The translations under genes and the position numbers were made by a program. Below are positions 1 to 38,235 of a DNA stretch of 38,235 nucleotides, piece after piece. Each line of letters opens with the position of its first letter. Position 1 is the first letter of the stretch. The notes beneath the pieces are model-generated. The model saw only the letters and a list, made by a program, of their open reading frames with translations. It was not told where the DNA came from and searched no databases. This stretch comes from Bacteroidales bacterium (GTDB lineage Bacteria; Bacteroidota; Bacteroidia; Bacteroidales; P3): positions 1 to 38,235 of the forward strand of contig JAKSMQ010000015.1 of NCBI GenBank assembly GCA_024400565.1, in the 5' to 3' direction.

Positions 1-34
1 CTTGTTTAGCCGCTTCGCACCTAATTTCAGTCTG

Positions 35-42
35 CAAAGTTA
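35..42 (-). promoter_or_regulatory. Bacteroidota-type -7 promoter element, minus strand
   Basis: Read on the minus strand this is TAACTTTG followed by CAG, matching the Bacteroidota TAnnTTTG element. It points out of the window to the left, so it probably starts a gene beyond position 1. No clear -33 TTTG is visible at the right distance. Confidence 0.4.
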
Positions 43-257
43 CAAAAAATATTTCTATATCAATATTATTTTCTACATTTTTCTTATTGTGTTTCTATGA
101 GAGGGGTGATTATCAGTATGTTACACATAAATGCTATTCCAAGAACTTGGTCGTTAGTTGATTCCCAAGCGTGTTATCTGTTCTAACCAGAAGAAATTAT
201 AGATCATATTTTTGAGAAAGATTGCGGACTTCGCTCTCACAAATCCGATAGTCCTTG

Positions 258-345
258 TCGTGAGCCTAGGTATTCTCCGTTTTGCTGCGCTCCGCTTGCA
301 ATCCCTACGGGACCACTATCGACAGCCACTGGCTATCTTCACATT
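258..345 (+). repeat. Palindromic repeat element, copy 1 (in transposase C-terminus)
   Basis: The core is CTATCGA followed by an imperfect palindrome centred on C329 (AGCCA-C-TGGCT, 324-334, extended to 321-337 with one mismatch) and then TTC. A second small hairpin, TCCC-TAC-GGGA, lies at 302-312. It separates the conserved VEHVFGF helix of the transposase from its tail (TRTIGFVRAK), so it is an insertion. The outer limits are estimates. Confidence 0.6.
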
Positions 346-739
346 CCTCAAAGCCAAACACATGTTCCACTCGGCTACGGATGGATGACTTCTTTCGGTT
401 TGATTCTTTCTGTTCTTCTGTCAACGGGTGGTTCCTGTATCCCTTTTCGCAGATTTCATCTATCATATCCCATTTCGCCAATATGTTGCATTGTCCGACA
501 TAGGCCGAATCCGCATAAATCGATTGACCCTGATCCGACTCGTCCAGCAGATAGTCTAATGCCTGAGAATCATGCAGCGAAGCTGCGGAGGCCAGGCATT
601 TCTTGATGAATTTGCCTACTTTGTCCATCTTTATGTGGTTTTTATATCCAAAGTAGTTCTGCCCGCCTTTCTGAGTCCATCTGGCATCTATATCCTTCTG
701 TTTCTTCTTGTTGGAATTGTCGTTCCACAAATCGCCTCC

Positions 740-792
740 GTTGCCATTTGGATTCTCCGCTTCGCTATCGAAGATTCACTGAATCTTCTTCA
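740..792 (+). repeat. Palindromic repeat element, copy 2 (in transposase middle)
   Basis: ATTCTCCG, CTTCGCTATCGA and a perfect 19-bp palindrome, GAAGATTCA-C-TGAATCTTC (770-788), follow one another. On the minus strand the insert keeps the transposase frame but brings in a TGA stop between the ENK and NGNGGDLWND parts of the protein. The minus-strand flank TATGAAGAA is shared with the copy at 10053-10087. Confidence 0.65.
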
Positions 793-1096
793 TATCCTTA
801 TTCTCGTCTCTGGAATTATGCTGCTTGGGAGCCAGCACAAAGCTGGCATCAATAATCTGACCTTCATTGAATATCAGCCCCTTCGAGTTGAGTTCGTCCA
901 CAAGCTGCTGAAATAGTTTCTCTGACAGTCCCGACTTCGCCATCTTTTCCGAGAACGCCCAGATCGTCTTCTCGTCGGGCACCTTATCTCCAGAAGCGAG
1001 TCCGAGGAAATCTTTGAAACTCTGGCGGTCTGTAATCTGGTATTGGACCTGATGGTCGCTCAAATTATAGTAATGCTTGATAACCATCACCTTGAA

Positions 1097-1169
1097 CGAT
1101 TCGTAGTGGAGTGTCCGAATGCTTGCTTTCGAGACCGGAACGGAGAATCGAGCATGCACACTGCATGAA
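1097..1169 (+). repeat. Palindromic repeat element, copy 3 (in transposase N-terminus)
   Basis: A 73-bp insert (70 bp plus a repeated GAA, seen at 1094-1096 and 1167-1169) splits codons for ...VVMMF and KVMVIKHYYN of the transposase and shifts the frame. It contains CGGAGAAT, then ATCGA, then CATGCA-CAC-TGCATG. This is the same CACTG-centred hairpin plan with a different stem. The GAA repeat could be a 3-bp target duplication. Confidence 0.6.
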
Positions 1170-1458
1170 CATCATCACTACGTCGTATGGCTTGGCGCCT
1201 GCATTGTTCTTTTTCTTTTTGTTCTCGAACACGTCTTCTAATGCATTGCGGAACATTTCAAAGTCAATCACTTGTGATAATCTTTCAAGCGGATTACCCA
1301 GTGCGGAGAGATTTTCCTTCGTATTTTGCGTGTCAAACAAGGTGACTGACCCGAGTCTCTTGTATTTTGCCATAGGTTTCGTGATTAAGTACATAATAAT
1401 AACGGAAAATCTATATATTTATTTCATTGTCAGTAAATTAATTTTTAGAGGTTACCTA

Positions 1459-1466
1459 TATTTTTG
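1459..1466 (+). promoter_or_regulatory. -7-like element TATTTTTG upstream of a small ORF
   Basis: TATTTTTGCAC matches the -7 consensus and lies 27 bp before an ATG at 1494. No good -33 element is seen. Confidence 0.3.
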
Positions 1467-1493
1467 CACTCGTATTCTTAAAGAAAAATTGTT

Positions 1494-1631
1494 ATGAAAA
1501 AGATGCGTTTTATATGTTCCCTCAATAAAGACTGGTTCTATAGTGCCTGTACACTGCCTGTACACTGCCTGTACCCCCGGGGGTACGGAAAGCATATAGA
1601 CATAGGTCCGCCACAACGAAATCAGTACTGA
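1494..1631 (+). CDS. Possible 45-residue peptide, doubtful
   Basis: An ATG at 1494 opens a 45-codon frame beginning MKKMRFICS and ending at TGA (1629-1631). It follows a -7-like element. The frame runs through an 11-bp tandem repeat and a 16-bp palindrome, so the latter half is unlikely to be selected protein. It may be the first codons of a lost gene. No family is recognised. Confidence 0.15.
   Translation: MKKMRFICSLNKDWFYSACTLPVHCLYPRGYGKHIDIGPPQRNQY
1544..1586 (+). repeat. 11-bp tandem repeat (3 units) abutting a perfect 16-bp palindrome
   Basis: Units of TGCCTGTACAC stand at 1544-1554 and 1555-1565, with a third variant (TGCCTGTACCC) at 1566-1576. They run into GTACCCCCGGGGGTAC (1571-1586), a perfect palindrome. 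Confidence 0.8.
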
Positions 1632-1699
1632 TCTAGAATGAGCAAACTGTTCGCTGAATCTTTTTTACACAAAGGAGCTCTTGACCATAGTTCGCACCA

Positions 1700-1780
1700 A
1701 CCTTCAAGGCCAAAGTTGCCATCGAGGCAATCAAGGAAATCGAGACAACGGCAGAACTCGCCGAACGATTCAAAGTCATC
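1700..1780 (+). pseudogene. IS3-family OrfA remnant
   Basis: Read from 1700, the frame gives TFKAKVAIEAIKE, then TTAELAERFKVI. This is the start of the helix-turn-helix of IS3-family OrfA transposases (usual form FKAKVALEAIK...ELA). Neither a start codon nor a continuation survives. It lies next to the broken IS5-type element, so this stretch has collected mobile DNA. The remainder of 1632-2048 holds no recognisable gene. Confidence 0.55.
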
Positions 1781-1874
1781 ACTTTTGTATGCCTAACACA
1801 AATTAAACCATTGTATAAATTGTTTAAAAACGGGGAGTACTATAAAATATTTTCCCCATTTGCTTCATTATTCG

Positions 1875-1882
1875 TATCTTTG
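1875..1882 (+). promoter_or_regulatory. -7 promoter element TATCTTTG
   Basis: TATCTTTGCA is the canonical Bacteroidota -7 element. It would give a leader of roughly 160 nt before the ATG at 2049, and might serve that gene and the barrel protein after it. The -33 match is poor. Confidence 0.45.
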
Positions 1883-2048
1883 CATTCAGGTAGTGGACGA
1901 TAATAAATTTTGTATCTGATTGATTCTTATCACCAAGAGCACAAAATTCCACTAACTCTCTCAACTTATACTGAAGGAAATTCAACATAAATAAATTATT
2001 TAAACAGGTTATTTTGATAACAACAGCTATAGGAGAATACAGACCATA

Positions 2049-2354
2049 ATGAAACAACTCAGGAAATCGCTACTTCTTTTTGTAGCAACTCTTATTCTCG
2101 GAGTTGCTGAGGGATGGCATTGGGTTTCCGACAGCACGGATCTCTCCTATAATGTTTCCAGCTGCGAATTTGAGGACGACGAGAATTTCGATATCCTGAT
2201 ACATTCGCCATTTATCAATATGCTGGTGGCCGAGACCGACTTCAGTCCCGACCTGCCTGTTCATCATATAGACTGGCTGATAGAAGATGAGGCATCCGAG
2301 GGTGTTGTCTGTCCCATCAGCCTTCCCCTTCGCGCTCCTCCCGTTGTAGGCTGA
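2049..2354 (+). CDS. Small exported protein of unknown function (101 aa)
   Basis: The N-terminus (MKQLRKSLLLFVATLILGVAEG) is a likely signal peptide or membrane anchor. The rest is acidic, with a DSTDLSY and EFEDDENFD stretch, and ends in a Pro/Val tail. No conserved family motif is recognised. It lies 130 bp upstream of the barrel-protein gene on the same strand and may be co-transcribed with it. Small exported proteins often precede TonB-receptor-like genes in this phylum, but that parallel is inference. It could instead be a truncated remnant of a longer gene. Confidence 0.5.
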   Translation: MKQLRKSLLLFVATLILGVAEGWHWVSDSTDLSYNVSSCEFEDDENFDILIHSPFINMLVAETDFSPDLPVHHIDWLIEDEASEGVVCPISLPLRAPPVVG

Positions 2355-2401
2355 TAAGACTACTCCTTTTCTATTATTTCCCTGCCGCTTCGCAGAAGAC
2401 C

Positions 2402-2422
2402 GGGCATTTCACTAGTATGCCC
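2402..2422 (+). repeat. Short hairpin, GGGCAT...ATGCCC
   Basis: A 6-bp stem with a 9-nt loop containing CACTAG lies between the small exported protein and the barrel gene. It is followed by CCTCTCC and not a T run, so it is a weak terminator or attenuator. It may be a worn relative of the CACTG-centred palindromes. Confidence 0.3.
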
Positions 2423-2484
2423 CTCTCCGTCGAAGTGAGACTGGCATGTAGTATCATTTTATCAACCTTTCAACTTATTCAGAA

Positions 2485-4929
2485 ATGAAGCAATATATCA
2501 TCACAATACTTCTCGTTTCTCTGGCCGCTAGCCTATGGGGCCAGAACCGCACAATAGGAGGGAAAGTCATCGACGGACAGACCCTCGAACCCCTCCCCTT
2601 TGCCAATGTAGCTCTTTATACAAAAGGCGACACCCTGTTCTATCGGGGCAAATCAACCGACCTTAACGGATTTTTCACAATCGGCGATGTTGCCTCGGGA
2701 TCCTATCTCCTTCGCGTCACTATGGTCGGCTACCAGACATACAATAATACCATTGACCTGACTGACGACCCCGAACCGTTCACCATCAGGCTATCGGGTG
2801 GCAGTCAGCTTAGCGAAGTACAGATAACAGCCGCCCGACCTGTTTTTACCATGGATGGCGAGAAAAATATCTACAACACCTCGGACGATCCTTCCATCCA
2901 GAACGGGACAGCCATCGATGCCTTGCAAAACGCGCCCGGAATCGAAGTCGACGCCGAAGGTAACATCCGTTTGCGCGGCACGCAAGAGGTTAGCATCTGG
3001 ATTAACGGGCGTGAGAGCCGTATGAACCAGGAATCGCTCAAACAATATTTCAAGACCATGCCGGCCAATGCCATAAAGCAGATAGAGGTAATAACCAACC
3101 CTTCGGCCCGCTATGGGGGAGGACGGCCGGTAGTGAATATTGTTACCCTCGAGACCGGACGGCACGACCAGTTTCTGACCTTCGGAATCAACAGCAGCAC
3201 CAAGCCTGAGCTCACGCCTTGGATTTCCTATATCTTCAGCAATCCGAAATGGGAAATCGACCTCTATGCCAACACGGCCTTTATGAGGGAGACATCCTTG
3301 CTGACAGGCTCCGACGCCCTACTGGACATCAACGGCGATACCGCACGTACGGATAACTATAGACGCCACTCGACCGAAAGAAGTCTCGGAACTCTTTTCT
3401 CGGCCGATATTGCGTTCCACCCCGACAGCAGAACCGCCTGCTACCTTTGGGCTTCGGTAATGCCTTCCTGGACCCGATGGGATGCCACCCTATCGACTAA
3501 CCGCATCGAATACCGATATCAGCCCGGCGACCACTCCTTTACGGAGCGTTCGTCAAAACCCTATGGCAACAGACCCGGCGGGGGATTTCTGGATGGCATC
3601 TGGTTCGAGAAATCGTTCGACGACAGCACGGGACATATGCTTATGCTCGGCTATTATGGGAGTCTCTGGAACCGCGATAGCGCCATCTACTGCATGCGAC
3701 AGTATCAGAACCTTACGGCAAACTCCGTCGCCTACAACCAGTTGCATAGCGAAAAAGAATGGTTTCATGCCTTGGAGGCCACCTATCTGAAGCCCTTTGG
3801 AGTCCGCGACTCGGTCACGACGCTCTTCTCCAACGAGTTCGAGGCCGGACTCGAAGCCAGCCTAAGCCACGCCAATACCCTCGTTACGACCGATACGATC
3901 TCCGATAACCTTCGGGCCCATTGCGGATGGCTCAGTAGCGAAACGCTCTCCTCCTCTTCTTCGGTATCGGTCTACGCCAGTCTGCTCCACAGATGGGGAA
4001 GGCTGACGATAAAAGGAGGTCTGCGCGGCAATCTCGAAACGGGTAGCTACAACTATCCCGATGCTCCCGAACACAATTTCAGCCATTCAAACCGCTATTT
4101 AACCCCCTCCCTCCACCTCACCTGGTCGTCGCCCAGACATCAGACATTTGCTCTAGGTTATTCCCGACGGGTTTCCGCTCCCGAAGTGAGGAGCTATAGC
4201 TCCAGAAGGGTCTATAATCTTGACGGATTTTCGGTAGGGAACCCTCTATTGAAGAACGGATCCCACCACCACTTTGAACTCAAGTGGGACAAGTATAAAG
4301 ACGGACTTGGGTCTGTCGGAATCAACGCATTCTATCTGGCCCAGACCAACCATCAGGGATTGCTCACCGACGTAGTGTTCGACAACCAGATGTTCCATCG
4401 TGTTGTAGCCTTCAGCCAGCCTGTCAACATCGGCAACGCATGGAACGGAGGAGCCGACATCCATCTCGTCTACCGTCCCAACGCCTACCTCAATGTCCGC
4501 CTGAACGGCAGCCTCTTCTACGACTATCTGCAGCTTAATTACAGAGAGGGCCCAGCCTACAGCAACGGCATGTTCTGCTATTCGTTCCGTCTCAACGTGT
4601 GGATGAAGGTGAGGAATACCGTCCAGATTTTCGGCAACGCCTATTACAGCAGTCCCACCCAAAACATGCTTACCGCCTCCTTGTCCAGGAAGGGTGTCGA
4701 CCTGGGACTGAATGCCGACCTCTTCCATAGGTTGCTAAGTGTCAATCTCAGCATCAACGACATTTTCGACTGGAACAACTGGATGACAGCCAATTCGAAC
4801 CCCTATCTGATCAGCAGCACCTGTCTCAAACAGCAAAGCCGATACGTCAGCCTTGGACTGACTTTCCGTTTCGGACAGATGGATCTTGAAAGAGAGGTCG
4901 TAAAACCACGACCACGCCCGTCAAGATAA
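2485..4929 (+). CDS. Outer-membrane beta-barrel / TonB-dependent receptor-like protein
   Basis: The 814-residue protein begins with a signal peptide (about 1-20, cleaved after LWGQ). A CarboxypepD-regulatory-like beta-sandwich follows (about 23-105; GKVIDGQTLEPLPFANV ... VGYQTY). A plug domain (about 125-225) carries the typical DALQNAPGIEVD and IRLRGT signatures. The rest is a barrel of the OMP_b-brl_3 type, ending in LGLTFRFG plus a short basic tail. Such proteins sit in the outer membrane and move or bind substrates with TonB energy. No SusD partner or sensor is adjacent, so the substrate cannot be guessed; the SusC-type TonB box is not evident. Sites like NGRES in the plug are usual for this barrel family, not for SusC. 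Confidence 0.88.
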   Translation: MKQYIITILLVSLAASLWGQNRTIGGKVIDGQTLEPLPFANVALYTKGDTLFYRGKSTDLNGFFTIGDVASGSYLLRVTMVGYQTYNNTIDLTDDPEPFTIRLSGGSQLSEVQITAARPVFTMDGEKNIYNTSDDPSIQNGTAIDALQNAPGIEVDAEGNIRLRGTQEVSIWINGRESRMNQESLKQYFKTMPANAIKQIEVITNPSARYGGGRPVVNIVTLETGRHDQFLTFGINSSTKPELTPWISYIFSNPKWEIDLYANTAFMRETSLLTGSDALLDINGDTARTDNYRRHSTERSLGTLFSADIAFHPDSRTACYLWASVMPSWTRWDATLSTNRIEYRYQPGDHSFTERSSKPYGNRPGGGFLDGIWFEKSFDDSTGHMLMLGYYGSLWNRDSAIYCMRQYQNLTANSVAYNQLHSEKEWFHALEATYLKPFGVRDSVTTLFSNEFEAGLEASLSHANTLVTTDTISDNLRAHCGWLSSETLSSSSSVSVYASLLHRWGRLTIKGGLRGNLETGSYNYPDAPEHNFSHSNRYLTPSLHLTWSSPRHQTFALGYSRRVSAPEVRSYSSRRVYNLDGFSVGNPLLKNGSHHHFELKWDKYKDGLGSVGINAFYLAQTNHQGLLTDVVFDNQMFHRVVAFSQPVNIGNAWNGGADIHLVYRPNAYLNVRLNGSLFYDYLQLNYREGPAYSNGMFCYSFRLNVWMKVRNTVQIFGNAYYSSPTQNMLTASLSRKGVDLGLNADLFHRLLSVNLSINDIFDWNNWMTANSNPYLISSTCLKQQSRYVSLGLTFRFGQMDLEREVVKPRPRPSR

Positions 4930-4980
4930 TACGTTATCAAATCTGCTCTCGTTCCTCAAACCTGTAGCAGACTTTTAAAT

Positions 4981-5013
4981 CTCAGGCGGGGTACCTCAAG
5001 TGCCCCGCCTGAG
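4981..5013 (+). terminator. Strong hairpin after the barrel-protein gene
   Basis: CTCAGGCGGGG (4981-4991) pairs perfectly with CCCCGCCTGAG (5003-5013) around an 11-nt loop. A TTTTTGGGG run follows at about 5028, not directly next to the stem. It is most likely the terminator of the 2485-4929 gene. The rest of 4930-5364 shows no supported gene. Confidence 0.55.
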
Positions 5014-5325
5014 TCATCATTGGCATTTTTGGGGGGTCGCCTTTGATTTGGGGTGTCTTCGGATGATTTTTTGCCTATCGGCAACGTCTTCGTCCTCTCC
5101 TTTTTGCAACCGAAACCATCGTCCAAAGTGTTTCTTCGCAAATGAAAACAGGCAAATTCTTTTTCGACCCGCGAGAAATCTATATGTGCCGTCACACTCT
5201 AAAGGCTTTATACCCGTAATCTTATAACCCAAGCCAACAGGCTGGATAATATATCATTATGAATTTCATACAGAAATCCCCCTAAAAAATACGAAGAAAG
5301 TACCGGAGGAACAAATTGTTTTTAG

Positions 5326-5333
5326 TATTTTTG
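5326..5333 (+). promoter_or_regulatory. -7 promoter element TATTTTTG
   Basis: TATTTTTGCA lies 32 bp before the ATG at 5365, a normal placement for a Bacteroidota -7 element. A matching -33 box is not clear. Confidence 0.5.
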
Positions 5334-5364
5334 CATTCCGAAAACCGCCTGATGAATTGTCGCT

Positions 5365-5733
5365 ATGAACAGAATCGCTCAGTTTCTTTTAGAGAACGGA
5401 TGCCCTTATCATGAAGAGGGCGGTCTGGAGACTTATGTATTGGACCTTGAGCAGTCGCTTCGCTTTGTTGATCTAGCGGAAGAAGAACTGGTTTCAATTA
5501 TCGGCGGAGACGTGTATTGCAAATGCAAATCGGGGTTCTCTATCGGCGAATATTTCTATCTGGCATGGTCGTGCGACAGCAATAAGGAGGCGGAAAGAGG
5601 GACTAGAGGGTACTTTGAATATAGCTTGGAGCTGGCCCGGAACAATATACAGCGGATTAAAAAAACCTCGGAACGGCAGAAAGCCGATCTGTATATCGGT
5701 TTTGTCTACGAGCATAATCTCCCTCAGTCGTAG
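5365..5733 (+). CDS. Imm40-like immunity protein (122 aa)
   Basis: This is a cytoplasmic protein with no signal peptide. The pattern IIGGDVYCKCKSGF, then YLAWSC, then a final helix (SLELARNNIQRI) resembles the Imm40 group of polymorphic-toxin immunity proteins. In those, an ILGGDVY-like strand is followed by a Trp-containing strand and a C-terminal helix. The assignment is from memory of the family and needs a profile search. No toxin gene is seen beside it, so it would be an orphan immunity gene of the kind kept against neighbours' toxins. It has its own promoter-like element. The next gene starts 69 bp downstream and encodes an exported protein that is probably unrelated. Confidence 0.5.
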   Translation: MNRIAQFLLENGCPYHEEGGLETYVLDLEQSLRFVDLAEEELVSIIGGDVYCKCKSGFSIGEYFYLAWSCDSNKEAERGTRGYFEYSLELARNNIQRIKKTSERQKADLYIGFVYEHNLPQS

Positions 5734-5802
5734 CCGACCGAAGGATGTGGTTTTTGGCCTAAAGAAAGAAAAACGATTCAGACTTATACTACATTTATAC
5801 GA

Positions 5803-6372
5803 ATGATGAAAAACAAACTCCTTCTGCTGCTGTTGCTTTCAGCCTTTGTTCCGATGAAGGTTTCGGCTCAAATCTCCCTGACCGTCGACAGCCTCATCGT
5901 GGAAAAGGTTTTATGGATAAGCCGGAACGATATCTGGATTGAAGATTTTGCCTACGGGCCACATCTGCGTTTTGTGTGCTCTGTAACGAACAATACTGAG
6001 GATACAATCGTGATAAACTTGAATGAGGCTCTTTCTCTGGAATCTGACACACGGAAAAAGCTCAACAGAAGGATCTACGTGGACTATGCCGACAACGATT
6101 CGACGCTATCCATACCCTCCCGTTGCCGGGCTCAAATAGAGGGCGAGATCGACGCATGGTTCATTCTGGACAACAAGAGAACCGTCAGGGACAATTATCT
6201 GATTGTTGATTTCATGCCAGGAATCTCCAAACTGGTCAGGAAATCGCATGTTGTCATCAGGCCAGAAAATCAGTCCCCTCTGAAAGCAACCATGAGGAAT
6301 TGCTTTGTGGGAAGGGACTTTTTCAAAGACGGTACATTCAACGAACCGATTATCGATATCAAAGAGAAATAG
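5803..6372 (+). CDS. Exported protein of unknown function (189 aa)
   Basis: The N-terminus (MMKNKLLLLLLLSAFVPMKVSAQ) is a clear signal peptide. The mature part is beta-rich, with CSVTNNTEDTIVINL suggesting an immunoglobulin-like or DUF4352-like sandwich for a periplasmic or surface protein. Two ATGs, at 5803 and 5806, could start it; nothing decides between them. It faces the minus-strand unit across 30 bp, and no terminator is seen between the two. No function is assigned. Confidence 0.6.
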   Translation: MMKNKLLLLLLLSAFVPMKVSAQISLTVDSLIVEKVLWISRNDIWIEDFAYGPHLRFVCSVTNNTEDTIVINLNEALSLESDTRKKLNRRIYVDYADNDSTLSIPSRCRAQIEGEIDAWFILDNKRTVRDNYLIVDFMPGISKLVRKSHVVIRPENQSPLKATMRNCFVGRDFFKDGTFNEPIIDIKEK

Positions 6373-6402
6373 CACCCGAAGAACGTACGGCTTTCCCTGT
6401 TC

Positions 6403-7671
6403 CTAGAACGATATTCCTATGCCAAACTCACGGTAACGATTGGCATTGGGCACATTGACATAGGTAGGCAACAGGTTGACAAAGAAATGCAGACCATGGA
6501 ATATACCCAGCACATTGCTCTCTACACCCACGCGAAGCTCTAGTCTGAAAGGATTGGAGAAACTGTCGTTATGACCTATAGATTCCGTGTCGGTATACAA
6601 CGTGTAGTCGCTGAGACTGATTATGCTTGGAAGAAGTTCGAAATTAATACCGAGGGCCTCTGGTTTGTGATAGGAAGGATGGTAGGTCACACTCATAGGC
6701 ACACCAAATGCAAATTGCATGTTGATCCTTTTTCTGACATAAGAATAAGATTCTGTCTCTCCGAAGTACTCGGAATTCATAGAATAAAAGGGGGTATAGT
6801 ATGCGTCGAACTGCAATCCGGTTTTAATATCCCAGCAACGGTTGAATTTCCACTTGCCATAAACCGAAGCACTCAAATTAAAACGTCTATTGAAATAGGC
6901 TGTGTTTGTGATATTGAAGACCTCGTTGTTTGCCAGATTGTACAGTACCCTCGCGCCAGCCCCTATATGGAGAGAGAAACGGTCGTCGAACCTTACGTTG
7001 GGGGCCTCGGTCCATACGGGCAAAATTCTTGACATCGGACCATGATAGGATTTTACTACGCTACGGTCGATACCTTCTCGTTTGATGGGCAACTGTCCGT
7101 AGCACGTTCCCTGATTCAAGTCGGTAAGCAGCTGGTCGACTTCTATCTGCTTGCAGTCAAGGTAGCAACTATCACCCAGAAATCCCAAAAACAGCGATGA
7201 CGAAGCCAGCGTGTCGACCACCAGTCGACTCTGCTCTCTTTGAGCTATCATAAGTTCGCCATAGCCTTCAAGACGGCTTGAGGTGAGCTTAGCACGGGGA
7301 CGGAGTTCTATGCGGCTGATACGCTGTGCTGTGAAGATATCAACCCTGGTACCTTGCGGTAACGAGGCGTTCTTCTTCAAGCGGAGTACTCCGTTTTTAA
7401 GTATGAAGACATCGGAAGATTTCACCCCGCCGGGGATGCACACTTCAATCCGGTTCAGGCTTTTAAGTACGCATTGATTGACTTCCGGATCATATTCCTC
7501 CGAACGGCGGAGCAACAGGTTGTTGTATTCTGCCGTCTGAATCAGGTGGGCATCCCAGCCCTCATCGACTACAATCTGGTCGTAGTCCTTATCCAAGAAG
7601 AATGTTGTACGTTGCTGCGCCCATGAGGTACAGCTTATCAACAGAAACAGAAAGAGAACATATCGTCTCAT
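6403..7671 (-). CDS. GIN/DUF2807-like adhesin domain plus outer-membrane barrel (422 aa)
   Basis: A signal peptide (to SWAQ, about residue 19) leads into a stretch of repeated short strands (about 25-190). Examples are IVVDEGWDAHLIQ, RIEVCIPGGVKSSDVFILKNG, then RISRIELRPRAKL. This is the layout of GIN/DUF2807 beta-helix domains, in which each turn carries a 'value' strand. From about 225 the sequence is amphipathic barrel and ends in FGIGISF, a terminal aromatic typical of outer-membrane proteins. It is the last gene of a minus-strand unit, 18 bp after the single-pass membrane protein and downstream of an ECF sigma factor. It is therefore a likely target or partner of that sigma system. Confidence 0.65.
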   Translation of the reverse strand: MRRYVLFLFLLISCTSWAQQRTTFFLDKDYDQIVVDEGWDAHLIQTAEYNNLLLRRSEEYDPEVNQCVLKSLNRIEVCIPGGVKSSDVFILKNGVLRLKKNASLPQGTRVDIFTAQRISRIELRPRAKLTSSRLEGYGELMIAQREQSRLVVDTLASSSLFLGFLGDSCYLDCKQIEVDQLLTDLNQGTCYGQLPIKREGIDRSVVKSYHGPMSRILPVWTEAPNVRFDDRFSLHIGAGARVLYNLANNEVFNITNTAYFNRRFNLSASVYGKWKFNRCWDIKTGLQFDAYYTPFYSMNSEYFGETESYSYVRKRINMQFAFGVPMSVTYHPSYHKPEALGINFELLPSIISLSDYTLYTDTESIGHNDSFSNPFRLELRVGVESNVLGIFHGLHFFVNLLPTYVNVPNANRYREFGIGISF

Positions 7672-7689
7672 AATTTATTCGTTTTATGG

Positions 7690-8274
7690 TTATTTGACTC
7701 TAATTGAAAAATTACCACCTTCGGTATTGGGGTCGGCAACAGAACCGAAATGAAGCCTCAAGCCGCCACTACGTTTGCTGGCCTGAAAGACACAAACTGC
7801 AGTCTCATCACTCTCGGGTTCGGAAGGCTCATCAGACTCGACGACTGCTGCATACAACTGAGGTTCCTCAACCAGGGGAAGAGCCTGCACTTCTTCCACT
7901 TCAACGGATTGTTGAATCTGTTCTTCGGCTATTATCTGAGGTTCTTCTTCGGCCTCTGATGTCAACTCTAAAGTATGGATATCGGAATGAGAGGTTTGCT
8001 CCAAATTAACGATTCTGTCTTTTCGAGAAACAATCTTCGTATTGGCTGACATACGATCCACATGCACATTTTCTTGCTGAGCTACTATCACAGGTTGGGG
8101 TTCCGTCAAGTAGTTGCTTCCCGAAGGCCATAACCATACGGATGCGACTACCGCCACAAGGGACACTCCGCCTACCCATCCTCGGCGACGACGCACTAAT
8201 GCAGCATGGAGCGTATCTATTCTTTCCAGAATCTCCGCCTGCATCTGTTGGTCTTCTCGTTCTATATCTTTCAT
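7690..8274 (-). CDS. Single-pass membrane protein, possible anti-sigma factor
   Basis: The likely start is the ATG at 8274 (MKDIERED), not an upstream one 10 codons earlier, because the extra residues look like non-coding DNA. A short acidic cytoplasmic N-terminus with LERIDTLHAALVRRRR leads to one membrane segment (about residues 37-54: VGGVSLVAVVASVWLW). A long, acidic, low-complexity periplasmic part follows (Glu-rich, VEVEEVQALPLVEEP) and the protein ends SIRVK. Its place directly after an ECF sigma factor and this topology fit an anti-sigma factor or a sigma-linked membrane sensor. No ZAS zinc motif or FecR domain is seen, so the role is inference from position. Confidence 0.55.
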   Translation of the reverse strand: MKDIEREDQQMQAEILERIDTLHAALVRRRRGWVGGVSLVAVVASVWLWPSGSNYLTEPQPVIVAQQENVHVDRMSANTKIVSRKDRIVNLEQTSHSDIHTLELTSEAEEEPQIIAEEQIQQSVEVEEVQALPLVEEPQLYAAVVESDEPSEPESDETAVCVFQASKRSGGLRLHFGSVADPNTEGGNFSIRVK

Positions 8275-8310
8275 AATACGAAAATAGTAATATTGGTAAA
8301 ACAATCCATT

Positions 8311-9009
8311 TTAAAATCTGTAGTTTATACCCAGTCTACCCGTAAAAAACCCCTGAAGGCCACCACTTAAAATCGAACCAACCTGGGATTCAGAAATCAA
8401 GACCGTACAAGTAGTCATTGAAAGTTCACCCACAGCAGACCAATGATTCGAGAATCGATATTGTAATCCTGCATTCAGGCGCTGAGTGAATCCAACAAAC
8501 GGAGTAATCTCGTATCTTTTGATGCAGCCCTCGCGATCGCTGATCAGATAATAATCCGTGAAAGTATGGAACACACCTCCAAAGCTTAATCCCAAATAGG
8601 GATCTAGCTTGCTGATGTTCGGCTTTTTGAGCAAATGAAATCTTAAGCCACCAAGAAAATACAGATTAGCTGCTGTTTCATAATCCAGGCCTGGTCCGGA
8701 GTATAGCACCTGACCGTCTGGAGAATAGTGTATTTCCCAACTACTAGCAGGGTCTGCCGGTACTGTATAGAGGCATTGGTTAGCCTCTACAGAGGCAGTC
8801 AGTTCCCAACGATTGCCGAGTTTGAACCCATAGTCTATTCCATACACGGGCGAAGTATGGTATATATAGAAACATGGGCTATACATCAAACTTATTGAAT
8901 GTCGCAAAGAGTCTTTCTGTTTCCCGACCTCCCATACCCGGGGTTCCTGAGCCTTAAGGCTGACAACTGTCAGCATACTGAGAATAAAAATCATCAAAGT
9001 CTTTTTCAT
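8311..9009 (-). CDS. Exported outer-membrane barrel-like protein, internal start
   Basis: From the internal ATG at 9009 the product is 232 residues. A signal peptide comes first (MKKTLMIFILSMLTVVSLKAQ). Alternating strands follow, such as SISLMYSPCFYIYHTS, YLGLSFGGVFHTFTDYY and GLQYRFSNHWSAVGEL, ending in GRLGINYRF with the terminal Phe of outer-membrane barrels. This is most likely the true second gene of the sigma unit, translated separately from its own ATG. It is followed by the single-pass membrane protein after 36 bp. Family: small OmpW/Opa-like barrel, not specified further. Confidence 0.6.
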   Translation of the reverse strand: MKKTLMIFILSMLTVVSLKAQEPRVWEVGKQKDSLRHSISLMYSPCFYIYHTSPVYGIDYGFKLGNRWELTASVEANQCLYTVPADPASSWEIHYSPDGQVLYSGPGLDYETAANLYFLGGLRFHLLKKPNISKLDPYLGLSFGGVFHTFTDYYLISDREGCIKRYEITPFVGFTQRLNAGLQYRFSNHWSAVGELSMTTCTVLISESQVGSILSGGLQGFFTGRLGINYRF

Positions 9010-9504
9010 ATTGGTATTATTTTTTGGGGTTTCAGAAGAGAACCCGTCTCTCAGCTTGCTGATAACACGGTTGAGACGTACACGCACATTACCCTCGCTG
9101 ATATCAAGCCGACGGCTCATTTCTCTTCCCGAAGTATGTTCCCAATAGCGCATCTTCAATAGCTGGCGTTCTTCCTCGGGCAGGTCGGATATCCTCCGTT
9201 GGAGCTCTTCAAACAGATATTCCCTTCCTTCTGTGTCGCTGTCAGAATCATCTGCAATCTCGCTCAGTCCCTGCAAAGCAGGTCGACTCTTGAGCAAGTC
9301 AATACTCTTGAACTGAACCATTCTGACGCAATAACCTTCTAAGTTCGCCACCTTGCTTAGCCTATGGCGCTGTTGCCACAGTTCTATCATAAGATCCTGT
9401 ACCAAGTCCTTGGCGTCTGCCTTGGAGTCGAGCATACGCTCCGCCATACGTTGCATGGGAGGCTGAAGGACGGGGACCAGTCGTTTGAATTCTTCGGTAT
9501 TCAC
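8311..9504 (-). CDS. ECF sigma factor joined in frame to an exported barrel protein
   Basis: Residues 1-165 are an ECF sigma-70 factor. Region 2 is about 10-75 (DAKDLVQDLMIELWQQR). Region 4 is about 110-160 (LPEEERQLLKMRYW, then EMSRRLDISEGNVRVRLNR). It directs RNA polymerase to its own promoter set. Without any stop the frame runs on, through ETPKNNTN, into MKKTLMIFILSMLTVVSLKAQ at 166. That is a signal peptide followed by a barrel-like protein. A signal peptide in the middle of a cytoplasmic factor makes no sense as one stable product. The junction is CCA AAA AAT AAT. A -1 shift on A-AAA-AAT meets TAA at once. Loss of one A gives a TGA overlapping the downstream ATG as ATGA. The fusion is therefore either recent, slippage-controlled or a read error. 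Confidence 0.75.
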   Translation of the reverse strand: MNTEEFKRLVPVLQPPMQRMAERMLDSKADAKDLVQDLMIELWQQRHRLSKVANLEGYCVRMVQFKSIDLLKSRPALQGLSEIADDSDSDTEGREYLFEELQRRISDLPEEERQLLKMRYWEHTSGREMSRRLDISEGNVRVRLNRVISKLRDGFSSETPKNNTNMKKTLMIFILSMLTVVSLKAQEPRVWEVGKQKDSLRHSISLMYSPCFYIYHTSPVYGIDYGFKLGNRWELTASVEANQCLYTVPADPASSWEIHYSPDGQVLYSGPGLDYETAANLYFLGGLRFHLLKKPNISKLDPYLGLSFGGVFHTFTDYYLISDREGCIKRYEITPFVGFTQRLNAGLQYRFSNHWSAVGELSMTTCTVLISESQVGSILSGGLQGFFTGRLGINYRF

Positions 9505-9628
9505 TTTAGGTGGTTAGAATCGGGTTATTACAGGTAATTAACGTGTACTTACTGTTTTTATGTCTGCAAAATGATAAAAATGTTACAAAAAAAGAAGAAA
9601 AAAATGTCATTACTGTACGTTTTTATCT

Positions 9629-9760
9629 GGATTCAGTTTGGATTTGACTTGAATTCGGCCTAGATTCAGCCTAGGCTCGACTTAGGTTCGACCTAGGTTC
9701 GACTTAGGTTCGACCTAGGTTCGGCCGGGTTCGACTACCATTGATCTACGGTCGACCTTT
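9629..9760 (+). repeat. Twelve 11-bp units in strict phase
   Basis: The stretch divides without any indel into twelve 11-bp units, best matched by AGGTTCGACCT and AGGTTCGACTT (9673-9727). Units towards both ends drift but hold the phase. CCTAGG/CTTAGG at each junction is near-palindromic. It lies just upstream of the sigma-factor gene in a 740-bp stretch with no gene. Confidence 0.9.
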
Positions 9761-9839
9761 TATCGGCCGCCTTTCTATCCACTTCTATAGGTAGCGAGAA
9801 AGAGTTTCGGTTATACTTCAGTTATAGCGTTCTCGTTTT

Positions 9840-10087
9840 TTACTCCTCCTATGTCGTAGCCACATCCTTTAGGAGTGCTTCTCTGATGCTCTTCTTTACG
9901 GCTATGTACGGAGGAACGGTATACGTTGTATTTGAAATCAAAATACATATGGGGTGTCTCAGCAAGGCTTTTTTTATTTGCTCTCCCATAGCCGCCCTCT
10001 GGGCGTGCGCCTACGGCTATCGAACCCTCCACTGGAGGCTTCTCATGCTTCGCTATCGAAAAGTCCACTGGACTTTTCTTCATACTT
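9840..10087 (+). repeat. Composite palindromic repeat element, copies 4 and 5
   Basis: Two CTATCGA-hairpin modules lie in tandem. One is at 10017-10043 (GAACCCTCCA-C-TGGAGGCTTC, one mismatch). The other is at 10053-10081 (GAAAAGTCCA-C-TGGACTTTTC, a perfect 21-bp palindrome, 10058-10078). Before them are CCCTCTGGGC and GCCTACGGC motifs like those in copy 1, and other short inverted repeats back to about 9840. On the minus strand the whole stretch stays open and would read ...DFSIAKHEKPPVEGSIAVG, a peptide I believe recurs in Bacteroidales genomes as a repeat-derived hypothetical. Confidence 0.65.
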
Positions 10088-10135
10088 CACAGTTTGACAT
10101 TGAAAGAATAATATTTATTAAAAATAAGAAATTCA

Positions 10136-10167
10136 TTTGTCTATAAGATTGTTTTTTTGTACCTTTG
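10136..10167 (+). promoter_or_regulatory. Bacteroidota promoter for the acyltransferase gene
   Basis: TTTG at 10136-10139 and TACCTTTG at 10160-10167 are separated by 20 nt, matching the -33/-7 consensus. The leader to the ATG at 10247 would be about 70 nt. Confidence 0.75.
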
Positions 10168-10246
10168 CAGTCGCCTTGTCCGTACGGGCAGGTTTGTATT
10201 TTTGTATTGATTCTGACGATAATATAACGAAATATTTGTAATAATA

Positions 10247-11635
10247 ATGGCTAAAGGCGTACAAGAATTTAACTTCTTCTATTGGTTTTTCCGACCTCTG
10301 GTGCAATTTGGAGCTATGTGCCACTATCGGACCTTTACCGTCAAAGGGAAAGAGAATCTTCCCAAAGAGGGGGGCTATATACTGGCACCCTGTCACCAGC
10401 AGGCTCTGATGGAACCGCTTGCCGTACTCAATATTACAAAGAAGAGTCCCGTCTTTCTGGCTCGAGCCGACATCTTCAAGAAGGATTTTATCCGCAAATG
10501 TCTGCTTTTCCTCAAAATAATGCCCGTCTACCGCATCCGCGACGGCAAGGAGAGCCTCTCGAAGAACGCCGAGATATTCGAAAAGAGCCGTGCCGTTGTG
10601 CTGGACGGATTCCCCTTCTGCATGATGGCTGAAGGCCGCCACAACGACAAGCATCAGCTGCTGCCTCTGGTTAAAGGCATGTTCCGCATAGCCGGAGAGA
10701 CCCAGCTGCGCATGGGCGACAAGCCTCTGTATATCGTGCCTACCGGCATCGACTTTGACGAATACGAACGTCCCTTCGCCAATCTCTGTGTGAACATCGG
10801 AAAACCCATCAACGTTCAGCAGTTCATGGAGACCTACAAGGAGAACGAACCTGTTGCCCTCAACCAGATGCGCGACACCGTGGCTGAAGCCCTGAGCGGT
10901 CAGATGTTCGATATCAAATCGAAGGAGAACTACAAGATTATCCACACGCTTACCATTATCCTCAATCGCGAACAGTTGCGCCGCGACGGCAAGATAGCAA
11001 CTCCATTCAACCGCTTTGAAGCCCGCCAGAAGATTGCTGCCCGATTCGACCAAATGGAGCAGGAGAATCCTCCCGCATTCAATATGGTTCGCGACGACGT
11101 TATGCTCTACATGAAGCTACTGCATCGTCTTCACCTCTCGCCCAAGCAGGAGAGCGGTCATTGGAAATGGCATCAATATGCTATAGAACTGGCTCTTGCT
11201 GTAGCCGTTGTTACGGCTGCAATAGTCTACAAGCCTCTGCTCTGGTCTGTACTCTTCTGTCTGGCCTGCTATCCTATCATCCTGTTGCCCACCCACCTCA
11301 TCTTCAAGAGAGTCATCAAAGACACTCAGTTCCGCAGTTCTATCAACTTCGGGGCTCGATTCTTCTTCTCGGTCATCTACACTCTGGTATTCTCCATCAT
11401 TATGGGATGTACCGCAGGAGGATGGTGGGGAACCCTGTTGCCTGGCATCAACGGATTCTGGTGGTTCCTGGCAGCCTTCAACATTCCTTTCGCTATGGCC
11501 TATTGTTCGGGCTATCTGGTCAAGTGGTTCCGCCATGTGCTGCTCAACACCCACTATTGGCGCAAACGTATCTGGAATAGCGCCGCCACCCTCGAGTTGC
11601 GCAACATCCGCAAGGACCTGGAGGCAAGACTCTAA
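10247..11635 (+). CDS. PlsC-type glycerophosphate/lysophosphatidate acyltransferase with membrane C-terminus
   Basis: An acyltransferase domain fills about 25-260. Block I is CHQQALMEPL (His50), block II is MPVYRIRDG, block III is MMAEGRHNDKHQLLPLVKG, block IV is IVPTGID. It should acylate a glycerophosphate or lysophospholipid at the inner membrane. Block I is unusual: the acidic partner of the His is Glu56 in an H-X5-E arrangement. The classic form is H-X4-D; the related group with NALMDPL is H-X5-D. From about 310 there are four hydrophobic segments, giving a membrane-embedded C-terminal half (total 462 aa, longer than the usual 240-270 aa PlsC). The gene has its own promoter and a terminator. 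Confidence 0.82.
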   Translation: MAKGVQEFNFFYWFFRPLVQFGAMCHYRTFTVKGKENLPKEGGYILAPCHQQALMEPLAVLNITKKSPVFLARADIFKKDFIRKCLLFLKIMPVYRIRDGKESLSKNAEIFEKSRAVVLDGFPFCMMAEGRHNDKHQLLPLVKGMFRIAGETQLRMGDKPLYIVPTGIDFDEYERPFANLCVNIGKPINVQQFMETYKENEPVALNQMRDTVAEALSGQMFDIKSKENYKIIHTLTIILNREQLRRDGKIATPFNRFEARQKIAARFDQMEQENPPAFNMVRDDVMLYMKLLHRLHLSPKQESGHWKWHQYAIELALAVAVVTAAIVYKPLLWSVLFCLACYPIILLPTHLIFKRVIKDTQFRSSINFGARFFFSVIYTLVFSIIMGCTAGGWWGTLLPGINGFWWFLAAFNIPFAMAYCSGYLVKWFRHVLLNTHYWRKRIWNSAATLELRNIRKDLEARL

Positions 11636-11677
11636 TCGCCCATCAAGAGAATAATTTTTCTTCATAATAATACAACC

Positions 11678-11707
11678 AAAGGCGAGTCCCGACAGACTCG
11701 CCTTTTC
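11678..11707 (+). terminator. Bidirectional rho-independent terminator
   Basis: GGCGAGTC (11681-11688) and GACTCGCC (11695-11702) form a perfect stem with a 6-nt loop, followed by TTTTCCTT. A-rich sequence before the stem gives a T tail on the other strand. It can end both the acyltransferase and the convergent CNNM/CBS transcript. Confidence 0.8.
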
Positions 11708-11721
11708 CTTCACAGCCATCG

Positions 11722-11832
11722 TTACCAAATGAAACTGAAAAGGGGTTCTATGCACGACGGTACATCATTAAGAAAGAGCGGCATCAGGAATAGCCCGATG
11801 CCGCCTATGACGTATAGGAAATTGAGTATTAT
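11722..11832 (-). other. Open, hydrophobic frame directly after the CNNM/CBS stop codon
   Basis: After the TAG of the upstream gene the same frame stays open for 36 codons and reads IILNFLYVIGGIGLFLMPLF, then NDVPSCIEPL, ending at TAA. This looks like one membrane helix with a polar tail. It has no ATG, GTG or TTG near its start (the first codons are ATA ATA). It may be chance, a small membrane peptide with a rare start, or a product of TAG readthrough. Confidence 0.25.
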
Positions 11833-12909
11833 CTAGGCTTCTGACTCAGGCTCTTCGGGAAGCTGAAGACTCTTGTATTTCTTCTGGCGGCGTTCCCACC
11901 GCTCGCGGGCCAGCTGCTGCATGTCGCTCACGGTATCGCTCTCGTCAATAATCTCAAGCCCGAAGATTGTCTCGATAATATCCTCGAGGGTAAGAATACC
12001 CTGGAATGAGCCATATTCGTCGACAATAATAGCAATCTGATCCTTGTTCTTGAGCATCTGCTCCCAAATGTCGCTTATAGACTGTTCTTCGTTGAAGAGA
12101 TGTATATCGCGGCGGATAGAGCCCAGTTTCTCGTTGAACTTATCCTCGGCCAAATCCTCGAGGGCTTCGCTACGGAGGATGAATCCTGTAATGTTCTCAG
12201 GTGTCTGGGAGTAGATAGGAATGCGCGAGAAATGGCTGTATTCCTCTTTTCTGTAGAACTCGCGTAAGGTCATAGACTCGGGAGCGGTGGCGCAGACAAT
12301 ACGAGGAGTCATAACGTCATAGGCCTTAACTCCATCGAGCTTAATCACGTTCTGGATAATCTTGTTTTCATCCTCGTCAATCACACCTTCGTCCTCGCTG
12401 AGATTAGCCATAGCCGACACTTCTTCGCGGCTGACGCTGGCTTCCTGCTCTTTGGGTGCTACAAGATAGGTCAGTCCCTGGACCAACAGCACAAAGGGAT
12501 ACATTATAACAACCAGAATTCTGATAGTCTTGACGGTAAAACCCATGAGACTCTTCCAGTAGTTTGTACCGATGGTTTTGGGAATAATCTCTGAACAGAC
12601 GAGAATCAGAAGGGTCATGATGGCCGAACAGAGGCCGAACCACTCGTTGCCGAAGGCATAGTTGACCTGCATACCTACTCCTGCCGAGCCTATGGTATTG
12701 GCTATGGTGTTGAGAGAAAGGATGGCGGCAATGGGACGGGAAGTGTCCTGTTTGTATTCCTTAAAACGGGTTGCAGGGGTAAAGCCCTCCTCTTCGCGCA
12801 TGGTGATATACGACAGAGGGGTACTCATCAGAACGGACTCCAGTATGGAGCAGAGAAAGGAGATGAGGATTGCGCTAAGCAGAAAGACAAGGAGAAGTGT
12901 GAGATGCAT
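11833..12909 (-). CDS. CNNM/CBS-domain membrane protein (HlyC/CorC-type, UPF0053)
   Basis: I start it at the ATG at 12909 (MHLTLLLVFLLS); 17 codons upstream are open but carry no membrane character. The N-terminal CNNM (DUF21) domain has hydrophobic segments and the typical LSLNTIANTIGSAGVG and CSEIIPKTIG motifs. A CBS pair follows (about 185-315; DVMTPRIVC, then SHFSRIPIY, then IAIIVDEYGSFQGILTLEDIIE). The C-terminus is charged and ends PEEPESEA. The separate transporter-associated CorC/HlyC domain seen in longer members is missing. Family members are linked to Mg/Co efflux or ion homeostasis in the inner membrane. A -7 element lies at 13079-13086, giving a leader of about 160 nt. Confidence 0.85.
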   Translation of the reverse strand: MHLTLLLVFLLSAILISFLCSILESVLMSTPLSYITMREEEGFTPATRFKEYKQDTSRPIAAILSLNTIANTIGSAGVGMQVNYAFGNEWFGLCSAIMTLLILVCSEIIPKTIGTNYWKSLMGFTVKTIRILVVIMYPFVLLVQGLTYLVAPKEQEASVSREEVSAMANLSEDEGVIDEDENKIIQNVIKLDGVKAYDVMTPRIVCATAPESMTLREFYRKEEYSHFSRIPIYSQTPENITGFILRSEALEDLAEDKFNEKLGSIRRDIHLFNEEQSISDIWEQMLKNKDQIAIIVDEYGSFQGILTLEDIIETIFGLEIIDESDTVSDMQQLARERWERRQKKYKSLQLPEEPESEA

Positions 12910-13078
12910 ATTTATAAGGTTCAAAAAGGTTTGGACGCAACGGATAGTAATACGGAACAAGGAGCCGGACTTTCAAAATAACCGGATTGATCTACGATGA
13001 GTTTTTACTATATAGCAATTTACTTTACAACAATTTACATCAGTATCATTCCTATTAATATCGCCACGTTTATGATTG

Positions 13079-13086
13079 CAAAAATA
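13079..13086 (-). promoter_or_regulatory. -7 promoter element for the CNNM/CBS gene
   Basis: On the minus strand this reads TATTTTTG followed by CAATC, a Bacteroidota -7 element pointing at the CNNM/CBS gene. The stretch 12961-13361 otherwise holds only this and the HU promoter. Confidence 0.6.
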
Positions 13087-13304
13087 CACAATTATTATTG
13101 AATAACATAATAAATATTATTATTGGAAGGAATTGATGAGACGATGAAGGCAAGTCTTTGCCCGAAGGAAGATACTTTGGAGAGCTGGGAGAAAGAACGG
13201 GGGAAACGGCTGTTTATCGATAAAAAAGTATCGTAATATTTTCTATTTCGTTGAGAAAAAGCAAAAAAAATTCAATCAACTGCTTGTATTTTCATTTTTT
13301 TTTG

Positions 13305-13312
13305 TATTTTTG
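13305..13312 (+). promoter_or_regulatory. -7 promoter element for the HU-type gene
   Basis: TATTTTTGCAC lies 50 bp before the ATG at 13362. A CTTG at 13283-13286 stands about 18 nt upstream as a partial -33 box. Confidence 0.65.
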
Positions 13313-13361
13313 CACTCTCATTTTTGAAAAATAATATCATTAATATCAAAATTATCAAGTT

Positions 13362-13646
13362 ATGACCAAAGCTGAAATCGTTTCCGAAATTGCTAGCAAG
13401 ACTGGCATCGAAAAGATTGCTATCCAGACCATTATTGAGGAATTCATGAATGTAGTAAAAGAGAACATGTCCGCTGGTGAGAACGTTTATCTCCGTGGAT
13501 TTGGTAGCTTTATCGTAAAGAAAAGAGCCGAGAAAATTGGCCGCAACATCTCCAAAAACACCTCCGTTGTGGTTCCCGCTCACTACATTCCCGCTTTCAA
13601 ACCCGCTAAACCTTTTGTAGAGGAAGTTAAGAATAGCGTAAAATAA
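13362..13646 (+). CDS. HU/IHF-family DNA-binding protein (94 aa)
   Basis: The length and sequence match the HU/IHF family throughout. MTKAEIVSEIASKTGI forms the helical start, VYLRGFGSFIVKKR is the conserved core with GFGSF, and RNISKNTSVVVPAHYIPAFKPAK covers the beta-arm and the end of the fold. It binds and bends DNA as a dimer in the nucleoid. It stands alone between its own promoter and its own terminator. Confidence 0.93.
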   Translation: MTKAEIVSEIASKTGIEKIAIQTIIEEFMNVVKENMSAGENVYLRGFGSFIVKKRAEKIGRNISKNTSVVVPAHYIPAFKPAKPFVEEVKNSVK

Positions 13647-13672
13647 TTCTATTCCCCGTCAGGTTTCATACT

Positions 13673-13709
13673 AAGGCGTTCTCATATTACTGAGGACGCC
13701 TTGATTTTT
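13673..13709 (+). terminator. Rho-independent terminator after the HU gene
   Basis: AAGGCGTTCTCA (13673-13684) pairs with TGAGGACGCCTT (13691-13702) with one wobble and a 6-nt loop, followed by GATTTTT. This placement argues against starting the fucosidase gene at 13701, inside the hairpin. Confidence 0.8.
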
Positions 13710-13736
13710 CCGCCCAGAATAAGCCAAAAACGTCCT

Positions 13737-16214
13737 ATGAAACGTAACTTCCTGTTTCTTGTAGCCATGTTATGCGTCCTCTGCTCGTTTGCCCAGGAGA
13801 GGAAAGAGTATACGGTCATCGGTAAGACTTCGAACCTGGTCAACACACACACTATCTGGTTTGACAAGCCAGCACGTGTGGCCTGGGACGACCTGCACAG
13901 GCAATTGCCCAACCTTCCCTACTCTGACCCATGGATGGAATATGCCATTCCGATAGGCAACGGCCGTATGGGCGCCTGCCTCTATGGGGGCATTAGGGTG
14001 GATGAGATTCAATTCAACGAAAAGACCCTCTGGAGCGGCACGCCCCACGACAACGGACGTCAATATGGCAGCTATCTCAACTTCGGAGTTCTTACGGCGG
14101 AGATGACTGATACGCCATCAAAAGGCGATACAGCCTACGAATATACAAGAGGTCTCAACTTTGAGAATAACTCGGCATGGGTGGAATTCAAGACAAGAGA
14201 CAGCAGAACGGGGCTCGCGACCCAGCACTACCGCAATTACAGAGCAATCTACAGCGGACAGACACCTTGTATCGTCGTACGTTATTTCAGTTCCGGCAAG
14301 GCTCTCAATCTCCGATTCAGACTTACTCCAGGAGAATGCCTTGACGCCAAGACTACCTATGAGAACGGAGAAGCCCACTTTGAGGGTCAGCTACCTGCTA
14401 TATTCTATGCAGCCAGATGCAAGGTTGTATGCGATGAGGGTGTCGTTTCAACCGATGCTGACGGCATATCGGTCAGCGGAGGAGAATCGGTTACCGTCTA
14501 TCTCTACGGAACGACCAGCTATAACCTCGAGGCAGAGAACTTCTCCAAGGGAGACCTCAAGGATGTAGAGAAAAAGGTTAAGAGATGCATAGAGAAACGG
14601 TATAAATATGAGCAGAAGAATCCCTATGACTTAAATTCTACAGACGACTGGAAGCGCTTGTATGGTATTGCTACGGAGAGTTTCAGTTTGGGCGACAGCA
14701 TCCAATACGACATACCAACCGACAGCCTGATACGTGCCTATGCCCATTGCGTCTGTGGAACAGAGCCTCAGGCTTTGGCTCTGGAGATGCTCTATTACCA
14801 CTACGGACGATACCTGGCCTGTGCATCCAACCATCCTTCCGACCCTCTGCCATCCAATCTTCAAGGCATATGGAACCATTCCTGTACTCCGCCCTGGAAT
14901 AGCGACTACCATGCCAACATCAACCTCCAGATGAACTACTGGCCCGTCACAAACAGCTTTGCAAACGAAGAGCTGAACCTTCCTTTGATTCGCTATATAC
15001 GCAGAATGGCAAGATCGGAACAATGGAAACAATATGCCCGAGATGCCGGCCAAAGCGTAGGATGGACCACCTATACAGAGAACAATCCCTATGGCGGCGT
15101 GGGGAGTTTTGCCCACAATTACGTAGTTGCCAACGCCTGGTTATGCACTCATCTGTGGCAGCATTATCTGAGCCATCCCACATCTTCCAGCCTCAAAAAA
15201 TCTCTCCCAGCCATGGCGGATGCCTGCCGGTTCTGGATGCAGAGACTGGTATTCAATCCCGCAGACTCCACTTATGAATGTCCTTTGGAATATTCTCCCG
15301 AACAGGGTCCTCAGGAGAATGGCGTAGCCCACGCCCAACAATTGATTGCCGAACTGTTTGCCAACACCCTCGAGGCCCACCGTCAACTGCCACGCTTTAG
15401 AAAGGGGCTTTCAAAAGATGAACTCAAAGCATTAGAATCTATCTATGACCGTCTGGACAAGGGACTTGAGATTGAGCAATACGACGGCAAATGGGGCGAT
15501 ACCGTCAATGGCATAACAACAGGCACACCCATTATGAGGGAATGGAAATACAGTCCCTATTACACGGGCGAAAACGGACACAGACATCTCTCTCATCTGA
15601 TGGCGCTCTATCCATTCAACCAGATTACGCCTTCTTCGCCTTATTTCGAGTCTGCAATCAATTCCTTAAAACTACGTGGAGATGCCTCTACGGGTTGGTC
15701 GATGGGATGGAAGATTAACCTCTGGGCTAGAGCCCACGACGGAGATCATGCCCACGAGATTCTAAAGCTTGCCCTTCGGCATCACTCTATCGGCGGAGGC
15801 GGGGTCTACTACAACCTGTGGGATTCTCATGCTCCATTCCAGATTGACGGCAACTTCGGGGCTACGGCCGGCATAGCCGAGATGATGGTTCAGGGCTATC
15901 ACGATACCATCTATCTTCTTCCGGCAATTCCTACATCGTGGAAAGAAGCAGGAGGTAAGAGCGGAGTAATCAGAACCCGTGACGGAATTCTTGTGGAGAT
16001 TGAATGGGGAAAAGGCGGAAGCATAACTCGCTTCAACATTTCCATTCCCTCCAAAACAGACAGACCCACTACGATTATCTGCGACAACATCGGACGACAG
16101 ATATTGGATCAAAAGAAGACTAAACAGACCCCAAATATAGAGATTATAGACGAAAATACCCTACGGATAGACGGCAAATCGAAGCATGTGACATGGTCTG
16201 TTCAAAAGGAATAG
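13737..16214 (+). CDS. GH95 alpha-L-fucosidase, exported
   Basis: The start is the ATG at 13737 (MKRNFLFLVAMLCVLCSFAQ, a signal peptide), because 13701 lies in a terminator stem. The 825-residue protein follows the GH95 plan. A beta-sandwich N-domain carries WMEYAIPIGNGRMGACLYGG and IQFNEKTLWSGTP. An (alpha/alpha)6 barrel then carries HANINLQMNYWP (Asn394 and Asn396), SPEQGP (Glu522, acid) and FQIDGNFGATAGIAEMM (Asp704). These match the catalytic and Asn-activated-water residues known from Bifidobacterium AfcA. It removes alpha-1,2-linked fucose (or alpha-galactose in some members) from host or plant glycans, in the periplasm or at the surface. It is not in a visible polysaccharide utilisation locus: no SusC/D pair is next to it. 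Confidence 0.92.
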   Translation: MKRNFLFLVAMLCVLCSFAQERKEYTVIGKTSNLVNTHTIWFDKPARVAWDDLHRQLPNLPYSDPWMEYAIPIGNGRMGACLYGGIRVDEIQFNEKTLWSGTPHDNGRQYGSYLNFGVLTAEMTDTPSKGDTAYEYTRGLNFENNSAWVEFKTRDSRTGLATQHYRNYRAIYSGQTPCIVVRYFSSGKALNLRFRLTPGECLDAKTTYENGEAHFEGQLPAIFYAARCKVVCDEGVVSTDADGISVSGGESVTVYLYGTTSYNLEAENFSKGDLKDVEKKVKRCIEKRYKYEQKNPYDLNSTDDWKRLYGIATESFSLGDSIQYDIPTDSLIRAYAHCVCGTEPQALALEMLYYHYGRYLACASNHPSDPLPSNLQGIWNHSCTPPWNSDYHANINLQMNYWPVTNSFANEELNLPLIRYIRRMARSEQWKQYARDAGQSVGWTTYTENNPYGGVGSFAHNYVVANAWLCTHLWQHYLSHPTSSSLKKSLPAMADACRFWMQRLVFNPADSTYECPLEYSPEQGPQENGVAHAQQLIAELFANTLEAHRQLPRFRKGLSKDELKALESIYDRLDKGLEIEQYDGKWGDTVNGITTGTPIMREWKYSPYYTGENGHRHLSHLMALYPFNQITPSSPYFESAINSLKLRGDASTGWSMGWKINLWARAHDGDHAHEILKLALRHHSIGGGGVYYNLWDSHAPFQIDGNFGATAGIAEMMVQGYHDTIYLLPAIPTSWKEAGGKSGVIRTRDGILVEIEWGKGGSITRFNISIPSKTDRPTTIICDNIGRQILDQKKTKQTPNIEIIDENTLRIDGKSKHVTWSVQKE

Positions 16215-16342
16215 GATATCCATAATTCTTTAGTCCTTCTCAGAGGAACTATTAATCCTATCTCACATTACAGTTGTCACAATAATAGTCCCTATCTAAT
16301 ACAGACAAGAAATCTTTCTTTCCCCAGAATTGTACGAGTCAA

Positions 16343-16384
16343 AAAAGGTACATCCCCCATGTGTTGAGGGATGTATCTTTTTAT
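16343..16384 (-). terminator. Bidirectional terminator between the fucosidase and T9SS protein genes
   Basis: TACATCCC (16349-16356) pairs with GGGATGTA (16368-16375). It has an A run before it and a T run after it, so it can end transcripts from both sides. Confidence 0.75.
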
Positions 16385-16418
16385 TATCGGTTCTCCTTCC
16401 CTAAGGGGAAGCAATCGT

Positions 16419-17639
16419 TTAGCGAACCACTACCTTGGCGGTACGAGTGTTTGCGCCATCTACGCGAACGACATAGGTACCAGCCTGGAGAGAGGTGAGG
16501 TCGATAGTAACATCGCTATTCTCCATACGCTGCATCTTTACACAACGGCCTCCGAGGTCAAAGAGACGAACAATACGATCGCCCTGTTCGCCGGCAACAA
16601 CGAGACGGTCGGTAGCGGGATTGGGATAAACGCTGAGGTTAGCAACAGAAGCATTCTCTATGCTGCTGAAATCGCCATACTCGTAGAAATAATCGCAAAT
16701 GTACTGGAGAACATAGTTGTCGTCAACACCATAGAAATGCTCGGTATGGTAGGTATTCTTGTTGTTGTAGATCTTGGGGTCCTCGTGTTCGGGGGTGTGA
16801 GGAACATAGGTGTCGGCAAGGAGTCGGCTCTCGAACTCATATTCTCTACGCTGACGCTCGCGCAAGCTAGCATCCTTTTCAGAGAAGATAGTTACGTTAC
16901 CGTCGGCATCGTAGGTGTAATCCTGGCGACCGTTGAACTCCCAGAAATAGAGGTCGTCGGAAACAGAGTCTACAGCCTGGGTCAAGTGTCCCTGGTTGTC
17001 GTAATAATAATGAGTTACCTGACCAGAGGGGAAGCTGGGGTTGAAGATAAAGGTATAGCAACGGCGGGTAAGTTTGCCATCGGTATATTCGTAACGGGTA
17101 GAGTCAAACCAGCCACCAGCAAAATCGAGTTTGGAGAGGGTTATCTGGCCTGCTGCATTATAGTAATAGTAGTAGGTACCACCCAGTTCATAGTTGCCAC
17201 CAAAGAAGTTGTAGTTCTTGCGTGTTGCAACGAGATCCTGGTCGTTGTAGGTGTATTCGATATAATAAACATTCTTCCACTGGTTCTCGTGCCATTGCCA
17301 TCCGTCGATGCGAACAAGATGGCCCTGAGCATCGTATTTGATAGAGTCGTAAAGCATGGTGCGGTCAAAGTCGTAGCCCTGCTCGGTGTAGATGCATCCT
17401 ACCTGACCCTGAGCGTTGTAGGTGTAGGTATAGGACTCGTAATCGTCGTCGGAAGCATAACGGGTAAGGCGGTCGTGATGTTTGGCCTGAGACTTTAACT
17501 GCTGGCCGAAGATGAGGGACTCAGCGGGAGACTTTACGGATGCGGCTTGAGGCAAAACCTTTGCTCCGTGATGGTTCTGTGCAAATGCGACACTCATGGT
17601 AAGAGCAGCAATTGCCAAAAGGGTAAGAGTTTTCTTCAT
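16419..17639 (-). CDS. Secreted protein with RHS/YD-like repeats and a T9SS type A sorting domain
   Basis: The 406-residue protein has a signal peptide (to about 21, AFAQ). A series of tyrosine-rich repeats follows (about 65-300), each of the form YTYNAQGQVGCIY, YEYTDGKLTRRCY or YTYDADGNVTIFS, related to YD repeats. The C-terminal 75 residues (SVYPNPATDRLVV ... AGTYVVRVDG ... KVVVR) are a type IX secretion sorting domain. The protein should therefore cross the outer membrane and be attached to the surface or released. Function unknown. It follows murF by 38 bp but is unrelated to it in role. Confidence 0.85.
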   Translation of the reverse strand: MKKTLTLLAIAALTMSVAFAQNHHGAKVLPQAASVKSPAESLIFGQQLKSQAKHHDRLTRYASDDDYESYTYTYNAQGQVGCIYTEQGYDFDRTMLYDSIKYDAQGHLVRIDGWQWHENQWKNVYYIEYTYNDQDLVATRKNYNFFGGNYELGGTYYYYYNAAGQITLSKLDFAGGWFDSTRYEYTDGKLTRRCYTFIFNPSFPSGQVTHYYYDNQGHLTQAVDSVSDDLYFWEFNGRQDYTYDADGNVTIFSEKDASLRERQRREYEFESRLLADTYVPHTPEHEDPKIYNNKNTYHTEHFYGVDDNYVLQYICDYFYEYGDFSSIENASVANLSVYPNPATDRLVVAGEQGDRIVRLFDLGGRCVKMQRMENSDVTIDLTSLQAGTYVVRVDGANTRTAKVVVR

Positions 17640-17677
17640 TGTAGAATGATTTTATTAATAATTTGATTTATTTTCGT

Positions 17678-18976
17678 TTACAAAAGTTCTTCCAAAGTCC
17701 AGAGCTTATTGCTGTTGCTGCCCTTGACAAGGATAGTGGCTCCGCATACAGGATTCTGCTGGAGAGACTCTTTCAGCATGGCGCTATCGCCAAACCAGCT
17801 GATCTCCCCTACCCCTTCGACCAATTGGGCAAACTCGGGACCTACCAGCATGATACGGCTGTAGCCTGAGTTCTTGAGTCGCTCGACAATATGACGATGT
17901 TCCTTTTCAGAATCGACTCCCAGTTCTTTCATCGAGCCGAGTATGACCATCTTATTGTCGGCCTTGAGCTGGTCGAAATTATCGAGGGCAGCCTTCATCG
18001 AGGACGGATTGGCATTATAGCAGTCGAGAATGAGGGAGTTGCGCTCGGTCTTCTTGAATTGGGAACGGTTGTTGGAGGGTACATATTCCTCCAGAGCCTC
18101 CTTGATATCGAACAGGTCAACTCCAAAATGCTGACCGACAGCCACAGCAGCCATGGCGTTGTCGAAATTGTAGCTTCCAAGCAATTGGGTCTGAACGGTG
18201 TATACGTTATCGCCATCCTCGAAATAGAATCGCATGTAGGGATTGCTTCCGGCGCAGGAACCCTTGACTGCGGCATTCTCGGCCTTGCCGTACGACTTGG
18301 ATGTCAACTCAGCCGCACGCTCCATAAGGATGGGATTGTCGGCATTTACAAAGACGACAGAGCCCTCTGTAGCAGCCAGATGGCGATAGAGCTCAGTCTT
18401 GGTGTTGACAACACCCTCAAATGAGCCGAACCCTTCAATATGAGCGGTTCCCACATTGGTAATGAGTCCGCAGGTAGGACGGGCTATATTGCAGAGGAAC
18501 GCAATCTCGCCGGGATGATTAGCGCCCATCTCTATGATGGCAATCTCGGTATTGGCGGGCATGGACAGAAGGGTAAGAGGCACGCCCAGATGGTTGTTGA
18601 AATTGCCCTGGGTGGCATGGACCCGATAGCGACGCGACAGAACGGCGTTTACCAGTTCCTTTGTGGTCGTCTTGCCGTTGGTTCCGGTAATGCCCACAAC
18701 GGGTATGGAGAGGCTGTCTCTATGGCGACGGGCAAGATTCTGCAGAACTACGAGCACATCTTCGACAACCATACAACCCTCAACACCCTCAAGCTGGGGA
18801 TCGCTGACCACACAAAGGGAAGCTCCATCCTGAAGAGCCTGACGGGCAAAGAGATTGCCGTCGAAGGTCTCACCCTTGAGAGCAAAGAAGACGCAGCCTG
18901 GGGTAATACGACGGCTATCGGTTGTGACACAACGGGTGCGAAGATATATCTCGTATAACTGTTCAATCTGGTTCAT
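17678..18976 (-). CDS. murF: UDP-N-acetylmuramoyl-tripeptide--D-alanyl-D-alanine ligase (MurF)
   Basis: The 432-residue protein has an N-terminal UMAG-binding domain (TDSRRITPGCVFFALKGETFDG). The ATP site is GITGTNGKTTTKE (P-loop about 97-104). Further Mur ligase motifs are EMGANHPGEI, then TNVGTAHIEGFGS, then DCYNANPSSM. It adds D-Ala-D-Ala to UDP-MurNAc-tripeptide in the cytoplasm, the last soluble step of the peptidoglycan precursor. It has its own promoter and stands apart from any mur/fts cluster here, as is common in Bacteroidota. Confidence 0.95.
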   Translation of the reverse strand: MNQIEQLYEIYLRTRCVTTDSRRITPGCVFFALKGETFDGNLFARQALQDGASLCVVSDPQLEGVEGCMVVEDVLVVLQNLARRHRDSLSIPVVGITGTNGKTTTKELVNAVLSRRYRVHATQGNFNNHLGVPLTLLSMPANTEIAIIEMGANHPGEIAFLCNIARPTCGLITNVGTAHIEGFGSFEGVVNTKTELYRHLAATEGSVVFVNADNPILMERAAELTSKSYGKAENAAVKGSCAGSNPYMRFYFEDGDNVYTVQTQLLGSYNFDNAMAAVAVGQHFGVDLFDIKEALEEYVPSNNRSQFKKTERNSLILDCYNANPSSMKAALDNFDQLKADNKMVILGSMKELGVDSEKEHRHIVERLKNSGYSRIMLVGPEFAQLVEGVGEISWFGDSAMLKESLQQNPVCGATILVKGSNSNKLWTLEELL

Positions 18977-19103
18977 AAGACAATTCTTGTTTTCTTATCG
19001 TATTATTTTATGAAAAGGGCGCAAACAAATCAAACGCAGAACACATTCGTTTTCAAAACCATATAAGTCCCAATTACATTCCACAACGCCCTATTACGCC
19101 TTG

Positions 19104-19111
19104 CAAAGATA
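19104..19111 (-). promoter_or_regulatory. -7 promoter element for murF
   Basis: On the minus strand this reads TATCTTTG followed by CAAGG. It is the best Bacteroidota -7 element in the 500-bp gap and points at murF, with a leader of about 120 nt. Confidence 0.65.
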
Positions 19112-19225
19112 CGTTTTTTTTCAATGTTTCTAAAAAATAATACTAATATAAGACGTATTTAATAACACTTTTGTTGCATGTTACCGAAAAAAATTCTTCT
19201 GTTCTTCAAGATTTAAACACTTTAT

Positions 19226-19335
19226 ATAGCACACAGTCTCCACCTAGACAGCACACTACGTCCATCAGGCATATTTCTGATGCTCCTTATATGCCTTTTA
19301 TATGCCGGCTATGTGCTGTCAATATTCTTGCCATA
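19226..19335 (+). repeat. Ten degenerate 11-bp units in phase
   Basis: The stretch divides into consecutive 11-mers without indels. The middle ones share TGC....TATA (TGCTCCTTATA at 19281, TGCCTTTTATA at 19292, TGCCGGCTATG at 19303, TGCTGTCAATA at 19314). The first ones share TCCAcctag-like units (19237, 19259). No gene is supported here, although one frame stays open across it. Confidence 0.7.
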
Positions 19336-19414
19336 CCTAAAGAGAAGGCCGTCCAGAATACGAATCTTTGCTGATTTCCCGGATCAACAGACGTTCTGAA
19401 CAAGGACAACAGAG

Positions 19415-19456
19415 ACAAAACAGGCAACGGAACCTTTTTGCCAGCCCCGTTGCCAT
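19415..19456 (-). terminator. Hairpin downstream of the lipoprotein genes
   Basis: GGCAACGG (19423-19430) pairs with CCGTTGCC (19447-19454) around a 16-nt loop. On the minus strand it is followed by TGTTTTGT, so it probably ends the lipoprotein transcript. Confidence 0.55.
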
Positions 19457-19474
19457 AAGACAGATCAAAGGATA

Positions 19475-19990
19475 TTAGAACTCGCCTTTGTAGTAGAATT
19501 TGAGTTCTCTGCCATCGTTGGTCCAAGCGGTACCTTCAAACACATAGTCGCCAGATTCGGTAGCTGTAACATTAACAGTACCATCAACTATGGCTATTGC
19601 ATAAGTGCTTAATTCCTCGATATAAAGAGTCATGAAGCAGGTATTGCTTGAATGGATTCCCAAGATGTCGGTAGTAATAGGGTATTGACCAGGAATGATA
19701 GTTGTGCCGTGGAACCACATATTGGCGCTAACGGTTGAATTCTGGTTCATGAGTTTTACACACAGAGTAGTAGTCTCGCCCGAACCGGCCCAATTTACAT
19801 AATTGTCAACGAGTTCGTAGTCGGTTCCATCAAAGGTCAACTGATTGGGAAGAGTAACCTCTCCAGGATTGTCAGGATTTTCGGGCACATTGGGATTGTT
19901 CTCCTCTTTGCCACAACTGGTAATCATAGAGGAAACTGCAACAGCAAGCAAGAGAGCAAATGCTCCGGCGATAATACTTTTTACTTTCAT
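19475..19990 (-). CDS. Surface lipoprotein of unknown function (171 aa)
   Basis: The signal peptide ends in a lipobox (SSMITSC, lipid Cys26) followed by GKEENN. Acidic residues right after the cysteine are the lipoprotein export signal that sends Bacteroidota lipoproteins to the cell surface. A short Asn/Pro linker (NPNVPENPDNPGE) leads to a beta-rich domain beginning NQLTFDGTDYELVDNYVNW. No family with a known role is recognised. It follows another small lipoprotein gene by 36 bp and is probably in one transcript with it. Confidence 0.7.
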   Translation of the reverse strand: MKVKSIIAGAFALLLAVAVSSMITSCGKEENNPNVPENPDNPGEVTLPNQLTFDGTDYELVDNYVNWAGSGETTTLCVKLMNQNSTVSANMWFHGTTIIPGQYPITTDILGIHSSNTCFMTLYIEELSTYAIAIVDGTVNVTATESGDYVFEGTAWTNDGRELKFYYKGEF

Positions 19991-20026
19991 AAGAAATATT
20001 GATTTATAGGATTAATTTATTTTCGG

Positions 20027-20419
20027 TTACTCAGCTAAAGAACCCATTCGGGCAAAAGCCAAATTAATGGTATCGGTGGTATTGACAACAGAATAGACAC
20101 CTTTGAGAATGAGATCGTTATTATTGACCATAATTATCTCCATGCGTTCGGTCGATCCATACTCGCTATCATTGTAGAACCAGATTGTATCGTAATCGGT
20201 CTTGTAGAATCCTTTTGCAGAAATCTCTCCGTTCCAGCTCCATACAAAGTTATCGTCCTCATCCATAGTCAGAACGCCATTACCCTCAACAGCCTTGTCG
20301 TTGAACGAAACAAGCTTCCAGTCAGCCGCATAGATGCTATGATATTTCTTGCACGAAAACATTGATAACGAAGCCAATACAACCAGCATCAGGGAAAACA
20401 CAACGGTAATTTTCTTCAT
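20027..20419 (-). CDS. Small lipoprotein, lipocalin-like (130 aa)
   Basis: The lipobox is SMFSC (Cys23), followed by KKYH. The mature part has ADWKLVSFNDKAV, then LTMDEDDNFVWSWNGEISAKGFY, a run of strands like the lipocalin-type small lipoproteins of Bacteroidota (W-K-L-V start). No ligand can be named. It is upstream of, and likely co-transcribed with, the 171-residue lipoprotein. Confidence 0.65.
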   Translation of the reverse strand: MKKITVVFSLMLVVLASLSMFSCKKYHSIYAADWKLVSFNDKAVEGNGVLTMDEDDNFVWSWNGEISAKGFYKTDYDTIWFYNDSEYGSTERMEIIMVNNNDLILKGVYSVVNTTDTINLAFARMGSLAE

Positions 20420-20538
20420 AATACGACTCTATAACTTATTTAATAACGCAACAGGACCTTATTTATTGTATCGAGAAAGCTATTTCGATAAAAATCGTCC
20501 GAGTTCCAGACCGGCTCACAAAAAGACATTCTGCACAA

Positions 20539-20820
20539 TTACAAGACTGGCCGGACTATCACATGGACGCTGTCGCCTTCCTGCTTTCCAAGCTTAGTCC
20601 GGATAGACTTCAACATGCCCAGGACGTAGCAGATGGAGCCGTCGGCATTCTTTACGCCCATATTCACCACACTCCCGTGATATTCAACGCCATCAAAGGT
20701 CGCAACAACCTTGATTCGCCCCTTGCCGAACTCTTGCCTCAGATCCCAAGGAAAGACCACATAGGCTCCTCCTTCGGGGACGGCAATAATCGGGGCATCG
20801 TATTCATATTTTTCCTGCAT
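20539..20820 (-). CDS. DUF1905 family protein (93 aa)
   Basis: The sequence fits DUF1905 from end to end: AYVVFPWDLRQEFGKGRIKVVATFDGVEYHGSVVNMG, broken here after GKG for brevity, and then GMLKSIRTKLGKQEGDSVHVIV. DUF1905 proteins are small beta-barrels, sometimes fused to YdeI-like domains; no biochemical role is settled. It stands alone, with 119 bp to the lipoprotein gene on one side and a divergent guaA promoter on the other. Confidence 0.8.
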   Translation of the reverse strand: MQEKYEYDAPIIAVPEGGAYVVFPWDLRQEFGKGRIKVVATFDGVEYHGSVVNMGVKNADGSICYVLGMLKSIRTKLGKQEGDSVHVIVRPVL

Positions 20821-20937
20821 GATTCATTAACGAAATAGTTTATTTTTTATTGTGTCGAAAACGCGATAGGGTACATTCACGTAAGCATAAAAAACACACA
20901 TTTTAAATGTTAATTAAATGCAATATTAATTAATAAA

Positions 20938-20968
20938 TTTGCCATGTGGGATTTTTTGAGTATCTTTG
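20938..20968 (+). promoter_or_regulatory. Bacteroidota promoter for guaA
   Basis: TTTG at 20938-20941 and TATCTTTG at 20961-20968 are 19 nt apart, a near-perfect consensus. The ATG follows at 20992, so the leader is only about 17-20 nt. No purine riboswitch would fit in it. Confidence 0.85.
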
Positions 20969-20991
20969 CACTTTAAAACAAATACCTACTT

Positions 20992-22518
20992 ATGGATTCT
21001 ATACTCATATTAGACTTTGGTTCTCAGTATACCCAGCTTATCGCGCGCAAGGTACGCGAATTAAATATTTACTGCGAAATTCATCCTTACAACAAGATTC
21101 CCGAGCTTACCCCCAGCATCAAGGGCGTTATTTTCTCGGGCAGTCCTTTCTCGGTTAACGCAGCCGATGCTCCTATTCCCAACATGGAAGGAATTAAAGG
21201 CAAACTTCCTCTCCTTGGCGTATGCTACGGAGCTCAGTATCTGGCAAAATGGGGCGGCGGAAAAGTGCAGCAGAGCAAAATCCGCGAGTATGGCCGTGCC
21301 AACCTCCAGTTTGTTGACAATTCCAGTCCTCTCATGAAGGACATCCCCGTTGGCAGCCAGGTATGGATGAGCCACGGCGATACCATTGAGGTCATTCCCG
21401 ACAACTATAAATGCATCTGCTCTACCGACAACGTCAAGTTTGCCGGCTATAAGATTGAAGGCGAAGAGACCTACGCCATCCAGTTCCACCCCGAGGTACA
21501 CCATTCGCTCGACGGGCTCACGCTCCTCAAGAACTTTGTGGTAGACATCTGCCATTGTGCCCAGGACTGGACCCCCGCATCCTTTGTTGAAACTACCGTT
21601 GCCGAACTGAAAGCCAAACTGGGCAACGACCGCGTTATCCTCGGTCTCTCCGGCGGCGTAGACAGCTCGGTAGCAGCCGTTCTGCTTCAGAAAGCAATCG
21701 GAGACAACCTCCATTGCATCTTTGTTGACAACGGTCTGCTCCGCAAGAACGAATTCGAAAGCGTACTTCAGAGCTACAAGGATATGGGTCTCAACGTAAA
21801 GGGTGTGGATGCCAGCCAGCGTTTCTACGACGCTCTTGCAGGTCTCACCGACCCCGAGCAGAAGCGAAAAGCCATCGGCAAGACCTTTGTTGACGTCTTT
21901 GACGCCGAATCCCAGAAGGTCGAGAACGCAAAATGGCTCGGACAGGGCACCATCTATCCAGACGTTATCGAGTCCTCTTCTGTCAAAGGTCCCAGCCAGA
22001 CCATCAAGAGCCACCACAACGTGGGCGGTCTTCCCGACTATATGAAACTGCAGCTGGTAGAGCCCCTCCGTCTCCTCTTCAAGGACGAGGTAAGACGCGT
22101 AGGCCGTCAGATGGGCATGAAAGAAGAGCTCATCGGCCGTCATCCTTTCCCCGGTCCCGGACTCGCTATCCGCTGTCTGGGAGAGATTACCCCCGAGAAA
22201 CTCCGCGTGCTTCGCGATGCCGACGACATCTTTATCCAGGGACTCCGCGACTGGGATCTCTACGACAAGATCTGGCAGGCAGGCGTTATCCTTCTCCCCA
22301 TCCAGAGTGTGGGCGTAATGGGTGACGAGCGTACCTATGAAAATGTTGTAGCCCTCCGCGCCGTTCATTCTGTTGACGGTATGACCGCCGACTGGGTACA
22401 TTTGCCCTACGACTTTATGGCTAAGGTCAGCAACGACATCATCAACCGCGTAAAGGGCGTAAACCGCGTCTGCTACGACATCAGCTCCAAGCCACCAGCA
22501 ACTATCGAATGGGAATAA
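20992..22518 (+). CDS. guaA: GMP synthase (glutamine-hydrolysing)
   Basis: The 508-residue protein carries the class I glutamine amidotransferase domain ([10 protein letters not shown] with Cys78; FHPEVHHS with the His/Glu of the triad). The ATP pyrophosphatase domain follows ([16 protein letters not shown], about 217-232), then the dimerisation domain ending [15 protein letters not shown]. It converts XMP to GMP with ATP and glutamine in the cytoplasm. It has a strong promoter and a terminator, so it is probably monocistronic. Confidence 0.97.
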
Positions 22519-22549
22519 ACCTTAACATTCCCTAACCGAACGATATCTC

Positions 22550-22595
22550 AGAATGGGGATTCCCCTCTGACAGAAGAAATCCCCATTCTACATTT
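22550..22595 (+). terminator. Rho-independent terminator after guaA
   Basis: AGAATGGGGATT (22550-22561) pairs perfectly with AATCCCCATTCT (22578-22589); ACATTTTC follows. The T run is short. Confidence 0.7.
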
Positions 22596-22615
22596 TCATC
22601 ACGAATCAAAGAGCA

Positions 22616-24403
22616 ATGAAACTAATCCGACTTTTACCCCTTCTCCTCGCCTTCGTTTTCGGGCTTCAGGATGCAATGGCTCAAAGCCCAACCGTATTGG
22701 TAAGTAACCAGGTTCAGACCCGCAACGGAAAAGAATACTACGTTCACATTGCCCAGCAGGGACAGACCGCATTCTCTATTGCACGTGCCTATGGTCTGCA
22801 CTATTCTGTTGCCGTACTCAAGACCGATATCCAGAGTATGCGAGCAGGCGACACAGTCTGGTTGCCTGTCAACGACCAGAGCCGTGCTGCCGTCATCAAG
22901 GTGTATGGAAGTGCAAAGTCCGCTCCCAAGCCTGCAGAACCCGTACAGGAGAATATCAAGCCCCAAAAGGAAGAAGCCGCTCCTGCAGCCGCTCCTGCCC
23001 TCAAGGAAACCGGTACCAAGACCATAACCGTCGAGAAAGGCCAGTCGGTATTCAGCATTGCCAAGAAATACAATACCACATCCGAGCGTATCTACCAGCT
23101 CAACCCCAAGGTAAAGAAGGATGGCCTCAAGGCCGGACAGAAACTCAAGGTTCCTGTAATGGGAAAAGAAAGTGCCAAGGCTCCCGAAAAGAAGCCTGCC
23201 GAGAAGAAACCCGTCGAGAAGAAGCCTGCTGTTCCCGTTGCCAAGCCAACCACTACAGCTCCCGCCATCCAGTTCAACCCCCGCGAGCGCATCAGCAACG
23301 ACAAGGTTCACATCAGCATCATGATGCCCTTGCGTCTCAACGAGATGGACAAGATATCCACCACCAAGTTCGATATCGACCAGCGTGATATCAATATCAA
23401 GACCTTCAAGTCTTTTGAATACATCCAGTTCTATGAGGGTATTCTCATGGCCGTTGACGACCTGGAGAAACGAGGCATTAGTGTCGTTCTCAATGTAGTC
23501 GACGTACCCAACGATGCCGACTCAACCGTAGTCAAGGCATTTAACAGCCATAACGTAGCAGAATCTGATTTTATCATCTGCCTACTCACACGCAGACCCT
23601 TCGCCAAGGCAGCCGAACTGGCACGCAACAACCGCGTCTGCATCATCAGCCCTATGTCAAACCGCGATGAGATTCTGACCAACAACCCCTATGTTGTGAA
23701 ATACCAGCCCTCCAACGCAAGTGTAGCACGCAACATGCTCAAGATAGTCAGTTCCCAGTTTCCCGGTTCCAACATCTACGTTATCCATTCCAACAACCAG
23801 GATGAGAATGGTCTTCTCGAAGAATTGCAGCTGCAGGCCAACAGCCATGGACTCAGCCTCAACCTATTTGAATGGTCCAAGAATGCCCAGCTGGCAACCA
23901 CCCTGCGCAAAACACGCGATAACGTCATTATCAACATATACGACCATGGCCGCAAGGAAAACCGCGTTCAGGCCACTACGCTCCTCAACCGAATTTCCGG
24001 AACCGGCAACGGCCAGAACATCCTCCTCTCGAGAGAGAACTATGTTACCGACATTCCCGACATCGACTACAACCAGCTTCAGTCTGTAAACTATACCATG
24101 CTCAATACCGCATATCTTGATGTCAACGACCCGAGCCATAAGACATTTATCGACCGATTCACCAAGCGGTTCAAGACCATTCCGCAGAACAATCTTGCCG
24201 GTATGGGTCACGACATTATGCTCTATTTCGCAACAGCCATCAGTCAGAAAGGTATTGAATTCTGGCGCAATCCTTCAATAGCAGTCCCCCAGGGTATGCT
24301 TTTCCCCATGCGCTTGTCACAGAAAGACGCCTCCACAGGATTTGAAAACCAGGAGTCGATTTTCTATCGTTTAGAAAACCTTCGTCTTATCAAGAATAAA
24401 TAA
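22616..24403 (+). CDS. LysM-domain protein with a periplasmic ligand-binding fold
   Basis: A signal peptide (to about 22, DAMAQ) is followed by two LysM modules (about 40-85: YVHIAQQGQTAFSIARAYG; about 138-182: TVEKGQSVFSIAKKYNTT). LysM modules bind peptidoglycan. A Lys/Pro linker (about 185-215, KKPAEKKPVEKKP) leads to a type-1 periplasmic-binding-protein fold (about 225-595; VHISIMMPLRLNEM, then FYEGILMAVDDLEKRGI, then RRPFAKAAELARNNRVCIISPMSNR). In Bacteroidota such proteins are often labelled amino-acid ABC transporter substrate-binding. With no permease nearby, a role in cell-wall sensing or division is as likely, as in the LysM-bearing LpoA-type proteins. Confidence 0.8.
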   Translation: MKLIRLLPLLLAFVFGLQDAMAQSPTVLVSNQVQTRNGKEYYVHIAQQGQTAFSIARAYGLHYSVAVLKTDIQSMRAGDTVWLPVNDQSRAAVIKVYGSAKSAPKPAEPVQENIKPQKEEAAPAAAPALKETGTKTITVEKGQSVFSIAKKYNTTSERIYQLNPKVKKDGLKAGQKLKVPVMGKESAKAPEKKPAEKKPVEKKPAVPVAKPTTTAPAIQFNPRERISNDKVHISIMMPLRLNEMDKISTTKFDIDQRDINIKTFKSFEYIQFYEGILMAVDDLEKRGISVVLNVVDVPNDADSTVVKAFNSHNVAESDFIICLLTRRPFAKAAELARNNRVCIISPMSNRDEILTNNPYVVKYQPSNASVARNMLKIVSSQFPGSNIYVIHSNNQDENGLLEELQLQANSHGLSLNLFEWSKNAQLATTLRKTRDNVIINIYDHGRKENRVQATTLLNRISGTGNGQNILLSRENYVTDIPDIDYNQLQSVNYTMLNTAYLDVNDPSHKTFIDRFTKRFKTIPQNNLAGMGHDIMLYFATAISQKGIEFWRNPSIAVPQGMLFPMRLSQKDASTGFENQESIFYRLENLRLIKNK

Positions 24404-24450
24404 TCCTAAACCAACTATACTAAGCCCGTCGCTTAAGAAACATTCTTACG

Positions 24451-25359
24451 ATGCAACTCCAAACTACTTTAGAAAACACAGTCACGCTTGCAGGTCCAGG
24501 ACTTCATACCGGAAAGATGGTAGAGGTCACCCTAAAACCTGCCCAAGCCAATACTGGAATCCTCTTCCGCAGAACCGATCTTAACCCCATAGTTGATATT
24601 CCCGCTCTGACATCATCGGTCGGCGAGACCTCACGCAGTACGGCCATTACCAGAGACAACGCCACCGTATGCACTATCGAACATCTTATGTCGGCCCTTC
24701 ATGGACTAAGCGTTGACAATGTAATAGCAGAAATCAACGGTCCCGAAGTCCCCATCCTTGACGGAAGCGCCCGACCCTGGGTGGAAGCCATCAAGAAAGC
24801 AGGCAAGGCAGAACTCGACGCCCCCCGCTCTTTTGTTGTCGTAACAGAAAAGGTAGAGATGGCCGAAGGCTCATCCAGATATCTTGCCGAGCCCGCCGAC
24901 GACTTTATGGTACGCTGTATTGTAGACTTCCCCTCCCCTGCCATAGGCCATCAGGAAGCAGCCTTTACTACAGGAGACAACTACATAGAGCAGGTAGCCC
25001 CTTGCCGCACATTTGTTTTTCTCCACGAGATTGAGCCCCTCCTGGCCAACAATCTCATTAAAGGCGGAGCCCTCGACAATGCCCTGGTATTTGTCGACCA
25101 TCCCCTAGCCCCAGAACAGGCTGAACGCTTGGGCAAAGTATACGGGAAAGACCCCAATTCATTTCAGGTAAAGAACGGCGTTCTGAATACAGTCCAGCCC
25201 TATTTCCCCAACGAGCCTGCACGCCACAAGCTGCTCGATTTCATTGGCGATATTCTTCTTGTCGGAGCACCTCTCAAAGGTCATTTCACCATAGAATGTC
25301 CAGGACATAAGAACAATGTAGCCTTTGCTCAGAAGGTAATCGACTCCCTCAAGAAATAA
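24451..25359 (+). CDS. lpxC: UDP-3-O-acyl-N-acetylglucosamine deacetylase (LpxC), not fused to FabZ
   Basis: LpxC zinc ligands are visible: His78 (TIEHLMSALHG), His259 and Asp263 (RHKLLDFIGD), plus catalytic His278 (KGHFTIECPGHKNN). It does the committed step of lipid A synthesis in the cytoplasm. The protein is 302 residues and ends FAQKVIDSLKK with a clean TAA. In most Bacteroidota LpxC continues into a FabZ 3-hydroxyacyl-ACP dehydratase domain (total about 460 residues), and that half is absent here. lpxA follows after 42 bp, leaving no room for a separate fabZ. The pair is probably co-transcribed with the LysM gene 47 bp upstream. Confidence 0.93.
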   Translation: MQLQTTLENTVTLAGPGLHTGKMVEVTLKPAQANTGILFRRTDLNPIVDIPALTSSVGETSRSTAITRDNATVCTIEHLMSALHGLSVDNVIAEINGPEVPILDGSARPWVEAIKKAGKAELDAPRSFVVVTEKVEMAEGSSRYLAEPADDFMVRCIVDFPSPAIGHQEAAFTTGDNYIEQVAPCRTFVFLHEIEPLLANNLIKGGALDNALVFVDHPLAPEQAERLGKVYGKDPNSFQVKNGVLNTVQPYFPNEPARHKLLDFIGDILLVGAPLKGHFTIECPGHKNNVAFAQKVIDSLKK

Positions 25360-25401
25360 ACCCACTCTGAAAATAATTCAAATATACATAACACTTTAAG
25401 A

Positions 25402-26226
25402 ATGATACTCTACGACCTCCATCCCGATGCCAAAATCGGCAAAAACGTAACCATCAGCAATTTCTCTACCATCTGTGAAGATGTAGAGATAGGCGATGGA
25501 ACCTGGATCGGACCCAACGTAACCATCTTTCCTGGTGCACGCATCGGAAAGAACTGTAAGATATTCCCTGGGGCTGTAATTGCAGCCGTTCCCCAGGATC
25601 TCAAATTCAACGGAGAATATACTACCGTTGAGATTGGCGATGACAACGTAATACGCGAATGCTGTACCATCAGCCGTGGAACAGCCGCCAGCGGCAAGAC
25701 CGTTATCGGTAACGGAAACCTGCTTATGGCCTATGTTCATGTTGCGCATGACTGTATTGTGGGCGACCATTGTGTATTCGCCAACAACGCCACTCTTGCC
25801 GGTCATGTTCAGATTGGCGACTGGGTAATCCTTGGCGGAAAGACTGCCATCCTGCAGTTTGTCCATATCGGTTCTCATGTCATCACCTCTGGCGGTTCCC
25901 TGGTAGGGAAAGACATTCCTCCCTATGTAAAAGCCGGACGTTATCCTATCTCCTATATTGGAGTAAATAGCATTGGTCTGCATCGTCGTGGATTCTCCCC
26001 TGAGAAGATCAATAACATTACCCAGATCTATCGCATACTCTTTATGCAGGGCTTCAGCATCAGCCATGGCGCAGAACTCGTCAAAGAGCAGTTTGGCAAT
26101 ACCGAAGAAGGTAAGGTTGTTCTCAGTTTCATTGGCAACGCTACGACTGGTCTTATGAAAGGATACACATTCATGAGCCGCAGCAAAGCAGCAGAAAATA
26201 TGGAAGGCCCAAGCGCCGCCGAATAA
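25402..26226 (+). CDS. lpxA: Acyl-ACP--UDP-N-acetylglucosamine O-acyltransferase (LpxA)
   Basis: A left-handed beta-helix of hexapeptide repeats fills residues 1-185 (IGKNVTISNFSTI, IGDGTWIGPNVTI, IGKNCKIFPG). The catalytic His is His116 in HVAHDCIVGD, and the C-terminal helical part contains HRRGFSPEKINNI. It transfers a 3-hydroxyacyl chain from ACP to UDP-GlcNAc, the first step of lipid A. At 274 residues it is about 12-15 longer than usual because of the C-terminal tail. It is translationally close to lpxC, the next enzyme in the pathway. Confidence 0.95.
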   Translation: MILYDLHPDAKIGKNVTISNFSTICEDVEIGDGTWIGPNVTIFPGARIGKNCKIFPGAVIAAVPQDLKFNGEYTTVEIGDDNVIRECCTISRGTAASGKTVIGNGNLLMAYVHVAHDCIVGDHCVFANNATLAGHVQIGDWVILGGKTAILQFVHIGSHVITSGGSLVGKDIPPYVKAGRYPISYIGVNSIGLHRRGFSPEKINNITQIYRILFMQGFSISHGAELVKEQFGNTEEGKVVLSFIGNATTGLMKGYTFMSRSKAAENMEGPSAAE

Positions 26227-26259
26227 TAGAAAAGGATAGTAAGCACAATTCTATCCTAG

Positions 26260-26297
26260 AGTTCCCTGGTCGTATTGACTTAGGGAACTTTTTTTAT
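26260..26297 (+). terminator. Rho-independent terminator after lpxA
   Basis: AGTTCCCT (26260-26267) pairs with AGGGAACT (26282-26289), followed by TTTTTTT. This is the cleanest terminator of the window and ends the LysM-lpxC-lpxA transcript. Confidence 0.9.
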
Positions 26298-26730
26298 TCG
26301 TCATAATCATGTGTAGAGAAAGGACATCTTGATGTGTTTTTCTTGTTTCTTGATAAGGCAACTATAACATATATAGCTTATTTTTTTCCCACAAACAATA
26401 GCGAAACGGTCTGTTTCAGATATAGAAACAAGTTAACTACTTTATAGACAGCCCAATACCTCCTTCGTGTTTCAATATTTCAGTATTTCAATTAAAATAT
26501 GAGCTATCAACATCTCTATATTCTATACTTAATTATTTAATTATTAAATATATATATAATATATAGGAAATAGAGATACCCTTAAAAACTAACTGAAACA
26601 ACTGAAACTGAAACGCAGATGGTAGACCATCCACACCCAAAGAATACATATTCAACAGAATACGTTATTACAAAACAGATTTCCTCTAAGAAGCATAAGC
26701 ACCAAAAGGCCTCATAACATATCAAAATCC
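26298..26730. other. AT-rich non-coding stretch with dispersed GAAACTGAAAC / TTTCAGT motifs
   Basis: No gene is seen. It contains a run of A/T near 26530-26570, TTTCAGATATAGAAAC and TTTCAATATTTCAGTATTTC on one side, and AACTGAAAC twice plus TGAAAC at about 26590-26615. These could pair with each other. Function unknown. Confidence 0.4.
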
Positions 26731-26732
26731 AT

Positions 26733-26740
26733 TATCTTTG
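26733..26740 (+). promoter_or_regulatory. -7 promoter element TATCTTTG before a decayed gene
   Basis: TATCTTTGAC fits the -7 element and stands 63 nt before the ATG of the broken exported-protein remnant at 26803. No -33 box is clear. Confidence 0.45.
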
Positions 26741-26802
26741 ACTCAAAAAACTCATTCGTTAGGAGCAAAACCATATGCTACATACCCTATTTGAAGGCAA
26801 AC

Positions 26803-26925
26803 ATGAAAAAATCTCCTTAACTTTATTCTAGCCTCTTTTGGGGTATTTCCTTATGTAAATGGCCAATTGGATGTTCGACAACAACCCAAAGGATGTTCTT
26901 TTACCCAATTACGAACAGACTATTA
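26803..26925 (+). pseudogene. Remnant of an exported protein, frameshifted in its signal peptide
   Basis: From ATG 26803 the frame is MKK then a stop five codons on. If one T near 26812 is removed, the frame reads MKKLLNFILASFGVFPYVNG followed by QLDVRQQPKGCSFTQLRTDY and TAA. That is a textbook signal peptide with a short mature start. A promoter-like element precedes it. The frame ends where the 11-bp-phased tract begins. I take it as the front end of a lost secreted-protein gene; no family can be named. Confidence 0.45.
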
Positions 26926-27013
26926 AGCGCGACTTCTCCGCATCCAGACGGCACCTAACGTCCACCTATGTTCCCTCCTACGTCAGCATTAAGTCCACAT
27001 TACCAGCTCAAGA
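26926..27013 (+). repeat. Degenerate 11-bp units in phase
   Basis: Eight consecutive 11-mers are seen. The best matched are ACGGCACCTAA (26948), CGTCCACCTAT (26959), GTTCCCTCCTA (26970), CGTCAGCATTA (26981) and AGTCCACATTA (26992). The unit type resembles the tract at 35502-35567. A 75-codon frame crosses it but has no family resemblance. Confidence 0.65.
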
Positions 27014-27143
27014 ATACAAAGAATGTGCTCGCTATATGGACGCTAAGCCGAGACTAGACGAAAGGAATATCAGACCTAGACTGTAAGATAGACTTGCGGG
27101 GACGGACAGAAGGGATACAAACAGATGTGGGAAAGAAACAGCA

Positions 27144-27170
27144 GAAGTCCTTGAAAAAATCAAGGACTTC
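27144..27170 (-). terminator. Hairpin terminator after htpG
   Basis: A perfect 11-bp stem, GAAGTCCTTGA / TCAAGGACTTC, with a 5-nt loop lies 27 bp after the htpG stop. On the minus strand it is followed by TGCTGTTTCTTT. Confidence 0.7.
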
Positions 27171-27196
27171 CGCTTTATGTCTGATAGTGAAGAGTC

Positions 27197-29089
27197 TTAC
27201 TTGATAATATCTACACTACGCTTGATGAAGTTGGTAAGCGCTTCGCCCTTCAGGAGACCATTGCTGAGAAGAGCAAGGTCGGTAAGCTGGTGGACAAGCT
27301 GCTTCTGCTTGGCTTCGTCAGATTCCTGGAGCACCTGTTCAATAAGAGGATGATTGGTATTGACTACAAGATTGTAGTTCTCGGGCAGTTCGCCATAGAA
27401 GCCCATACCGCCACCACTAGTCTGACTCATCTCCTTGTAACGGCGCATAAACTCGCTCTGGGTGATAACCATAGGCTGGTCGTCGCTTTCGAGAGCCTCG
27501 AGCTGAACAGTAAATTTCTCTTTGTTGATCTCTCCTTCGATAATAGGTTTGAGCTGATCCTTCTGCTCCTGGGTCATCTTCTCAGGAACTTCACCATCCT
27601 TGGCGATCAACTTGTCTACAACATCGCCGTCAACACGGGTAAAGCGAGTCTTCTCGAGCTTCTGTTCAAGGAGATTGACGAAGTGGCTGTTGAGAACGCT
27701 ATCCATAAGAAGCACGTCGTATCCGCGGTTCTTGGCCTTGTCGATATAGGAGTATTGCTCGTCGCGATCGGTTGCATAAAGGATAATAACATTCTTATCC
27801 TTGTCAGTCTGGAGAGGAGCCACCTGGTCGCGATACTCGTCGATAGGAATATACTTGCCTTCGGTAGTCTTGAAGAGATAGAACTTCTGGGCACGTTTTG
27901 CGAACTCCTCGTCGGTAAGCATACCATATTCAATAAAGATCTTGATATCGTCCCACTTCTTCTCAAAGTCCTCGCGGTCGTTCTTGAACATGCTCTCAAG
28001 TTTGTCGGCTACCTTCTTGCTGATATGGGAAGAAATCTTCTTCACATTGCTGTCGCTCTGAAGGTAGGAACGGCTTACGTTGAGAGGAATATCGGGAGAA
28101 TCCAATACGCCATGGAGCAGCATCAGATAGTCAGGAACCACGCCTTCTACGCTATCGGTAACAAATACCTGATTGCAATAGAGCTGAATCTTGTTGCGGT
28201 TAGGATCGATGGTTTTCTTGATTTTGGGGAAGAAAAGAACACCTGTGAGGTTGAAAGGATAATCCACGTTGAGGTGAATTTGAAAGAGAGGATCTTCAAA
28301 ATTCATAGGATAGAGTTCGTGATAGAATTTCTTATAGTCCTCATCGGTAAGATCGGCAGGTTTCTTGCGCCATGCAGGTTCGGTATTGTTGATGATACGG
28401 GGCTGTTTTACCTCCTCGCGTTCAATATGGCCGTCTTTATCTTTCTTGGGTTCGCCATTCTTGTCGAGTTTATCAACCCAGTTGCTCTCTTCGCCAAAAC
28501 GGATGGCTACGGGCATAAAGCGGCAGTATTTCTTCAGAAGCTGAAGAATACGCTGTTCTTCGAGGAATTCCTTGCAGTCGTCGCTGACGTGCAGGATGAT
28601 ATCCGTTCCGCGCTCTTTCTTCTTGCATTCCTTCATTTCATAGGTAGGAGAACCGTCGCAAACCCAATGCATAGCGGGAGCGTCCTTGTGGCTCTTGGTC
28701 TCAATTTCCACCTTGTCTGCCACCATAAATGCACTATAGAAGCCCAATCCGAAATGTCCGATCAGGTTTTCGCCCATGTCTTTATATTTCTCCAGGAACT
28801 CTTCTGCTCCAGAGAATGCAATCTGGGTAATGTATTTCTCAATCTCCTCGGCGGTCATACCTATACCATGGTCGCTGATGATAAGTTTGCCCTTCTGGAT
28901 CTTTACTTCAATAGTGAGATCGCCTAAATCGCCTTCCACTTTACCCATCGAGGAGAGGGTTTTCAGCTTCTGGGTAGCATCGACAGCATTACTAACTAAC
29001 TCGCGGAGGAAAATCTCGTGGTCGCTATAAAGGAATTTCTTGATAACGGGAAAAATGTTCTCGGTCTGAACGTTAATATTACCTTGCAT
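27197..29089 (-). CDS. htpG: Molecular chaperone HtpG (Hsp90 family)
   Basis: The GHKL ATPase N-domain is clear: FLRELVSNAVDATQK, ISDHGIGMT, GHFGLGFYSAFMV. A middle domain (NRNKIQLYCNQVFVTD; LNVSRSYLQSD with the catalytic-loop Arg) and a C-terminal dimerisation domain follow. At 630 residues it is close to E. coli HtpG and lacks any long linker. It is an ATP-driven cytoplasmic chaperone. It stands alone on the minus strand with its own hairpin terminator. A 13-bp palindrome upstream (29162-29174) may be an operator. Confidence 0.96.
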   Translation of the reverse strand: MQGNINVQTENIFPVIKKFLYSDHEIFLRELVSNAVDATQKLKTLSSMGKVEGDLGDLTIEVKIQKGKLIISDHGIGMTAEEIEKYITQIAFSGAEEFLEKYKDMGENLIGHFGLGFYSAFMVADKVEIETKSHKDAPAMHWVCDGSPTYEMKECKKKERGTDIILHVSDDCKEFLEEQRILQLLKKYCRFMPVAIRFGEESNWVDKLDKNGEPKKDKDGHIEREEVKQPRIINNTEPAWRKKPADLTDEDYKKFYHELYPMNFEDPLFQIHLNVDYPFNLTGVLFFPKIKKTIDPNRNKIQLYCNQVFVTDSVEGVVPDYLMLLHGVLDSPDIPLNVSRSYLQSDSNVKKISSHISKKVADKLESMFKNDREDFEKKWDDIKIFIEYGMLTDEEFAKRAQKFYLFKTTEGKYIPIDEYRDQVAPLQTDKDKNVIILYATDRDEQYSYIDKAKNRGYDVLLMDSVLNSHFVNLLEQKLEKTRFTRVDGDVVDKLIAKDGEVPEKMTQEQKDQLKPIIEGEINKEKFTVQLEALESDDQPMVITQSEFMRRYKEMSQTSGGGMGFYGELPENYNLVVNTNHPLIEQVLQESDEAKQKQLVHQLTDLALLSNGLLKGEALTNFIKRSVDIIK

Positions 29090-29161
29090 ATTGTTGAGTG
29101 TTTAATTTATTTTCATTCTTTACTTATCATAGTACCAAAAACGTGCCATACCGATAAAATA

Positions 29162-29174
29162 TGACAAATTGTCA
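29162..29174. promoter_or_regulatory. 13-bp palindrome upstream of htpG
   Basis: TGACAA-A-TTGTCA is a perfect palindrome 73 bp before the htpG ATG, with GTG/CAC continuing one side. It may be a repressor or activator site for the chaperone gene. It does not match CIRCE. Confidence 0.35.
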
Positions 29175-29326
29175 CACTTTACCCTCGTTTCTGTCATAAA
29201 ATCTGCCATTAAGGGGCAACATTCCTTGAGGGCAGGACCATTTGAACGCAATCTTGGGTACAAAAATCACACGTTTCCCTTAAGAGAAACGGCACTCTTG
29301 TTGACAAATCCAACGTAAGAGACGGA

Positions 29327-30004
29327 CTATTCCTTTGAATTATTACCGGCGATAGTCATTACTATTTCGCCTTTGACCTCCTTCTTGGAGAAATGCTCGA
29401 AGAGTTCTCTCAATGTGCCACGGGCATTCTCTTCGTGCATCTTGCTTATCTCGCGACTCACGCAAGCCTGACGTTCTTCTCCCAACACATCTATCAGGGC
29501 CTCCAGGGTCTTTACCAGACGGAATGGCGACTCATAGACAATCATCGTTCTGCGCTCATCAGCCAGGGCTTTCATGGCAGTCTGGCGTCCTTTCTTGTGG
29601 GGAAGAAATCCGATGAACGTAAACTGGTCGCAAGGGAGGCCGCTATTGATTAATGCCGGCACGAATGCGGTAGCGCCGGGGAGACATTCTACCTCTATCT
29701 CATTCTTGACACACTCGCGCACGATAAGGAATCCGGGGTCACTTATTCCAGGCGTTCCGGCATCTGTTACCAGAGCTATGTCCATACCGCTTTGCAACTT
29801 GTCAATCACATGAGCCAACGACTGATGTTCGTTGAAAATGTGATAGGGCTGCATGGGCGTTTCTATGCCATAATGCTGCATCAATACGCGCGAGGTACGG
29901 GTATCTTCTGCCAGGATGAGATTGACAGATTTCAGAACCTCAACAGCACGGAAAGTCATATCGGCCAGATTGCCTACAGGAGTGGGAACGAGATAAAGTT
30001 TCAC
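29327..30004 (-). CDS. rsmI: 16S rRNA 2'-O-ribose C1402 methyltransferase (RsmI)
   Basis: The tetrapyrrole-methylase fold has the typical start LYLVPTPVGNLADMTFRAVE, then ILAEDTRTSRVLM, then ALVTDAGTPGISDPG. Further on are CLPGATAFVPALINSGLPCDQFTF and YESPFRLVKTLE. It adds a ribose methyl group to C1402 of 16S rRNA using SAM. The length, 225 residues, is usual for Bacteroidota. It is separated from yebC by a terminator and so is likely transcribed separately or by readthrough. Confidence 0.95.
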   Translation of the reverse strand: MKLYLVPTPVGNLADMTFRAVEVLKSVNLILAEDTRTSRVLMQHYGIETPMQPYHIFNEHQSLAHVIDKLQSGMDIALVTDAGTPGISDPGFLIVRECVKNEIEVECLPGATAFVPALINSGLPCDQFTFIGFLPHKKGRQTAMKALADERRTMIVYESPFRLVKTLEALIDVLGEERQACVSREISKMHEENARGTLRELFEHFSKKEVKGEIVMTIAGNNSKE

Positions 30005-30085
30005 CTTTTGATTAGGTATTGGATTTTGAGGTTAGAGACTATTATATTTTCGATTCACAATAATATTCTTCTCTTTGACCTCCTT

Positions 30086-30127
30086 ATAAAAAAGCCGTAG
30101 GGCTGACATTGTGCCAGCCCTTGGCTT
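30086..30127 (-). terminator. Rho-independent terminator after yebC
   Basis: AAGCC..AGGGCTG and CAGCCCT.GGCTT form a long stem around CATTGTG. On the minus strand it is followed by TTTTTT. It ends the yebC transcript. Confidence 0.8.
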
Positions 30128-30138
30128 AGAAATTGAAA

Positions 30139-30879
30139 TTATTCTTCGAAATCGTCGGGAATTTCGAGGTCGTGGAATACGTTGGTAACGTCGTCGTCCT
30201 CTTCAAGCATGTCGACAATCTTGAGAATTTTACGGGTCTGATCTGCATCGAGACTACGGGTGGTGTTGGGGATACGCTGAAGTTCGGCGCTCTCGCACTC
30301 AATCTTCATCTCCTCAAGGGTCTTAACCATGTTACCGAAGTCCTCATAAGCGGTATAGAGGGTGATGTATTCGTCATCAGACTCCATCTCGTCGAGACCG
30401 CCGTCGATAAGAGCCATTTCAAGCTCTTCGAGGTCCATAGTCACATTAGCACGAGGAATAGAGAATACGCCCTTGCGGGTGAAAGCGAAGCTGAGGGAAC
30501 CATTCTGATCCATGGTACCGCCCATCTTGTTCATGATGCTACGTACGTTAGCTACGGTACGCATATTGTTGTCGGTAAGGGTCTCGATGAAAAGAGCAAT
30601 ACCATGAGGAGCATGGCACTCGAAAGTAACTTCCTGCATAGCTGCAGCACTCTTGTCGCTAGCCTTGGTAACGGCACGCATAAAGGTATCTTTAGGCATG
30701 TTGCAACCACGTGCGTTGGCGAAAAGAAGACGAAGACGAGCATTGCTTTCTACGTCGGAACCGCCTTCACGAACGGCTACTGCTACTTCTTTCAGAATCT
30801 TGCTGTACTCCTTAGAGCGCTTGGCATCGGCTGCGCCTTTGGCTCTCTTAATCTTTGACCATTTATTATGTCCTGACAT
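30139..30879 (-). CDS. YebC/PmpR (TACO1) family protein
   Basis: The family start MSGHNKWSKIKRAKGAADAKRSK is intact (MSGHNKWS is diagnostic, with the related T-I variant in other phyla). HGIALFIETLTDNN and NRTVANVRSIMNKMGG-like stretches follow. The protein is 246 residues. Family members act as translation factors that relieve ribosome pausing at certain motifs; some were first described as DNA-binding regulators (PmpR). Which subfamily role applies here is not decided. It follows trmB by 44 bp on the same strand. Confidence 0.93.
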   Translation of the reverse strand: MSGHNKWSKIKRAKGAADAKRSKEYSKILKEVAVAVREGGSDVESNARLRLLFANARGCNMPKDTFMRAVTKASDKSAAAMQEVTFECHAPHGIALFIETLTDNNMRTVANVRSIMNKMGGTMDQNGSLSFAFTRKGVFSIPRANVTMDLEELEMALIDGGLDEMESDDEYITLYTAYEDFGNMVKTLEEMKIECESAELQRIPNTTRSLDADQTRKILKIVDMLEEDDDVTNVFHDLEIPDDFEE

Positions 30880-30923
30880 AAAACGAATGAATTTAATTAT
30901 TTATTATTATAATATACTTTTAT

Positions 30924-31616
30924 TTATATTCTGAACTTGAGATAGGTAATGGGCTTGCCCTCCTTGAGATAACCGCTCTCGTAGAAGGTCTGCGTCGATA
31001 CGGCATCTGCCAATTCGGGCAGATAGTCTCCATTTGCATCCTTCGAGTCGGCCGAGTTATAAAGGTCTGTCGTGGCAAACATCACGGGATAGTTGCCTGC
31101 GGGTATAACCTTTTCGCGGGTATACTGGTGCAACTCCTGCGAGTCGGTCTTCAGATGAATAACGCTACCGGGACGGAGTATCTTCTTATATTGTGTAAGA
31201 AAACGCTCGCTGGTGAGACGCTTGTTGGGCTTCTTGGGCTGAGGATCGGGGAATGTGACCCAGATTTCGCTTACCTCATTCTCGCCGAACATAAGATGTA
31301 TCAGTTCGATTCGGGTGCGGATGAATGCCACATTCTTCATCTGCTCTTCGTTGCTCGTCTTGGCTCCACGCCACATTCGGGCACCCTTGATATCGACACC
31401 TATGAAATTCTTGTCGGCGTTGCGGCGGGCAAGGGCCACGGTATAGTCTCCTTTGCCGCATCCCAGTTCAAGCACGATGGGATTCTCATTCCCGAAGAAA
31501 TCCTTCCATCGACCTCGATACTCAAACCCATGCTCCTGCAGGTACTCATACGACACCTGAAAGAGATTGGAGAATGTGAGATTCTCGGCGAATCGTTCTA
31601 GTTTATGCTTAGCCAT
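30924..31616 (-). CDS. trmB: tRNA (guanine-N7-)-methyltransferase (TrmB)
   Basis: The Rossmann methyltransferase has the SAM loop LELGCGKGDYTVALARR and the family motifs FIGVDIKGARMWRGAK and WVTFPDPQPKKPNKRLT, plus HLKTDSQELHQYT. It methylates G46 of tRNA variable loops. It is one of a run of minus-strand genes from the kinase at 35147 to yebC, with gaps of 31-95 bp, so it may be in a long transcript. Confidence 0.95.
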   Translation of the reverse strand: MAKHKLERFAENLTFSNLFQVSYEYLQEHGFEYRGRWKDFFGNENPIVLELGCGKGDYTVALARRNADKNFIGVDIKGARMWRGAKTSNEEQMKNVAFIRTRIELIHLMFGENEVSEIWVTFPDPQPKKPNKRLTSERFLTQYKKILRPGSVIHLKTDSQELHQYTREKVIPAGNYPVMFATTDLYNSADSKDANGDYLPELADAVSTQTFYESGYLKEGKPITYLKFRI

Positions 31617-31647
31617 CAGTTGGGGGGTAAGTGGGGATTAGTTGCGG

Positions 31648-33633
31648 TTAGAATTTCTTGATAGTGATATCGCCCTGATACCATTCCTTGATATGCTGAT
31701 AGAGGGCTTCGGCAGCGGTACGGCTGGGACGTGAACCCATACTTACATAGTAGCCTTGCTGGAGCTCGATAACGTAAGCATCGCAACCGTTACGCTTCAG
31801 GCTGTTGGCCAGGCGGGCTGCGGTATTGCGGTCTACATAGAAACCGGCAATAACGTCAAAGCCTTGCTTGGAGCTGGAACGGAAGTTGCCGGGAACGGCA
31901 TTCTTGGGACTATAGGTTGCCACGTCAGAATTGTCGTATACCTTGCGCTCGGGTACGGGAGCAGCCTTGTCTTCTTCAATCTTGTTGGCCTCGACAACCT
32001 CGTTGAGCAGCTGGGTCATAGTAGCCTCGTTGAGCAATTCTTCCTGAACGGCACAACGGGCATGGGTAGCACGTTTGGCCTTGATAGAATTCTCGCATAC
32101 CTCGTTGAGATAATCCTTATAGGGAATGAAACGGGCGGGAGAGTATTCTACGGGAGCAAGACTTGTCTGAAGATGTTCGAGAGCAAATTTCTCAACGCTG
32201 GCCTTCAGCAGGTCGGCAGCCTGAGAATAGTGGTTCTTGGCAGCAAAACTCTCAATATAGCTCGACATGAAGTTTGCTACACGCTTGCTGTTCAGAACAA
32301 CATCCTCTTCGGAGAATTCAACCAGGTCGGTATTGAATGAGATGATACTCATCATCGAGCTGTCGATGACGCCCTTGCCGGCAGCTTTGGCCATAACGGG
32401 TTTCGATTCCTCTTTGGCGGTTGTATCCTGCTGCTCTGCTATAGAATCCTGATCCTTGGCAACGGTATCTTCTGCAACAATGGCATTGGTATCAGCCTCG
32501 GATTCTGCATCCTGAGCCGAATCGTCGGTAAGAGCTACCGTATTCTTGTCGTCGCCCGACTTTGAGGAGAATTTTGTGCATTTCTCTTTAAGCTCTTTCA
32601 GATCGGGGGCTTCGCCACCATGCTGGGGAACATACATAAAGAAATAGTAGTATGCTCCGCCTGCTCCGAGAAGCAACACGAGCAACAGGATGATAAAGAA
32701 CCACAGGCAGCCTTTTTTCTTTTTCTTGGGAGTTTCCTCTTCCACGAAAACACTTTCGTCGCCGGCAGGTTCTTCGGCAGGCTGGGTCTCGCCTTCTTTG
32801 GGAAGGGCTTCGGGACTTACGGGAACGACCACAGACTCTTCTGCTTGAACCGGAGCTTCTTCAACTGCTTTTTCTTCTGCTACGGGTTCCTCTGCTATAG
32901 GTTCTTCTGCTATAGATTCTTCTGCCACGGGTGCAGGAGTTTCTTCAACGGGTTTTTCTTCTACAACGGGTTCTTCAACCGCAGCAACAGGAGCTTCTGC
33001 CATAAGAGTCTCTTCTACAACAGGAACTTCTTCTACAGGAGCAGGTTCTTCGGCCGTTTCAGCTACGGGCTCGGGAACAGTTTCGGCTTCTGCCTCTACC
33101 ACAGGTTCGGGTACGATCACAGGTTCGGGTTCAACTACAGGTTCGGGCTCAACCACGGGTTCGGGTTCGGGAGCAGGAGGAAATTCAAATGCGGTAAAAG
33201 GATCCTTCTCCGTCGAGGAGGGAATATGGCTCTCAACATTCTTTACCGGTTTCATGGCAGGATTGCTGGAGGCGCCAAATTCGGCAGCAGGTTCAAATAC
33301 CATACCGGTATCGGTCATTCTGAGGGTACCTATGCCGGCAATATCGTGAGAGCCCACGCCTTCAATCTTGTTCATCAGGGCGTCGAGATAGTTGCGCCAC
33401 ATCTGTCTGGCCGTTGCCTCACCCACACATTCCTTCTCGGCAATAATCTTTACCATATCAACGCCGCCATGGCGCAGGGTACTGAACTGCATCTGCATGG
33501 TTGTAGGATAGAAGGTACGGTCGTTTGCATCAAAATGAGCCAGCACTCTCTGCGATTCGAAGGTGCCTATACCATTCAGTTCGACGGTCTCTCCCTGCTT
33601 GATGAGTTCAATTATTTGTTCGGAAATATTCAT
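31648..33633 (-). CDS. HU-like domain, acidic repeat linker, membrane segment and SPOR domain
   Basis: The 661-residue protein starts with a HU/CCDC81-like domain (about 1-115; IELIKQGETVELNGIGTF). An acidic low-complexity linker (about 150-305) is built of EPEPVV, then EEPVAEE-type repeats. After a KKKKK patch comes one membrane helix (about 310-335; FFIILLLVLLLGAGGAYYYF). A periplasmic part follows and ends in a SPOR domain (about 588-661; FDVIAGFYVDRNTAARLANSL ... GYYVSMGSRPSR). SPOR domains bind denuded glycan strands at division septa. The N-terminal HU-like domain is cytoplasmic. The design would link the chromosome or cytoplasm to the dividing wall. This pairing is known in Bacteroidota. 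Confidence 0.88.
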   Translation of the reverse strand: MNISEQIIELIKQGETVELNGIGTFESQRVLAHFDANDRTFYPTTMQMQFSTLRHGGVDMVKIIAEKECVGEATARQMWRNYLDALMNKIEGVGSHDIAGIGTLRMTDTGMVFEPAAEFGASSNPAMKPVKNVESHIPSSTEKDPFTAFEFPPAPEPEPVVEPEPVVEPEPVIVPEPVVEAEAETVPEPVAETAEEPAPVEEVPVVEETLMAEAPVAAVEEPVVEEKPVEETPAPVAEESIAEEPIAEEPVAEEKAVEEAPVQAEESVVVPVSPEALPKEGETQPAEEPAGDESVFVEEETPKKKKKGCLWFFIILLLVLLLGAGGAYYYFFMYVPQHGGEAPDLKELKEKCTKFSSKSGDDKNTVALTDDSAQDAESEADTNAIVAEDTVAKDQDSIAEQQDTTAKEESKPVMAKAAGKGVIDSSMMSIISFNTDLVEFSEEDVVLNSKRVANFMSSYIESFAAKNHYSQAADLLKASVEKFALEHLQTSLAPVEYSPARFIPYKDYLNEVCENSIKAKRATHARCAVQEELLNEATMTQLLNEVVEANKIEEDKAAPVPERKVYDNSDVATYSPKNAVPGNFRSSSKQGFDVIAGFYVDRNTAARLANSLKRNGCDAYVIELQQGYYVSMGSRPSRTAAEALYQHIKEWYQGDITIKKF

Positions 33634-33672
33634 AGTTGTATATTGGATTTCGGTGTAATAAGTTTCATTGGA

Positions 33673-34416
33673 TTAACGGACGGCGGCATTAAGTCGGGCC
33701 AGGTCCTCAGGGGTATCTACGCCTATATTCTCCACCCCGGTCTCTCTCACGGCTATCTTGTAGCCGTTTTCTATCCATCGCATCTGCTCGAGCGACTCGC
33801 TCAGCTCTATGGGCGTCTGTTCCAGTCTGACCACCTGCTCAAGAACCTCTCTGCGAAAGGCGTAGATGCCGATATGCTTGAAATAGGGCTGCGCATCCAG
33901 CCACTCCTTCTGCTCCCTGCCGCGGAGGAAAGGGATAGGATTGCGGCTGAAGGTAATGGCATTACCCTTGAGGTCGGTTGTCACCTTAACCACGTTGGGC
34001 GAGAAGAGCTCATCCTGGGTGGCGATACGTTTCTTGAGGGTTGCTATCTGAACCTGACTGTCGGCAAAAGCCTCTATGAGACTCTCTATCTGGGTGTGCT
34101 CCACGCGGGGTTCGTCGCCCTGCACGTTTATCACCACGTCGGCTTTGCTGTCAGCCATACGCATCAGGACCTCTCCGCAACGGTCTGTACCGCTACGATG
34201 AGAGTCGGAGGTCATCATGGCCTTGCCGCCAAAAGACTCTACAGCCTTCAGTATGCGTTCGTCGTCGGTAGCAACCACGGCCTCGCCTATGGCTCCGATA
34301 CCCTTCACTCCTTCCCATACCCATTGAATCATAGGCTTGTTGCCTATCATTGCAAGAGGCTTGCCGGGGAAACGGGTCGAAGCATAGCGTGCAGGTATGA
34401 CGGCGAGAACTTTCAT
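33673..34416 (-). CDS. kdsB: 3-deoxy-manno-octulosonate cytidylyltransferase (KdsB)
   Basis: The nucleotidyltransferase signature VIPARYASTRFPGKPLAMI begins the 247-residue protein. VVINVQGDEPRVEHTQ (metal/CTP site) and SRNPIPFLRG follow. It activates Kdo as CMP-Kdo for the lipopolysaccharide core. With lpxC and lpxA 8 kb away on the opposite strand, the window contains three endotoxin pathway genes. The preceding kinase is 95 bp upstream; the HU/SPOR gene follows after 39 bp. Confidence 0.95.
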   Translation of the reverse strand: MKVLAVIPARYASTRFPGKPLAMIGNKPMIQWVWEGVKGIGAIGEAVVATDDERILKAVESFGGKAMMTSDSHRSGTDRCGEVLMRMADSKADVVINVQGDEPRVEHTQIESLIEAFADSQVQIATLKKRIATQDELFSPNVVKVTTDLKGNAITFSRNPIPFLRGREQKEWLDAQPYFKHIGIYAFRREVLEQVVRLEQTPIELSESLEQMRWIENGYKIAVRETGVENIGVDTPEDLARLNAAVR

Positions 34417-34511
34417 GTTATTTCAGTATATTGAGTTTTAGAGGCGTTTCTTATTCTTAGATTTCAGACTCTTCAGGTTTTGTCTTTTTCACAAGCGTGT
34501 CGCAACCTGAC

Positions 34512-35147
34512 TTAGAAGAGTCCGTTGAATTCGGCATCAATCTTGTTGATGATAACACCCAAGTCTTCGGGATTGTCGGCGAAATTGAGTTCTTCGATAT
34601 CCACTATCAGCAACTTGCCCTTGCCCGTCTCCTCAATCTGATTGGCATATTCGTCAATCCATTTCTCGTAGCGCTCGTTGAGCGAAGTCAGATAGTCGAG
34701 GCGGATGGCATTCTCATATTCACGGCCCCGTCGCTGAATCTGACGGATGAGCGAAGGAACGTCGCCACGAAGATAAATCAGCAGATCGGGAGGCTCGAGG
34801 AAAGAGAGCATCAGTTCGAAGAGCGCCAGGTAGTTGTCATAGTCGCGTGAGTTCATCAGGCCCATCCCTTGCAGGTTGGGAGCAAAGATATAAGCATCCT
34901 CAAAGAGAGTTCTGTCCTGGATAAAGTCTTTGCCCGAACGCTTGATGTCAATCAGCTGGCGGAAGCGAGTGTGAAGGAAATAGATCTGGAGATTGAAACT
35001 CCAACGACGCATATCCTCATAAAAACTGTTGATGTAGGGATTGTTGTCTGTGCTCTCATAGAGCCCCTCATAGCCATAATGCTTGGCCAGAAGCTGAGTC
35101 AGAGTGGTCTTTCCCGAACCTATATTTCCTGCTATCGCTATATGCAT
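34512..35147 (-). CDS. Deoxynucleoside kinase (deoxyguanosine/deoxyadenosine type)
   Basis: The P-loop is GNIGSGKTT (residues 7-15), then YESTDNNPYINSFYEDM with the substrate-pocket residues, LQIYFLHTRFRQ and DRTLFEDAYIFA. The last has DRT where the family usually has ERS or DRS, so this conserved serine is a threonine here. A lid region (IQRRGREYE) follows. It phosphorylates deoxynucleosides for salvage in the cytoplasm. Purine versus pyrimidine choice cannot be read from the sequence alone. It is the first gene of the minus-strand run and has a -7 element at 35313-35320. Confidence 0.88.
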   Translation of the reverse strand: MHIAIAGNIGSGKTTLTQLLAKHYGYEGLYESTDNNPYINSFYEDMRRWSFNLQIYFLHTRFRQLIDIKRSGKDFIQDRTLFEDAYIFAPNLQGMGLMNSRDYDNYLALFELMLSFLEPPDLLIYLRGDVPSLIRQIQRRGREYENAIRLDYLTSLNERYEKWIDEYANQIEETGKGKLLIVDIEELNFADNPEDLGVIINKIDAEFNGLF

Positions 35148-35312
35148 GATGCCTTACGTTTTTCTTAGTGTTATCAAGTCTAATAAAGGATATTCCTTAT
35201 TAATAATATCGGCAACAGAGAGCAAAATATACCATCCCGAGCATACCCGTCAGAGGGCGTTCCTACTGATAGATAACCATATAACCGAGTCTGCACTCTG
35301 CTATCGAAAGAG

Positions 35313-35320
35313 CAAATATA
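35313..35320 (-). promoter_or_regulatory. -7 promoter element for the kinase-kdsB run
   Basis: On the minus strand this reads TATATTTG followed by CTC, fitting TAnnTTTG. The leader to the ATG at 35147 would be about 160 nt. Confidence 0.55.
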
Positions 35321-35501
35321 CGAAAAAAAACTAAAACCCCAACTTTTTTTTGAGTTTTGGAGAATCATTCCGGACAAGATTCAGATTCAGAAATCTTCTA
35401 TTGTCACAAATATCACTATTGGACCGGGCCAGAAAGAACAGCCCGACCGATAAGTTTTCGCCATCTTTCCAAGCCTTTTGCCGGCCGAAGAACATCTTCC
35501 G

Positions 35502-35567
35502 TCGCACACCAAGCCCACTCAACCTCCATTTAACCTCCACCTAGCGTCCACTTAAAGTCCACCCAAA
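35502..35567 (+). repeat. Six 11-bp units in phase
   Basis: Units such as CTCCATTTAAC (35524), CTCCACCTAGC (35535), GTCCACTTAAA (35546) and GTCCACCCAAA (35557) share tCCAc....A. The whole 730-bp gap 35148-35877 holds no supported gene, only this tract, its inverted partner and two promoters. Confidence 0.8.
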
Positions 35568-35601
35568 TGTTAAAAAGTGGGAATTGAGTGGACGCTAGGT
35601 G
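35538..35601 (+). repeat. Perfect 15-bp inverted repeat around the 11-bp tract
   Basis: CACCTAGCGTCCACT (35538-35552) returns as its exact reverse complement at 35587-35601, with a 34-bp loop. It could form a hairpin in RNA or a cruciform in DNA. Confidence 0.85.
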
Positions 35602-35722
35602 CCGAGAATGTGGAGAGAATGTGCTGTCAACAGGCCTCCAGTCCAAGACAATCAAGGTTTTTCCGCGTACTTTACTCACCCATCTCGTAAAGATATTAGG
35701 TCCCAGAGATGTCAAAATAAAT

Positions 35723-35753
35723 TTTGCCATATCATCCGGATGTTGTATCTTTG
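35723..35753 (+). promoter_or_regulatory. Bacteroidota promoter for the exported unknown at 35878
   Basis: TTTG at 35723-35726 and TATCTTTG at 35746-35753 are 19 nt apart. The leader to the ATG at 35878 is about 118 nt. Confidence 0.8.
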
Positions 35754-35877
35754 CATAAAAAGATGCGCAAGTCGACTTTATTTTAACAAATTAATTTTCA
35801 CCCCAAAGCGCAAAAAAATTATTGATACACACATCTTCTTTTAAAACTAATTACAAATCACTTTATCCAATAGGTTT

Positions 35878-36402
35878 ATGAAATACAAAAAATCTCTGTA
35901 TGTAATGAAGCTCAAATCAAATCTCATACTTGTATTAATTTTGACGCTTGCCACTTATGCAAACGCTCAAAGGGGCACAAATCTGACGAGTGAACAATCT
36001 TTCCCTCAATTCCATACCTTGGCTGTATTATCCGACACAACCTGTTACATTAAAATTATGCACGATTACAAGATAGCGCAACTGATGGACAGTTTAGCCT
36101 CTGCCAAGAAATCGGGCGAATGCTTGAATGATTTTGCCGTCAAAGTAATGAGAGCCAGATTAACTCTATTACAGGAAATTAGCAATAAATATTATCCGAG
36201 GAACACCATGGAGAACATCCGATGTATTTTATACAATTTATACCGTTTGACAGGGATTAAACATAAAGAAGATCATGATTTCTTCGGATATACATTTATC
36301 TCATCATACTCAATATCACAATATGAGAAATGGCTGGAGTCAAATAAAGAGAGACTATGTATCGATCCAGTCTCCAGGATTTTGTTTGTTACGCAAGAGT
36401 AA
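35878..36402 (+). CDS. Exported protein of unknown function (174 aa)
   Basis: A signal peptide covers about residues 10-30 (MKLKSNLILVLILTLATYANAQ); the ATG at 35905 (MKLKSN) is as likely a start as 35878. The mature part is mostly helical (MHDYKIAQLMDSLASAKKSG, then VMRARLTLLQEISNKYY) and has three cysteines. No family is recognised. A strong promoter precedes it. Its last codons (LFVTQE) and 3' flank are repeated at 37064-37195. The repeat ends a frame reading LFLFVPQE, so a second copy of this gene, or a paralogue, once stood there. Confidence 0.6.
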   Translation: MKYKKSLYVMKLKSNLILVLILTLATYANAQRGTNLTSEQSFPQFHTLAVLSDTTCYIKIMHDYKIAQLMDSLASAKKSGECLNDFAVKVMRARLTLLQEISNKYYPRNTMENIRCILYNLYRLTGIKHKEDHDFFGYTFISSYSISQYEKWLESNKERLCIDPVSRILFVTQE

Positions 36403-36510
36403 TCAAATGATTTTATCTACAGGACCCCAAAAGACCATTATTTTCTCAAGCCTAAGTTGATTGCTATGAAAACACGAAGAGTCCCAGCCCAGACTCCTCA
36501 AAAAAGACAA
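36380..36510 (+). repeat. 131-bp direct repeat, copy A
   Basis: This copy is nearly identical to 37064-37195, with about four substitutions and one A of length difference. It covers the last codons of the 35878 gene, the spacer and the first 15 codons of the zinc-ribbon gene. Confidence 0.9.
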
Positions 36511-36635
36511 GGAATGCCATATCGTCAGGCAAATGCCCCAGATGTGGAGGGAACTTGGTATTGAGAAACGGGAGGTTTGGCCCCTTTTATGGCTGTTCGA
36601 ACTATCCTAGATGTACGTATACTGCCAATAAATAA
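36466..36635 (+). pseudogene. Topoisomerase-type C4 zinc-ribbon small protein, frameshifted at an A6 run
   Basis: ATG 36466 opens MKTRRVPAQTPQK. The next frame over then reads TRNAISSGKCPRCGGNLVLR, NGRFGPFYGCSNYPRCTYTANK and TAA (36633-36635). The CxxC...C....C ribbon is the zf-C4 domain that ends topoisomerase I and some nucleases. The two halves join if the run at 36500-36505 has seven A instead of six. The second copy of this sequence (37184-37190) has exactly seven. Restored, it is a 56-residue zinc-ribbon protein. It is either broken, switched by slippage, or a sequencing length error. Confidence 0.6.
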
Positions 36636-36653
36636 TAAATAAACTTACAAATT

Positions 36654-36992
36654 GTGCAAAATAGTAAAAACGGACATATTTGTAACTTAAAAGTACTGGA
36701 AAACAGATACAATTCAGGGCCGATTGTTTCGTTCAAAGGAATATCCATTTTTTTCGCTCTGTTTAATCTTTATCTGTTTGCCTTGATTAAGATAAAAAGA
36801 ATTAATAAGGCAAAAGTGTTTAAATGTTGTATTTGTGGGAAATATGAGTGGAAATGCCCAAATTGCAGTTCGGTAGAGGTGTTGGACGTCGTGCCTCGCT
36901 TACATAAATGTAAGGAATGTAATAAGATGTCTTATTTTGATCCATACATTAATTCTTTTATTTACCTCTTTCAAAATGGGAAAAGACCGTAG
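36654..36992 (+). CDS. Small membrane protein with zinc-ribbon motifs (112 aa)
   Basis: The frame starts at GTG 36654; a later start is possible. A hydrophobic segment (about 31-48; ISIFFALFNLYLFALIKI) is followed by a basic patch and two CxxC pairs (CCICGKYEWKCPNC, then HKCKECNKM), which look like a rubredoxin-type or treble-clef zinc site on the cytoplasmic side. Base composition is more AT-rich than the neighbours, suggesting recent gain. It sits between the two copies of the 131-bp repeat. No family is named. Confidence 0.5.
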   Translation: MQNSKNGHICNLKVLENRYNSGPIVSFKGISIFFALFNLYLFALIKIKRINKAKVFKCCICGKYEWKCPNCSSVEVLDVVPRLHKCKECNKMSYFDPYINSFIYLFQNGKRP

Positions 36993-37063
36993 ACAACCTC
37001 TAATAATCAAATCATTGTTAACGTAGTGGCGATATAACAGCTTTATTTCGATTCCTATTCTAT

Positions 37064-37195
37064 TTTTGTTTGTTCCGCAAGAGTAATCAAATGGTTTTAT
37101 CTACAGGACCCCAAAAGACCATTATTTTCTCAAACCTAAGTTGATTGCTATGAAAACACGAAGAGTCCTAGCCCAGACTCCTCAAAAAAAGACAA
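37064..37195 (+). repeat. 132-bp direct repeat, copy B
   Basis: It repeats 36380-36510. The zinc-ribbon start at 37150 (MKTRRVLAQTPQKKTRIDF) runs into a stop after 19 codons because the sequence diverges right after the repeat. 36993-37379 holds nothing else recognisable. Confidence 0.9.
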
Positions 37196-37328
37196 GAATA
37201 GATTTCTAAATCAGAAAACAATTTTCATTTCCTATAGAATCCGAACAATCGGATTCCTGAGTCAGAAAAGTTCCCAAGTATTTAATCATTTTTTCTCAGA
37301 AAAATATCGGTAAATCAAAAATATTAGC

Positions 37329-37336
37329 TATCTTTG
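37329..37336 (+). promoter_or_regulatory. -7 promoter element TATCTTTG
   Basis: TATCTTTGCA lies 74 bp before the ATG at 37410 and fits the -7 element of the protease-like gene. Confidence 0.6.
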
Positions 37337-37409
37337 CAAATTGAAACAAAGATAAAGGAAGAGACGAATCTGCCTGTCTTTGACAAAGAAAACGAATACG
37401 GACCCGACT

Positions 37410-37916
37410 ATGAACGGCAAACGCACCCGCCAATATGTGGGAATCATTTGCGCCCTTTTGGCCTACTACCTCATCCACGAGGGAGCACACCTTGTTTCGG
37501 CACTTTGTATGGGGACCTTCAAGAGCATCAATCTGATGGCATTGGGTGTACAGATTGATATCTTCCGGGACCAGATGACCGACACCCAACTGGGATGGTT
37601 CTGCCTGGTTGGACCTCTTGCCACTTTTATAGCTGGCATAGTGATGGTTATCCTAGCCCCAAAGTTTTGTTCATTACAATCAAAGATGGGAAAAGCCATT
37701 TGCTATTATATCACTATTGCCATCCTGATTCTCGACCCACTTTACATAGGATTTCTGTATCGTTTTGTAGGAGGAGGCGATATGAATGGCATCAGACTTC
37801 TGATTCCCGAGACAGTAGCCAGCATCCTATTCCTTATCATACTTGCTGTCAACCTCATCCTCTTCTTCAAACTGGTTCTGCCCCAATACAAGAGAAGCTT
37901 TCAAACGGAAGAATAA
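37410..37916 (+). CDS. Small M50-like membrane metalloprotease (168 aa)
   Basis: I start at ATG 37410 (MNGKRTRQYVG); a TTG at 37380 is in frame but less likely. The first membrane helix carries HEGAH (about 23-27), an HExxH zinc motif. The third-helix region has VGPLATFIAG, like the GPLANF motif of M50 proteases. A later helix has LILDPLYIGF with an Asp (about 109) where M50 has its third ligand (LDG-type). Four to five membrane helices fit. M50 enzymes cut within the membrane to release regulators. At 168 residues it is a minimal form without a PDZ domain. It overlaps or abuts the next frame. Confidence 0.6.
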   Translation: MNGKRTRQYVGIICALLAYYLIHEGAHLVSALCMGTFKSINLMALGVQIDIFRDQMTDTQLGWFCLVGPLATFIAGIVMVILAPKFCSLQSKMGKAICYYITIAILILDPLYIGFLYRFVGGGDMNGIRLLIPETVASILFLIILAVNLILFFKLVLPQYKRSFQTEE

Positions 37917-38202
37917 TGCTATCAACAACCTGAGCGATGAAGTTGACCAATATGTATTACAAAGCAACGGCCAGATGCTTTATCATGAAGCCCTTGAACA
38001 ATGTGCACGCCATAACGATCTTGCAAACGACTTGCTTGAAATGTACAATGACGTAAAGGTTTCTTTCTCAAAGCCTGAGCCATTGGAGGACAGAGGATCT
38101 ATCAAAAGATGGAGCATTAAAGAATACAAGTCTGGAATTACTTTTGAGTTTTCTATCGACCCAGATCAAGGAAACTACGATATGGTGACCTCTAAAAATT
38201 AG
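37843..38202 (+). CDS. Unknown protein following the M50-like gene; start uncertain
   Basis: The frame is open from a TTG at 37843, inside the M50-like gene in another frame. The first 25 codons there are shadow sequence. Real coding seems to begin near 37917 (NAINNLSDEVDQYVLQSNG) although no ATG is present before 37975 (MLYHEALEQCARHNDL). The rest is a small soluble protein (FEFSIDPDQGNYDMV) of unknown family. The true start may be a rare codon or a coupled restart at the M50 stop. It is the last gene of the window. Confidence 0.4.
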   Translation: MLSTSSSSSNWFCPNTREAFKRKNNAINNLSDEVDQYVLQSNGQMLYHEALEQCARHNDLANDLLEMYNDVKVSFSKPEPLEDRGSIKRWSIKEYKSGITFEFSIDPDQGNYDMVTSKN

Positions 38203-38235
38203 TAAAAGTGAGAAACATTATCTTGAATGCCTTTT

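Follow-up and report, generated by a model that had tools for sequence, protein, structure and literature searches.

The window, that is, the whole 38,235-nucleotide stretch of Bacteroidales DNA analysed here, carries copies of a repeat that measures about 43 nt, has a T-rich tail in addition and looks like a small mobile element, as the first-pass annotation had suggested and as the existence of filled and empty alleles supports. The best explanation is probably that the unit is a non-autonomous, very small mobile element moved in trans as a folded strand. At E 0.01 the family was found in 104 of the 120 genomes that share the window's genus, 95 of which also reach 1e-6, with copy numbers ranging from 0 to at least 53 per genome; at 1e-6 it was found in none of the 391 genomes of the order sample outside the genus. 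The earlier scope, "Bacteroidales", was too wide: in the samples searched, only one genus has the family. The host lineage is one group of gut Bacteroidales. Viral spread was discarded after one pattern scan of viral contigs gave no exact consensus copy, and no account of the repeat was found in the open-licence papers on Bacteroidales, Bacteroidetes or the rumen.

For the parsing of the unit we kept 182 copies (180 for hairpin 2 and 169 for hairpin 1), leaving out those that lacked a canonical TTCTCCG-like start or had flanks that were short or repeated. The unit consists, in order, of a T-run, G or A, TTCTCC, the small hairpin 2, TATC, hairpin 1 (GAA..CC-ACT-GG..TTC) and TTCA. The loop of hairpin 1 is ACT in 149 of the 169 parsed copies, the remainder having ACC, ACA and others, and pyrimidines stand after this hairpin. 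Hairpin 2 is mostly GC-TTC-GC (102/180 parsed copies); its paired variants are GT..AC, in 7 of the 180, and the single-copy GCCC..GGGC types, GCAC..GTGC, GCCAC..GTGGC and GGC..GCC. It measures 2 bp only in most copies, is broken even there in 3 of 180, and was not predicted by the fold tool. The T-run, whose length on the + strand varies from 0 to 7 (0 in 54/182 copies), reaches at least three letters before the -1 base in 78/182 copies, compared to 2/182 ten nucleotides further up. Self-nested and tandem copies also exist.

That the pairing, rather than the sequence, is conserved had been proposed from the window and was borne out, strongly for hairpin 1 and on fewer variants for hairpin 2; the suggested check, a covariance model on copies elsewhere, revealed compensatory changes. 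In the test least biased by the model, based on 124 copies collected by a pattern that leaves the inner stem free, the inner arms are exactly complementary in 102, while 2000 shuffles gave 9.3 on average and 21 at most. The model search covered 100 of at least 114 loci and gave 161 matches, 150 of which were aligned; alignments fitted in this way are biased towards structure. The 126 matches in set A3 include short antisense echoes, and rows shorter than 38 nt were dropped except in the 88-row figure. Over those 88 distinct rows, some of them short antisense echoes of the same hairpins, 96.6% of cells are paired and 8 of 9 pairs are changed on both sides, and in the 75 distinct full-length rows all four Watson-Crick types occur at two pairs. 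The count of further pair types is not above that of shuffles (14 vs 14.1), and pairing is imperfect in 22/124 pattern copies and 56/169 parsed copies. Part of the covariation could reflect the expansion of a few old subfamilies, not repeated selection.

Five copies in the window had been assigned to one family. This holds for copies 1, 2, 4 and 5, but copy 3 (near 1160) was ruled out, as it shows no TATCGA before the stem, has the palindrome CATGCA-CAC-TGCATG and gives no match to the covariance model R1. Of the stems of the four true members, two carry a mismatch, C-A in copy 1 and C-C in copy 4. The supposed fixed CACTG core resolves into an ACT loop closed by C-G pairs. The relevant features are as follows.

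273..341, + strand: copy 1, long version, TTCTCC ... CCCTACGGG ... TATC, hairpin GACAGCC-ACT-GGCTATC, TTCA; one C-A mismatch
305..1394, - strand: broken transposase gene in three frame pieces, carrying copies 1 and 2 and an extra insertion
753..793, + strand: copy 2, TTCTCCGCTTCGCTATC, GAAGATTC-ACT-GAATCTTC, TTCAT; R1 55.1 bits; within the transposase gene
1098..1170, no strand assigned: separate insertion of about 73 nt, not a family member, containing copy 3; absent from genome G076 and present in G003
9987..10017, + strand: host repeat CATAGCCGCCC-TCT-GGGCG..CGGC, with copies 4 and 5 nested inside
10018..10046, + strand: copy 4, a degenerate relative, TATC, GAACCCTCC-ACT-GGAGGCTTC, TCAT; read from the sequence and a pattern match
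10040..10083, + strand: copy 5, GCTTCGCTATC, GAAAAGTCC-ACT-GGACTTTTC, TTCAT; R1 62.2 bits
27197..29089, - strand: htpG (HSP90), empty allele; the G059 orthologue has an in-frame insertion

The pattern CTATCGA-N3..14-CACTG-N4..12-TTC has 4 matches in the window and none in 100 dinucleotide shuffles; a looser pattern proved unspecific, with 13 matches in the window's own genome vs 5 for a backward control, and most relatives near the control. Copy 1, located near the 3' end of the transposase reading frame, is a weak match to R1 (314-342, 18.4 bits, E 9e-4), and long units similar to it are present in other genomes of the genus. At E 0.001 R1 misses 10017-10046 (copy 4, whose stem by eye has 9 bp with one C-C mismatch) and copy 3 near 1160. 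Copy 2 is missing in the homologous IS of G076; because of its T-A pair it contains CAGTGA, a stop at 776-778 which ends the frame 776-1159. Two of the transposase pieces match DDE_Tnp_1 and DUF772, and the third has no Pfam match. The insertion of about 73 nt that holds copy 3 sits inside the transposase and carries a TGAAC repeat. The host repeat of copies 4 and 5 recurs together with the unit at other places in the genome.

Empty and filled alleles were compared at about a dozen sites, at which no target duplication was seen: filled sites have lost 2-10 nt of target and gained the unit and its T-rich tail. Among 11 sites that were re-read, the flank ends share no letters at 9, 1 nt at one and 2 nt at one, and the T-run is absent from several empty alleles. 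Since the empty alleles belong to different species or loci, some of the letters missing at the junctions may reflect divergence after the event. The idea that the unit inserts next to a TGAA already in place was dropped, as several empty alleles have no TTCA or TGAA there. At one site in the pyruvate:ferredoxin oxidoreductase (PFOR) gene, units with the same boundaries differ in their stems: loci L083 and L256 have GAAGCTCC, whereas L204 and L292, whose left flanks are identical, have GAAGAGCC.

In-frame copies occur in the genes for MurC, lysyl-tRNA synthetase (LysRS), HtpG and PFOR. In L195, L196, L206 and L208 the copy is in frame but falls beyond the domain that was matched, and 2 of the 10 scanned frames have no Pfam match. 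Reading frames alone were rejected as proof of gene insertion, as tandem copies can be spanned by open frames that appear spurious (L271, L313).

It is possible to hypothesize the following route. A single strand of the unit would fold into two hairpins with TATC between them, and a putative enzyme acting in trans would recognise the folded strand by its shape and by the fixed TTCTCC, TATC, CC-ACT-GG and TTCA letters, and would put a copy of the unit into a new site. In such an event 2-10 nt of target would be removed, and one end would gain a T-run of variable length and then G or A, with no duplication. Selection for recognition would keep the pairing while the stem letters drift and, because of this, stem subfamilies would arise; landings in genes would survive if the frame is kept and the site is a tolerant loop. 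The hairpin 1 covariation, the paired hairpin 2 variants seen in a minority of copies, the filled and empty alleles with their junctions and the in-frame copies in conserved genes are observed, whereas single-strand recognition, an enzyme dedicated to the unit and working in trans, and mobility in the present rather than in the past alone are inferred. Within this explanation a single-stranded DNA intermediate is somewhat favoured over RNA or another route, and an RNA intermediate, ranked below it, appears possible but less likely. We also put forward, as a tentative and rather doubtful proposal, that the unit is among the smallest mobile elements, a two-hairpin single strand, possibly an A-tailed RNA, which by an undescribed mechanism trades 2-10 nt of target for itself and a T-rich tail, so adding in-frame peptide loops to core enzymes.

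No enzyme that would move the repeat was found: across the 120 genomes its copy number is not clearly followed by the counts of Y1 or of RVT_1, and the link to REP/TnpA-REP suggested by the first-pass annotation was not supported. Subclass 2.6 of the TnpA-REP/RAYT (Y1 HUH) enzymes has been described chiefly from Bacteroidetes and reportedly has atypical secondary structures at its flanks, further copies of which lie at other places in the genome (PMC6006769), which would suit a REP moved by such an enzyme, as would the Y1 matches in 73/120 genomes of the genus and a Y1 gene of G005 (C113, L134) with two repeat copies about 0.1 and 0.7 kb downstream. However, among 40 stretches fetched around in-genus Y1 matches this is the only one with the repeat, and its Y1 gene lies next to an array formed by another palindrome, CCCCTACGGGG / CCGTGGG..CCCACGG. 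The rank correlation of repeat and Y1 counts, the former being lower bounds for the top genomes (at least about 53), is weakly positive but not significant (Spearman 0.16, p 0.08 in 120 genomes; 0.15, p 0.21 in the 66 genomes at least 90% complete). No Y1 (PF01797) match was found in many-copy genomes such as G055 (52 repeat matches, 93% complete) and G076 (27, 95% complete); the genome of the window, with 27 repeat matches but a completeness of only 71.6%, likewise gave none. Furthermore, the repeat has no GTAG tag, and letters are lost at empty sites. We consider a subclass 2.6 REP rather unlikely and reject Y1/TnpA-REP as the sole mover, given many-copy genomes without a Y1 match and the lack of clear tracking. 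An unlikely but somewhat better candidate is an RNA from the opposite strand that starts abruptly at its 5' end (AAGAA-hairpin 1), carries an A-tail (..GGAGAAYAAAAA) and would be turned into DNA at a nicked site in the manner of retroposons. The variable-length A-tail at one end that is expected of a retroposon is present, in the form of a T-run which is enriched and is missing in several empty alleles; one end of the unit is fixed, and target losses are small, with no duplication. Against this, RVT_1 occurs in only 46/120 genomes and is unrelated to copy number (Spearman 0.05, p 0.62), for which reason reverse transcriptase was dropped as a tracking gene; moreover, the tests used here do not tell the strands apart, and what looks like a tail could just be a stretch of the element that is less well conserved.

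A hairpin that has a function as RNA or DNA (as a terminator, in mRNA stability or as a protein-binding site), selected in place and spread by recombination, would agree with the pyrimidines after hairpin 1 and with the scarcity of copies in long reading frames (17/84 vs 44% for random positions), but in-frame copies lie within core enzymes, similar alleles differ in the presence of a copy and no Rfam family matches in the window, which makes it improbable. If imperfect palindromes were repaired from a template through strand switching (quasi-palindrome correction), exact complementarity could be expected without function or selection; this is quite improbable, as it leaves unexplained why the flanks are fixed and the ACT loop mostly so, why hairpin 2 shows paired changes and how copies reach new sites. 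An ordinary DDE-transposase MITE, suggested by small, repeated and nested units located in an IS, is very improbable given that no target duplication was found at the sites read and that the ends TTCTCC and TTCA are not mutual inverted repeats.

Among known systems, the repeat behaves like intragenic REPs and Rickettsia palindromic elements but is without their defining marks. Cyanobacterial SDRs (Elhai et al. 2008) are reportedly 21-27 nt long, with compensatory changes, self-nesting, a coherent subgroup and a suggested RNA intermediate. By description only, our unit shares the compensatory stem changes, the self-nesting and the restriction to one clade, but differs in its phylum, two hairpins, T-run tail and target loss; SDR5 is cited, in the portion used here, for precise insertion into HIP1 sites (PMC4390886). 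CGTC- and GTAG-tagged REPs are presented as short dispersed stem-loops, some copies of which fall inside coding sequences, chiefly those for known proteins; REPs with the CGTC tag, which have 8-9 bp stems and 4-5 nt loops, occur in Bacteroidetes among other phyla and are reported to lack a transposase of their own (PMC3733652). On these points our repeat is alike in being a short, dispersed stem-loop of similar stem length with intragenic copies, and differs in its 3-nt loop, second hairpin, T-run tail and presence in one genus only in the samples. Neither foot of hairpin 1 carries a CGTC or GTAG tag, the adjoining letters being TATC and TTCA (TGAA and GATA on the other strand). REPINs are outlined as hairpin-forming REP doublets tied to RAYT genes, with compensatory changes (PMC3116915); compared to that outline, our miniature element also forms hairpins with compensatory changes, but occurs as single units without a general RAYT link.

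IS200/IS605 elements are not known to duplicate or lose target letters; the lack of duplication is shared, but insertion of our repeat costs letters of the target, and there is no Y1 gene that clearly goes with it. Hairpins near the ends are a further likeness, and the excerpt on these elements adds cutting beside a short target sequence (PMC6006769). The family bears on how palindromic repeats spread without a transposase and offers, across a genus of 120 genomes, junctions of filled and empty alleles together with a structural rule that one can disrupt and then re-establish; owing to these and to copy numbers that differ so widely within the genus, the enzyme question is testable. Rickettsia palindromic elements, of 105-146 bp, are described in the part cited as lying in frame in protein genes, many of them conserved, and also between genes (PMC2229807). 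By that description only, the unit of about 43 nt is likewise palindromic and in frame inside conserved protein genes, but is shorter and belongs to another phylum; short peptides have been added in frame to LysRS, MurC, HtpG and PFOR in a lineage distant from Rickettsia.

For five window palindromes, the first-pass annotation had claimed a shared TCGA, a CACTG centre and matched stem changes; copies 1, 2, 4 and 5 belong to one family with a ~43-nt unit, and copy 3 does not. The claimed pattern gave 4 matches in the window versus 0 in 100 shuffles. The covariance model of the unit (R1), built from 17 equal-length copies out of four genomes, gave strong matches to copies 2 and 5 and a weak one to copy 1, and copy 4 was recognised by eye. 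Copy 2 interrupts the transposase frame with a stop codon. Copy 3, which has no R1 match and lies inside a ~73-nt insertion of the transposase gene, was rejected as a family member. This insertion (window 1098-1170, and the fetched locus L120) is bounded by 5-nt TGAAC repeats and is also present in an IS of genome G003; window 1088-1205 (118 nt) is identical to that IS, the remaining aligned part being ~15% different, an identity that hints at recent exchange.

Genus-wide, on the window's + strand, the unit is arranged as T-run, G/A, TTCTCC, hairpin 2, TATC, hairpin 1, TTCA and C/T, with T at 49-70% at positions -6 to -2 upstream and G/A at 74% at -1 (n=182 copies). In hairpin 1, the foot GAA/TTC and the apex CC-ACT-GG are each fixed in most copies and the middle is free; the arms are perfectly paired in 113 of 169 parsed copies, with 28 distinct perfect-arm sequences. 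Hairpin 2 reads GC-TTC-GC in 102 of 180 parsed copies and GT..AC in 7, longer paired forms occur in one copy each (GCCC..GGGC in three versions, GCAC..GTGC, GCCAC..GTGGC, GGC..GCC), the 2-bp stem is broken in 3 copies, and 4 are unreadable. Since fold prediction returned hairpin 1 alone (~-6 to -7 kcal/mol, either strand), the case for hairpin 2 comes from these paired variants.

In the R1-fitted alignment, 96.6% of cells are paired and 8 of 9 pairs are changed on both sides, against 52-71% pairing in slid controls; a second copy set gave 97.1%, 6 of 9 and 33-64%, respectively, and its further pair types were no more numerous than in shuffles. Because model searches favour paired sequences, an exact pattern fixing the foot and apex of hairpin 1 and leaving the middle free is the fairer test. 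With it, the middles were exactly complementary in 102 of 124 copies (shuffled mean, 9.3; maximum, 21), and the complement was the commonest partner for 21 of 29 distinct left arms; related copies not being independent events, the number of arms weighs more than that of copies.

Through matches of both flanks, we could identify filled and empty alleles, examples of which are the following.

G044 (filled) versus G111 (empty), one IS (loci L124, L128)
L195 (filled) versus L198 (empty), KilA-N gene
L199 (filled) versus L265 (empty)
L083 (filled) versus L283 (empty), pyruvate:ferredoxin oxidoreductase (PFOR) gene
L278 (filled) versus L271 (empty)

Alignment of the flanks at 11 re-read sites showed a loss of 4-10 target letters, or of 2-9 when letters common to the unit's end are assigned to the target; the flank ends share no direct repeat longer than 2 nt. 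The empty allele lacks the T-rich stretch in several cases within coding sequence (L195, L083, L199). Tandem units also occur, and in these the inner units end in TTTG, TTCTG or a similar sequence ahead of the next TTCTCC; at L271 (1117-1327), five head-to-tail ~42-nt units lie in an open frame that would encode a 14-residue peptide repeat.

Homology places the unit inside MurC, lysyl-tRNA synthetase, HtpG and PFOR, and the reading frame is preserved in each; the insert is present in htpG of genome G059 and missing from the window's htpG. Of 84 distinct long-flank copies, 17 fall in frames that stay open for 50 codons to either side, versus 44% for random positions in the same loci, so the unit is under-represented in long frames; in a second copy set the figure was 23 of 193 at 60 codons, some of them spurious. 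At one PFOR site with identical unit boundaries, the stem is GAAGCTCC in L083 and L256 and GAAGAGCC in L204 and L292, which reflects either compensatory change in place or two landings at one spot. The KilA-N gene of L195 (1009-1974) contains two in-frame copies, and the frame in which the unit is read differs between them.

On the most likely reading, the unit is a small non-autonomous element that a trans-acting enzyme would recognise in folded, single-stranded form and insert. The first-pass annotation had proposed a TnpA-REP (Y1) link, which was not supported: Y1 enzymes do not clearly track the unit, and 1 of 40 fetched Y1 stretches contained copies. An RNA route for insertion would fit the A-run-like tail and the small target losses, but reverse transcriptases do not track the unit either; both tracking tests lose power through incomplete genomes, counts that are only lower bounds and the inclusion of weak matches at E 0.01, and also because relic copies persist after the enzyme is lost. 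In genome G005, many copies are carried inside a different palindrome array, and one stretch of this array lies beside a Y1 gene. There (L134 3213-3910, contig C113), ~74-nt units, each GCCGCCCCTACGGGGCTC plus CCGTGGGTTTTCACCCACGG, adjoin the gene, and the ~43-nt unit is nested close to either end; this is probably the Y1 gene's own REP array.

At E 0.01, R1 matched 104 of the genus's 120 genomes; the best match reached 1e-6 or better in 95, and the other 9 may be chance matches. Counts per genome reach at least 53, and the window's genome has 27, which may be too low, since several copies lie within ~1.6 kb of contig ends (C16, C23, C35, C38, C54, C55, C57) and the unit may break assemblies. 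In surveys with stricter filters and few candidates scored per genome, R1 matched 2 of 393 genomes of the order at 1e-6, both in the window's genus, and none of the three sister-genus genomes sampled; of 395 genomes sampled across the phylum, 6 were matched at 1e-4, namely the own genome and five with single 25-30-bit matches, taken as chance. Among the matches listed (80 rows), a named-genome scan gave Bacteroidales/Bacteroidetes MAGs, many of them from gut samples, including rumen, and 'bacterium P3', in taxonomy Candidatus Hemicellulosilyticus sp. P3.

A search of open-licence papers found no report of the unit, which we call a variant, not yet found in print, of an already known type of repeat. 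Closest in spirit look the cyanobacterial SDRs, reportedly described by Elhai in 2008. GTAG- and CGTC-tagged REPs include intragenic copies and one group without transposase (PMC3733652), RPEs insert in frame (PMC2229807), and the Bacteroidetes TnpA-REP subclass 2.6 has atypical structures (PMC6006769).

Other repeats in the window include an 11-nt tandem unit, TTCGACCTAGG, in 7.5 copies (9654-9735), ~0.3 kb upstream of copies 4-5, and a 97% identical direct repeat of 126 nt (36380-36505 and 37064-37189).
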